Notes under the pieces: model-generated
Databases searched by the model: none
Seen by the model: only the letters and a program-made list of their open reading frames with translations
What the model was told of the DNA's origin: nothing
NCBI GenBank assembly: GCA_033032865.1
Contig: JAWHQI010000009.1
Location: forward strand, 10,062,001-10,126,000
Direction: 5' to 3'
DNA length: 64,000 nt
Source: Dactylorhiza incarnata
Lineage: Eukaryota; Streptophyta; Magnoliopsida; Asparagales; Orchidaceae
Shown here: piece by piece, positions 1-64,000 of the stretch
Layout of the letters: every line of letters begins with the position of its first letter
Position numbering within the stretch: the stretch's first letter is position 1
Position numbers and translations under genes: made by a program

Positions 1-440
1 TATTGTTCACATCAAACATGATTTAATATATCATTTAGAACTTCTACATTGTTACAATTTATCATGGCAAGCTACTTTTTGAACATTGTTCTCATCATGC
101 TTTGATATATCTATTAATATGTGAATCAATTATATTGTAAAAGTAGTGTAGAACCTAGCGTAGCATGCCTCTAAGTATGAGTAAATGTTTTATGTTTGAT
201 AATGATATTTCTTCACTCACTATTTAGCTAAGTCTACTTATGTTTTTAATCTAAAGATGCTTGCTTATGTATTGTAATTGTACAATAAATTAAATTTGCA
301 CAAGTATCTTACCTACACAACATTTATTTGCACTATTAAATATAAAGAAAAGTGGTTGTACTTTCAAAATGTAATTGGTTTGCAACGCAAGTGTAATCGG
401 AGAGCTTTGTATAAAACAAAAAATAAAATAAAATAAATTG

Positions 441-711
441 ACAAAATTAACTCCACCAAGCACTACTTGAACCTCCTGATAAGTCTTAATAAGCATTGTG
501 AGGTTGAGCACGTTGGAAAGATTAGTAAAGTGTCTTGTGCAAACCTTCATTGTTTAACAAAAAAACCACTTATTCTTAACTACACCGGATCAAAAACAAA
601 ATTAAAAAAATAAAATTGTGTGATCCCCCAAGCACTACTTTGCACCCTGATAAGTCTTAATGAGTATTGTGTGTGCAAAGCACATTGGTAGTTGTACATT
701 TTCTTTGTGCA
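441..711 (+). repeat. Direct duplication in the copia 3' region
   Basis: Two copies at about 441-540 and 617-711 share CCAAGCACTACTT, then CTGATAAGTCTTAAT and an ATTGTG-containing end. The copies differ by scattered substitutions, so the duplication is not recent. Confidence 0.7.
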
Positions 712-1144
712 TAAAAGTGTGTGGAAGTAATCTTATTTGTGTTTTATTGTGCACTGTACTCTACATTTCTCTTGTATTTTTTGATTAAATCATTTTTTCA
801 CTCTCTTCAAAATACACTTATGTGCACATCATTATCTTCCATAACACTTCTTCTCATGAGTATTGGATCCTAATGCTAATTCTATAATATTTTTTATATC
901 TAAAATGCACTAGATAACCTAGCATGCTTTCTACACTGTTTGGTGTGTTTTTGACTTTATGAATTAGAATAACATTGTAGTAGTCTCTTTTCATACCTCT
1001 CTTTTATGCTTGGTTACTTCATGATAATCCTTACAAAGAAAAATGCTTTACAAAAACATCTTTTGTTCATTTTATGACTCATCATGTCTTACACAAAGAT
1101 GTTTATTTTTGTAAGTCGCCAGCACTATTACGTTTACCTTGGTA

Positions 1145-1292
1145 GACTTACATGGTAAATGTTAAATCATTCCTTTTTTAAAACTCAAATTTCAAATTGT
1201 AAGTCTTCAGCATGCTTATCTCAAGTTTTCAAACTCAAATTTTTTAAATGGCAAACTTACATGGTAAATGTTAAATCATTCCTTTTTTAAAG
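1145..1292 (+). repeat. Direct repeat, about 37 bp
   Basis: ACTTACATGGTAAATG followed by TTAAATCATTCC and a T-run occurs at about 1145-1182 and again at 1254-1291, 109 bp apart. No coding frame covers either copy. Confidence 0.75.
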
Positions 1293-1468
1293 CTAAAAAC
1301 TCTAATTTATTTCTATAACCATACTTATGTTAAAAAGTCTGATTTATTTCTATGAAAATTATTCTAAAACTCCTTATCATTTTCTTCTCTCTCAAAGCTC
1401 GATCATGCCTTTATCTTATTATCAAAACTTGTATGTGTCTTGCTTTCTTACCCACTTTTGCTAATAAC

Positions 1469-1728
1469 AAAAGGGGGAGAACTGACATGATAAATAAAAT
1501 CCGTTATCCAAATGAAAACTAACATGATTTATTAAGATGATAGCTTACATATTAGGGGAGCATTCACTTAGGTGGAGCATGTATTTAGGGGGAGCAATTC
1601 TAAATTTCTACAATCAATATTTATCCTAAGTCATCACTCTCACACACATAAAAGTAGGTTTCATCATGCTTATATATTAATGCTCTGATTTATCATTAAT
1701 GTATTTGTTATTATCAAAAGTGGGAGTT
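1469..1728 (+). promoter_or_regulatory. Cluster of polypurine tracts before the 3' LTR
   Basis: Purine blocks AAAAGGGGGAGAA (1469-1481), AGGGGAGCA (1554-1562), AGGTGGAGCA (1570-1579) and AGGGGGAGCA (1587-1596) precede the terminal AAAAGTGGGAGTT block abutting the LTR at 1729. The last should be the functional primer for plus-strand synthesis. Repeated PPT copies upstream of the 3' LTR are an established feature of Sireviruses. Confidence 0.6.
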
Positions 1729-2801
1729 TGTTGGAACATGGTCTTCCGCATCTCCTAGGTCTGAGAATAACAAATCCTATGTGTATTTGATCTTGTGTGT
1801 TTAAGTGTGTAGGAAACAAAGTTCATATGACTCAAGGATAACATAAGAAGGTTGCCCCCAAATTTGAGCCAACAAATCCAACATGCCCACTAGCGCCAGC
1901 GGTAGCACCTAGCGCCCGGCATTAGCAATGATTAGCGCAATTCTGAAGCACATATAGAAGGAGCTAGCGCCTTGCGGTAGCGGATAGCGCAGGCGGTAGC
2001 GCGGAGCACAGAAGGCAAGAGAGAAATATTTCCTCGCGCAGAATATGTCCTTATTCTGGGATAGTGCCGGTGGTAGCGATATCGCAGGCGCTAGCGCTGA
2101 GACTATAAATAGGACCCCTCTTCTCTCATTTCACATAGACATCAGAGAGAGAGATTGAGTGCTAGATTTCCAGAGGATTATTTGGCCGAAAGTTGATGTC
2201 CTACCAAAGCTTTGCGACTTTCTGAAGGAGAATCTCTTCCCGTAGGATCCAAACGATGTCCGCTTCTACAACGCTTAATCTACAGTGGATCTTCGTCTCC
2301 AAATTCAGAAGTTCTTCAAGAGGGAGTTTTTATTATTATCATTTCATATTTTTTGTAAGCCGTTAGAGAATTCGCCTCGCGTTGGCGACTAGGTCTGGGT
2401 AGGACTTAGGCAGAAATTTGCCTCGTGTTGGCGACTAGATCTAGGTTAGGTCTAGGGGTGCTCTAGGCCATATCCGGGGTTGGATTGGCTAGAGCGGCTT
2501 GAGGCCAAATCCGGGGAAGGATAGGCTAGGGCCACCGGTTCGTGGGGATGCGAGTCAGGATATAAAACAAAAAGAGCTTATTAATATTCGCCACCGATTT
2601 CTAGCGTTATAGAAATCAACTTTTCTAAAACCTTATTTCATATAAATAAAACATGTCTCCACTTTATTTTAATTATTTTGTTTGATTTCTCACATTCTTA
2701 TTCACGCTTTATTTCAAAGATAATCAAAATAGAACATAAGTTTTAAAAACCCTTATTCACCCCCCCCCCCCCCCCCTCTAAGGGCGCCTACCGATCCAAC
2801 A
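1729..2801 (+). repeat. Ty1/copia LTR, probably a 3' LTR
   Basis: Perfect terminal inverted repeats TGTTGGA (1729) and TCCAACA (ending 2801) bound 1,073 bp. The central part (about 1880-2100) is dense in TAGCGC, GGTAGCG and GCGCTAGCGC motifs, ahead of CTATAAATAGG at about 2103, a TATA box. Near the end is the usual TTCAC-polyC-TCTAAGGG block with an expanded C run (about 2760-2776). The LTR interrupts antisense gene 2 of the Tat-like element that starts at 2802. The other end of the element is outside the window, so its TSD cannot be checked. Confidence 0.85.
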
Positions 2802-3021
2802 CATGATTCCTAGGGCAGCGGGCGGTATAGCCCTCAGGGAGGTATGCGACGGCGAATGCGAGGCAGTCCTTCTCCGAGAATTTCCCCACAGGGAAGCCAT
2901 GATCGGCGAAGTTGGCCACGCAATTTCCTCGCCCGTCTGTGAGATCAGATGTCTTGGTCATTTTTGAGAAGCACGTGATTAATGCGTGCAAGCCGAATAT
3001 CAAGCTGGAACATGGGTGCAA
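2802..3021 (-). pseudogene. Antisense gene 2 of Tat-like element copy 1, N-terminal fragment
   Basis: Open minus-strand frame from an ATG at 3021 to the LTR junction at 2801. Its end (ATAYLPEG-like, TARCPR) aligns by eye with the equivalent part of copy 2 (36576-36869: VDRYIPSG, LARLPTERD), which precedes a PF04195-type domain. The protein is cut by the copia LTR, so only the N terminus remains. A TATA-like box lies about 40 bp upstream (3059-3066). Such antisense ORFs are known in Tat-lineage gypsy elements; the cellular role is unknown. Confidence 0.5.
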
Positions 3022-3058
3022 TTAATGTGGTAGGTGAGTGCGGAAGTGAAAGGGGGTA

Positions 3059-3066
3059 CTTATAGA
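3059..3066 (-). promoter_or_regulatory. TATA-like box for antisense gene 2 (copy 1)
   Basis: On the minus strand this reads CTATAAGTA, about 40 bp before the gene 2 ATG at 3021. Copy 2 has CTATAAATAG in the equivalent place (36948-36956). Promoter function is inferred. Confidence 0.4.
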
Positions 3067-3429
3067 GAAAGAAGGGTAAGGGGGATTATACAGCTAGCGA
3101 TGCGACTCACTCACCCCTGCCCACTCGCCCCTACCCACATGCGAGTGCTATAAAGCCCAATAACGATGAGCACGCATGAGTACTCTGCCCTAGCAAATCA
3201 TGGCACCAGATAGCAATTGAAAGAAAAAAATGAAATAGCACAGCATGCGAGCCACACCATATGAAAAGATGATAGTACAGAACTCCCGCAAGGCATGGTT
3301 AGATATCAAAAATAATGTTCAGCAGAAAATACCATTACAAAATAGAGGAAAATATTAAAAGCGGGCAGGTTGAGGATGCGACTAGCTTCACCACCAAGGT
3401 CCCCGACCACTCATCCATCTTCCCGAGCC

Positions 3430-3539
3430 TCACCTCCCGAATGAATACTGGTGAGCAGCGACGATCTCCCATTGGAGGGCGAATGCACATTTGTCTATCC
3501 GGCTGAAGCGGTCCTCCAGCGACACTGAAGTGCCCCCAG
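3430..3539 (-). pseudogene. Antisense gene 1 of Tat-like copy 1, last exon after the copy A insertion
   Basis: A minus-strand frame entering at 3539 and stopping at TGA (3432-3430) encodes LEDRFSRI..ALQWEIVAAHQY, matching by eye the C terminus of gene 1 in copy 2 (VHLAQIDD..LLREVQSVREYHY). It is separated from the rest of the gene (11194-12303) by the 7.6-kb insertion 3545-11188. The CTAGC duplication on both sides shows the two parts were once continuous. Confidence 0.5.
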
Positions 3540-3544
3540 CTAGC

Positions 3545-5271
3545 TGATGCATGAATCTTGCACACCTCTATAGGCAGGAGCAAGACTGCAACACAAAATG
3601 TCAGTGTACTGATCTTTCAATTAATAAAAAATGGGTGAACTTCCCCAAGTATCGATCTCAGATGAACACAGTAAGGTGGAGTTTATTTTCGAGAAAGGAC
3701 TTGAGATTGAAGTCCTTGCGAGCGGATGGGTTGCGGGAGGTTTGGGTTTGGTTTGCGGACAACCAAATAAAATAAAATAAATTAACAATACTATGCAGGC
3801 TGCTATGCACTGCTTCGTAAGGTGGATGGAAACTATGCAGGCCGCTATGCACTACTTCAGAAGGTGGATGGAAGAGAAGGCTTGCGGAAGGAGTGACTTG
3901 CACCGGCGAAATGAGGGTCGCAAGCACCTCATCACAAAGCTTACACCTAGCAATTGCTAGTGTATTAAACCCAAACACTCACACCACAATTACCACAAGA
4001 TCTCACCTCAAGCACTCATACAACAATAATAACATTTCATAACAATGAGATGAAGATTAAATCAAATGTAGAGTGCAAACATCATCAAATAATGAAGATT
4101 ACACTAACAACAATAGTCTAAGAGGAGAAAAATGCAAGAGATACAACCGAATCTGGAGGCTCATAGTAGATTCAAGGTAGGAATCCTCGGGTTTTCAATC
4201 TGCATCCTAGCTCGGTCCCAACTATCTTTCGGGGTAGAGGAGCGTTATCACTTCCTCACAATGGACCCATATTCTCCAGTATATTACAATTCGGCAACGT
4301 CAAATGCAAAGAACTCCTTGCTTGGCGATTAAGATGAGTGTAGAATCCTCTCCTCGAAGTGCTTGGATGATGCGAGTTGGCCGAGAGGATACTCCGGCTC
4401 CGGCTCAAGATTTGAGCCAAGAATGTGTCTGTAGCACCTCCAAATGGTGGGTGGTGATGGAATGGCGGAAAAGGGCAGAGTAACAACTCTTGGCACGAAA
4501 GAGCAGATCGATCTGGTCTAGGGCAAAGTCTGCAGCTTTTATAGAAAAATAATCAAAATTTGGTCACGCGCGGTTGAACGCACAACCTTGCATGGATCAT
4601 GCGATAATAGACACGTAGGAAGCCTAGCAAGAAGAAGCAGATGAGCCTATGCAATTTTGCTCACGCACGGTCAAACCCGACCATGCATAAAAATGAATGG
4701 GCAAATCCAAAGCACCTGGAAAACGGGCCAACATGGATAGATCGTGTGTTTCCTTCGCACACGTTTGAATCCAACCATGCGTGAACCAAACGCACGGGCG
4801 ATAATTTCATAAATATTTGGGCAAAAATACTGGCTCGTGCGATTTTATTCACGCATGGGCAAACCGCCTGTGCGCGAACAAAACACATGTGCGGGGGCAG
4901 ATCACCATTTTAAGCAACGGATCAAAGCGCACGGTCGCACTGATCGTGTGTTAAGGAAATGCACGACCGTGCGATTCATGTAGATATGAAATCTAGGAAA
5001 AATGGAGATCTGCCCACATGCACAGCAACTCCAAATGCTGGGAACATACCTCCAGCACAAGCAGAAAAGCATAAAAAGAATGGGGAGCACAATGTGCTTA
5101 CCCCCAACAACACAGCGCAAAACTGCACACCAAAATTGGCCAAAACAGTGCACTTAGAGTGAGAATAGTGAACAAGGGAAATATAAGCAATAATAAACTA
5201 CAAGTGAAGTGCATGTGTGTGAAAACGAGCCCAGATGAGTCCGAAATACACTATATAAATCGGACTCATCA
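3545..5271 (-). repeat. 3' LTR of copy A
   Basis: Starts TGATGC and ends ACTCATCA on the plus strand. It pairs with 9467-11188. It holds arrays of CGCACGGNCAAAC-type motifs and their complements (about 4560-4960), and CTATATAAAT near its end. By eye it has diverged clearly from its partner, so the insertion is not recent. Confidence 0.85.
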
Positions 5272-5308
5272 CACTCCCAGACTTACCCTTTTGCTCGTCC
5301 CGAGCAAA
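5272..5308 (-). promoter_or_regulatory. PPT and adjacent conserved hairpin of copy A
   Basis: Read on the minus strand, the purine-rich GGGTAAGTCTGGGAGTG abuts the 3' LTR start. Just inside it is a hairpin with perfect arms TTTGCTCG and CGAGCAAA separated by 3 nt (5290-5308). An equivalent hairpin sits beside the PPT in copy B, in the Athila element (52069) and in its derivative (61093). Confidence 0.65.
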
Positions 5309-7883
5309 TCACTCCTCGAGCGGAAAAGAAATTGAAAAGTTGGCTTAGAAACTGCAATGGTAAAGTACCATACGAAGTCGCAAGCTCACGCTCATAAAAA
5401 TTCAGTAGAAGTAATATCTAAATATGCATCGTAATTTATATTTTTCTAAGAGCATATCTATATATTATTAATACTCAAAATCTGAATCACAGTGAATCAT
5501 CCGGACAATCTTAGGAAGAAAGTTAACCGATCGCTAAGGTGAGCATTGCTAAATATCGGGGCTTGGGATAACCTCCAAAGAAATCCATCAATGTTGGTGA
5601 CCATAAGCTCACTTGTTCGCACTCTCTCCACGGCACTAGTTTGGTTCAACGCATGAATCAGTAGGACTTTTGTTTTGAAATGAAGCTTGGGCTAAGGTAG
5701 GGTATACAAAGATAAACATGAGGGCTTAAAGAACCTAAGCCATAATGAGCTAGCACAAAAAGTTAACCACGCACCACAAAACACATGAATGCACCACACC
5801 CCCAGACTTGGACATGAAACTATGGGGTGTTGTTGGGAATCTTGCCTACATGAATCCTGATTTGAAGAAGTCACCAAGTCAAGACTACTTCACTTTGTAT
5901 TTGATCGCTTCTCTGGCTCAAAATCTCAGGAAATTAAAGTACAATGTCATCGAAAAGAATAGGAGATGTCGTCGACAAAGTATGCTTATCATCATGATGA
6001 TGAGCAAAGAAAAACTGAAGGACAATGAAAGCTATCGTCGTGATGCACATATCGTTGTGACATCACAATGCCGACAGAATATCGGAGAAAAGAAATGAGC
6101 TGATGAAAAAGCAACATCGAAGATATCAAAGGAAGGAATGTCGTCGAGAAGATGCAGTATCGTCGACATCATCAAAGTAGCCTTATCATTGAAAAGTCAA
6201 TATCCAGAAGTATCGTCGATATCGGTGTAAAGGAGAGCTGATGCCAAAGAAGCTAGGGAAGCTACTATGAAGACATCATTTCCTGAAGAAGTAACTATTA
6301 GCGTAATGAACATGTCGTCGAGAGAATATAGTGATTAAGACGACAGTATGCAAGAAAGAAGATTGCGACGACATCGGTTAGATGACTTCGTGTCGTCATA
6401 AGCTCGAGTACAGAAGAGATGTCCCGTATCGTCGAAGATATAACTATCTGATGAAGAATTGAAGAAAAGACTAGTTCAAGGCATCGACAAAGTCCTATCG
6501 TCGAGATATTATCCATGTCGTCGTAAAAAATAGAAATATCGTCGAGACAAATTCAAAAGTATCCAGACATCATTGGTGACCGTTAAAGCGACTCATCTGT
6601 CCTATAAAAGGGAAGAGTGATGCCCTAGAAAAGGGAGAGAAATGTTCGAATTAGTATTCCCTCTGATACCACTTGTTAGTTATTGGGTGTCGACTTATCA
6701 CCTAGAGGGGGGGGGGGGGAGGAGTGAATAGGTATTTCACATTATTTTTGTTCCCAATAACTAACAGGTGTGTACACCACCAATTCCCAAATACATTTAT
6801 TTACACATTTATTTACTTTTTTTCTTTCACATTCCCTTTTTTTCTTTTCTCTTTTCAAAATTATAACATTGCACATATAATAACAAACACGACAATATTT
6901 TCAATAACGCATTGCGACCACAACCACAAATATACGTCGCATAAACACCCAACTTTTAAATCACAATTCGCTTGAGCTCAGAATTTTTTTTTGCGAATAG
7001 GATAGTCATTTTGGCTTTGGTGAATTGAAGGTGGAGCTGAATTAAACAATAGCGATTTGGCACAAAAGGGATAAGCAAAGGTAGAGCATGTAGGAATGGT
7101 GCAAATGCTCAACCGAGTCAAAGAATGGCATATATCACACTTGCACAAATGAACAAACCAATACCCATGCTTCGAGAGTCGCTAGGGGCAAGTTCTTAGC
7201 CAACGAGAAAGAGTATCCTTCCTCCCAACTCGAGTAATACATCACTAGTGATCATCTGCACACTCACCTACACTACCGTCAAATTCTACCGGATTCATGA
7301 TTTACGAGTAGAATAAATAGTATTCACGCAATTAAAAAATTCTAAAACTAAATGAATGAGAAAAAGCTAATCCTACATGAATTTCGACATGAGATGTGAA
7401 CACTCGACTAGGAGCACTGCAAGAGTCAACATGTTACTCCATCACTCAATACTATGCCAGAATCATTATCTTCCAATCACACGGAAAAATAATGTTTACC
7501 CGAGATGCATCGACAAATAAGTGCTCGCTCAAGTGGGTGCTATGTTGTGCGAAGAAAATGAACAATACTAAGTAAATGAAATAAATATACTTCTAGCATG
7601 CAAATGATATGTGCACGTGCAGTGGGTAACAAATAGCGGCTCTCCCCGGGACTTAATCTAAGCAATAGATGCAAAAGATGTAATCATTAAAATTAAATAA
7701 AAGACTTGGGAAAGAAAAGTTACCCATGCTCAGAAATGACATACCAGAAGATTGGTGTTAATAGTGCGAAGGAAAACCAAGTTCGCCACCAAACGATCAC
7801 CCCCTACAAAAAGCACGCACCAAGCAATAGCAAAAATAATATATTATGGCATTAGCGGATTAGATAAAGCAACCCAAGCTAAA
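5309..7883 (-). mobile_element. Non-coding 3' internal region of copy A, split by a solo LTR
   Basis: No supported ORF. Several blocks are conserved with copy B: around 5575-5640 (compare 19310-19375, including CTCTCCACGGCACTAG) and 7160-7240 (compare 19975-20040, including GGGGCAAGTTCTTAGCC). Conservation without coding capacity suggests cis-acting or RNA functions, or simply shared ancestry. The solo LTR at 5831-6766 interrupts it. Confidence 0.6.
5831..6766 (+). mobile_element. Copia solo LTR inside copy A
   Basis: Starts TGTTGGGAAT, ends CCCAATAACTAACA, 936 bp, with TSD GGTGT (5826-5830 and 6767-6771). Copy B still has the empty site (around 19550: GGGTGTGTACAC), which confirms the boundaries. 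A TATA box (CCTATAAAAGGG, about 6602) gives plus orientation. The body (about 5945-6550) is full of TCGTCGA motifs. The last 93 bp are bounded by 14-bp inverted repeats (TGTTAGTTATTGGG / CCCAATAACTAACA), and the G-run block inside lies in the opposite orientation from that expected of such an LTR. Confidence 0.85.
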
Positions 7884-7920
7884 TTGGGTTGTCTCCCATT
7901 AGCCCTTTTGTTTATCGTCC
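7884..7920 (-). promoter_or_regulatory. Conserved post-ORF motif (copy A)
   Basis: The minus strand reads GGACGATAAACAAAAGGGC then TAATGGGAGACAACCCAA. It matches motifs after the ORF in copy B (20666-20702), in copy C (15377-15410) and after pol in the Athila element (53681-53716). The consensus is GTTAAACAAAGCGC followed by TTGGGAGGCAACCCAA, whose end can form a small hairpin. Confidence 0.6.
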
Positions 7921-8106
7921 TTAAGGTGGACCAATACTTGTATTAAGCAGTTTATATAAATGTTTAAGTATAAAGCAAAAATAATAAAGTCTACTTATTA
8001 TTATTACACAACCAGTAGAGAAATCAATTATATGTTGATTTAAACTAGTAACTAGCAGTGAACGAAATGGATCCGAAGACCCAGCATTAGGGGTAGAAAG
8101 AAGGAT

Positions 8107-9164
8107 TTATGGGTAGAAAGAAAGATTTATCCTCGATCCCCAAATCACTTTCTTTTTTGCCTTCTTCTTCTCTTCCGACATTAGATTAGGATATGAATAT
8201 CTTTTGCCTCCCTGCAACCAATCCTTCAAGGGAAACACCATCACTACACAGTATTTCCCCTGCCAAAATTGGTTTTCATTATTACCCAAAAATTGGTCAA
8301 CATACTCAAAATCCTGCATGGATGGAAAAGAATCAGCATTAAAAATATCAGGAAGAGGAGGTATAGGTGGATCAATAGTGGAGGGCATTTCAGATTCAGC
8401 TTTCCTAAGATTTTCCACTGCTGAATCCGCCTACACATGTTCAAGCAAAGAAGGATGGTCAGGAAACAAAATTGAATAATGACATAAATAATCTGTAATT
8501 ATGGAAGTGATCCCGGTTTCACTTCCGGCAGGTTCCCAAGCCTGATCATTGTTAGGGTCGTAAGAGTCATAACGAGGCGCATCTGAAATCTCGAATGCAT
8601 CAGTGGTGTGGCATATCTGCTCCTTCACCAATGAATGGGTGCACAACTCTACATCAGAAAGCTAATCCTCGTCATCCCACTTTGGTGCAGCTTGGAGGTC
8701 CCGAACATCACCCTGCAACACTTCTTCGACAGGATCATTGAATACAAGTGTAGAAAATTCTTTCAAAGAAGATGGAAGAATACAATTAGTATCAAATTTA
8801 GATAAAGTAGACTCATGATCTTTTGCAGGAGAATCACGCATTGATGAAGAATGTACATGATGAATCAACTCCACAATATCAACATACGGATCAACCGCAA
8901 TTCTGTGGGCATATCCGCAATTGTCCCCCATAGACAAGGTGATGCTGCGTATATATCATCAAAGGTTGAAGGAGTGCAGTCAGGATAGGGAGTAGACATG
9001 ATCAGGATATCCGGTTCATCATCTTCCTCCATCTGTCTTTGAAAAGTGACGCAGCCCTTCAAGGTATGATCCGTACCAAGACAAAACAAATACTTCTTAG
9101 CAGTACTCGTCGGCATCCAAGGAGCCGACTCATAAGACTGAGAAAATGTTTGTCGAGGAGGCAC
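8107..9164 (-). pseudogene. Zinc-knuckle acidic protein gene of copy A, degraded
   Basis: Minus-strand remnants in several frames align in order with the intact 406-aa protein of copy B. They are a knuckle with its first Cys replaced by Tyr (YLFCLGTDHTLKGC, near 9080), a FSTLVFNDPVEE / APKWDDED block (near 8690-8750), APRYDSYD with SETGIT (near 8510-8575) and the C-terminal module FLGN..WQGK..LKDWLQGGKRY (near 8190-8300). Frameshifts and stops break it. Its position, about 280 bp after the PBS, equals that in copy B. No known pol domain is present. Function is unknown; a Gag-like nucleic-acid-binding role is an inference from the knuckle. Confidence 0.7.
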
Positions 9165-9441
9165 ACATACATTGTAGATCGAATGTGGATATAAAAATAA
9201 AATTTTCTTAGCAAAGATGAACTACACAGATAATTAAAACGAACTTAGAAAACCTGATCTAAAAGTTGTAAAATAAGTTAGGAAGAAATAAAACTAAAAA
9301 GATATTATTATAAATTTAAAATAACACAAATGACAAAGAACAAGAAAGAAACAACAACAAATAAAACAAGCGCGATAAACAAATGAAAAAAATCTTTTAT
9401 CTCTCATCTCTCTCTTTCTCCAGAAAACACACACGACTATG

Positions 9442-9466
9442 TTCCCCAGCAACGGTGCAAAAAACT
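9442..9466 (-). promoter_or_regulatory. tRNA-Asp primer binding site of copy A
   Basis: Minus strand: TTTTTTGCACCGTTGCTGGGGAAC immediately inside the 5' LTR. It differs slightly from the Athila-type PBS TGGCGCCGTTGCCGGGGA, which is complementary to the 3' end of plant tRNA-Asp. Confidence 0.75.
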
Positions 9467-11188
9467 TGATGCACATATCTCTCACACCGCTATAGGCGGG
9501 AGCGAGACTGCGACACAAAATGGCAGTGTACTGATCGTTCAAGTAATATAAAATGGGTGAAATTCCCCAAGTATCAATATCAGAGGAACACAGTAAGGTG
9601 GAGTTTATTTTTGAGGAAGTACTTGAGATTGAAGTCCTTGCAAGCGAATGGGTTGGTAGAGTTTTGGGTTTGGTTTTGCAGAAAACTAAATAAAAGAAAC
9701 AAAATTAACAATACTATGCAGGCCACTATGTACTGCTTCGCAAGGTGGATGGAAACTATGCAGGTCGCTATGCACTGATTCCCAAGGTGGATGGACGAGA
9801 AGGCATGCAGATGGAGTGAATCGTACAGACGAAATGAGGGTTGCAAGCACCTCATCACAAAGATCACACCTAGCAATTGCTAGTGTAGCAAACCCAAACA
9901 CTAACACCACTGTTACCACAATTGCTTACCTCAAGCACTCATACAAGAATAATAACATTGCATTACAATGAGATGAAGATTAAATCAAATGTAGAGTGCA
10001 AACATCATCAAATAATGAAGATTACACTAACAACAATAGTCCAAGAGGAGAAAGATGTAAGAGATACAACCGAATCTGGAGGATCATTGTAGATTCACGG
10101 TAGAAATCGTCGGGTTGTCAATTCGCGTCCTAGCTCGGTCCCAACTATCTTCTGGGGTAGAGGAGGATTGTCACTTCCTCCCAATGGACCGGTCTTCTCC
10201 AGTATATTACAATTTGGCTATGTCCAATGTGAAGAACTCCTTGCTTGGCGATGAAGATGAGTGTAAAAACCTCTCCTTGAAGTGCTTGGATGATGCGAGG
10301 TGGCCGAGAGGATACTCCGGCTCAAGATTTGAGCCAAGAATGTATCCGGAGCACCTGCAAATGGTGTTTGGTGATGAAATGGCAAAAAAGGGATGAGCAA
10401 CAACTCTTGCCACGAAAGAGCGGATCGATCCGGTCTAGGGTGAAGTCTGCAGCTTTTATAGAAAAACAATCAGAATTTGGTCATGCACGGTCAAACACAC
10501 AACTGTGCGTAGATCGTGTGATATTAGATGTGCGGGAAGCACAACAAGAAGAATCATAAGCGCTCGTGCGATTTTGCTCACGCACGGTCAAAACCGACTA
10601 TGCGTAAAAATGCTCAGGCAAATCCAGAGCACCTGGAAAATAGGCCAATAAGGAGAGATCATGCATTTCCTTCGCGCATGATTGAATCCAACCGTGTGTG
10701 AAGCAAAAGCACGGGCAATAATTTCATAAATATTTGGGCCAAAACACGGGTTCATGCGATTTTACTCACGCACGGGCAAACTGCCCGTGCGCGAACAAAA
10801 CGCACGAGCGGGGGCAGATCACCATTTTAAGCAATAGATGAAAGCGCACGGTCACACTGATCGTGTGTCAAGGAAATGCACGACTGTACGATTCATGTAG
10901 ATATGAAATCTGGGAAAAATGGAGATCTTCCCACCTGCACAGCAAATCCAAACGCTGGGAACATACCTCCAGCACAAGCATAAAAGCATAAAAAGATTGG
11001 GGAGCATAAAATGCTTACCCCCAACAACATATTGCACAATTGTACACCACAATGGGCCAAAATAGTGCACTTACAGTGAGAATAGTGATCCAGTAAAATA
11101 TAAGCAATAATGAACTACAAGTGAAGTGCATGTGTGTGAAAATGATCCCAGATGAGTCCGAAAAACACTATATAAATCAGACTCATCA
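9467..11188 (-). repeat. 5' LTR of copy A
   Basis: 1,722 bp, TGATGC...CATCA, followed by TSD CTAGC. In the promoter-distal part it carries CG-rich inverted motifs. The clearest is at 10769-10791, with perfect 10-bp arms CGCACGGGCA and TGCCCGTGCG around AAC. Confidence 0.85.
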
Positions 11189-11193
11189 CTAGC

Positions 11194-12303
11194 CTCTACA
11201 CCTCCTCTACGAGAAGGGTGCAGTCCCCTTTGAGAGCCTCCATTCATCGCTCCAGCTCAAGGATTAGAGGAAAAGGATCAAAGTCTGCTGAGTCGCTCAC
11301 CTCTTGGATATCGCGTAGCATTTATCCATGCTTTTGCAGGATGCTCGCCAGCCTATCCTTCATCATGGCAGCATTGGAAGGATCGTCGAGGTACTTGTCG
11401 ATCGCATCTGGAGAAGGAGGTGCCGAGTAGAGCACTTGCTCGTAGGACTCGTCATCCCTTTGAGTATCATTTGGGTTAAGGTAAAAAAGTTAGCACTAGT
11501 TTGAAAGGAAGAGGACGCGAGAGAAATTCCTTACAAAGCGAGTCCTCAATGGATTTCCCCTCGCGATGTGAGGCGGGATGGCGATCCTTAATGGGGGATA
11601 CTGGGCCTCCCGCTGAAGGGACAGGTGAGGGGGAGCACCATGGACTTTCTAGATCCCGCTCGCAAAAGAGTCCTACCAGGATCTCGCATTTTGGGTGGGT
11701 GTACCGACACCAACAGTAGTGCCCACAGGGGCTAGGGTCCTCTTGGCAAACTCCTCTGACAGGTCTCGGGTAGGTGAATTTTTTCGCGGAGTGGTTGGCA
11801 CAAGCTCGACGTAATCAGGCACTGCAAGAACGAGCATGGTTAGTATGCCCATGGAGCGCGAGTCTAGTATAATGAGGAGTGGCATTCGCTTACTGGGAAT
11901 GGGGCGGGTGTCAAGGCTGACTTGACGGCTCACCTCCTCCTTCTTGTCGACTTGCTGTCCACTCATGCCACCTTCCGTGGCAGCATTGACCTGTGAAATC
12001 TATGACTAAATATTGACATTGCCTCGAAAGGTCTGTCGTGAGTAAACCCATTAAGGAAAAATATCGCACCTGTTCCAAGACATCAAGGCCCAAGCTGAAC
12101 GCGGGCTGCGAGGGAATATCGGCCAAAGTTTTTCCCTCCCCAGCAGACTCCCTCCTCGCCCTTTTCGACCCTCGCTTCTCCACTCGCTTTGGAGTAGATC
12201 ACGAGGTGTTCCCGACAATAAGCCATAATAAGCCGGCAGAGCTCGGCTCGCTCTTTTTCTTTGCGGCAGCAAGACGGGCTTAGAGTTCTTGAGAGAGCGG
12301 CAT
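11194..12303 (-). pseudogene. Antisense gene 1 of Tat-like copy 1, spliced, broken
   Basis: The minus-strand ATG at 12303 opens a 78-codon first exon (12303-12070) with two in-frame stops. A GT...AG intron follows, then exon 2 at 11990-11934 (VNAATEGGMSG..), another GT...AG intron with acceptor at 11824-11822, and exon 3 (PDYVELVPTTP..). Further exons lead to a segment ending DAIDKYLDDPSN..MMKDRLASILQKHG (about 11430-11310). The exon plan and start (MPLSQEL..ARLAAAKKK) parallel gene 1 of copy 2 (38573-37383; MPTKEEMLASLKAS). Introns of about 75-110 bp are typical of plants. The tail is displaced to 3430-3539 by copy A. I do not recognise the protein family. Confidence 0.5.
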
Positions 12304-12368
12304 GTTGGTCAACCAGAAGATAGAAAGAGAAGAGGTAAGTGGGTTTGGGGTGGGGGGTGTTCCAACCC

Positions 12369-12380
12369 GGTATATATTGC
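12369..12380 (-). promoter_or_regulatory. TATA-like box of antisense gene 1 (copy 1)
   Basis: The minus strand reads AATATATACC about 70 bp upstream of the ATG at 12303. Copy 2 has CTATAAATA about 75 bp before its own start (38648-38656). Confidence 0.4.
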
Positions 12381-12488
12381 CCTCGATGGGACCCACCGAA
12401 AGATTCCCTTCAAAATCAATGCACTTGCCAAACATTCAGGTTTGAACTATCTTTCCGACCTTAAGGCAAACTCATAAAGAGCGGGGAT

Positions 12489-13564
12489 TATGTACAACCC
12501 CGTGTTGTCCAGCGGGCTCATCAAGCCATCAGGTGACCTGGAGTAATACTGGGGCCTCGGCGAGTCAACTAGGCGAGTGGCGAGCTTCGTCTCACACTCG
12601 CCCACAACTTGATGCGAGTAGCGAGTCCCAGCTCTACTGGGCACTCGCCACCCCGGCGAGTCTGCTTAGAATAGCCTGGACTTGCCTATTTTATTGATGG
12701 TCTCTTTTTCCCAGGTGACCCGACTTTGTCCTGCAGTTAGCCAATCCAAAGAGTGGGATTCCGCTGCTGGCAGACCAATTTTGTGCTGCTTTCAGTAAAA
12801 CAAGAGGCGGGATTCGGCTATCCGCAGACTATTTCAAAAAACTATAAATAGACCCCAAGGGCACCTTTAGAGAGCATCTCTCACTAGCTTCTCTCTCCTC
12901 TGGTTTCTTTGGTCGGTCAAAGAGTCCATTCTTGATGATAACTGTGGTTTGCAGGTGGGAAGGAAAGAGCTCTCTCGCACTCTCCAAGGTGCTCAACTCA
13001 ACATTTGGCTTGGGAGGGGAAGTTCTCTAGATCTTTCGGGTTAGTGGTGGGACCTCCTCGCTGCTGCGTGTCGGTTTATTTTTAGATTTCCACCCATTGT
13101 GAGTGAGCTTCTTTGCTTTAAGTGCCAGGTCATAAGATTGAACTTGAGGGAAGTAAGAGCAAACTAGATCAGTCTGAACTCCTCTCGAGCCATGGTTTTT
13201 AGGCTCAGAGGTTGAACAGTGGTTTCCTGGTTCAACATCAAGGGTGTGCGAGTTCGAAACCCGGCATCAACAACCAAGCACTGCTGAGAAACAGGTGTGT
13301 AAAGGGCTTGAGGGTTGCATGGGTTGCAGCCCGATGACGAGGCAAGTTGAGGCTAGAGCTGAGCTCGCACGTCGTCTTCTGGGCCGTCACTCTTAGAAGG
13401 CCTAACCTCTTGTGTACTTTGCTTTTTATTTGAGTGCTTGTGTTGAATGTTGAGAGAGAGGTTGACCTAAGCATTTGTTAGGTGCAATGTTTGAAGCGAA
13501 GGTTTGCGACCCGTGGAGGTGTGAAGTGGTTTAGGCTACCCACATAGTTTTATTTCCCTTTTTT
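12489..13564 (+). repeat. LTR of Tat-like element copy 1 (right boundary approximate)
   Basis: A purine tract then TATGTACAACCCC (copy 2: TGTGTACAACCCC at 38770) starts the LTR. Both copies share the TATA box CTATAAATAGACC (12842) and, further on, GGCTTGGGAGGGGAAG and GGTGGGACCTCCTCGCTG. Upstream of the TATA are repeated GGCGAG and CTCGCC motifs (about 12560-12660). It is transcribed toward the right, opposite to genes 1 and 2. The right end is not defined because a truncated element begins near 13565. Confidence 0.55.
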
Positions 13565-13756
13565 TGGCATTAGCATTAGTTCGGAACCAAAACCCCCCGT
13601 TAAACCCCAACTTAAGAGACTTCAATCTCAAGTCACTTCTCAAACGATCAATACACCCCATCGTGTCCCATGTCAGATTCGATATTTGGGGATTTATTCC
13701 CGTTTCATTATTACTTAATGACTGTGACGCACTTGCCTATTGTCGAAGACACATCA

Positions 13757-13782
13757 AGTTTTTTGCGCCGCTGCCAGGGAAC
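13757..13782 (+). promoter_or_regulatory. tRNA-Asp PBS of copy C
   Basis: TTTTGCGCCGCTGCCAGGGAA directly after the LTR end CATCA (13752-13756). It is the same primer as in copies A and B, with two or three substitutions. Confidence 0.7.
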
Positions 13783-14181
13783 ACGACACGTGTTATTCAT
13801 TGCTTGGAAGAATCTTGAGATTGTTTTATTTCCTTTGCATTTCACGTCTTTTCTTTCGTTTAGTCATTTTCTTTGTTAGTTATAATTAGTTGATTAATAA
13901 TTTAAATAGTATACGCCTACTGTAACCATCAAATTTTGTGTAACTAGTGCTTGGGATATTTTGTAGTGGAAAATATACCTGAGTTTATCGAATCTGTGTG
14001 TAACTCTCAATCCTCAGCATGTTCTATGATTTGCAAAAGTGCACTTGGTTTGGGAGTATTTACCATGGGAGAGATGGGTGTATACAAAAATGTCATTGAT
14101 TACCCATGCATGGCTCTGCAGCACAGTTTACCAAAATCTAAGGTTTGGACCTCTTCAATGTCCAGATCCTCAAATATGTGA

Positions 14182-15014
14182 TGTTTATTTGGCCATTGCA
14201 CTGACCATATGATTAGGGATTGTGAAGGTTGGAAACCTCAACTGGAAGAGGAAGATGAGCATGTGCTTATGACCTTCCCCTCTCCTCCTTTTTGCACAAC
14301 TCGCATAGTCCTTGATGATGTTATCACTCAACCTTCAAGTTTTCTTGAATGTTCGCTGAAAACATCGATATGGGACCCCATTGATCATGGCATTAAAATC
14401 TAGGTCATACATACCTCCTTATCTCCCCGCTGCAATGTAACTTAGAAGATGCTGTTGTGAGTGTTGCACACGAGTTTGATTCCCTTCATTCTTTGAATTC
14501 AAGTAAATTTACTCCATCGAAAGTCCTGCTTGAGGCTGAACCGCAAGATGGAACACTCACTAGCGATGGAGAATCCTCTCCCTTGATAATGGAAGCTTCC
14601 TCTTGCTCCATCTCAAGTATGGTGGACTCACATATTGAAATACTCCTTGCAGTTTCTTTCATCATTTTGGATCCCATCCCTTATATTGTAGAAGCCACCC
14701 CGCCTCAGGGAGATCCTTCACCAGCATGCAAAGTGCAAGAAATTGAAGTCACCAATGAAGAAGAAATTTCTTCTTCATTGAGGGAATTTTCCTCATGCAT
14801 TGCACAAGATCAGGAAATTCATGGGAAGGGAGAAGCTTCGTATAACCATTATGATGATATCACTGCAGCTTCAATAACTGGGAAGGATGTGACATGTGAT
14901 AACATCCTCATATTTATTGTAGAGAACGAAGAAGCGGAGCCACCCCCCTCCACAACTCCAATTCTTCCTCCTAAAAATTTGTTATTTTCTGAGTATGTTG
15001 CTACCTCTGTGTAG
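14182..15014 (+). pseudogene. Zinc-knuckle protein remnant of copy C
   Basis: At 14182-14223 a frame encodes CLFGHCTDHMIRDC, which aligns with the CCHC knuckle of copy B but has Gly in place of the second Cys; a stop precedes it in frame. Further on, 14457-15014 is open for 185 codons and rich in acidic and serine residues, like the middle of the copy B protein. The similarity outside the knuckle is compositional, so the alignment there is uncertain. Confidence 0.45.
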
Positions 15015-15376
15015 GAAAAGATGGCTAAGTAGAATAATTGCTACATATCTAATCTTCTTTTTTTGCTGGAGGATGATAGCACCACCATGGACCAGGCCTG
15101 CAAGGCACATGTATCGCTACTTTTATAAAGGTAGGGTCATTTTTTCACTATCCCCTTGTCGGTACCCGATGCCAAAAGGGTATTAAGAGATTTGTCGGTG
15201 CACTTCTCCTTCTCTACCCCAATCAGCTAATTTGAGAATTCAGGTAAATAAGTCATGTTGGGAGACAAAAAACCCAACACTTATCTTAGTTTAATAGTGT
15301 TGTACTTTTACATGCTTCAAAATTAGTGAGTTACTGTCATAAAATAATTAAAACAGGTATTTGGTCCAGCTCTAGG

Positions 15377-15410
15377 ACGTTAAACAAAACGCTCTTGGGA
15401 GGCACCCCAA
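15377..15410 (+). promoter_or_regulatory. Conserved post-ORF motif (copy C)
   Basis: ACGTTAAACAAAACGCT then CTTGGGAGGCACCCCAA. It is the sense-strand version of the motif found in copies A and B and in the Athila element. Confidence 0.6.
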
Positions 15411-15674
15411 TGTTAACCATGTTTTACTTTCAGTTTTATGGAATTGCTATATATATATTATGTGTTTTTTGTTTTTGCTAATCTCCACAGGATCCGGATT
15501 TCTGGGCAGCTGCATTTTACCAAACCATAACTTGGAGCAAAAATGTGAGCCAAATTCAGATGAAGCGTTTTCTGGAATGCCCCATTCTCGGGCATGGGTA
15601 AGAATTATCTTCCTCTTCATGCAATTCTTTTTAGCTTGCCTAAAAATGTTGCTCGTTACTAGCTTCATTTTCTC

Positions 15675-15711
15675 GCATTGAGGGCAATGCTCTGTTTAAA
15701 TCTGGGGGGGA
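15675..15711 (+). promoter_or_regulatory. GCATTG-AGGG-CAATGC hairpin followed by a G-tract (copy C)
   Basis: Six-bp arms GCATTG and CAATGC around AGGG, then TTTAAATCTGGGGGGG. The Athila element has AACATTG / CAATGTT around AGGA in the equivalent place (53484-53501), followed by AAGTATGGGGG. The paired bases change together between elements. Confidence 0.55.
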
Positions 15712-15844
15712 TTTTAGTTCCCATGTGTGTAATTTTTCACTTCAAGCACTCTGTTATCACACTTTTTCACAACAAAAATGTTTTGCTCCAAATTATTCAA
15801 ATTTTTCAATTTCTATCTCTCTATTGCATTTTAGTCGCTGCACC

Positions 15845-16342
15845 TGTAAGACCCCATTTTTCGCTACAAAACCGAGTCTTATGACCAAAACCGCCACTTT
15901 ACGGTGACACCAGCAATCGAGAAGGTCGCCACTACAAAATGCTGATCTAGCCGGCCATATCGATCACAGAAGAAGAAAAGTACAATTGAAGCAAAAGTAA
16001 GCTCAAGTCCACATCACATAAAATATAGATCTTAATGAATGATGTCCACATATAGTAACTAAATAAAAGAGGTAGCAATAAAAAGGGCTTATGCCCAGTA
16101 CATCTTTGCCTCCCATCAAAATCTCTCATGGAAGCAAATCTACTAATAATCACTCACTAATCCTAAACCTGGTGCTCCTGTGCTAAACTGTCCCGCCTCC
16201 ATCCGCACCGGCCTCTGGTGGCACTGCATCTCCTCGGTCCCCTAAAATAATATGGTCCACAGACCGTTAGTCAAAAAGACTAAGCCTCATATCCCCCCAT
16301 CCATCCCCCAGTAGCCATAGGCATCGAGCGGGAGGATGAGGC
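15845..16342 (+). repeat. Start of a Tekay-like long LTR, truncated
   Basis: Begins TGTAAGACCCCATTTTT and runs parallel to 24918-25415 (GCTACAAAACCG, GGTCGCCACTACAAAA, GGCCATATCGAT), then stops at 16342 where another LTR begins. The start, and the GGGATGTTACA end of the longer copy, resemble Tekay-clade chromovirus LTRs; that assignment is inference. Confidence 0.6.
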
Positions 16343-16734
16343 TGTTGGTGCCAAAAATGGTACCAACTCCACACTCGCTCGAGCTGAAGGATGGGGGGTG
16401 AAACTGTTGGGTGGCCGGTTACTTTGAGCTGGAGGAAAGACTATTTTATTGATATAAATCTTGAGTTACAGCTGAGGTTACAACAGGAAAGAATGAAAGA
16501 AACAGCATAAAACATGAAGAAAAAGGGGCCTGAAGGGAGATCGGAGAGGTCTCAGCGGTCACTCAAAGTTGAGACCGCTCAAACCACTGGCTGGGACTGG
16601 AAGCTCTCCAAAAGTGCTCAAACTGGTACCCCTACCCCTCTATTTATAGACGCAGGGGCCTGCCCAAACGGGCAGATCTAGAAGGTAACGGGCTGCCCGG
16701 AACTGCTGAGACCGCCTGAGACCGCTATTGAGAC

Positions 16735-16978
16735 CGCTGAGATCTTCTGGACCTGCTGAGATCGTCAGCTGAGACCGCTGAGATCGTCTGGACCTGCTGA
16801 GATCGTCAGCTGAGACCGCTGAGATCGTCTGGACCTGCTGAGATCGTCAGCTGAGACCGCTGAGATCGTCTGGACCTGCTGAGATCGTCTGGACCTGCTG
16901 AGATCGTCTGGACTTGCTGAGATCGTCTGAACCTGCTGAGATCGTCTGGACCTGCTGAGATCGTCTGGACCTGGTGCA
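16735..16978 (-). repeat. Tandem repeat of 19 bp in the LTR U3
   Basis: The unit GAGATCGTCTGGACCTGCT repeats head to tail in its right part. In the left part it alternates with GAGATCGTCAGCTGAGACCG. Copies differ by single substitutions. Confidence 0.85.
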
Positions 16979-17021
16979 CCTGAACAGCACACAAACAGGG
17001 ATTTCAGAGGGGAGACTTCAC

Positions 17022-17290
17022 AGGGGAGATCGCCCAAGGGTCGATCTCACGGGGGGAGATCGCCCAAGGGGCGATCTCCTCCTCGCAGAGGCGAGGTCGC
17101 CCAAGGGGGCGACCTCCTCACAGGGGAGATCGCCCAAAGGGCGATCTCACGGGGGGAGATCGCCCAAGGGGCGATCTCCTCTTTGCGGAGGCGAGGTCGC
17201 CCAAGGGGGCGACCTCCTCACAGGGGAGATTGCCCAAGGGGCGATCTCCTCCTCGCGGAGGCGAGGTCGCCCAAGGGGGCGACCCTCCGG
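17022..17290 (-). repeat. About 100-bp tandem repeat made of perfect palindromes
   Basis: GGAGATCGCCC / GGGCGATCTCC around AAG is perfect at 17055-17079 and 17155-17179. GAGGTCGCCC / GGGCGACCTC around AAGG is at 17093-17116. Related copies at 17122 and 17225 carry one or two changes. The array lies upstream of the LTR TATA box. Confidence 0.85.
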
Positions 17291-17418
17291 GGGAAAAGTC
17301 GTGCCGGGCACGAAGCTCGACCTTTACAAGGAAAGAAAAAGCGAGACCACTCGGGCGATGAGGGACCGCCAGGGCTCGGACAGCTAATTTGAGATGATCG
17401 CTGATTTCTGGGTAAACA

Positions 17419-19005
17419 CTAACGTTCGAGGAAGGACTTGAGATTGAAGTCCTTTAGGTTAGATGGAATGCGGGAGAGTTGGTTTGGCTTTTGGAAAATA
17501 AAAGAAAATAACTATAACTACTACTATGCAGGCCTTGAGCGCACTGCTTCGCTAGGCGGGATGAAAACTAGGCAGGCCTTGAGCGCGCTGCGTCGCAAGC
17601 GCGGATGGATGAGTAGGCAAGCGGAATCGAACTATGCAGGCCTTGAGCGCGCTGCTTCGTAAGGCGAATGGATTACACGGGCCGCTATGCCACACTTCAC
17701 TAGGCGGATGGACGAGAAGGCTTGCGGATGGAATGGTTCGCACCGGCGGAGTCGGAATGGATTACACGGGCCGCTATGCCACGCTTTGCTTGGCGGATGG
17801 AAGAGTAGGCATACGGATGAGGGTCGCAAGCACCTCGTCGACAAGCACGCCACTAGCAATTTCTAGTGCAGCACACGAACGTGATGGCGGGATGGAGGAT
17901 GGAATGGGGCGCTCCTCACTTGCATAAACCACTCATATCAATTTTACATTAATGAAATACAAAAATAACATGATAAGGTTTAAGCAAACATTGTTCATAC
18001 ACCCAAACTATAAAGGAAAACGATACTACAGTATAAAGGGGGTTTAGATTACAACCAAAGCACGGAGACTCATCGGAGATTCACGGCCGGAATCTAGGGT
18101 TGTCAATCCTTGTCCGGGCTCGGGCTCCAACTGCCGTCCGGGGTCCGGAAGAGCTGTCACCTTCTTCTATTATACCCGTCTTCTTCGTCAATCTTCTCTG
18201 GCCACGATCTCACCGGAGAACTTCATATATGCAGCAGGAAATCCCTTAAAATGGAGCTTTGGAGATGCACGATCAATGGAAGAGGCCTAGAGGATGCTCC
18301 AGCTTGAGATTTGCAAGAGAATGGCGGCCGGAGCTCCTCCCGAAGGTGGGCGGTGATGGAGAGGCGAGATGGGCGCTCTGGAGCAGGAAACGACGCTGAA
18401 ATAGACCTAAAATACGGGTTAGGGCGAAAGGATTCGTGAAAACGCGTATTTATAGAAAGCAGAATTTTGAGCGCGCACGGTCAGTGGCGCACGACCAGTG
18501 ACCGTGCGTGAAGGAATGCCTGTGATAGTGCGCGAAGAACCTGTAGCATAATCCTGAACTGCAAAATAGCGCACGATCAGTGGCGCACGACCAGTGGTCG
18601 TGCGCACTATATCCAGTGGTAACGCAGTGCCGGACAGACCCATTTTAAGTGAGAATTAATGCACGATCAGGGGCGCACGTCCAGTGGTCGTGCGCACTAA
18701 TGTCCAGTGCTCGTGCGCAGTGTTCCTATGCAGTTTTTGCACCCCGGAACACTCGCACAACCCCTGTATCAACATGAAAGATCATCGGGCCACGCAAATG
18801 GGCATTCCACACATTCTCAAATATAGAAATTAAATTGCAACATAAAGCATAAGTAAGATAAACATAAAAATACACTGAAACGGGCCTAAAAGTGCACATA
18901 ACATGGAATATCAAATATGAATGAAAACATGCCTAAAGTGTAGTGCAAAGACTAGATAATCGGCCCGAATGAGTCCAAAAATATGTATATAATTGGGACT
19001 CATCA
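17419..19005 (-). repeat. 3' LTR of copy B, missing its terminal 138 bp
   Basis: Begins inside the LTR at CTAACGTTCGAGG (equivalent to 22411) and ends CATCA. It carries a 23-bp palindrome with arms GCGCACGACCA / TGGTCGTGCGC (18583-18605), a one-mismatch copy at 18673-18695, and further GCACGGTCA / TGACCGTGC pairs near 18475-18510. Confidence 0.85.
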
Positions 19006-19042
19006 CACCCCCACACTTACCTGTTTGCGCGTCCCGAGCAAA
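19006..19042 (-). promoter_or_regulatory. PPT and hairpin of copy B
   Basis: Minus strand: GGTAAGTGTGGGGGTG abuts the 3' LTR. Inside it is TTTGCTCGGGACGCGCAAA, the same hairpin as in copy A (5290-5308) with one changed position. Confidence 0.6.
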
Positions 19043-20665
19043 CAAATCCGGCGGTGTAGGGAAAATGGTTGTTAGCGTAGAGAATTGCAAAGAAAGAGTC
19101 AGATGCGAAGTATCATACCCATGCAAATAGAAATTCTGTAAAAGAAGATTCTAACTATACTAATTAATTTACAAAAGTATACATGCGTAAATAGAGATTT
19201 ATTTGTACTCAGATGGTGAATCATGAAGAATTTGTGCGGTCGTGCCCGATGTGAAAGTAAACAAGCCACTCAGGAGGGTGTTGCTAAAGACCGGAATTCG
19301 AGAATAACTCCGCTGAAATCCATCAACGACGAGAACCATAAGCTTGCCCGGTTACACTCTCTCCACGGCACTAGCAAACTCACAAGTTAAATCAATAGGA
19401 CTTCGGGTTATAATTGGGCTTATGTTACTGTATGATATTCAATGATAAACGAAACGGCTACGCAACCCAAATGAGCAACATCGAAATGCTTACCCTGAAC
19501 AAGCCCAAAACAGCGCTTGTGTACCACACCCCCAGACTTAGCTTGAAAAACGGGTGTGTACACAGCCTACTCCAAACAAATACCAACTAAATTTTTCTAT
19601 TACGCCCAAGGGGATTTCTTGTCATTTTTATTCTTTACAGATTTTTTCTTTTAACTTCATTTTTTTTCATTTATCCCCCGGTTGGTTTACAACAATATGT
19701 TCAGCACACAATACACTTTTTCTTCACATCATAAAAATTTCCATACATCACATCCAAATATGAAATGTAATTTCAGTTAGCTCACTATTTGGCTGCGATA
19801 ATAGGATAAGCTTCAGGCTTTGGTGATTTAATAGAAGAGCTGAAACAAATGAAGGGTAGGCACAAACTTGGCTTGCAAAGGTAAAAGCATAGGTAATGGA
19901 AAACAAGGCTCAAACTAGCCAAAAATGGCCTACATCACATTTAACAAAATGAGTTGCTCTCGCCCATGCTTCAAGAGTCGCTTGGGGCAAGTTCTTAGCC
20001 CACGAGAAAGGTAAACCTTCCTTCCGACTCGAGCAACACACAACTAGCGCTTGCTTACACACAACAACGTGCTACCGCAAATTTCGGTTACATTCACCAA
20101 ATGAGTAAAATAAATAAAAAACCACGCAAGAACACTAATTGTAAATTAAAAGTATAGAGACAATCTAATTCTACTCAAATTTTTATGCAAGCAAGGAATA
20201 TGCGACTAGAGCACTACAAGAGTCAACATCGCACTCCGATTTGCAATTCCTAAGCTAACATCCTATTTCACATTCCAAACCAAGATAAGCGTGAACGGAA
20301 GCACACAAACAAGTGAGTGCGCGCTAAAGTGGGTGCAGTGGTGTGCGGAGAAAGTAAATAAATCATAAAACTGGAAATAAAATACTTCTAGCATGCTAAG
20401 CACTAGTGCACGTGCAGTGAACACTCGGTACACTCCCCCCAGACTTGAATTGGACAATCACATGAATTATGACAATGAGACTAAAGAAATGTTGCGGAAG
20501 AGGGTACCTATGCTCAGATATGAGCATACCAGAAGATTGGCGTTAATACTGCGAAGGGAATCCAAGTCCGCCACCAAAAGAAATTGCCGCACACCTGCAG
20601 GCAAAAAAAAAGGCTCCAAGCAAAAATATATAAAACTAAACTATTAACGGGTTAGCAACAATAAC
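19043..20665 (-). mobile_element. Non-coding 3' internal region of copy B
   Basis: No supported ORF. Conserved blocks with copy A lie at about 19310-19375, 19530-19570 (the intact target of the solo LTR in copy A) and 19975-20040. Confidence 0.6.
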
Positions 20666-20702
20666 TTGGGTTGTCTCCCTGCAGCGCTTTTGTTTACCGT
20701 CC
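20666..20702 (-). promoter_or_regulatory. Conserved post-ORF motif (copy B)
   Basis: Minus strand: ACGGTAAACAAAAGCGCTG then CAGGGAGACAACCCAA, about 100 bp after the ORF stop. It is equivalent to 7884-7920, 15377-15410 and 53681-53716. Confidence 0.6.
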
Positions 20703-20800
20703 TTAAGCTGTACTTAATACCTGTATTAAGCAGTTAATAATATTGTCTAAGCATAAAAGCAAAAGTTAATAAATCCTAAATATTACATGCCTCAAAATGA

Positions 20801-22021
20801 TCAACTATAAGTTGATTTAAAATAGTAACTAAAAATAAAAGAGATGGGTCCGAAGACCCAACAGCAGCAGTCAAGAGGATCATGAGCTTTCCATCTCCAT
20901 ATTTCGTCTTTCTTCATCCTCTTCCTCTCCTCCAACCTGCGGTCATGGATGAAGTAACGCTTTCCTCCCTGCACCCAGTCTTTCAAGGAAAAAGCAGGCA
21001 ATGATGATGAAGTGGAATAGACGATTGAATTCATCATTGCCAACTGCTTTCCCTGCCAAGGTTGCCTCTCAAAATTACCCAAGAATGGGTCTATAAATTC
21101 AAGCATCTGCAGAAGGATAAATGGAATATCAGACATTAAAGCAGGCAGTGAAGCAGGAAGGATGAACTTATAAATATCAGCATTAAAAGAAAGTTGATTA
21201 GGAAATAAAATGGACGAAGAACTAAAAGAATCAAACAAAGGAGGAGTGATCCCGGTTTCACTCCTGACAGGATCCAAGGATAGATCACTATCATCATCGT
21301 AAGTATCATAGCGAGGGGAACCCAAGAACTCAAGGGCCTCGGTGGTGAGTTGGACCTCCTCGTCCCATGAGGAACTGCAAACCTCCTCATCAAAGAGAGT
21401 ATCCTCCTCATCCCACCAAGGTGCATCATCGTGATCAAAGTATTCATTCTCCCCTTCATGGAAAATGACATCCTCATCCCACTTTGGGGCACCCTCCGAG
21501 TCAGAAGCATCACCCCACTCCTTCACTTCGATAGGATCATAAAAAATGTGTGTAGAAAAATCATGCAAAGAGACTGGAGGAACAAAAAGATTTGGTTCCT
21601 CCGCAAAAAGATCTGCTAACTCCTCCCCAATGGAAAGAATACTTTCCTCATCATACTCAGGTACATCTAGGAGCTCCCATTCCTCTCCTTGTTGGCTAAC
21701 AGATGAGTGATCATCATCACTAGGAGTGAAGCCATACACAGGGAGTGAGGAGTCCATGCACGAGACAAGCTCAGGGGTAGAGGGCACAATTGCCTCCATG
21801 GGTAAAGAATGAGCGATAGGGACAATGTTGTCATGAGTGGAGGAGCAGCGGTCAGGATTGAAAAGACTTGGACAGTCCTTCAATTCATGACCCTCTCCTC
21901 GACACAACAGGCAAACAAAGTTCCTACACTGCATAGCATTTAACTCATTCATTTGGTCTATATAATAGACCATCTTGTCGTAAGTGCTAGGAGAAATGTC
22001 CCATGATGACATATTTGACAA
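20801..22021 (-). CDS. Zinc-knuckle acidic protein of a non-autonomous retrotransposon (406 aa)
   Basis: Single intact ORF of copy B, starting about 230 bp after the PBS. Residues 37-50 form a retroviral-type CCHC knuckle (C37-C40-H45-C50, CLLCRGEGHELKDC). Residues 100-250 are strongly acidic and hold three degenerate WDE repeats (W181, W203, W219), then PRYDTYDDD. The C-terminal third has a module conserved with copy A: DPFLGN (311-316), PWQGK (321-325) and LKDWVQGGKRY (346-356), followed by a basic stretch ERKRMKK (365-371). The last 20 residues are hydrophobic; copy A ends before them, so they may be read-through. No capsid, protease, RT, RNase H or integrase is seen. Nucleic-acid binding is inferred; I do not recognise the rest of the family. 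Confidence 0.7.
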   Translation of the reverse strand: MSNMSSWDISPSTYDKMVYYIDQMNELNAMQCRNFVCLLCRGEGHELKDCPSLFNPDRCSSTHDNIVPIAHSLPMEAIVPSTPELVSCMDSSLPVYGFTPSDDDHSSVSQQGEEWELLDVPEYDEESILSIGEELADLFAEEPNLFVPPVSLHDFSTHIFYDPIEVKEWGDASDSEGAPKWDEDVIFHEGENEYFDHDDAPWWDEEDTLFDEEVCSSSWDEEVQLTTEALEFLGSPRYDTYDDDSDLSLDPVRSETGITPPLFDSFSSSSILFPNQLSFNADIYKFILPASLPALMSDIPFILLQMLEFIDPFLGNFERQPWQGKQLAMMNSIVYSTSSSLPAFSLKDWVQGGKRYFIHDRRLEERKRMKKDEIWRWKAHDPLDCCCWVFGPISFIFSYYFKSTYS

Positions 22022-22249
22022 TTAAAGCAGATATAACGAGATTGAAATTCTTTGCAAGAAAATTTACACAAACTAATAAAACTTCTTGGATTAGACTTGC
22101 CTAAAACTTTAAAATAAGAGGGAAAGAAATAATAACAAGCAGTAAATAAGTAAAAAGCAAACAAACAAAAATAATAAGGCGGCTATACACACTGGAAGAA
22201 ACTTCTCTCTCTCAGCTCTCCCTCTCAAGAAAACTCACACGTCTGTGTT

Positions 22250-22272
22250 CCCCGGCAACGGCGTCAAAAACT
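22250..22272 (-). promoter_or_regulatory. tRNA-Asp PBS of copy B
   Basis: Minus strand AGTTTTTGACGCCGTTGCCG then GGGAAC, next to the 5' LTR. It is one base off the Athila-type PBS (TGGCGCCGTTGCCGGGGA) in its core. Confidence 0.8.
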
Positions 22273-23999
22273 TGATGGCGCGAATCTTGCACACCGCTAT
22301 AGGCGGTAGCTAGACTGCGGCATGAAACGACAGTGTACCGATCGTTCAAGTAATATAAAATGGGAATGAATCCCCAAGTATCGATCTCAAAGGAACACAG
22401 TAAGGTGGAGCTAACGTTCGAGGAAGGACTTGAGATTGAAGTCCTTCAGGTCAGATGGAATGCAGGAGAGTTGGTTTGGCTTTTGGAAAATAAATGAAAA
22501 CAACTATAACAACTCCTATGCAGGCCTTGAGCGCACTGCTTCGCTAGGCGGGATGAAAACTAGGCAGGCCTTGAGCGCGCTGCGTCGCAAGGGCGGATGG
22601 ACGAGTAGGCAAGCGGAATCGAACTATGCAAGCCTTGAGCGCGCTGCTTCGTAAGGCGAATGGATTACACGGGCCGCTATGCCATGCTTCACTAGGCGGA
22701 TGGACGAGAAGGCTTGCGGATGGAATGGTTCGCACCGGCGGAGTCGGAATGGATTACATGGGCCGCTATGCCACGCTTCGCTTGGCGGATGGAAGAGTAG
22801 GCATACGGATGAGGGTCGCAAGCACCTCGTCGACAAGCACGCCACTAGCAATCGCTAGTGCGGCACACGAACGTGATGGCGGGATGGAGGATGGAATGGG
22901 GCGCTCCTCACTTGCATAAACCACTCATATCAATTTTACATTAATGAAATACAAAAATAACATGATAAGGTTTAAGCAAACATTGTTCATACACCCAAAC
23001 TATAAAGGAAAACGATACAACAGTATAAATGGGGTTTAGATTACAACCAAAGCACGGAGACTCATCGGAGATTCACGGCCGGAATCTAGGGTTGTCAATC
23101 CTTGTCCGGGCTCGGGCTCCAACTGCCGTCTGGGGTCCGGAAGAGCTGTCACCTTCTTCTATTATACCCGTCTTCTCCGTCAATCTTCTCAGGCCACGAT
23201 CTCACCGGAGAACTTCATATATGCAGCAGGAAATCCCTTAAAATGGAGCTTTGGAGATGCACGATCAATGGAGGAGGCCTAGAGGATGCTCCGGCTTGAG
23301 ATTTGCAAGAGAATGGCGGCCGGAGCTCCTCCCGAAGGTTGGCGGTGATGGAGAGGCGAGATGGGCGCTCTGGAGCAGGAAACGGCGCTGAAATAGACCT
23401 AAAATACGGGTTAGGGCGAAAGGATTCGTGAAAACGCGTATTTATAGAAAGCAGAATTTTGAGCGCGCACGGTCAGTGGCGCACGACCAGAGACCGTGCG
23501 TGAAGGAATGCCTGTGATAGTGCGCGAAGAACCTGTAGCATAATCCTGAACTGCAAAATAGCGCACGATCAGTGGCGCACGACTAGTGGTCGTGCGCACT
23601 ATATCCAGTGGTCGTGCACAGTGCCGGACAGGCCCATTTTAAGTGAGAATTAATGCACGATCAGTGGCGCACGACCAGTGGTCGTGCGCACTAATGTCCA
23701 GTGCTCGTGTGCAGTGTTCCTATGCAGTTTTTGCGCCCCGGAACAGTCACACAACCCCTGTATCAACATGAAAGATCATCGGGCCACGCAAATGGGCATT
23801 CCACACATTCTCAAATATAGAAATTAAATTGCAACATAAAGCATAAGTAAGATAAACATAAAAATACACCGAAACGGGCCTAAAAGTGCACATAGCATGG
23901 AATATCAAATATGAATGAAAACATGCCTAAAGTGTAGTGCAAAGACTAGATAATCGGCCCGAATAAGTCCAAAAATTTGTATATAATTGGGACTCGTCA
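22273..23999 (-). repeat. 5' LTR of copy B
   Basis: 1,727 bp, from TGATGGCG to CTCGTCA. It has a perfect 23-bp palindrome at 23667-23689 (arms GCGCACGACCA / TGGTCGTGCGC, centre G) and a one-mismatch copy at 23575-23597. ATATAATTGG lies near the outer end. Confidence 0.87.
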
Positions 24000-24003
24000 C
24001 TCT

Positions 24004-24917
24004 CGACCCAGGAGGGGAGGAGAGAAGAGCATGAGATCCAGTTATGATCAGGATCCCACGCGAGCACCGGCTCGCTGACCGCGTCCGGGAGCTTCGCGCC
24101 GAGGCCGAAGTTCTTATGGCTTACCGGCGACGTCATCGGGCTCGCCACTCTCCCCGACGGCCTTCTGGTTCGCGGGGGGGGGGGGGGGGGGGGGGGGGTG
24201 GAGCTCTGGCTCGGACAGTTCCACCACTTCTTTCCCTTTGGTGGTGGCGGGGGTCTTCTTGTTTTTCTTCTTGGCTGGAGGTGGCACGACAGGTTGTCTC
24301 GCAGTCGACGGCCGCTTCTTCCCAGAGGACGAGCCGGGAGGATCTCGGCATGCCTCGGCAGTCGCGAGAGGGAGCGAGCCGGAGGAGAGGATCGCGCCCC
24401 TCGCATGCGGAGGGTGAAGCGGAAGGTCCCGCTCTCCTGCAAAGGTGAAGGAAGTATTAGCGATCAGAATAAGAGAAAGTTGGGAGTTGGCGAGCGGGAG
24501 CCGAACCTTCTCCTTGGAGGACCGGTAGTAGTGAGTCTACCCTCTGGCGGAGGTAGACCACCTCGAAGTCTTTCACATCCAGATATTGGTAGAGCCTCGC
24601 GTCGTCACCACCTAGCGAGGCGGTAGGGCGGTAGGTAGCCTCGTCTCGTTGGACGGGGGTGAAGGGTATGTTGCCGAACGGTCCTTTGATAAGGACGTAC
24701 TTCTGGATCCAGTAGTGGGTTTTGTTCACTATCTCGCAGACAGTGACGTGCTGGCTCGCGAAATGGGTTGTCCCATCTTTGTAAGCGCGGAAGGAGAAGA
24801 CCTTCCGGAAGACGAGCAAGCTGAACTCGATCTTCTCCTCCCGCAGGTAGCTGGCGAACACGACCACCACGACGATCGCGTTGGGGATCATCTGGCTCGG
24901 CAAGACGACATAGTACT
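24004..24917 (-). pseudogene. Antisense gene 2 of Tat-like copy 2: PF04195-like domain and downstream exon
   Basis: Minus-strand frame 24917-24507 encodes VVLPSQMIPNAI, then FASYLREEKIEFSLLVFRKVF, THFASQ, WIQKYVLIKGPFG and PFTPVQRDEA. This order is typical of the 'putative gypsy type transposon' domain (PF04195, older name Transposase_28). A GT donor after 24507 and the acceptor TTTGCAG before 24436 define an intron of about 70 bp. The next exon has a Lys-rich stretch (KKRPSTARQP, PPAKKKNKKTPATTKGK), interrupted by an expanded G/C run at 24173-24198. The 5' exon is at 36576-36869, separated by the 11.6-kb insertion. Copy B truncates the 3' side. Function is unknown beyond a retroelement-encoded accessory protein. 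Confidence 0.6.
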
Positions 24918-25625
24918 TGTAAGACCCCATTTTTTGCTACAAAACCGGGTTTTATGCCCAGAACCGCCGCTTTGCGGTGACACCTTCACTCGGGAAGGTC
25001 GCCACTACAAAACGCCGATCCTGCCGGCCATATCGATTACAGAAGAAGAAAGTATAAATGAACAAAAAGAAGTTCAAGTCCACAATCACATGCTATATAT
25101 AATAAATGTCCACATGGTATAACTGAAATAACAAAGGTTACAATAATAAAGGTCTCATGTACTGTACATCATGTCCTCACTACAAGATCACTCGCGGAAG
25201 CTAACTACTAATCACTCACTGATCCTGAAACTTGTTCTCCTGTACTAGACTGGCCCGCCTCTGGCTGCACCAGCTTCTGGTGCTGCTGCGTCTCCTCGAT
25301 CCCCTAAAATGATATGGTCCACCGACTGTTAGTCAAAAAGACTAAGCTTTATGTTCCCCACCCCACCCCCAATGGCTCCTAGGCACCGTGTGGGAGGATG
25401 AAGCGGAGGACAGCAAGGTGTATAAAACAAAGCAGATGACGACGGATCTGTCTATAGGAAATGTCTACAACTAAACATGTGTATATAGATAATTGAAGCA
25501 GTAATAGAGCGTGGTAAAGAGCAAGTAAAGAACAGTAAGTAAAGATAAGTACACAATAGAAATGTAACCATTGATTTATAGGAATGCCCATACAAACCCA
25601 TAGACCAAGGGATCGTTTAGCATGG

Positions 25626-25666
25626 CCTATCGTATAAAAAGTCCCATAACCAATTTATACGATAGG
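25626..25666 (+). promoter_or_regulatory. Hairpin with embedded TATA-like box in the Tekay-like LTR
   Basis: Perfect 13-bp arms CCTATCGTATAAA and TTTATACGATAGG around 15 nt. The left arm runs into GTATAAAAAG, a candidate TATA box in LTR orientation. The antisense copy at 57690-59425 retains both arms with one mismatch (about 59135-59180). Confidence 0.5.
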
Positions 25667-26330
25667 GGTAGGCATTGAAATGCAATGCATATGCCATGAC
25701 ATGCAGAGTTATGTAGTTTAATGATATGTTCATACAAGTACAACTCACACACTTCGACTCTATGCGCACAGACCTTTAGTTCCCCCTTTTTGGAGATAAC
25801 AAGACTCCCAGGATACTCCCGTAGTGGCAAACAGAAGAGGTGGGTTGGGCCTCGCCCACCTCTAGGTTGGTATTCACACTACCTAGCCTAGACCTATCGT
25901 ACGCCTCAACGCAAAACCGCGGAGCATCTGCGTACTCTTACTAGCTGGACCACCCGACTTTTATGGCTAAGTGCAAATTCCACACTTGCCGAGTCAACAT
26001 ATTGACGTCAGTGTGAACTACCGTCCAATACCGAAGACTCACCACCTTTATGCACATGCAAACTTGTTTACCATCTATCTCTGAGCCATAAACTCCCCAG
26101 GCAAACTTGCCCGTCACCATAACCTTCCGAGCCACTGGCTCGCCGGACCAACCCGTCCGTACCAACAAGCATTACTGAGTCACAAGCTCACCAGACTAAC
26201 TAGTCTGCTGCTTCTATCACCGAGCCTACCGCTCGTAAAACCAAACCAACTAACCTCCCGTAACCACGTGGTGTGGGTGTGTGCATTATTAAGTTAATCT
26301 TGTTCATCAACTTATTCCTATAATTTAAAG

Positions 26331-26425
26331 TTAATCTTGGGCTTCCCGAGGACTACCCTGAAAGGGGCTCGCTACGGTACTAGGAACTATAATGGGATGA
26401 CACCCCAAAGCTCCCTTTCCAAGGC
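26331..26425 (+). repeat. Shared 95-nt module, copy in the Tekay-like LTR
   Basis: CTTGGGCTTCCCGAGG, then GGGGCTCGCTACGGTACTAG and AATGGGATGA, ending CTCCCTTTCCAAG. The same order of blocks occurs at 58381-58470 (minus), 53231-53326 and 62237-62330, the last two inside Athila-type elements. Confidence 0.7.
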
Positions 26426-27581
26426 ATATAATGTTATTTGTAACTACCCTTAAGAATACCCTTCTTGTCATTACACTCAAATTACCCTAAGTACTTTATG
26501 ACCCTCCGAGGGGAAAGGCGATTTATCGTCAATCCCGAATACAAGCTGCCCTTAACTCACCAAGCACACTATCATCACATAAACTCCTCTTGGTGACCTT
26601 CAATCTCTCAAACATTGTAGGTACATCCTCTACCTTCCATTCCCACCTAATGATCCACAAATTACTCAAGTTTTACCGTTTTACTATACACAGACCAAAT
26701 GACTTACATGAGTTGCATAAGAGGAGGTACTGCAAATATTCATCCAACTGACTCAAACTATTTACTGGAGGTCTATCATGATGTTTTAAGACTAAATCCA
26801 GAGAATCATATTTTCCTTAATTATTTGGCATTTATTATAATTTCTCCAACATTGGCCAAGCATGAAATTGAACACGAAGTGCAAGATCTTCTAATGATAT
26901 GGCCCCCATAATATTATGGAAAATCTAAGATATTAAAATAACAGTAAATACATAATATCACAATTTTGCAGTAAGGGGTTGACCTCTAATTATAATATTG
27001 AACAATTACCCCAAATTGGAATTTAAAGAAAGAACCACCAAAAATACTTGTATAAAAATTATGGGAAAATTACCATACCTTTATAATAATCAGAAAAGTC
27101 TACTGGACAAATTTTAGAATTTATCAAGGCAAATTAATCACATAAATAAATATTCTAAGTAAATCCATTCCAGGGGTGAAGGAACCTACTGATGAATAAT
27201 TATAAAAATTATACAAAAATTCACAGAGCTCTATATAGCCCTAAAATGTCCTACCACCAAGTTTCATAATTTTCCAGAGGGTATTTGGCACTCAATTATT
27301 TATTATATGCTTAAGACCAAATAGATGACTTGTGAATAAAGTGTTAATTAAATTAATTCAATAATTACACAAAAATTACCAGAGATCTATTACATGATTA
27401 TGAAGGCACCACCGAACTTTAATCAACATCCAAGATCATTTGAGCCTATATATTTCTCTTATAAGGAGGTTCCAAAAAATGGTTATAACCTAAATTAGAG
27501 GGTATAAGTGGTCCTAAAATTCCCTTAAAATTTCCGTGGGAATATTTACGCCCTATAAACCTATCTACCTAGTTTCATGAC

Positions 27582-29736
27582 TGTTAGTTTATATGTTTGT
27601 AGTCTAAATCACCTAGAGGGGGGGGGGGGGGGGTGAATAGGTCCCTTTGATTTTTCCTCTAAGTACCCTAGCTGATTTCTGAGTTAGTTTAAGCAAATCA
27701 ACAAACACAGAAAGCACACAAGAATTTATAGTGGTTCCCCAAAGACAGTGTGTCTTTGGGTAGTCCACTTTCCCCCTTCACCCTTCTAACAGTGTGTTAG
27801 ATAGGGCCAACTCCTCCAACTCAGCTCCAAGAGCTTACAACACAGATCCCTCAGGATCTCTCAGGTTTTTCCAAACCCTACCTCAGGCTAAACAGCCCTA
27901 CCTCAGATCATCCACTGATCCTCCAACTCAGACCACAGTAGGTCCTACAACTCAGGCTAAACAACCCTACCTCAGGCTAAACAGCCCTACCTCAGATCAG
28001 CTCCTGATCCTACAGCTCAGACCCCTTCCAGGTCCTACAGCTTAGAGGAATCCTCCTCCTACAGCTCAGGACTTCAGCCCTACAACTCAGGATGTTAAGC
28101 CCTACAAGTCAGAACCCTCAGGTTCCTACAACTCATAGGAATCCTCCTCCTACAGCTCAGGCCTTCAGCCCTACAAACTCAGAACCCAAAGGTTCCTATA
28201 ATCTCAGACTAAATTGTCCTACAAACTCAGGCAAGATGCCCTACGAAAGTTTTGAATCTTACTACAGATGACAGGAAGTCCCCTGTAGTTCCTGCACACC
28301 TGGTGCTTCCTTGCTGCTGGAGATGTTGATGGCAGCTACAACTTGATCTTCCTCTTCAAATGAAGGTTGGAAGATCTCCTTGCTCCTTCTTGTAAAGGAG
28401 CAAACTTTCTCTCTCAGAATCTTCTTTCTTGTTCAGTGAGCAATAGGAGAGTGAGGAGAACACTGGCCGTCAATGGAACAGTCTCCTATTTGTTTTGCAC
28501 GTGGCCGACACTTCCAAAGTTGCCCTAACTTCTTCTTTTATACATCTTTGATCCTCAATGGCTCTTAGCTGACCTTCTGACAAGCATGGGAGAGACTGGT
28601 GGACCCCACACAGCTTTTCTGCAACTTGCGCCACGGGCAAAGATGCAATCTGCGTTCGACGAACACGCTGTACTGTGTTCGATGAACTTGCCAAACTCTG
28701 TGTTCGACGATCTTGCCAAACTCTGCGTTCGATGAACTTGCCAAACTCTACGTTCGACAAACTTGCCAAACTCTGTGTTCGACGAACTTGCCAAACTCTG
28801 CGTTCGACGAACTTGCCAAACTCTGCATTCAACGATCGACACTCTGCGTTCGATGAACTTGCCAAACTATGCGTTCGACGATCTGCCTTGTCTTTGCATT
28901 CGACGATCTGTCTTGTCTCTACGTTCGACGATCTGCCTTGTCTCTGCGTTCAACGAACTTGCCAAACTCTGCGGTCGACGAACTCGCTCAAGTCTCAGCT
29001 GATTCTTTCTTTCTGTCTGCGTTCGATGAACTACCTTCTGAGTTTGACGAACATGCCAACTATCAGCTGTTTCTTCTATCTCGTCTCAGCGGTCGATGAA
29101 CTGTGTTCTGCATTCGACGAACGACTCTTTGCATTCGACGAACACGCCCCTTGTGCCTTCTCAGTGTCTCCTTCTCTTGTCTCGTCTCAGCGGTCGATGA
29201 ACTGAGTTTTGCGTTCGACGAACGGCTCTCTGCGTTCGACAAACACGCCCTTTGTGCGTTCTCAGCGGCTCCTTCTCTGGTCTCGTCTCAGTGGCCGACG
29301 AACTGAGTTCTGCGTTCGACGAACGGCTCTCTGCATTCGACGAACACGCCATTCTTTCCAATCTGCATGCTGCTCCTTTCCCTTCTCAGTGGATCCGCTG
29401 AGACAGCGATCTCGTCTCAGCGGATTCTTGGCTATCTGCAGCTTAGCTTGCTTATAAGCTTTCTCAGCGGCTCCTGTTCTAGTTTCAGTGGTTCCGCTGA
29501 GACAGTGGGCTCGTCTCAGCGGTTTTGACCCTTCGTCTCAGCGGTTCTACTGAGACAAAACTTCATCTCCTAGGAGATGATTTCTCCTCATCTAAGGGCA
29601 TGTTTGGCCCTTCCTTTTGAGTCACCTGTGCCTGTATATCCTACACAAGTATAGCTTTATCAACTACAATATGTCATTAGCATTGAGAGTGATGCCTCTT
29701 CAAATCAAGGTAATATTGAGGGCAATATTCCCAACA
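27582..29736 (-). mobile_element. Copia solo LTR, 2,155 bp, with three repeat arrays
   Basis: Plus-strand ends TGTTAGTTTA and ATTCCCAACA; TSD ATGAC (27577-27581, 29737-29741). Minus orientation follows from the TTCAC-polyC-TCTAGG block near 27620 and from the start TGTTGGGAATATTGCC, which matches the LTR at 5831. It contains CCTACA/CTCAGG repeats (27830-28240), a 25-bp tandem array ending in GTTCGACGAAC (28680-28830) with scattered further copies to 29350, and CAGCGG/CCGCTG inverted repeats (29385-29560). Open frames across the array on both strands are by-products of the repeat. Confidence 0.87.
28680..28830 (-). repeat. 25-bp tandem repeat with GTTCGACGAAC core
   Basis: The unit GAACTTGCCAAACTCTG then YGTTCGAC repeats about six times head to tail. 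The junction reads GTTCG-A-CGAAC, a near-perfect palindrome. Further spaced copies continue to about 29345. Confidence 0.85.
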
Positions 29737-30131
29737 ATGACCATTCAAGGACATATGCCCCTATGTCCTTCATAAGGCTTAAAGTGCAACCCTAAGGTTA
29801 AAACTAGGGTCCTAGGGCATATCCACCCCAAATCACCCCAAATTACTCATGGGGGTGTCTTATGTGAACCTAAACCAGTGGCCAAAGTTTCACACTACTT
29901 GGATGAGATTTGACCACCTAATTCCATCATGTGCACTTTTGATCTAGTTTTACCTAGTTTGACCAAACTTGGGTTAACAAATTACCCAACCAAATTAGTC
30001 CCAATTGAGCTGAAATTTTTACCAGAGTCATATAATAATCCTAAAGGGAAACCACCAAAATTTGGAGTGGATTGGAGGTCATTAGACCCTATAATTAAAT
30101 AATATATGAATTATTAATTTATTACAAAAAC

Positions 30132-31755
30132 TGAAAGGAGAGTTTTAGTTCTTATTTATCTGTTAAAACTCTTGTCTAAGTTTGCTTTCAAAATAAGTGA
30201 TATATATAAATATATATATATGAGTTTGCTGTAAGAGTAATAAGCACAAACAGTTAGAGTGCATAAATAAAATACAGCAAAAGAAATAAAGCAAAACAAA
30301 CAAGCACATCGAGATGACACAAAGAAATATAGTAGTTCCCCAAAACCCGGGTATATATACTCTTCTACCCGCTGGTAGGAATCCACTAGGTGTTTTTGAT
30401 CAGGTGTCCACACACCAATGGAGGTTTGATCAGGTGCCCAATTCACCTATAAGCTTTTGACCAGGTGCTTATAAACCAACTAGATTTTTTGTTCAGGTGT
30501 CTTTCCACCAAGGGGTTACACTTTTGAAGGGAGTATTAACCCTGTACAAGATGGGGAAGGAGAAAGGGAAAGGATTAATTGTTCTTCTCTTTTGCTGAGA
30601 AGACTCTTGATGAATATATTGAAGAGAGCTCCCCCTGTCTGATGTAGTTTGATGACATCTTGTGGAGGCTCCTTCTCTTGGTTGTAAATCCTCTGTTCTT
30701 CTTCTTGCAGTTTGAGATCCTGAGCAAGTAATATTGGTTTGGTGTCTCAAGATATGTATAGAAGATCTGCAATAAAAGGATTAGCAAAAAGAAGATAATA
30801 TATATTTTGATCTGTTCTTCTTTTTGCTTTGTTCTTCTTTTTCTTCTTTCTTCCTGTACAACAATATAATAATGTTCTGTATTCTATTCTCTTCTCTTTT
30901 TCTGCCGAGAGATAACAGATATATATATCCTGATATATATTAATTGCTGTAATATATTATGTTTGAATCCTTGCTGACCAGAAAGGAATATATTAAATAT
31001 ATCTTTCATTTCCCAGATCCTTGAGAACATCTCTTGCCGTGTTTGGCATTGCTGCAACGACAATAGCATTTATTGCTTTCTGCCAACGGCTCTATTAATA
31101 AATGCTTCAATAGCTGTATTGTTAAATCAACAATATATATAGCAATGTATAAATAGAATAAATAAATATTGCTTTAAATAAAGTCTGACAGCATAATAGA
31201 ATAAGAAATCTAATTCTGCATAAATTTCGTCGAGCTGAGCTCCACTTTCGTCGAGCTCAAACATTTGATTCGTCGACCTCATTATTGATATTACTGTTTC
31301 TGAATATCTGTTGGATTTCGTTGAGCGTTGTTCGTCATTCATCGACCTCTGTTCCACGTTCGTCGACCGCAGCTTTCCTTGCTATAATCTGTCGAGCGCT
31401 GCTGTAATATGATCTGTTCGCCGATCGTCGTTCGACGAATGCCGAGCGCCGTTCGACGAATGTCGAACGCAGCTAACTATATGAAATATATTATTTCTCT
31501 TATATTTTCTTATATTAATTTCTCTTATAATATTTTCTCTTATATTATTTTCTCTTATATTAATTTCTCTTATATTAATTAGCCTATTATTATATATATA
31601 TCTATTTTTCTTAGTATATTATTTATATATATATATATATATATTATTTTTAGCCTTTTAACTTAATGATAATTAATCTAAATTAAGATATATTATGATA
31701 TATACTTAGACATTAAAGGTGGATCCTAACTCAAATCAAAACTAAGGTTCCAACA
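30132..31755 (-). repeat. 3' LTR of the 30132-34802 copia element
   Basis: TGAAAGG...TTCCAACA on the plus strand. It contains TCGTCGA and CGTTCGACGAATG motifs at 31225-31470 and AT-rich TATATTAATTTCTC repeats at 31490-31640. The GTTCCCCAAAACCCGG segment (about 30335) also occurs, as its complement, in the LTR of copia element 2. Confidence 0.85.
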
Positions 31756-31830
31756 ATCTCCCCCTATTTGAGTTGGGATCCTAATCCAAATTATCTAGGT
31801 TCTAACAATCTCCCCTTATTTGGTTTAGGA
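31756..31830 (-). promoter_or_regulatory. Duplicated polypurine tract
   Basis: Minus strand: AAATAGGGGGAGATTGTTGG at the LTR junction, preceded about 50 bp upstream by AAATAAGGGGAGATTGTTAG. This small PPT duplication recalls the Sirevirus PPT cluster at 1469-1728. Confidence 0.6.
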
Positions 31831-32190
31831 TTCCTAAGCATAAAAAGTCTTGACCTGCTTAAGGGTTAGAGATTTATTTTTAAATTTCTTTTATAACTAA
31901 GCAATTTTTAATTTCCTGAATTTTGATTTAAATAGGAATTTTAATAAGTGAGTTGCTAGCTATTAACAGATTCTAGGAATTTTAAAATCATAAATACAAA
32001 GTCTGATAGCTTCTTTCTGTAGAATCCCTTTAATCAGAAGAGATTCACACTCAGTGCCAAGCTCATTCCTGATCAATGCAACTACAGTAGAATGCTCAAC
32101 ATGATTTTAGGAGAAAAAAATCTGTAAGAAAGTGAAGTCTATCTGACTTGTTTTTAAGATAGAAAATTCAAAGAACCTTAAAACTGCTGT

Positions 32191-33021
32191 TTAATTTAAT
32201 TTAAGTAAAAATATTAAAAGTTTTAAAATTTGCCTTATAGATAAATATTTTGGCCTTTTTATCTCATTAAAGTACAATTTTGAAAGTTTATTTTTATTTT
32301 GCTGAACATAAGAAATTTCTTTTTCTTTAAAATTCTGTTTAAAGTTATCAGCAATGATTAACTTATTTTCTAAACAGATAATTTGTTTTTCTGATGTTTT
32401 CAAATTTTCTTTAATTTTATCAGAAATTACTTTGTTTATTATTAGCTTTTTACTGATTCTGTTTTCAGAAATTATCAAATCTGTAGATGGTGAGTTGAAA
32501 ACAGATGTAAAATCAGAGGTAGAAATAAAATGTGAAGTTACCTCTACTACCTTTCCTTCATCAAATTCTGCATCAGATTCAGATTCTGATATGTAATCTG
32601 AACCATATATTGCCATCATACAGAATTTTATGGCCTTTTGTTCTTCTTTTTCTTCTTCTTCAGTTAGACTGAATGAAGGTTCTGCATCAAAAGTAAAGTT
32701 AGTTGAAGATGTAGAAGAGGACTCATTTACCATCCTAGAGAGGGAGTTCCAAATGCTCTTTGTTGAAGTGCAATCAGCCACTTTTAGAAGAATGTCATTT
32801 GACATTGATTTAACCAATATCTCTATGGCTATGGCATCAGCACTTTTCAGCCTTTCCTGATCATCAGATGAAGAAGTTGAAGATGTAGTTCCTGTCAAAA
32901 CAGATTTATATATATCTTCATCTATGATATTCATAAATAATTTAATTCTAATTTGCTATAAATCAAAACTATCCAAATTACAAAAAGGTGGATCTGAAAT
33001 AGAAAAATCTGATAGTGTCAT
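32191..33021 (-). pseudogene. Shortened copia gag with an internal deletion and one stop
   Basis: Minus-strand gag begins at an ATG near 33021 (MTLSDFSISDPPFCNLDSFDL) and has one TAG at the position where copia element 2 (47634 on) has Trp (FTLW). It then runs open for 247 codons to 32191. MNIIDEDIYKSVLTG aligns with MNFIDEDIFDFIISG, and SNDILLKVADC..KSIWNSL with SDDIFQKVVDC..KDIWKF. The middle of gag and the zinc knuckle are deleted. The frame then resumes in an acidic segment (SESESDAEFDEGK) and a Lys-rich, possibly coiled-coil C terminus equivalent to 48640-49050. The product would lack the nucleocapsid knuckle, protease, integrase and RT. Confidence 0.7.
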
Positions 33022-33110
33022 TTGGAAAAACCTTTTTACAACAAAACAAAATAAGAACTAAGTGATCTTTGTGATTTCAGGTGTTAGCCTATGTGCAAAA
33101 TCAACTTCCT

Positions 33111-33193
33111 CTGATACCAATTGAAAGGGACAATTGATATCCTCTGATGAGGGTGATTGATAAAATCAACCTGCTTTGATACCAATTGAAAGA
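33111..33193 (-). promoter_or_regulatory. Two PBS-like copies after the 5' LTR
   Basis: Minus strand: TTTCAATTGGTATCAAAGC at the LTR end (33175-33193), and 64 bp further TTTCAATTGGTATCAGAGG (33111-33130). Both are followed by A-GTTGATTTT. The initiator-Met PBS core TGGTATCAGAGC is better kept in the second copy. Confidence 0.65.
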
Positions 33194-34802
33194 AGAGTTT
33201 TAGTTCTTATTTATCTGTTAAAACTCTTGTTTAAGTTTGCTTTCAAAATAAGTGATATATATAAATATATCTATATGAGTTTGCTGTAAGAGTAATAAGC
33301 ACAAACAGTTAGAGTGCATAAATAAAATACAGCAAAAGAAATAAAGCAAAACAAACAAGCACATCCAGATGACACAAAGAAATATAGTAGTTCCCCAAAA
33401 CCCGGGTATATCTACTCTTCTACCCACTGGTAGGAATCCACTAGGTGTTTTTGATCAGGTGTCCACACACCAATGGAGGTTTGATCAGGTGCCCAATTCA
33501 CCTATAAGCTTTTGACCAGGTGCTTATAAACCAACTAGATTTTTTGTTCAGGTGTCTTGCCACCAAGGGGTTACACTTTTGAAGGGAGTATTAACCCTGT
33601 ACAAGATGGGGAAGGAGAAAGGGAAAGGATTAATTGTTCTTCTCTTTTGCTGAGAAGACTCTTGATGAATATGTTGAAGAGAGCTCCCCCCTGTCTGATG
33701 TAGTTTGATGATAGCTTGTGGAGGCTCCTTCTCTTGGTTTTAAATCCTCTGTTCTTCTTCTTGCAGTTTGAGATCCTGAGCAAGTAATATTGGTTTGGTG
33801 TCTCAGGATATGTATAGAAGATCTGCAAGAAAAGGATTAGCAAAAAGAAGATAATATATATTCTGATCTGTTCTTCTTTTTGCTCTGTTCTTCTTTTTCT
33901 TCTTTCTTCCTGTACAACAATATAATAATGTTCTATATTCTATTCTCTTCTCTTTTCTGCCGAGAGATAACAGCTATATATATATCCTGATATATATTAA
34001 TTGCTGTAATATATTCTGTTTGAATCCTTGCTGACCAGAAAGGAATATATTAAATATATCTTTCATTTCCCAAATCCTTGAGAACATCTCTTGCCGTGTT
34101 TGGCATTGCTGCAACGGCTACATCATTTATTGCTTTCTGCCAACGGCTCTATTAATAAATGCTTCAACAGCTATATTGTTAAATCAATAATATATATAGC
34201 AATATATAAATAGAATAAATAAATATTACTTTAAATAAAGTCTGACAGCATAATAGAATAAGAAATCTAATTCTGCATAAATTTCATCGAGCTGAGCTCC
34301 ACTTTCATCGAGCTCAAACATTTGATTCGTCGACCTCATTATTAATATTACTGTTTCTGAATATCTGTTGGATTTCGTCGAGCGATGTTCGTCATTCGTC
34401 GACCTCTGTTCCACGTTCGTCGACCGCAGCTTTCCTTGTTATAATCTGTCGAGCGCTGCTGTAATAAGATCTGTTCGCCGATCGCCGTTCGACGAATATC
34501 GAGTGCCGTTTGACGAATGTCGAACGCAGCTAACTTTATGAAATATATTATTTCTCTTATATTATCTTATATTAATTTCTCTTATAATAATTTCTCTTAT
34601 ATTATTTTCTCTTATATTAATTTCTCTTATATTAATTAGCCTATTATTATATATATATTTTTCTTAGTATATTATTTATATATATATATATTATTTTTAG
34701 CCTTTTAACTTAATGATAATTAATCTAAGTTAAGATATATTATGATATATACTTAGACATTAAAGGTGGATCCTAACTCAAATCAAAACTAAGGTTCCAA
34801 CA
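33187..34802 (-). repeat. 5' LTR of the 30132-34802 copia element
   Basis: 1,616 bp. By eye it differs from its partner at about two positions per hundred over the first 200 bp, consistent with a fairly recent insertion. Confidence 0.85.
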
Positions 34803-36491
34803 AAAACCTTAGACAAATTTTATCCTAAAATTCCCAACTTTGGATATGTTAAGGGTATAGGTACAAATAGCCTAGGTTTCAATTTTCAAGTCAATATCAT
34901 TTCCCAATCAAAAGTTATTCTAGAAATGGTGGATGTCCTACACTAGGGACCAGTCCCACTACAATGGACCTATAGAGAGCTACAGAGCTCCTTTTGGTCT
35001 AAAATTAATTTTAAATTACATTAGACTCTAAGGGCTACAACTTTTGTGTTGACCACTTTTTCTGTAGAGGGCCCTAAGCAATTTTATTAAATTAATCTAA
35101 GTGCAGCAATATATGTGATAGAAAATATAATTTCACAAGGATTTATATTAAATGATTCAGCACGAATCCTGAAGCAGATCAGGTGGCAGCTAGTCATCTT
35201 ACTCCTTCAGCCAAGGGCGGAGATTGACCGGACCTGTAGCCTCCTTAACTTGGTTTTCCCGGCCAGCCACGCCCCTCCCCGGCCCGCCAATGCCACCACC
35301 ACCTTCCTTGAGGTGGTGGATGAAAATGGGGGGGGGGGTCTTGGCCGGCCGGTGGTTGCCGGAACCGGCGGTTTGGGCAAGAAGAAAACCTCCAAAAAAT
35401 GGATATTTTGGCCATGTTTATTGAGGACCAATTGGCCCCAATCCTTTCCGATTTTAGATGTAGATCTACCCACTAGAGAAGAGGAGAAGAGCCAGGCCTG
35501 AGTGGAGCCTTGAAGCCTTGCCGATCGCCGGTCCGCCATGGTTGCTTGAGGAGCTTTGGGGGCCATGACAACCACCTACTAGGGAGCACGAAATCCTCTT
35601 GGAAAGATGGTGGTTTCACTTCCCTCAAACCTCTTAAGGTGATAATGGGCTCAATTGAGGGAGAGGGGGGGTTACAAAGTTGAATGCCCTTAATGGCCAT
35701 TAATTATAAATCTTGGCCATGTGAAACTCCCATGAAATTCACATCCCCTTGGCATGAAATCACCAGAAAACTCCTCATAACTGATAGAGGGAATGAATCC
35801 TCATCAATTGGGAGAGAATGGAGGGTCAATTTGCCTTGAATGCCATGAATTCAGCTTGAATGACCACTTTCTCTCTCTTCAAATTTTGGGAAAACTCCCA
35901 ATTTCTCTCTCCTAGTCACCCCCTCCAGAAATTGGATGGCATTTCATGTAATTTCAATGGATACTAATCATTTGGGCCATTGAAATTGGGCATAGCCCAA
36001 TGAGATTGAGCTTTGGGTTTAATTAACCCAATTTGGTCAATATTGACCAAGTGTTGACTTTAGTCAAATTGGTGAAATTAATTAGGCCCAATTGGTCAAT
36101 GTTGACCCATTGGAATCCCTTAGTGATTAGGGGAACTTGGGGAAAGTCAGTTGGTCCAATGGAACCCTAATTGACCCTAAATTGGGAGGTTTGACTTATT
36201 TGGGGTTAGGGTTGACTTTGGTCAAATTGACCAATTGGGTTGACCCCAATGGGTCCTTTGTGACCCAAGGGGCTCCTTAAAGGTTAAGGGTGTCATGGTA
36301 GGGTTATGTGATCAGCTTGATACCTAGAACTCCAACCCTAGGTTAGGTAACTAGAATTTACTATTTGCAGACCAAGGTGACTTTACCTATTAGTTCGGTT
36401 CTTATGATCCTCTTGGACTTCCTAGTGCTTTCTCATGACCTAGTCATGACAAAAATCCTCCTAGGGGACTAGTTGTTTGCGGGATGTTACA

Positions 36492-36869
36492 GTACTTGAA
36501 TACCTGAAATTTACTCTGGAGGGTTAGAGCATCCCTATTGAAGCGAGTAAGAAGTGTGAAAGAAGAATAGTTTACCTGGCGCACCTCCGGCCAGAGGGGG
36601 AGTCACAATCCATTTTTAAAATGGGTGATGGGGATGGAGAGTTTGTTAGAGGAGAGCTTGTTGATTGTGTCTCTTTCGGTGGGGAGGCGAGCTAAAAACC
36701 CTGAGGGGATGTAGCGGTCCACTGTAGCGCGGAACTCTTCGTCAATAAGCTAGGCGCAGAATAAAGGGCTGTCACGAAAGGCCGCGGCACACCTGGCTCG
36801 CCCCTAGGTCTCACCCTTAACCACCATGGTTATCAACAACGAGCCGAAAGAATTGTGAGTGCGATCCAT
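36492..36869 (-). pseudogene. Antisense gene 2 of Tat-like copy 2, first exon
   Basis: ATG at 36869 opens a minus-strand exon to 36576 with two in-frame TAG codons (MDRTHNSFGSLLITM.., FRATVDRYIPSGFLARLP, TERDTINKLSSNKLS). The donor GCCAG|GTAAAC lies at 36576/36575 and the acceptor TTTCAG at 36504. The next exon starts VFKY.. and runs straight into the Tekay LTR; with the insertion and one GTACT copy removed it continues in frame at 24917. This keeps the PF04195-type order (RLP-ERD before PSQ-PNA). A TATA-like box is at 36948-36956. Confidence 0.6.
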
Positions 36870-36947
36870 GATCTGCGAGAGAGCTAGGAAGAGAATAAAA
36901 AAGTTGCAGAATATTAAATGCGGTGGTTAGAATCTTAAAGCCGAAGG

Positions 36948-36956
36948 CTATTTATA
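36948..36956 (-). promoter_or_regulatory. TATA-like box of antisense gene 2 (copy 2)
   Basis: Minus strand TATAAATAG, about 80 bp upstream of the ATG at 36869. The equivalent box is at 3059-3066 in copy 1. Confidence 0.45.
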
Positions 36957-37382
36957 GAAATGAAAGGAGCGGGAAGGAGTCGAAGCGCCGGGGGTGCAAA
37001 TAGCGGAACCACGCGGTAAATTTCCAGCTTCTTGGAGCCTTATCCGCTTCCAGTGAGTTAGCGTCCTGGCGATATCCTCCAACGCGTCGTCCGCGAGCCA
37101 AAGCTGCATAAAGAAAAGGAACGAATCGCGAGGGAGAGGCAATGGCCCGCAAGCCAGGCATATCAAATAGAAGATAGACGATGAGAGGGCACAATTAACA
37201 TCGGAATAAATGTAATATAAAGTAAACGTACGGGCTCGCGAGGAAGCAATGTATCATTATTACAAATCAAATTCTTCGAAACCCCCAATATAGGGGGGGG
37301 GGGGGGGGAGGGATGAGACAACAAGCAACAAACTCCAAAAAAAAACTGTTCAATAATTAATCCACTTCCATCGACCTCGTCT

Positions 37383-38573
37383 TCACACACCCGAGCGCGG
37401 AGTGATTTGCGGGTAGTGATACTCGCGAACTGATTGGACCTCGCGTAGTAGCATCCTCGTGTAATCGTCAATTTGTGCGAGGTGCACCCAGGGAGAGGTG
37501 ACCTCATTGCGAGCGACCTGCCGAATCTCAGCAAGGACGCGCCCGTTCGCATCCTCTATAGTGACGAACCATTCCTCGTACGCGGCCCTGTTCATCCGGT
37601 CTTGATCATACAGCTCTCGCAACATCAAAGGTATGCTTCTGGAATATCTCGGCGACTCACCTCTTCATTTGCTCTGGAATGTCGGGGTCCCCCAGGAAAT
37701 CGGTGACTTCGCTCGGCGAGGTCGGTGGCGATATCTCCACCTCTCCATGCTCTGACTCGGCAAGCAGGGTCGGAGGGACACCTGCGAGGAAAAATCAGCG
37801 ATGAGAAAAAGGGGGAAGGCAATTGGTAGAAAATCATGTAACCTGGCGAGATGAGAATGGTACGGGGCCGCTAGCGAGAGGTGCTCGGCAGGCCCTTGAA
37901 GGCTTCAGTGAAGGAAGGGGTTATAACTTTACCCAAGCCAGGGGGGGGCGTCGCTTCGGCTGGGAGCCCGGGGTCGGCAAGTGGCGTCCCGCCCGGGCTC
38001 TATTGGCCAAGGATACCAAACCCCGGAGTGATGATGGCCTGGTTCGGCGGGGCTGGCGAGTCCGCTGGAGGAGGAATCCGCTCCTCCGGGTTCGCGAGAG
38101 GAGACACTGCACAAGGAATAAGGGAGACTTAGCGAGTGATGAAATATGAAGGAAGGCGAGGCGAACCACTCACCCAGCCGCAAGGGTGGGTCCCGCAAGT
38201 CAGTGACCCTCTCATCTGGGGGAGGAGTGCCAGTCCCACCGGGGGTGGAAGTGCGAGTTTCCGTAGTTGATTTCTCCAGGATATTCTCTCCTGGGGGAGG
38301 GTTATGCGAGTGAGGAAGAAATGTCAGGTGAGAAAGATGATAAATTGTTGAACTTGGCAGTAATACCTGCGAGGCGAGCTCGTTGTGATGGGGTGGAGAT
38401 GAAGGGGATGACCCATCCTCGCCGGGTGGACGCCAGATGGTCTTTACCTTTTTAGTTTGAGGTGGAGGTGGAGCAGGCTGTGGGGAGACCCAGGGAGCTA
38501 GCGCGGTTGCTTTTACCTTCTGGGCCGCCTGCGAAGCCTTAAGGCTAGCCAACATCTCCTCCTTTGTCGGCAT
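37383..38573 (-). pseudogene. Antisense gene 1 of Tat-like copy 2, multi-exon
   Basis: ATG at 38573. Exon 1 is exactly 69 codons (to 38367; MPTKEEMLASLKASQAAQKV, then Pro-rich). A GT...AG intron ends near 38291. Exon 2 reads STTETRTSTPGG..PPPDERVTDL, then an intron from GTGAGT to TTGTGCAG. Exon 3 (VSPLANPEERIPPPADSP..) has one TAG but keeps phase through the next GTAAAG...CGCAG intron into exon 4 (GVPPTLLAESEHGEVEI..EVTDFLGDPDIPEQMK). The last exon ends LYDQDRMNRAAYEEW..LLREVQSVREYHY and stops at 37383. Matching phases at exon 3/4 support real introns. One candidate intron near 37670 is only 22 bp, so this copy is damaged. I know no family for it. Confidence 0.55.
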
Positions 38574-38647
38574 CGCGCCAGGTCTAAAGGTGAGCAACAA
38601 GAGAAAGAAGAGGGAGGAAAAGTTTATGCCCTGGCTAGAAGGAAGGG

Positions 38648-38656
38648 TATTTATAG
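38648..38656 (-). promoter_or_regulatory. TATA-like box of antisense gene 1 (copy 2)
   Basis: Minus strand CTATAAATA, about 75 bp before the ATG at 38573. It lies between gene 1 and the divergent LTR, whose own TATA box (39163) faces the other way. Confidence 0.45.
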
Positions 38657-38769
38657 CTGTGGGTGTGGGTACCGCCAGAAGATTCTCACCACATCATCAA
38701 GGGGCCGGCGAATACCAAGGGTTGGACGTTTCTTCGTGAGCCTAAGGTAGCCTCACGAAGAGTGGGGAT

Positions 38770-39484
38770 TGTGTACAACCCCAGTATTCACCAGAAAGAG
38801 AAAGGCCAAGTAAACAAGGATCAAGAGGAATAGGCGAGGCGGGCCGGGCGAGCTGGAACCTCGCGGCCGCTCGTAGGAGGGCGGGCAAGCCGGGAGAGTC
38901 AGATCCAAGCAGGATGTCTGCAGGAAGATGGGCGAGCCGACCTCACAGGGGCCGCTCGCAGGCGAGCGAGCGAGCCAAGCGAGAGAGGCCTGGTAGGTGG
39001 CTCGCCTAGGAAGGGTTCAGGATCGTTTTTACTTAAAAACCCATGGTGGTCTGCGGTTAGCCCGTCCAAACAGTGGAATTTGGCTGTTGGCAGACCATTT
39101 TGGGCTGCGTATAGCAGAAGTGTAAGGCGGAATCATGCTATTAGCAGACCAGGCTTACAAACTATAAATAGACCTTGAAGGGCACCTTGGGAGAGGACTC
39201 CGATCTCAGTACTCTGAGCTTCTTCCTCCTTTGGTTATCTTGGTTTAGCTCTCAGGGTCTCTAAGGTGCCCAGTCACAGCTTTGGCTTGGGAGGGGAAGC
39301 GCTCAAAGATCTTCCGGGTGTGTGGTGGGACCTCCTCGCTGCGACCAAGGGTCTGTTCTTAGTTCCGAGTCTCCGGTCGGTTCCTTCCGAGGAATTAGTA
39401 AGTGCTAGATGCCCCTCTTCATTGAGGGCCCGAGCTCCACAAAGAAGCCAAGTCTTGGTTTCAACATTAGCAGTTTTGTAATTT
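38770..39484 (+). repeat. LTR of Tat-like copy 2 (right boundary approximate)
   Basis: A purine tract AAGAGTGGGGAT precedes TGTGTACAACCCC. GGCGAG / CTCGCC and GCGAGC motifs crowd 38835-39010. TATA box ACTATAAATAGACC is at 39161. Homology with copy 1 continues to the GGTGGGACCTCCTCGCTG block (about 39330), then fades. An Athila fragment starts near 39485. Confidence 0.55.
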
Positions 39485-40821
39485 TTGAAAAATATCGGAT
39501 AAACCGCCTATAGAAGCCCGCGTGCCTTAAAAAACTTCTAGTTGATTTAACGTTAGTTGGAGGGGGAAGTTTTTCTATGACTTTGATCTTGGCCCTATTG
39601 ACCTCGATCCCTCTACTTGAAACTTTATGTCCGAGGACTTATCCTTCTCGGACCATAAAGTGGCACTTCTCCCAGTTGAGTGTCAAATTCGTATCTTCGC
39701 AGTGTTGAAGAACACAATTTAGATTATTTAAATAATTTTTGAAGGAATCGCCGAAGACTGAAAAATCATCCATAAAAACCTCCATCATGTCTTCCACTAA
39801 TTTGTTAAAAATTGCCAGCATACATCTTTGGAATGTAACCAGTGTATTGCAAAGACCAAACTACATCCTCTGATAGGCGAAGGTGCCAAAGGGGCAAGTG
39901 AATATGGTTTTCTCTTGGTCTTCCTGAGCGATTGGGATTTGAAAATATCCCAAAAGACCATCGAGAAAACAGTAGTGAGAGTGACCAGAGAGACGTTCTA
40001 AAATTTGGTCAATGAAGGGTAACAGAGAGTGATTCTTGCGGATGGCATCATTTAATTTTCTATAATCGATGCACATCCGCCAACCTGTAACAGTACGGGT
40101 TGGGATTAATTCATTATTTTCATTTAAAACTACCGTTATCCCTCCCTTCTTAGGCACGACTTGCACTAGGCTAACCCAAGCGCTATTCAAAATTGGGTAA
40201 ATAATACCCGCATCTAATGATTTTATAATTTCAGACTTAACGACATCCTTCATATTGAGGTTGAGATGACGTTGAGGCTGTACGGTGCTGCGAGAATTAT
40301 CCCCTAGCATAATTTTGTGCGTGCAAAATGAGGGGTTAATCCCCTTAATGTCAAAAATTTGTCATGCAATTACATGACAGTGATTATTTAAATTTTTTAT
40401 TAATTCGGAAATTTCCGAATCGTTGAGCGCAGAAGAAATAATCACGGGCAATTGTGAATTTTCTTCTAAAATGTATATATTTTAAATGGTTCGAGAGTTG
40501 TTTTAATTCTAGACTTGGCGGTTCTTCATAAGACATTTTAATTTTAAAATTATTTATATTTATTTGTTGATATATTAACTGCCGAGTGATTTCTTTTAAA
40601 CAAAATAGAGTTTATAACTCCGGATTTTCAAAAAGAGGAGAAATTATTTCATCAAAAGACGACAATTCTTTTTCAAAATTTGACTCTAAAGTGAAACAAG
40701 AATCGTCGTTAGGAAGCGCATTTCTCATTGATTGGTTTACACTGAAAGTAACTTGATTATCGCCAACCCGAAGGAGAAGTTTTTTGTTACTCACATGGCT
40801 TGGAAGGGTCGACCGAGTATG
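39485..40821 (-). pseudogene. Athila-type pol fragment (protease end, RT)
   Basis: Minus strand. 40794-40612 (KLLLRVGDNQVTFSV) matches the region after the protease. 40310-39861 is RT, with WVSLVQVVPKKGGITVV, GWRMCIDYRKLNDA and FLDGLLGYFQIPI. 39821-39639 continues with VFMDDFSVFGDSF, the FMDD catalytic motif. Frames are interrupted between them. The left edge joins the Tat-like LTR and the right edge is cut at 40821 by a copia LTR. It is a close relative of 50367-57690 but a separate copy. No LTR, RNase H or integrase is left. Confidence 0.85.
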
Positions 40822-42096
40822 TGTTGGAATTTCTAAGGTGATCCGAAAGTAATCAAGCAGTTAGTCTCACTGCTAACGCGATATGAGCCTATAGGGTCGC
40901 ACATAAGAGCATTTGGAGAAATTGGAGAAAGGATTGTGTTGGACTTGATCATATTGGATATGAGTGAAATGACCAATCCTATGACTATTTGGAGTAGAGT
41001 TGGTTCAGGAAAATGCTTCTTAGATATTGTGAATATTGTATGGGGTATGTCGAGAAGCCTTCAAGACAATATTGTGAATATCGTTGAGAAAACTTCAAGA
41101 TGACATTGTGAATGTCGTCGTGACAGATAACCAGTCATCAGGATCACAAGCCGATATTGTGAATATCAACTTGTGATCATGTTCGTCAAAATGTCTCAAC
41201 AAATGATCGAGTTCGTCGAGAGTATCTCAACGAATGATCCATGTCATCGAGACTGTCTCGACGACATAGAATGATATGGCTATTTCATCGAGACTGTCTC
41301 GATGATTTTATCGAGACTATCTCAACGATTTCGTCGAGATGTCTCGATGAGTGATCAATGTCGTAGAGACTATCTCGACGGATGATCAATGCCGTCGAGA
41401 CTGTCATGACGACATAGTCTGTCAAGGCTGTTTAGTCAAGACTGTCTCGATGAGTTCATCGAGATGTCTATGCTCTAATATAGTTTGGTCTGCGGGTAGT
41501 GGGGCATATTTCTATCTTTATTTCCCCGGGTATAAATAGAAAGGGTTTTAGGTTTTGTATAGGGAGAACTCAAGAACTGGAAGGAGATCCCGAGCATGAT
41601 TGCAAACTCGTACCCGTGCGTGAAGTCGAAAGCCGTTCTTGGAGATCGAAGAAGGAAGTGTTCCTGTCGATCTCGCCTCAGTTCTAGACGCCTCCGCCGC
41701 CTCTCCTTAGACGGATCTAGCAATCCATGGAGACGTAGAAGACTCTCCATCTCTGACCTAGTTCTTGTTCGACAAGATCGCAAGGTTCTCCGAAGCTTCG
41801 TGTGGACTTCTGTAGAGGTGTGGATCTATTTCTACACTCACCCCTTTAGATGAGCTTGCTGATCTCGATAGAGGCGTATAACAAGCATAAAGAGGACTTG
41901 GATTGTGAATCTGATTCCGAGAAGATTTTGTAGAGCAATCCGATCGAGTCACCACTCGATTCAGCTCAGGTAATTTATTTATTGCATCAATTTCTTGAAG
42001 CATGGTTTGAGTGAGATCCTATTATCACTCTTTTGAGTTGTTCTTGAATATTTCGCTGCACACATTTAATGTGTCTACCCTTAAGGAAAACCCAAT
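40822..42096 (+). repeat. 5' LTR of copia element 1
   Basis: Starts TGTTGGAATT. It has TATA box GGTATAAATAG (about 41529) and, upstream at 41050-41470, an array of TCGAGAC-T-GTCTCGA palindromes (41247-41261; with 9-bp arms CATCGAGAC / GTCTCGATG at 41286-41304) plus variants. The 3' end is defined only by the PBS at 42099. Confidence 0.75.
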
Positions 42097-42959
42097 TGTG
42101 GTATCAGAGCCAGGTTTCTGTGATGTCCATGTTTCAGAAATTGTTCCCTTTGCAGTAACCGTCTTTCTCTACGTTAGTTTGTGAAACTAAAGCATAAAGG
42201 GATGAGCTTGTCTACTGCCATAAGGGTGTTTGCTTGTGCTAACATCCGGTACATGTAAATCCGAAGATTTTGAAATATTCTAAATATTCAGATTTAATCC
42301 ATAACATCAATTGTTAATGGTTTTGTGCATCTGGAATGTATCCGGGTTATGCTTGTTGTTTCTTTCAGGATTATGAAATTGTGTACACATTGATTATATG
42401 TTAATCAAGATTAAGTGTTAATCAAGTATCATGAAAAATCACATAAAAATTAACATTAAGTGTTCGGCTGCCTTCCAATGGAAGACACTCTTCCTTCCTC
42501 GATCGATGAAGTGTGGTCTTGCCAAAGCAAGGTGCATTAATCTATATTGGTAAGGGTGCAAGCGGATAATTATGATATCCCACTGTCGACATCGGGTCAA
42601 ACTTAACTAGGTGACCTCAACGGTTGAGTGCCTAGAGGAATTGGGTTGGCATGCACCATTTGATGGATGCGAATAAGTGTTATTCGCCAACCATACAAGA
42701 GTTGCATAGTGATGCAATTGACAAACGTTGTCTACCTAAATAGCCACTTTGTGGGTGATCATCCAAAGCTGACTTATGATGGTGGTGAAATACGGATTTT
42801 GTCCACTAAGAGAGTAGCTCGCATAAACTCTCTGAATTGATATTAAAGGTTATCAATTTGAATAAAATAGTGAGAGCTTTTAATAAAAGCTCTTATTAAA
42901 ATAAAATGTATTTTGAAATATAGCACTAAAATATTTTGCAAATTAATTGTAGAATTTCC
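42097..42959 (+). promoter_or_regulatory. PBS and leader of copia element 1
   Basis: TGGTATCAGAGCCAGG (42099-42114) is the initiator-Met-tRNA PBS. The remaining approximately 845 bp are non-coding leader up to the gag ATG at 42960. I see no other signal in it. Confidence 0.75.
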
Positions 42960-45944
42960 ATGGCAGGTGGATCTCACTCCACCCTGTCTCTGAGATCCAT
43001 CCTTGCGAAGGACAAGCTCAACGAGACAAACTTCCTTAACTGGTTTAGAAACCTGAGGATTGCCCTCAGGCAAGAGTGCAAGCTCTATATCTTGGAAGAG
43101 GAAGCCCCCACAGAACCAACCGAGAATGCTCCCCGAGCAGACAAAGATGCTTATAAGAAGTTTCAGGATGATACCCTATATGTTGAATGCCTCATGATTT
43201 CTACCATGAACTTTGAGCTTCAGAAGCAACATGAGAGCATGTGTGGTTATGAGATAATCGAGTAACTCAAGAAAATGTTCAAGGGACAAGCTCGGCAAGA
43301 GAGGTTAGACATATCCAAGGCATTATTTCAGTGCAAAATATGAGCTCGAGACCTATTAGGGACTCATGTACTCAATATGTTTGGGTATATTGAGAACCTT
43401 GAGAGACTGGATTTTCCCTTTTGTCAAGAGTTGGCTACTGATCTGATCCTGCAATTGTTGTCGAACAGTTATGAGCAGTTTGTCTTGAACTACAATATGA
43501 ATGAAATAGACAAGACACTGCCTGAGCTCCTTGGCATGTTGAGAATTATCGAGAACAACATGAAGAAGGCTAAGCCTGCTAGCCCCATACTGATGGTGCA
43601 TAAAGACAAGGGCAAGGGCAATGGATCAAAGAAGACGAAGATAAGATCTATGTCTTATCTTGCTCCCATGTCTTCAGCACTGAAAAAGAAAGGTCTAGCT
43701 AAGGAAGGGAAGTGCCACCACTACGGCAAGGCAGGGCATTGGAGGAGGAATTGTACCCTCTATATTGAGGATCTGCAGAAAAAGAAGGGAAGTGTGACTT
43801 CTGCTTCCAGTATTTTCATTATAGGAATAAACCTTTCTGCTCCTTCATCCTGGGTATTGGATACCAGAAGTGTTTCTCACATTTATACAAATGTGCAGGA
43901 ACTGGGAAGGAGAATAATGCTGGGTAAAGGAGAGGTAGACCTGCGCGTTGGAAATGGAGCAAGAGTTGTTGCCATTGCCGTAGGAGTTTACCATCTTTCT
44001 TTGCCCATTGGGCTTGTAATAGAACTTGATAACTATTATTTTGTTCCATCCATAACTCGAAATATTATATCCATTTCATGCCTTGACATGAAAGGTTTTT
44101 CATTTATAATTAAGAACAATTGTTGTTCAATTTTTATGAATGATGTTTGTTATGATGTAGCTCAATTATTTAATGGTTTATATGCTTTGAACTCAGACCA
44201 ACCGATCTATAATGTAGAAAATACTAAAAGGCTAAGAACAAATGACTTGAATCTTACTTATCTTTGGAATTGTTGTTTAGGCCATATAAATGAGAAATGC
44301 ATATCCAAGCTCCATAGAAATGGACTACTGGACTCATTTGATTATGAAACATTTAAGAGATGCGAGTTTTGCTTGTTAGGCAAAATGACTAAAGCCACTT
44401 TCACTGGTCATACTAAGAGAGCTGATGATCTTCTGTGTTTCAAACATAGTAATGTATGCAGACCCATGAGTTCTATGGCTAAAGGTGGGTTTCACTACTT
44501 CATTACATTTACTGATGATTTCAGTAAATACGGATACATGTTTCATATGAAGAACAAATCTGAATCCTTTGAAAAGTTCAAAGAGTTCCAAAATGAAGTA
44601 CGGAACCAACTAGGAAAAAATGATTAAGGCACTCTGATTTGATTAAGGTGGCGAATATTTGATTCAGGAGTTTCGTGATCATCTGAAAGGGTGTGGTATT
44701 GTATCACAGCTCACTCCACCTAGAACACCACAACATAATGGTGTTTCTGAGCGGAGGAATTGTACTTTGTTAGACATGATACGGTCGACGGTGAGTCATG
44801 CAGATTTACCCGTTTCCTTTTGGGGATTTGCTCTAGTGACCGTTGCTTTTACACTAAATCGAGTTTCGACAAAAATGGTTCAAAAGACACCATATGAGAT
44901 ATGGACTGGGAAGCGTCCTAGTGCGTCTTTCATTAAGAATTGGGTCTGTGAGGAATACGTGCGACGTCAAATGCCTGACAAGCTGGAACCCAAGTCAGAT
45001 AAGTGTTATCTTGTGGGATATCCTAGGGAAACCAATGGGTATTACTTCTACCTGCGATACGAGGGCAAAGTGTTTGTCGCAAGGAGTGACATTTTTCTAG
45101 AGAAAGAGTTTATTTCTACAAAGAACACCAAGGTAGAACTTGAAGAGGTTCAAGAATCACAAACAATGAATGAACTAGAATTGGAACCTGAGCAAGTACT
45201 ACAAACTGTTGTAGCTGGAGAAAATGCTCACGAAACACAAGTCCTACGTAAATCTAGTAGAACTAGAGAGCCCGAGAGATATGGATTTCTCATGTCTCAA
45301 ATAGGTAGTGTGTTGCTTATGGATCATGATGATGAGCCTGCAACCTACCGAGAGGCTACATGTGGAACAAACTCCGAGAAGTGGCTTGAGGCTATGAAAT
45401 CTGAAATAGACTCCATGTATGCAAACCAAGTTTGGACCTTGGTGGAACCACCTGAAGGGGTACGACCCATAGAGTGCAAATGAGTCTTCAAGAAGAATAC
45501 CGACATGGATGGGAATGTACAGACATTCAAAGGGTGACTGGTGGCTAAAGGTTTCAAGCAAATTCATGATGTTGACTATGATGAAACCTTTTCCCTGTTG
45601 TTATAGTTAAGTCCATCAGAATTCTACTTGCTATTGCTGCATATTATTACTACAAGATCTGGCAAATGGATGTCAAAATGGCTTTTCTTAATGGAAACCT
45701 CCTTGAGAAAGTGTATATGACACAACCGGAGAGTTTTGAATCTCCAAGTGAAGCCACTAAAATATGCAAAATGGATTGAAACAAGATTCTCGAAGTTGGA
45801 ATCTGTGTAATGATGAGAAAATCAAAGAATTTGATTTCATCAAAAATGAGGATGAACCTGGTGTTTACAAGAGGATTAGTGGGAGCATTATCGTATTCCT
45901 GATATTGTATGCGGATGACATACTGTTGATTGGGAATGACATTC
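42960..45944 (+). pseudogene. Copia element 1 gag-pol, broken
   Basis: Gag starts MAGGSHSTLSLRSILAKDKL (42960). A frame break near 43265 precedes the 416-codon stretch 43377-44627. It has a damaged knuckle (CHHYGKAGHWRRNC, second Cys replaced by Tyr, 43712), a protease motif VLDTRS in place of DTGS (about 43855), a GAG-pre-integrase segment with LWN-CCLGH in place of the usual LWH..LGH, and integrase residues FTDDFSKYGY. The first catalytic Asp is changed (HSNVCRPM). After a stop, 44659-45483 holds the integrase end (ERRNCTLLDMIRS) and the start of RT (KWLEAMKSEIDSMYANQVWTLV). RT decays after 45483 and a YADDILLIGND motif remains (about 45908). Several catalytic residues are gone, so it cannot be active. 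Confidence 0.87.
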
Positions 45945-47537
45945 TGTTGGGAAAAACACCCTTTGATTTATCTTACAAATTTCCTACAAGCGATTTCATG
46001 ATCTAGGATGTATTACCCATGATGTATAGAGAGGGTAATGTGGTCATTAGATGTCCTAGGATATTACACTCATACTAGAGTGTTAAGACCTGTCCAAAAT
46101 AAGTACAAAATCCAGTTGACTTAAACTTGTTGACGCAACTTCAAATGAAAGTCGAAGCAACTTCAAATACAAGAAGAAGTAACTCAGACTGAAGTCCAAG
46201 TCGACGTAACGTCAAGATGTACTCGACGCAGAAGACAGAGTCAGTCAAAGAAATCTTAGAAGTTGACGCAACTGCGACTTAAAGTCGACACAGAAATTGA
46301 AGTTCAAAGTCCAAGTCTTCAACTCGATGGATGCGTCGATAAGGATTCAACACAACGTCGATATCTGAGTTCAGTTCAAAGCTGAAGAGCAATTCGAAGC
46401 AGCTTCTATTAGAACTCGGAGGTGCGTCGATTAGAAGGAAAATGAATTCGACGCTACATCGAATACAGACAAAAATAGAACATTTTCTGTTGTCCTTTTC
46501 TGATGCTTTTCAGAAGGTATCCAAGGATATAATTCAAAGTCGAACGACTCATTTATTGCCAAGAATGGAATGAAGTACTCCATAGAGACAACAAAGACAT
46601 TCTTGGAAGTTATTTAAATTCAGATTGATGGGTCGTGAAAAGAAATAGAAAGAGATATTCAGTATGCAATGGACATTCCTTCTAAGCATAGAACAGAAGA
46701 GTAAACAAATTTAAACACTAATCGACATAGAATAAGTATACAGAGGAGGAAAGACAACACATGAAGTGATTTTATTCTATTCTGCTCTGGTCATCCTTAA
46801 GCTCTCTCGCTCAGTTACAACAAGGCGAACTTCTTTGTACAGGAAATTCATAGGCTCTGCTTATTCTTCTTCATTTAAAACAGGAAGCCATCAATAATAC
46901 AGAGAGATCATCAGGATCATAAGCGCATCACCCTTGCATTCTTTTATACCTTAAGCAAGGGTTCATTCAAAATAGATCCTGAAGAACACCAACAGAAGAG
47001 ACCTCTTTAACACTTCTTCTTCATTCATCTTTCTCCTTGTTTTATTCTGTAACTGTAGAAAGAGTTTTAAGAATCCCTCTCCAAAGGATTCAGTGGTTCT
47101 AAGAGTCTCCTTTCCAAAAGACTCAGTACTTGGTTCTAAGAGTCTCCTTATCAAAAGACTCAGTAGTTGGTTTTAAGAGTCTCCTTGTCAAAAGACTCAG
47201 TGGTTCTAAGAGTCTCCTTATCAAAAGTCTCAGTGGTTTTAAGAGTCTCCTTATCAGTAGACTCAGACACTATTTAGTGTATTCCTACCAAGGTGGTAGA
47301 AGAGTGGATGTACCCATATTTTGGGGAACCATGTAGATCTTGTCTCTTATGTGTTGTGCTTTTCTGTGCTGTCTCCTTTACTTTTTATGCACTCTATGAA
47401 TAATTTATTTTATGCTGGTTTTCAGATTGCATAGTCATTAGAAGTTTTGTATTGTGTGTGCATATTTTGTATAAAAGGTTTAAATCTCTATTCACCCCCT
47501 CTAAGGGAATACTCAGAGGTTACATTGTGCACTTTCA
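45945..47537 (+). repeat. 5' LTR of copia element 2
   Basis: TGTTGGGAAAAA to GTGCACTTTCA, 1,593 bp. At 46130-46450 it is rich in GACGCAACTT, TCGAAGCAACTTC, GTCGACGTAAC and TCGACGCAG motifs. At 47040-47270 AAGAGTCTCC / AAAAGACTCAGT repeats follow each other about every 32 bp. It inserted into the RT of copia element 1 (preceding 5 bp CATTC). Confidence 0.78.
47080..47275 (+). repeat. Short tandem repeat in the LTR of copia element 2
   Basis: Head-to-tail units TCTAAGAGTCTCC then TTATCAAAAGACTCAGT, about six copies with substitutions, downstream of the CGACGCAAC motif zone. Confidence 0.75.
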
Positions 47538-47633
47538 ATTGGTATCATATCTAGGTTTATCATAAAAAGGATGACACCTTGATCAAAAGATCTGCTCACT
47601 CATATTTTTATATTGTAAAATTATTTTTAGAAA

Positions 47634-50262
47634 ATGACTTCTAAGGACTATGCATCAACAAAACCACCAATGTGTAATCTAAACAAGTTTACACTTTGGA
47701 AGCCCAGAATAAAGTTATATATGAACTTTATTGACGAAGACATCTTTGATTTTATTATTTCAGGTCCCCCAGCACCAGTCAGACAAGATGCCAGTGGATC
47801 TGTGACACTGCAAGCTGTGCCTAGAGCTGAATGGACTGAAGCTGAAAAGAAGCAGAAGGCATGTGATGCCAAAACCATGAACATTCTGGTCTCTACAATG
47901 TCTGATGACATTTTCCAGAAGGTGGTTGACTGCAACTCAGCCAAAGATATCTGGAAATTCCCTTCCAGATTAGTTGACGGAAGCTCTGATGAAAGAAAGG
48001 ATAGAAAGTCCCTTCTCATATCCCAATATGAGAACTTTCAAAAGAAGGCCGAGGAAAGTGTTGCTGAAATGAATGAGAGATTCAACATTATTATTAATGA
48101 GCTAAAAAGTCTGGATAAGGAGATCTCTCTGACAGAAGTCAATGATAAGCTTCTCACGTGCTTCCCAAGCTCATGAGATTGAAGGATCTGGGCCATTAGA
48201 GAGTCCAGATTCCATATAGAGATCTCCACTGATGCTTTGCTTGGAAAGCTCAAGTCCTATGAGCTTCTACTAAAGAGCATGGTAGAGACAGAAGCTAAGG
48301 AGAAACTCTCAACTCCTAAGGAAAGGACAATTGCTTTTAAGGATGTTCAAGGAGAACCCTCCACTTGTGAGGAAGAGATGTTCAATCTCTTGGCCAGAAG
48401 ATTCAAAAGATGGGTCAAGACAGAAGATTCCAGAAGAAAGGAGAGGAGTTCAAGCAAACCAAGGTTTGAAAAAACTCCAAAGCAGGAAATAATCTGCTTT
48501 TCATGCAGAAAACCAGGGCATATTGCCCCTGAATGTCCAGAGGAACAGAGGCACAAAAGCAGCAACAAGAAGGAGAATAAGAAGAAATCCTTCAGGAAGA
48601 AGGATAAGAAAAATGGGAAAGATTTCATTGCTGAAACCTGGAGTGACACAGAGTCTGAGTCAAGTTCCTCTTCATCTGACAGTGATGAAGAGAGTGCAGC
48701 TGAAGAAGTCTGCTTAATGACTTTAGAAGATTCTACTGAAGAAAATCCGGTAACTATATTTGCTGAATTTGATTTCTCTTCAGAAGATTTTAAAGATTGT
48801 TTTAAAGATTTTTGTCAAGATTATATTAACAGCCAAAGGAACTTAACACACTCAAAGAAAAACTAGAAGACCTTAGGAAAGACAATCTGCATTTAGTTAA
48901 TTATGAATTAAGAAATCATATGTATAGAAAAGAAATAAAAATAGATATACTAACTGTTGAAAATTCTAACTTAAGAGAAGAACTTGCAAAGGCAAAAGCC
49001 TTTGAAGACTTTCTAAATGGGAGGAGTCAAAAACTTAAAGACATTACACAAAATCTCTCCATGAGATTTAAACACCTTGGCCTAGGAGTAGATCCATCCA
49101 CCATCACAATAATCACTAGCAAACTTGCCTGGGAAAACCCTATAGTATTCATTAGACCTAGTGCAAAACAAACTAATTACAACTTAGAATCTTGTAAAGA
49201 ATTGAATAACAACCCAAATAAAATCACTGTGCTCAATAGGGTAGATACAACTGATCAAACAGGAATTCTAGGTAAGCACCCCTTAGAGAATCCAATTAAA
49301 AATTACAATTTTTTTAATAAAAGGAATTATGCGTCGAATAGAACTCGACGCAGTTTTAAAGATGCGTCGAATGCAACTCAACAGAGTTCTGCATATGCGT
49401 TGACATCAACTCGAAGCAATTATGAGGGTACATTGAATTCTACTCAACACAACTAATATTCTGCATCGACTTACTATCGACGTAACTATGCAGACATGTC
49501 GAATTCCACTCGACGCAACTTTAAAGATGCGTCAATTTCTTCTCGAAGCAAGTTCCCAGTAAATAATTTTCAAACATCTAGACCTCTCTCTCTTATTCCG
49601 ACTTATATTCTGAGATGTTTTTGTTGTTCTAAAATTGGGCATAAAGCCAAACATTGCTGGCCTAATAAACCAGTTCTTCTTCACCTTAAGGGGTATACTG
49701 AAAGACCAACTTATTCCTTCATAACTCCATATGATGATAGAAGGAAGAGACCACAATAAGTGAGGGTCTATACTAATGTTTAATTTCATGTGCAGAAAGG
49801 AGACTGTTCTACCACAAACCAGCAGTGGTATCTGGACAGTAGATGCTACATGCATATGACTGGAGCAAAGTAGGTGCTGAAAAACTACAAGGCCAAGGAA
49901 GGCCCTAAGGTAATCTTTGGGAACTCCCACTCTGGTCAGACCAAAGGATATGGCGTGCTCAGGATTGGGGAAATCTCCTTCTTTAAGGTAGCTTATGTTG
50001 AAGGTCTTCAACATAATCTAATTAGTATTAGTCAATTATGTGATGGCGAATACAAAGTTATATTCACTAAGTCCTTATGTCATATAGTTAGCTCTATAAC
50101 AAACCCAATAGTATTTGGACTTAGAAAGGGTAAGGTCTATGTTGTTGATTTGAGTATGCTAAGTCAGAAGTTTATTTGTTTAACTCTCATCTAGAAAACA
50201 ATGAATTGTGGCATAAAAGACTTAGTTATCTGAATTTAAGACAACAGCTAAGCTATCCAAGC
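47634..50262 (+). pseudogene. Copia element 2 gag and protease, frameshifted
   Basis: ATG at 47634 (MTSKDYASTKPPMCNLNKF), open to 48176. A frame change leads to 48237-48866, with CCHC knuckle CFSCRKPGHIAPEC (48494-48535) and an acidic Ser-rich stretch. Then comes a Lys/Glu-rich segment with coiled-coil character (48850-49080), a repeat of NSTRRNFKDAS-like units (49325-49540) and a second knuckle CFCCSKIGHKAKHC (about 49615-49656). The protease motif is DSRC, not DSGC, near 49835, with a stop just after it. HNLISISQLCD and the GAG-pre-integrase start LWHKRLSYLNLRQ (about 50203-50262) follow. PBS ATTGGTATCATATC is at 47538. Integrase and RT are absent because of the truncation at 50366. Confidence 0.82.
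49325..49540 (+). repeat. Repeat inside gag carrying LTR-like motifs
   Basis: Three to four units of about 50-80 bp with AACTCGACGCA, TTTTAAAGATGCGTC, and TCTCGAAGCAA. The same CGACGCAACTT and TCGAAGCAA words form the array in this element's LTR (46130-46450). Confidence 0.7.
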
Positions 50263-50366
50263 TTAATCTAGTTAGAGGCTTACCAATTGGTGTTTAAGAA
50301 AGACCATTGATTTAAGAAAATCTACTTCTTACTTAGGGATTTGGAAATATGCAAAAGCAAAGAGAT

Positions 50367-52068
50367 TGATGATCTTTTCCAAACTATATCCGACGAAGGC
50401 AAGTGTACCTTATCCTCTATAATATAGGATATTTTAGAAATACCAAGGTTGTATTCCTCGGGGTGCGTTGATTAGTTCTACTTCGAGGAGGTCACTATTA
50501 TCTAATCTAATGATTTTTAAGGCTTTGTTTTACTTAACTAAAAGAGACAATTGCAAACTAAGAAGATTTAAATGATGATAAGAAGGATTAGTGCTCAATC
50601 TAAAATCACCTTGGAGTGAGAATAATCAAGAGAAGGAAAAATAATTCTAATTTCGTTTAAATAAACTACTTGACCGTGGAGGTTCCTGAAGCTTGAACAT
50701 GCCTCTCTTGAGGGAAATTCCCAACTAAGTTTAGGAAAAATCAACCGAATTCTTGTTCTATAATCGATTACCTAAAACTTTATTTACACTTTGAACCCCA
50801 CAATTTTATTTGACTCCAATCCGGGAGATTTACGTCATCCTCTCTCGAGGGGTGCGTGCAACTCTCTTTACCCTTGAGTGATCAATTCATACTTTGAGCC
50901 TCTCGGCTAACTAAGTAAGAAAACCTAAGCGAAAACCATATATCGAAAATATGGTCTCACTAATTAAAAATCAAGTGTAAATCAAGTATTTACAAAAAAA
51001 GGAAAAAGAGAGCTAGAAAATCATAACATGATTATCTCATCCTCGGATCATTTCGATCGAGCACTAATGAGAAATAGTTATTCACAGTTAAGGGGAAAAA
51101 GAGAGAAAGATAAAATTGCATGAAGGAAAAAATTGACTAAAGTAGAAAAAGAGAATGAAAGAGAGCAAAACAAAATTTTATTGAAATAAAAAACTATTAC
51201 AAGCTTTAAGAAGGATTACAATGCTAGAAATGAAAATATTACAAGCTTAAACTAGGCTATTGCAAGAAAGATAATTATTACATTGCTTGACATGAAGAGA
51301 GAGAGAACATCAAATGAGAAACATGAAAGAAGCATGAAAATGGACATTAACAACTCTAGCAGCACCTCCACCTCTCCAAATTTCTGAACCCTAGACTCAA
51401 GGAGATCCCCTGAATTTATATAAAAAATTTTCAAGTTACACACCCTCGGTCACGGGCGTAACCAAGGGCGTGTAATCACTGTTCATCTCAGCTGGGACAA
51501 CGACGTGGGTCTTGCGTGATGGCGCGACTGAAAAGGACATGTCACGGCCGTGACATTTGGGTCACGGGCGTGTACTTGGATGGCTTCATTTAATGCAGCG
51601 TGGGCTTGATTGTCGTGCGGCGACGAGCAAGGATCACACGGGAATGCCACGACTGTGACATTTGGGTCACCAGCGTGACTTGAGTCAACTTTGCACGACA
51701 TCTCCACGTCTCGACGGTAGCTCTTCTGGGAAGATCTTTATGTCTACACGCCCTTGGTCACGGGCATGACCCTTGGGTCACGGGTATGACTGAGGGCATG
51801 ACTTGATGTGGACAAGCTCAAACTGCGCGACATCAACTCTGGACAGGTATTATGATTACATGCCCTTGGTCACGGGCGTGAACTAGGGCGTGTAATGTAA
51901 TTTTTTCCTAAATTGTCCCAAAATTCTGCAAAAATATAAATAAGCTAAATTAGAATCAAATTTCATAATAGAACTAGTTATAAGCTAAAATTGACATGAA
52001 AAAGAAAATTTCATATTAAATAATTACTAAAATTTATACTAAAAAGGGCATATAAAAACTACTTATCA
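50367..52068 (-). repeat. 3' LTR of the Athila-like element
   Basis: TGATGATC...CTTATCA, 1,702 bp. Homologous throughout to 59426-61092 (for example GATTTACGTCATCCTCTCTC). The segment 51440-51900 is packed with CACGGGCGTG, GGTCACGGG and CCCTTGGTCACGGG motifs and their complements. Confidence 0.85.
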
Positions 52069-52120
52069 AATACCCCCATACTTGAGGTTTTGTTATTCTA
52101 GAGCAAAAGTATGAGACATA
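52069..52120 (-). promoter_or_regulatory. PPT and hairpin of the Athila-like element
   Basis: Minus strand: CTCAAGTATGGGGGTATT abuts the LTR, preceded by TTTTGCTCTAGAATAAC. This is the hairpin region equivalent to 5290-5308 and 61105-61130. Confidence 0.6.
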
Positions 52121-52473
52121 ATTCATAAGACATTCATATAATTTTTTAATTTTAAACTAAAATTTCATTTAGATCCAAAGTTAAGTTAAGAATAAATTCT
52201 AGGAGGAGTTAAGTCCTAAATTATGATGATGATTTGAAAAGAGGAGGAGTGTTTAGGCAAGGACTTCTCAAGATAATTAATTAGCAAACAAAATTTTAGA
52301 AATTATAAAACTAAATTAGATTAAAATTATGAGAACTCTATCTTAAAAGAAACTTAAGGAAAAGCAACCTACTAAAAATTTCTCTCTCCATAACTTAAAT
52401 TAAATCCTGATCAAAGATGTTGGCTAGGGGGGGGGGGGTTAGAAAGTTTGGAATAAGAAGAGATCTTTGAATG

Positions 52474-52712
52474 GAGGTGATGGATTTTATCCTCTCACCT
52501 CACTATTTTTTTCTTTGTATATGTTTAGGAGTAATGAATTTTATCCTCTTACTCCATGCCATATAATCTTTTAAAATTCTCTTCTAATAAAAACCCAAAA
52601 TGTATATGTTTAGGAGTAATGAATTTTATCCTCTTACTCCATGCCACATAATCTTTTAAATGATTTTGGGTGCATATGTTTAGGGAATAATGAATTTTAT
52701 CCTCTTATTCCC
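52474..52712 (-). other. Array of four stem-loops with an invariant 14-nt loop
   Basis: Plus-strand loop TGAATTTTATCCTC (TGGATTTTATCCTC in the first) is enclosed by different perfect stems: GAGGTGA/TCACCTC (52474-52501), GGAGTAA/TTACTCC (52528-52555 and 52613-52640) and GGGAATAA/TTATTCCC (52683-52712). Outer arms ATATG/CATAT or CATATG/CATATG flank the last three. Stems change in both strands together while the loop stays fixed. Three more copies are in 61486-61656. Confidence 0.8.
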
Positions 52713-53230
52713 ATGACATATGATCTTTTGAAACACTTTTTTATGCCATCAAAAAAGGGTGGGTAGGAAAAATTTCTAGCTTATAAATTGATTTATATTG
52801 AGAGCAAATTCTAGTAAATTTAAATTTCCTAAGATCTAAAAAGCAAGAGGAAAATATAATAAAAATCTAAAGAGCTTTAGCAAATATACTACAAAATGAA
52901 ACTATTTAAAATAAAAAGAGAAGTAATGCTAAGAAAGTCTTTAATCAAGCTCAAATCATAAAATGATTCTTAAAACAAGATTACCTAAAATTTAGGTTTA
53001 ACAAACTATGATGAACAAAAGTTTAGCCAATTAAAACCATAAAAATGCTTATAAATATACTCAACTAAATTTCTAAGAAATCATAAAAACAACAAGTATG
53101 GGCTTTATAAATTTTTTGGTTTTTTGTTCTAAGTTTTTCATATATTTTTTTGAATTTTTGATATTATCTTTTTTTTTTGAAATTTTGATAATAAAAGAAC
53201 GGAGACTAGTTGTAAACCTAACAAGTTTTT

Positions 53231-53326
53231 GTTAACTCTTGGACTTCCCGAGGGATACCCCATGAAGGGTTCTCAACGGTACTAGGAGTTGTGATGGGAT
53301 GATAGACGAAATGTCCCTTTCTAAGA
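53231..53326 (+). repeat. Shared 95-nt module inside the Athila-like element
   Basis: CTTGGACTTCCCGAGGG, CTCAACGGTACTAGGAG, TGTGATGGGATGATAG and CCCTTTCTAAG appear in the same order as in the Tekay-like LTR (26331-26425). The module is antisense to this element but sense in the Tekay-like LTR. Confidence 0.7.
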
Positions 53327-53449
53327 TTTAAATTTTCGATTATCTATTTTTTTTTTTTGAATTTTTGGGTTTTGAAAGTGCTTGAATAAAAGAAGAAATA
53401 AGAAAATAAATTTTTTTGAAATTTATTTCTAATTTAAAAACTACATTTT

Positions 53450-53501
53450 TTAAGAACTATTTACACCCCCATACTTAAAGTTAAACATTGTCCTCAATGT
53501 T
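53450..53501 (-). promoter_or_regulatory. AACATTG-AGGA-CAATGTT hairpin and internal G-tract
   Basis: Minus strand: seven-bp arms AACATTG and CAATGTT around AGGA, then TAACTTTAAGTATGGGGG. Copy C has GCATTG/CAATGC at the same place. The derivative at 62142-62176 has AATATTG/CAATGTT, which pairs if one G-U wobble is allowed. Confidence 0.6.
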
Positions 53502-53680
53502 TACACCTAACTATGAAGAAAACAAGAGAAAGAAAAAGAAAACAAAGTGCGAGACAAAGCAAAAAGGAATGCAAGATAAAAGAAGAAGGAAGAAGGGCTT
53601 CCCTGATTTTGAAGTTGCGGGGAAGCGGCGGTTACCTACAAAACATGTTAGAAGAAAAGGAAAAACAACAAAAAGATAAC

Positions 53681-53716
53681 TTTGGGGTGCCTCTCAAAAG
53701 TGCTTTGTTTAAGGCG
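53681..53716 (-). promoter_or_regulatory. Conserved motif immediately after pol
   Basis: Minus strand: GCCTTAAACAAAGCACTTT then TGAGAGGCACCCCAAAG. Same motif as in copies A, B and C. Confidence 0.6.
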
Positions 53717-53749
53717 TGTAGCTTGACCCAATTGGCGTTTACGTTATAG

Positions 53750-54960
53750 GCGGAAGAATTATTGATTTACTCTTTTCGTTAGACAAATCTCCTGGAAGAT
53801 TTAACTTAAGACAATGACCATTTACTTTGAAGAACATTTTTCCGGGTGAGAAATTAGAACTGTCCCATCAGACCAAACCTCTTTAACGATAAAGGGTCCG
53901 GACCATCAAGATTTTAGCTTTCCCTGAAAAGGCGAAGACGAGAATTATAAAGAAGGACGAGATCGCCCGACGAAAAGTTTTTGGAAATTTAATATGTTTA
54001 TCGTGGTAAAACTTTGTTCGCTCCTTATATAATTTGTTGCTCTCGTACGCATTCGTTCACCACTAATCTAATTCGTTCATTTGAAATTTCCTTTATTCGG
54101 CCGCTAACGTAGAATTGAGATTTAAAAATTTAAGTGCCCAAAATGCGCGGTGCTCTAATTTGACCAGAAGGTGGCAAGCCTTGCCATAAACCAATCGATA
54201 CGGTGTACAACTGATAGCGGTCTTGTACACCGTTCGATAGGACCATAACGCATCATCGAGCTTAAGCGACCAATCCTTCCGATTAATAGAAACAAATTTT
54301 TTTCTAATATCCTCATTAATTCTCGATTTATGACTTCGACTTGGCCCCTCATTTGTGGGTGTTAAGCAGTGGATAGTTTATGCGTGACACCATATTTTGC
54401 TAATATTTTCGTGAATTGGCTATTACAAAAATGGGTGCCCCGATCACTGACTATAGCGCGCGGCATGCCAAATCGAGAGAATAAAATTTTTTTAAGAAAT
54501 TTACGATGACTCTCGCATCGTTGGTGGGGAAAGCTTGAGTTTTGGCCCACCTCAACACATAGTCGACCGCAACGAGAATATACTTGTTTGAATAAGAGGG
54601 GGGGGAGTGGGGGTGGGAGAGGACCAACGAAATCGATACCCCAAAGGTCAAAAATTTCGCATTCTAAGAAAATATTTTGGGGCATCTCATCCCGGCGGGA
54701 GATGTTCCCCGACCGCTGGCAGCTGTCGCAAGTACTCACAAGGGTGTGAGCATCTTTGAAGAGTGTGGCCAATAAAAGCCTGCCTCCAACGCCTTCCTCG
54801 TAGTTCGGTTCGCTTGATAATGACCACCCGTTGGTCCTTCGTGACAATGCCATAAAATTTTTAGGCCTTCCTCAGTCGAGACGCATCTTATCACTACTTG
54901 GTCCGCGCAGACACGGAATAGAAAGGGGGCCTCCCAAAAGTAATTCTTTAAATAAGAAAA
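53750..54960 (-). pseudogene. Athila-like integrase
   Basis: H2C2 region [17 protein letters not shown] (about 54840-54890) and CDSCQRSGN (about 54730). The core has catalytic Asp in WGIDFVGP (about 54635), Asp in VSDRGTHF (about 54440) and Glu in GQVEVINRE (about 54335), so the DDE residues are all visible. Frameshifts and stops occur near 54600 and 54360 and become frequent beyond 54150. The C-terminal part is barely readable, down to about 53750. Confidence 0.82.
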
Positions 54961-55035
54961 GAATTTCTTCCTTTGCTGACTAGAGAATTCTTTTGGCAGG
55001 ACCCGGGCTACTAGTTAGTTAGCCAAATCCGCAAA

Positions 55036-55737
55036 CTAGGGGGTGGAAGATATATTTATATTTTCGAGAGAAAGGATGAGCTCTTCAGGGAATTTATCAT
55101 TAATATCAGCTTCTATTAACGCTTCCGTAGCGGGATTTTCTAAACGGGAAAGACGGTCAACCGCCAAGTTTTCAGCTCCCCTTTTGTCCCGAATCTCTAA
55201 ATCAAACTCCCACAAGAGGAGGATCCATCGCAAAAGATGGGGCTTGGCGTCCGATTTACTTAAAAGATATCTAAGAGCAGAGTGATCTGTGAAAATGATT
55301 ACTTTGGAGAGAGTGATGTACGACCTAAACTTATCAAAAGTGAAAATGATTGCTAGAAGCTCCTTCTCGGTAGTGGTGTAATTTGCTTGTGCCGATGTGA
55401 GTGTTTTTCTCGCATAATAAATCGAGTGGAAATACTTACTCACTCGTTGGCCTAAAATGACACCTACCATAATATCACTCGCATCGCCCATAATTTCAAA
55501 GGGTAACCACCAATCCGGTGTGACTAGAATCAGAGAGTTTATAAGTTTTTCTTTGATAAGTTTAAAGGCCAAATGACATTCGTCATTAAAAAGGAAAGAA
55601 GATTCTTTTTCGAGAAGATGGGTTAACGTCTTCGTGATTTTTGAAAAGTTTTGAATGAAACGCCGATAAAACTCTGCGTGGCCTAGGAAGCTTCTAATTG
55701 CTTTTACATTCGTTGGAGGGGGGAGTTTTTTGATCAC
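55036..55737 (-). pseudogene. Athila-like RNase H region (233 codons open)
   Basis: Starts in the RT connection segment ([23 protein letters not shown]). RNase H residues are Asp in IMGDASD, Glu in [10 protein letters not shown], Asp in [11 protein letters not shown] and Asp in [11 protein letters not shown]. One of the best preserved parts of the element. It lies in another frame from RT, so the polyprotein is broken between them. Confidence 0.87.
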
Positions 55738-55881
55738 TTCAATCTTGGCCCTACGACCTCGATCCCTTTGCTCGATATTTTATGGCCAAGGAATAATCCT
55801 TCTTTGACCATAAATGACATTTATCCTAATTAAGAGTTAGATTTGTTTCCTCACAACGTTGTAGCACACGCTCGAGATTTT

Positions 55882-56658
55882 TTATACAATTTTAAAAGAG
55901 TTTTTGAAGACGGAGAAGTCGTCCATGAAAACTTCCATCACTTCCTCTACTAACTCATCGAATATCGCCAACATGCATCTTTGGAATGTAGCCGGCGCGT
56001 TACAAAGACCAAATGGCATCCTTCTATAAGCTAAGGTGCCAAAGGGACAAGTGAATGTTGTTTTCTCTAGGTAGTCGGGCGAAATAGGGATTTGAAAATA
56101 TCCTGACAAACCATCGAGAAAATAGTAGTAGGAGTGACCTGAATGGCATTCTAAGATTTGATCGATAAAAGGTAATGGGAAGTGATCCTTACGTGTGGCA
56201 TCATTTAGTTTTCGATAATCAATGCACATCCGCCAACCCATAACGGTACGGGTTAGGATAAATTCGTTGTTTTCATTTGCTACAATCGTTACGCCGCCTT
56301 TCTTTGGCACGACTTGTACCAGGCTAACCCAAGTACTATCCGATATCGGGTTGATGATTCCCGCAAGTTTGATAACTTTAGCCTTATTGACTTCTTTCAT
56401 ATTCGTGTTTAGCCATCGTTGAGGCTGGACCGTGTTGCGGGAATTATCTTCGAGGAAAATTTTGTGATTGCAGAAAGAAGGGTTAATACCCTTGATATCC
56501 GATATTTGCCATGCAATTGCGTGACGATGATTGCTTAAGATTAGAGTCAATTCAGAAATTTCTGAATCGCTCAGTTTGGATGACACAATAACGGGTAGCT
56601 TAGAATCTTTTTCTAAAAATAAATATTTAAGGTCAGGGGGGAATTGTTTTAACTCCAA
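55882..56658 (-). pseudogene. Athila-like reverse transcriptase (258 codons open)
   Basis: Motifs in order: LPVIVSSKLS, IAWQISDIKGINPSFCNHKI, WVSLVQVVPKKGGVTIV, GWRMCIDYRKLNDATRKDHF, FLDGLSGYFQIPI, CPFGTLAYRRMPFGLCNAPA and FMDDFSVF with the two catalytic Asp. It shifts frame at the end (after 55882); the thumb region before RNase H is not readable in one frame. Confidence 0.87.
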
Positions 56659-56871
56659 AATGGGTGGCTCTTCATATCAAGTTTTAATTTTTAATTTTTC
56701 TAAATATAGTGGCTTGGGTGGTGTGGAGCGAGAGACTTCTTCGTCTAGACAAAAGAGCTCGGCGAGCTCGAAATTGTTACTCAATGTGGAGTCTAACTCG
56801 GGAAGTGAATACAACTCATTCTCAAAACATTCTTCTGGGTAGAAACACGAATCGTCATACTCTAAGGTGTT

Positions 56872-57690
56872 TCACATCGAGGGATTTATACTAAAATTAA
56901 CTTCATCATCTCCAACCCGTAGGAGGAGCTTTTCGTTAATTACGTCGATAATTGCCCGAGAGGTGGCAAGGAAGGGGCGACCAAGTATGAGGGGTACTTC
57001 AGCATCCTCTTCGATATTAAGAATGACAAAGTCCACCGGAAAGATGAACTTGTCAACCTTAACGAGCACATCCTCCACTATCCCTACCGGATATTTTATT
57101 GAACGATCTGTGAGTTGGATACACATCGGGTGGGGCTAGGATCTCCTAGACCTAACTTTTTAAATAATGAAAAAGGCATGAGATTTATACTTGCTCCAAG
57201 ATCCGCTAAGGCGTGTTTTACTAAGGAATTGCCAAATAGACACGGGATGGAGAACCGTCCCGGGTCATTTGCTTTTTGGGGCAATTTGTTAAGTATAACT
57301 GCAGTGCATTCCGCGTTTAAGGAATTATGCGAAATATCTTCTAATTTCTATTGGAGAGCAACTCCTTAAGATATTTCGCTTACATCGATACTTGAGAGAT
57401 AGCCTCGCAGAAAGGTACATTAATATGAATTTGTTTTAACATTTCTAAGAACTTTTTGTAAATTTTCTCGGCGCACTCGCTCCTTAGCTTATATGGATAC
57501 ATAATATTTGAACTAGAAGCGTGCAGAGCTAGCGTAGCGGATAAATTTGGAGATAAAATAGGAGTAGGAGGAGGGGAAGTAGTTACCTTGGGTTAGTCCT
57601 GTTTTGAAACCACATCCTTTCCGCTGCGGAGAGTAATGATGTTTGCACTCTCCCTTGGATTTGGCTCTGTATTTCCCGGTAGAGCTCCTT
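56872..57690 (-). pseudogene. Athila-like gag end and protease
   Basis: 57284-57096 has the protease motif [23 protein letters not shown]. After a frame change near 57125, 57126-56872 has [18 protein letters not shown] and EVPLILGRPFLATSRAII. Upstream, 57690-57290 in pieces reads GALPGNTEPNPRE and ITLRSGKDVVSKQ, the usual region before the protease, with stops. Cut at about 57690 by the Tekay-like fragment. Confidence 0.8.
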
Positions 57691-59425
57691 GCTGACTTTT
57701 CTGATCAATATAAAGGTCTGGTAATTTTCTCATAATTTTTAGACAAGTATTTTTGGTGGTTCCTTCTTTAATTTATAATTTGGGGTAATTATTCAATATT
57801 ATAATTAGAAGCCAACACCTTACTGCAAAATTGTGATATTCTGTATTTACTATTATTTTGACATCATAGATTTTTCATAATTTTATGGGGGCCATATCAT
57901 AAGAATATCTTACACTTCATGTTCAATTTCATACTTGGCCAATGTTGGAGAAATTATAATAAATGCCAAATAAGCAAGGAAAAATATGATCATCTGGATT
58001 TAGTCTTAGAATATCATGATAGACTCTCAGTAAAAATCTTGAGTCAATTGGATGAATATTTGGGGTACCTCCTCTTATACAACTCATATAACTCATTTGG
58101 TCTGCGTATAGTAAAACTGTAAAACTTGAGTAATTTGTGGATCATTATGTGAGAATGTAAGTTAGATGGTGTACCTAGCCTGGTTGAAGATCTTGAAGGT
58201 CATTAAAAGGAGTTTATGTGATGAGAGTGTGCTTGGTGAGTTAAGGGTGTAGTTATGCTCGGGATTGACGAAAGATCGTCTTTCCCGTGGGGAGTCAGAA
58301 AACACTTAGGAGGATAATTCAAGTGAAGTGTTAAGAGGGGTAATCTTATGGGTAGATACCAATAACACTAACTGTCTTGAGAAAGGGAGCTTTGGGCTAT
58401 CATCCCATCACAGCTCCTAGTACCGTTGCGAGCCCCTCACAGGGTTGACCTCAGGAAGTCCAAGATTAACCATAAATTGTAGGAGTAAATGTTGTACAAT
58501 ACTAACTTAATATTGCACACACCCACACCCCGTGGTTTCGGTAGGTCAGTTGGTTTGGTTTTACGAGCAGTAGTCTCGGTGGTTGGAGCAACAGACTAGT
58601 TAGTTCGGTGAGATTGTGACTCAGTAAAGCTTGTTGGTACGGACGGGTTGGTCCGGCGAGCTGGTGGCTCGGAAGGTTAGGGTGATGGGTAGGTTATCCC
58701 AGGGAGCTTAGGGATCAGAGATAGATGGTAACATATTGTATGTGCATAAAGGTGGTGGGTCATTAGTATTGACGGTCATCGCACCGACGTTGATACTTTG
58801 GCTCGGTAAGTGTGGTTAACACTTTGCCAAAGAAAAGTTTGGTGGACTAGCAAGTAAGAGTACACAGGGGTTCCGCTGTTGTGTTCTTAGAGTTGAGGCG
58901 TACGATAGGTCTAGGTTAGGTAGTGAAGATACCAACCTAGAGGTGGGCGAGGCCCAACCCACCGCTTCCGTTTGCCACTACGGGAGTATCATGGGAGATT
59001 TGCTAGCACCAAAAAGGGGGAACTAAAGGTCTGTGCGCGGAGAGTCGAAGTGTGTGAGTTGCACTTGTATGAATGTAACATTAAACTGCATAAACTTGCA
59101 TGACATGGCATAAACATTGCATTTCAACCCCTACCCCTATCGTATAAATTGGTTATGAGTCTTTTTATACGACAGGCCCTGCTAAACGACCCCTTGGTCT
59201 ATAGGTTTGTCTGGGCATTCATATAGATTAAGGTTACACTTCCTTAATACTGCTTTAGTTATTACTACTGCTTACTTGTTACTATTTTACTTCTTACCGC
59301 CTTACTCTTTGTACTATTTGTTGCATAGCGATATACCCTTCTGTAGTAAGATTCACTGTCACCTGCTTTTGATTATACCCCTTGATGTCCTCCGCTTCAT
59401 CCTTCCGGCTCAGTGCCTAGGAGTC
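57690..59425 (-). repeat. Tekay-like LTR fragment, antisense
   Basis: Reverse complement matches 25377 to about 27110 (for example 59140-59180 with 25610-25670, and 58381-58470 with 26331-26425). Both ends are cut: left by the Athila remnant, right by the LTR inserted at 59426, preceded by 5 bp GAGTC. No gene is seen. Confidence 0.8.
58381..58470 (-). repeat. Shared 95-nt module, antisense Tekay copy
   Basis: The complement reads CTTGGACTTCCTGAGG, GGGGCTCGCAACGGTACTAG, TGTGATGGGATGATAG and CCCAAAGCTCCCTTTC. In its right half it is closer to the copy in the Athila element (53231) than the other Tekay copy (26331) is. Confidence 0.7.
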
Positions 59426-61092
59426 TGATAGAGAAAATCATGTTCTCCAATCTATACTCGATTAAGGCAAGTGTACCTATCGAAATATAGCATAGGATAT
59501 AAAGAATATCAAGTTCGTATTAGACTCGGGGCTGTCGAGTACTTTTACTTCGGGAAAACAAAACTATTATTTTATCGAATAATATTTTATTAGTGATAAT
59601 TTATAATTAAAATTAAAATAAAGAAATAAAGAAAAAAGAAACAAATCTTGATCAAAGCGCACTCGGAATGAAAATCAAGAGAGATAAATTCTACTTCTAA
59701 TCCAATCCTTGACCGTGGAGATTCCCGGATTATGGACGCGCCTTGGTCGAGGACGGCGCCCAACTAAGATTAGGTTGATCGACCGAACTCCCATTCTAAA
59801 ATCGAAACCCCAAAACTTGCTTTAACGAGGTGAATCCCACTATAGGATTTGACTCCTATTCAGAAGATTTACGTCATCCTCTCTCGAGGGTTGCATGCAA
59901 CTCATTTTATTCCTGAGCGATTGATTCGTACTCGCGACCTGGTTCAGCTAACTAGAATTTGAAAATAGATTTGAAGTCATACATAGACATATGAAATCAA
60001 GATAAATCAAGAATAAATCGAAGGAGGAAAAGAGATAAAAACGAATAAGAAATTATTTCATCCAAGACTTGCAAATTTCAAGATCTAAAAAGATTAATCA
60101 AAATGACATGAAACTAAAAAGAGGAAATGAATGAAAAAGACATTTTTTATTAAAAGGAAATTGAATTACATAAGGATTGAAAGCTTTGCATGAAATGAAA
60201 ACTAAGATTACATTGCATAAATTGAAATTACATAAAATTAAAATCTAAACTAATACAGGAATTGAAAAGAACAATTCTGCCCCAAAAGGGTGCAGAAGGG
60301 AAGAAATTTCGACCCAAGAAGGGTGGAAAAAGGGATGCCTTGAGATCTGGAAGAGCTGCCTTTTTATAGGCAAAAGTTGGGGTTACACACCCTTGGTCAC
60401 GCCCGTGACCAAGGGCTTGTAATGGGCGTGATCGAACCTGGAGCGGGAGAGGTGCATTCTGGAGTTACTGCAGGCATTAAAAGCGCGTCACACCCTTGGT
60501 CACGCCCGTGACCAAGGGCGTGTAATCTTAAAATAGATGCTGGCGCAGGAAATCTTTGGCGGGAAGGGCGTGACTCTGGCGGCAAAGGAGTTACACGCCA
60601 GTGTCATTGGAGCTACATGGGGGTGACATTGACGAAGCATCCTTGGGGCGTGATCTGCTGGCAGGGAGGTTACACGGGCGTGACATTGGCAGTCACGGGC
60701 GTGTACTTGGCGAAATCGTGTCATGGCTTCAGGACACGGCAGGCTGAGCTGGAGGCAGGGTTCACCGGCATGACAATGGAAAGTCACGGGCGTGACTTGG
60801 AAAGTCACGGACGTGTACTTGGAATTCTTCTCAGAATGTGCCCAGGTTGGCGGGAGCAGGTCTGGAAATAGTTTTATGTTAACACGCCCTTGGTCACGGG
60901 CGTGACTGAGGGCTTGTACTTGCATTTTTGGGCAAAAACTCCAGAAATCCTGAAAAACATAAAGCAAACTTAAGTTATTGAACAATTATAAATAGAAATG
61001 ATTATTTAGTTAAAATAGACATATTATTTATAAATTCAAATTATTATTAGCCTAAAAACTATGATAAAATTAGGCAAAAATACTACTCATCA
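59426..61092 (-). repeat. 3' LTR of the short Athila derivative
   Basis: TGATAGAG...CTCATCA, 1,667 bp. At 60383-60422 and 60489-60524 are long palindromes (TTACACRCCCTTGGTCACG and its complement around CC). Up to 60920 there are many GTCACGGGCGTG units. Confidence 0.87.
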
Positions 61093-61130
61093 AATATCCC
61101 ATACTTAAGCTTTTGCTATTCCAGAGCAAA
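61093..61130 (-). promoter_or_regulatory. PPT and hairpin of the short Athila derivative
   Basis: Minus strand: CTTAAGTATGGGATATT next to the LTR. Inside, arms CTTTTGCT and AGCAAAAG around 7 nt. Confidence 0.6.
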
Positions 61131-61485
61131 AGTATGATAGATTTTCATAAGACATTAATAATATTTCTAATTAAACTAAAATTTTCTTGAATCAAAAGAA
61201 AGCTTAAAATAAAATTTAGGGATTTAAGAGATAAGTCCTAAATTATGAAAATAAGATAAAAAGAGAGAAATGTTTAGCCAAGAATTCTCAAATTTTTTAA
61301 CTAGCAGACAAAATTAAGTAATTTGCGAATCAAAATTTGATTAGAATTATAAAAACTCCAATTTTGAAGAGGCTTATAGAAAAATTCAAACTACTACTTA
61401 TGCTCTCCCAATATTTTAATTTGAGTCTAAAATCAATTATATTGGCTAAAGGGGTTTGGGTAAACATGAAGCTAGGTTTGATTGG

Positions 61486-61656
61486 GGGTGATGAATTTTA
61501 TCCTCTCACCCAATTTTTTTTTTCTACTTGTACATGTTTAGGAAAATGATGAATTTTATCCTCTCATTTTCCATGACATATAATCTTTTCATAATAAACT
61601 TCATAAAAGGGAGGTGCATATGTTTAGGAAATAATGAATTTTATCCTCTTATTTCC
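61486..61656 (-). other. Array of three stem-loops with the invariant loop
   Basis: Loop TGAATTTTATCCTC in stems GGGTGA/TCACCC (61486-61511), GGAAAATGA/TCATTTTCC (61541-61572, nine perfect pairs) and GGAAATAA/TTATTTCC (61627-61656). Same type as 52474-52712. All three stems differ from each other. Confidence 0.8.
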
Positions 61657-62236
61657 ATGACAAATGATCTTTTGATAACTCTTTTTTTTTCTTGGGTAGG
61701 GCTAAAATAAATTTTAGATTAAATTGAAATATTTTGAGAGCAACTATAGTAAATTGAAATTTCCTAAGGATCTAAAAGGATGAGGTAAAAATAATTAAAA
61801 TCTAAAGTTGTTAAGCACAAGTACTACAAAATTGAGACTAATTAAAATAAAAGAGAAAAAGTGCTAAATAAATTACTCTAATCAAATTACGATCATAATA
61901 AATTCCTTAAAACTAAATCAACTAAAAATTAAATTTTTACTAACCATGATAAAATAGAAGATTAGCCAATTAAAATTAGTTAAAAATGCTAATAAATAAA
62001 CTCTCAAATGTTTGATTTTAGAAATAACAAAAACCTATGTAAGGGGTTACTTGATTATCATTAATTTTTTAAGTTTTGAAATTTTTAAATATTTTTTTTG
62101 TAATTTTTTTAAAATTTTTTTAAATATTAGGAAATATACCCCCATACTTAAAATTCAACATTGTCCCCAATATTGAAAACTAAGTAGGAAAAAAAAGAAA
62201 AAAAAGGGAAAATAAATTTTTTTTTGATATGTTTTA

Positions 62237-62330
62237 ATTAGTCTTGGACTTCCCAAGGTCAACCCGGTAAATGGCTCGCAAGGTACTAGAGGATGTGATG
62301 GGAATTTAAGCCCAAAGCGTCCTTTCCAAG
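62237..62330 (+). repeat. Shared 95-nt module in the short Athila derivative
   Basis: GTCTTGGACTTCCCAAGG, GGCTCGCAAGGTACTAG, TGTGATGGGA and CGTCCTTTCCAAG. Fourth copy in the window. Confidence 0.65.
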
Positions 62331-62457
62331 AATTTAATTATAGCATACTTTTTTTTCATTTTTACATTTTTTTTTATTTTTTTTTTAAAAAAATAAAAAG
62401 AAAAGGAAAGATAAAATTAATAGCGTTTCCCCTTTTCGAAATATCCACAAAAAATTC

Positions 62458-62479
62458 CCCAACAACGACGCCAAAAACT
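62458..62479 (-). promoter_or_regulatory. tRNA-Asp PBS of the short Athila derivative
   Basis: Minus strand: AGTTTTTGGCGTCGTTGTTG then GGGAA, next to the LTR at 62480. Same primer as in copies A, B and C. Confidence 0.75.
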
Positions 62480-64000
62480 TGATAGAGAAAATCGTGTTCT
62501 CCAATCTATACTCGATTAAGACAAGTGTACCTATCGAAATATAGCACAGGATATAAAGAATATCAAGGTCGTATTAGACTCGGGGCTGTCGAGTACTTTT
62601 ATTTCGGGAAAACAAAACTATTATTTTATCGAATAATATTTTATTAGTGATAATTTATAATTAAAATTAAAATAAAGAAATAAAGAAAAAAGAAACAAAT
62701 CTTGATCAAAGCGCACTCGGAATGAAAATCAAGAGAGATAAATTCTACTTCTAATCCAATCCTTGACCGTGGAGATTCCCAAATTATGGACGTGCCTTGG
62801 TCGAGGACTGCGCCCAACTAAGATTAGGTTGATCGACCGAACTCTCGTTCTATAATCTAAACCCCTAAACTTGCTTTAACGAGGTGAATCCCACTATAGG
62901 ACTTGACCCCTATTCAGAAGATTTACGTCATCCTCTCCCGAGGGTTGGGTGCAACTCTTTTTATTCCTGAGCGATCGATTCGTACTCACGAGTTGGTTCG
63001 GCTAACTAGAATACGAAAACAGATTTGAAGTCATACTTAGACATGAAATCAAGATAAATCAAGAATAAATCGAAGGAGGAAAATAGATAAAAACGAATAA
63101 GAAATTATTTCATCCAAGACTTGCAAATTTCAAGATCTAAAAAAATAATCAAAATGACATGAAAATAAAAAGGGAAATTATTGGAAAAGACATTTTTATT
63201 AAAAGGAAATTGAATTACATAAGGATTGAAAGCTTTGCATGGAATGAAAACTAAGACTACATTGTATAAATTGAAATTACATAAAATTAAAATCAAAACT
63301 AATACAGGAATTGAAAAGAACAATTCTGCCCCAAAAGGGGGCAGAATGGAAGAAATTTTGACCCAAGAAGGGTGGAAAAAGGGATGTCTTGAGATCTGGA
63401 AGAGCTGCCTTTTTATAGGCAAAAGTTGGGGTTACACGCCCTTGGTCACGCCCGTGACCAAGGGCATGTAATGGGCGTGATCGAAGCTGGAGCGGGAGAG
63501 GTGCATTCTGGAGTTACTGCAGGCGTTACAAGTGCGTCACGCCCTTGGTCACGCCTGTGACCAAGGGCGTGTAATCTTAAAACAGACGCTGGCACGGGAA
63601 ATCTTTGGCGTGAAGGGCGTGACTCTGGCGACAAAGGAGTTACACGCCCGTGTCATTGGAGCTACACGGGTGTGACATTGGCGAAGCATCCTTGGGGCGT
63701 GATCTGCTGGCAAGGAGGTTACACAGGCGTGACATTGGAAGTCATGGGCGTGCACTTGGTGAAATCACGTCATGGCTTCAGGACACGGCCGACTGAACTG
63801 GAGGCCAGTTTCACGGGCATGACAATGGAAAGTCACGGGCATGACTTGGAAAGTCACGGGCATGTACTTGGAATTCTTCTCAGAATGAGTCCAGGTTGGT
63901 GGCAGCAGGTCTGGAAATAGTTTTATGTTGACACGCCCTTGGTCACGGGTGTGACTGAGGGCGTGTACTTGCATTTTTGGGCAAAAACTCCAGAAATCCT
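62480..64000 (-). repeat. 5' LTR of the short Athila derivative, incomplete in the window
   Basis: TGATAGAG start; runs parallel to 59426-60950. The palindrome at 63432-63471 has 19-bp arms with one mismatch. A second at 63539-63573 is similar. Confidence 0.87.

Follow-up and report, generated by a model that had tools for sequence, protein, structure and literature searches.

The window, the whole 64-kb stretch of DNA analysed here, belongs to a 3.27-Gb genome and contains two minus-strand Ty3/gypsy elements, E5 and E4, both from this single plant genome and each with one array of hairpins. In both elements, the array occupies the noncoding 3' region, ~400 nt upstream of the 3' LTR. The features are as follows.

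50380..52068, minus strand: E5 3' LTR, approximate bounds set by eye (it starts with TGATAAG at 52068, and its other end was placed by likeness to the E4 LTR)
52474-52712, minus strand: E5 array, between pol and the 3' LTR
54362..56658, minus strand: broken pol of E5, which precedes the array in element sense; its ORFs match RVT_1, RT_RNaseH and rve (integrase core)
59426..61092, minus strand: E4 3' LTR (TGATGAG...TATCA, ends set by eye)
61093..62479, minus strand: E4 internal region, 1387 nt, with 0 stop-to-stop ORFs of 90 codons
61486-61656, minus strand: E4 array, inside the geneless internal region
62480..64000, minus strand: E4 5' LTR, running past the window end, with 94% identity to the 3' LTR

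In E4, the PBS-like TGGCGTCGTTGTTGGGG, a putative complement of tRNA-Asp, adjoins the 5' LTR, and a PPT-like stretch adjoins 61093. A similar PBS-like pattern was matched in four loci of the genome-wide sample described below (L179, L181, L182 and L183). The E5 ORFs carry RVT_1, RT_RNaseH and rve on the minus strand in this order, which is the gene order of Ty3/gypsy elements. The three E5 ORFs scanned, all of at least 150 codons and from a broken pol, contained no second RNase H match. An additional RNase H domain (aRH) is a mark of Tat elements in the excerpted text of a 2019 survey, which also lists tRNA-Asp among the non-chromovirus primers (PMC6317226). All organisms named among the best 120 of 7483 RNase H relatives (7990 candidates scored) were plants, in records that bear no clade labels. 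The label Athila, given to these elements in the earlier note, is compatible with their gene order and primer-like site.

Several other sequence features of the window were noted alongside. Palindromes of the form CACGCCC..GGGCGTG occur in the E4 LTRs (60390-60415, 60493-60518, 63438-63465 and 63538-63571), in direct and inverted copies, and in the E5 LTR as well (51436-51475 and 51855-51895). Two conserved noncoding blocks are found in swapped order in E5 (53237-53366 and 53411-53546) and E4 (62242-62371 and 62093-62216), the second of which carries a GGACAATGTT..AAGTATGGGGG motif. A 25-bp tandem repeat at 28623-29122 crosses a 176-codon open frame (28675-29205).

The two arrays comprise seven hairpins that share the loop GAGGATAAAATTCA (element sense), identical in six and with a single change in one.

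52474..52501, minus strand: E5 hairpin a, the 3'-most in element sense; 7-bp stem; loop GAGGATAAAATCCA, with one change
52528..52555, minus strand: E5 hairpin b; 7-bp stem GGAGTAA/TTACTCC; standard loop; outer arms
52613..52640, minus strand: E5 hairpin c; 7-bp stem, the same as that of hairpin b (recent duplicate); standard loop
52683..52712, minus strand: E5 hairpin d; 8-bp stem GGGAATAA/TTATTCCC; standard loop
61486..61511, minus strand: E4 hairpin a; 6-bp stem; standard loop
61541..61572, minus strand: E4 hairpin b; 9-bp stem; two two-sided changes relative to E5 hairpin b and a symmetric 2-nt insertion in both arms
61627..61656, minus strand: E4 hairpin c; 8-bp stem; one two-sided inner-stem change relative to E5 hairpin d

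The coordinates and letters given for these hairpins in the earlier note are correct, and the loop and perfect stems of 6-9 bp were confirmed in all seven. The outer ATATG/CATAT arms that it described are real in five of the seven; they are mostly conserved by sequence, with one outer pair clearly covarying.

A search of the window for the loop with up to 2 mismatches returned 8 matches (1.31 expected), seven of which are the hairpins; the eighth (46523, minus strand, 2 mismatches) is absent from the list of hairpins in the window. Pairs of hairpins at most 400 nt apart with loops at least 85% alike numbered 12 in the window, 9 of them among the seven hairpins, and pairs with near-identical loops were absent from 20 Markov-simulated windows. 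The 14-mer by itself is found by chance in unrelated DNA. As a null for the stems, we took 120 exact copies of it among the viral-contig matches listed, which had 0 (83 copies), 1 (22), 2 (13), 3 (1) or 5 (1) stem pairs. A covariance model recovered the seven hairpins and no further copy in the window, the next match having an E-value of 1.3. A coding origin of the arrays was rejected, with 2 to 10 stops per frame across both and a longest open run of 65 codons.

Stem variation in the window and across the genome

The seven stems of the window are not independent: the two arrays share a common origin, and the hairpin pair at 52528 and 52613 arose by recent duplication. In the seven-row alignment, 97.6% of 82 cells are standard pairs, a value reached in 0 of 500 shuffles. 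Two-sided changes affect 14 cells in 6 of 15 pairs; this cell count and the covariation score were likewise matched by none of 500 shuffles. As many two-sided pairs arose in 15 of the 500, and as many further pair types in every one, which leaves the last measure no higher than its control. Within the inner helix, the seven copies show two-sided changes at five of nine pairs and no one-sided change, with one cell unpaired.

We then compared E5 and E4 directly, matching hairpins by position in a manual alignment, omitting E5 hairpin c as a duplicate and leaving the symmetric insertion in E4 hairpin b out of the count. Across 22 inner pairs, there were four two-sided changes, all still matching, and one one-sided change. 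Placing the 9 changed sites at random gave P = 3.7e-4 for co-location alone, and P = 2.3e-5 when complementarity was included under an assumed mutation model with transition bias. With outer pairs added (34 pairs, four two-sided and three one-sided changes), the corresponding values were 9.7e-4 and 6e-5. In a neutral simulation that started from a perfect ancestor on an assumed tree, the observed pairing and variation arose in 0 of 20,000 runs at each of five rates.

The 3.27-Gb genome contains 8,132 (4014 + 4118) matches to a pattern of two loops spaced as in the arrays, with 0 in the reversed control. A sample of 90 loci (L126-L215), together with the window, was searched for every loop with at most 1 mismatch, yielding 166 units from 74 of the 91 stretches after identical 94-nt windows had been collapsed. 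At least five of six inner positions are paired in 125 of the 166 units. Counted by hand, the 41 others divide into 13 units of one family that needs one bulged stem base, two of which carry an additional change; 5 units whose family has a modified loop; 15 of an unrelated repeat, caught by the search for loops with other closing pairs; and 8 decayed or chance copies. The inner cells of the 125 units are almost purely Watson-Crick (717/750), with 14 G.U, 8 A.C and 11 other combinations, and the sample contains 13 distinct perfect 6-bp stems.

The 36 distinct arm pairs to which these units collapse are Watson-Crick at 192 of 216 positions, compared with 128.7 (sd 6.1, maximum 151 in 5000) after shuffling of the 3' arms, a control that preserves column make-up and ignores relatedness; as the 125 units were chosen by pairing, a rule that also dropped the 13 bulged units, the observed value is somewhat favoured. 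The outer arms covary weakly (25 distinct pairs, 103/150 versus 96.3, sd 3.7, in the arm shuffle). The earlier note had proposed that pairing is kept through two-sided changes and had named a loss of covariation in a larger alignment as the outcome that would speak against it; its proposal is borne out in the window and in the larger sample from the same genome, and covariation persisted among these copies from one genome.

Loops closed by a pair other than A-T occur 78 times in the genome (control, 3) and, tallied by hand, are closed by C-G (34), G-C (13), T-A (7), C-A (7), C-C (5), G-A (5), T-G (4), T-C (3) and G-G (0). We fetched 30 of the 78. All seven G-C-closed loops fetched are hairpins of 6-9 bp; the remaining 23 of the 30 never form more than 2 pairs outward from the loop, and three of these (L192, L193 and L194) resemble damaged hairpins. 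The C-G class was rejected as covariation, all 14 members fetched being one coding-like repeat without a stem.

Loops with these other closing pairs brought in hairpins whose flanks are unrelated to those of the two window arrays. L199 is one such case, an array of four hairpins with four different stems and three loops with one change, and its 3' region is partly alignable to E4 and E5. L188, L198 and L207 are single hairpins with a GGATAG/CTATCC core and flanks quite unlike those of the E4 and E5 arrays; L192 is apparently damaged kin of this type. L189 and L206 have the same loop on other matching stems within unrelated flanks. Upstream of the hairpin, L188, L192, L198 and L207 share 68-70% identity with a further element of the window, E1 (6986-7277). 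In E1 and E2, the window kin of these single-hairpin elements, a search found no loop and inspection by eye no matching hairpin, and the 4 kb upstream of L188 contain no RT or integrase match.

A second fixed-centre hairpin was seen just upstream of the PPT in E1 (window 5290-5308) and E2 (19022-19044) and in L188 and L206. It reads TTTGCTCGGGACGAGCAAA in E1, TTTACTCGGGACGAGTAAA in L188 and GCTTGGGACAAGC in L206, with changes that are again two-sided, and has one mismatch in E2. Separately, L126, L134, L154, L155 and L160 contain one family's unit of the form ..GAGGATAAATTCCATTTCCTC and similar, in which GAGGA of the loop may pair with TCCTC instead.

Conservation, carriers and strand preference of the array

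A comparison of E5 with E4 shows changes at 1 of 42 loop sites, 3 of 61 unit-flank sites (in two of the three hairpin pairs, those having flanks) and 9 of 44 inner-stem sites. Noncoding DNA beside the arrays is 75% and 71% identical on the two sides, and further upstream 58% of 116 aligned sites are identical, with many gaps. Judged against the neighbouring DNA, these rates of change indicate that conservation acts on the sequence of loop and flanks but on the pairing of the stem. The loop, expected from the earlier note to be the recognised part, is the most conserved part of the unit (1/42).

The 39 arrays counted contain two (18 arrays), three (14) or four hairpins (7), although overlapping loci may count twice. 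In the 22 of 39 arrays in which an LTR-start motif was found, the last loop lies 399-516 nt from it.

The array is carried by elements with pol genes, by elements with one long ORF and no pol match, and by geneless elements. The first kind is represented by L178, which shares 86% identity with E5 in RT, 86% in RNase H and 71% in integrase, has an rve match by Pfam and contains long frames that abut at stops. L180 and L181 are the second kind: their LTR pairs are 97% and 96% identical and enclose internal regions of about 2550 and 3068 nt, whose longest ORFs (331 and 367 codons) match no Pfam family above the cut-off and none of the E5 RT, RNase H and integrase. L176 has 0 ORFs of 90 codons and LTRs that are 97% identical, and it matches the E4 internal region over its full length at 92%. 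In BLASTN comparisons (E 1e-10), the array and the PPT end are the blocks still aligning between E4 and L180; L176 and L180 align at these two blocks and also over the PBS end of the internal region and one more block; and L181 aligns more widely to E4 than L180 does. The geneless form is more than one deleted copy, because E4 and L176 share it, and survival of the array in gene-poor derivatives, first suggested from E4 alone, is thereby borne out. L177 has two similar arrays and no pol match. Short LTR elements are repeated head to tail in L177 (~3.1 kb) and L183 (~4.3 kb, contig C42), resembling an element-derived satellite.

Folding gave z-scores of -6.7 and -3.0 for the two whole arrays, and of -1.6 to -5.3 for single units. 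In sliding folds, the E5 array windows scored -6.2, -3.7 and -2.1 in element sense and -2.4, -3.2 and -1.6 on the opposite strand; the E4 array windows scored -2.7 and -2.4 in element sense and -1.3 and -1.3 on the opposite strand, which elsewhere in the E4 3' region folded once at -2.6. For six of seven stems, pair probabilities are near 1 whichever strand is folded, and the stem of E4 hairpin a reaches 0.93-0.97 in element sense versus 0.46-0.48 on the other strand. Folded in element sense, the loop is able to form an inner helix that encloses unpaired A residues, and the variant loop GAGGATAAAATCCA of E5 hairpin a makes the inner GGAU/AUCC fully Watson-Crick (G.U to G-C). Wobble pairs in the sample, counted in element sense, comprise 14 G.U versus 8 A.C; genome-wide at one pair, for which 2496 copies have the A-T form, the counts are 37 G.U versus 29 A.C, the latter including five places on one contig that are possibly local duplicates. 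G.U intermediates are not clearly commoner than A.C ones.

The folding z-scores, the loop variant and E4 hairpin a moderately favour action as RNA. The earlier note had left RNA and DNA side by side, and a preference for RNA stands in part: folding favours the element-sense strand in most array windows, but the stems are mostly strand-neutral and a clear G.U excess is missing. Two further ideas did not hold up. Long-range or kissing pairing of the loop was rejected, shuffled loops being as good in 28/60 (E4), 30/60 (E5 3' part) and 6/60 (E5 pol) cases, and the loop is not a self-complementary apical loop of the retroviral dimerisation type, its self-duplex reaching -3.3 kcal/mol.

Candidate function and comparison with known systems

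Thousands of copies with the same 14-letter loop on different, usually matching stems may represent an undescribed RNA signal that the elements need for copying themselves. We propose that the array acts in cis, as an RNA element within the 3' noncoding part of the transcript, in genomic-RNA selection in Athila-like Ty3/gypsy elements, and put the probability of this reading at roughly 50%; we infer that it acts as RNA, that a protein reads it and which step it serves. Each unit would be a stem of variable sequence presenting the fixed loop GAGGAUAAAAUUCA, within which a short inner helix could close below an A-rich tip. Arrays, with one to four units seen, lie ~400-520 nt upstream of the 3' LTR, and a putative trans-acting protein would read the loop, with avidity arising from its several copies. 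A constant loop, a free stem and repetition of the unit together make up, by analogy, the design of a protein-binding RNA hairpin.

The step served would be selection of genomic RNA through recognition by Gag (packaging) or, with almost equal likelihood, by a host factor for export; such recognition would let gene-poor derivatives be mobilised in trans. Geneless elements keep the array, and it must therefore act in cis, to the advantage of the RNA that carries it. Packaging and export are probably the steps that geneless elements need most; the two are not separable here, and we favour RNA selection. Retroviral packaging signals lie mostly at the 5' end, which speaks against packaging from a 3' position. 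More tentatively, one 14-nt loop code on freely evolving stems may be common to several deeply diverged families of LTR retrotransposons in this plant genome, pol-bearing and parasitic, with Gag or a host protein as the shared reader on which the choice of mobilised transcripts depends; gene-poor elements would then survive by showing one to four loops.

Matching stems could also have a mutational origin, in which template switching during DNA replication or reverse transcription keeps perfecting quasi-palindromes with no need for selection on pairing. According to Monttinen and Loytynoja 2022 (PMC8794818), a single template switch can give rise to, and preserve, both perfect stems and compensatory changes of several bases. 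Such a copying mechanism fits the symmetric 2-nt insertion in E4 hairpin b and the near-pure Watson-Crick inner stems (717/750), and the absence of a clear G.U excess is also consistent with it. However, it leaves unexplained why loop (1/42) and flanks (3/61) stay constant beside neighbouring DNA of 71-75% identity, and why the loop recurs with unrelated flanks and at a fixed place. We consider this origin unlikely; template switching may well be the supplier of changes that selection then keeps.

We rate as distinctly unlikely a DNA-level signal, in which cruciforms or hairpins of single-stranded cDNA would be read, for example by integrase or a host factor, or would pause plus-strand synthesis. 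Inner stems that are almost always Watson-Crick are what DNA pairing demands, deviations to G.U and to A.C are similar in number, six of seven stems can form on both strands, and the purine-rich 5' arm and loop resemble a polypurine tract. Against this stands the stronger element-sense folding in most array windows (best E5 window -6.2 versus -2.4; E4 hairpin a 0.93-0.97 versus 0.46-0.48), computed with RNA parameters. Stems of 6-9 bp with a 14-nt loop also make poor cruciforms.

The array might instead be an RNA element for another task, such as RNA stability, translation, choice of the 3' end, or small-RNA production or evasion, any of which would suit its 3' noncoding position; we give this little credence. 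Athila6 of Arabidopsis yields siRNA854, which has a few letters in common with the units (PMC3276544). The array is nevertheless kept by geneless elements, which gain nothing from better translation, and hairpins of only 26-32 nt argue against a small-RNA task. Plant microRNA precursors are far longer than this. Passive carry-over of functionless repeats by tandem duplication and recombination is very improbable: the hairpins at 52528 and 52613 are a plain duplicate, but duplication keeps stems identical, and the observed stems differ yet match far above shuffles.

A cis-acting element for genomic-RNA selection would bear on a subject that, to our knowledge, is largely open, namely how RNA of plant LTR retrotransposons is selected for export or packaging and how geneless elements are mobilised in trans. 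A high-copy loop on covarying stems, at a fixed place in pol-bearing and gene-poor elements, is a concrete candidate signal for that choice; the loop offers a sequence handle toward the protein that would read it; and the thousands of copies form a natural data set for separating selection on pairing from template-switch mutation.

The earlier note knew of no described counterpart, and none turned up in the sources searched: the 64-kb window has 0 matches at gathering score against 4227 Rfam families, and no title or abstract found in the open-licence literature describes an array of this kind. PMC12218528 contains none of the terms transposon, transposable, retro and repeat. Viral contigs and prokaryote genomes yielded no relatives. 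One candidate, L121, is a phage-like contig with an end repeat, and four bacterial matches were rejected, the inner stem being kept in 0 of 3 alignments examined and the rough E-values, down to 0.0017, being owed to flank words in the query.

The iron-responsive element is a protein-binding hairpin with a constant loop and a variable, covarying stem; its loop and host context differ from those of the array, and the likeness is one of logic only. Constitutive transport elements (CTEs) are defined by NXF1-dependent export of intron-containing RNA that needs no viral protein. Those of simple retroviruses (MPMV/SRV-1, the MLV gamma-CTE and the RSV direct repeats) resemble the array as cis-acting structured RNA with conserved loops, and the MPMV CTE lies near the 3' end. 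In the relevant passages of PMC7551171, direct recruitment of the export receptor NXF1 is described for the MPMV CTE and, via a conserved stem-loop sequence, for the MLV gamma-CTE; the gamma-CTE loop AAGACA is, however, unrelated to the array loop, which contains nothing of the AAGACA type. The MPMV CTE is, in the source material at hand, one long stem-loop with two internal loops, whereas the array consists of one to four separate hairpins with apical loops known from sequence.

Ty1 and Ty3 share with the present elements the genomic RNA of an LTR retrotransposon, essential sequences near both ends and trans-mobilised mini-elements; in the excerpted text of PMC4974528, Ty3 localisation and packaging depended on UTRs or POL, the structure of Ty3 RNA is called uncharacterised, and a fixed-loop hairpin array is not described. 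The repeats of PMC11963269 lie in the same element region and are likewise repeated units, but they are family-specific in sequence, and 'hairpin', 'stem-loop' and 'secondary structure' have 0 occurrences in the main text.

siRNA854 of Athila6 in Arabidopsis is a 21-22 nt siRNA that acts on a gene and was once proposed to be a microRNA with a stem-loop precursor (PMC3276544, in part). Its printed sequence has GATGAGGATA in common with altered units of L134, L154 and L155, as judged by eye and perhaps by chance. The excerpts of that paper describe no covarying hairpin array, and the common letters are few and purine-rich; as a short regulatory RNA of an Athila element that has GAGGATA in common with the standard loop, siRNA854 makes this paper the nearest literature lead for the array.
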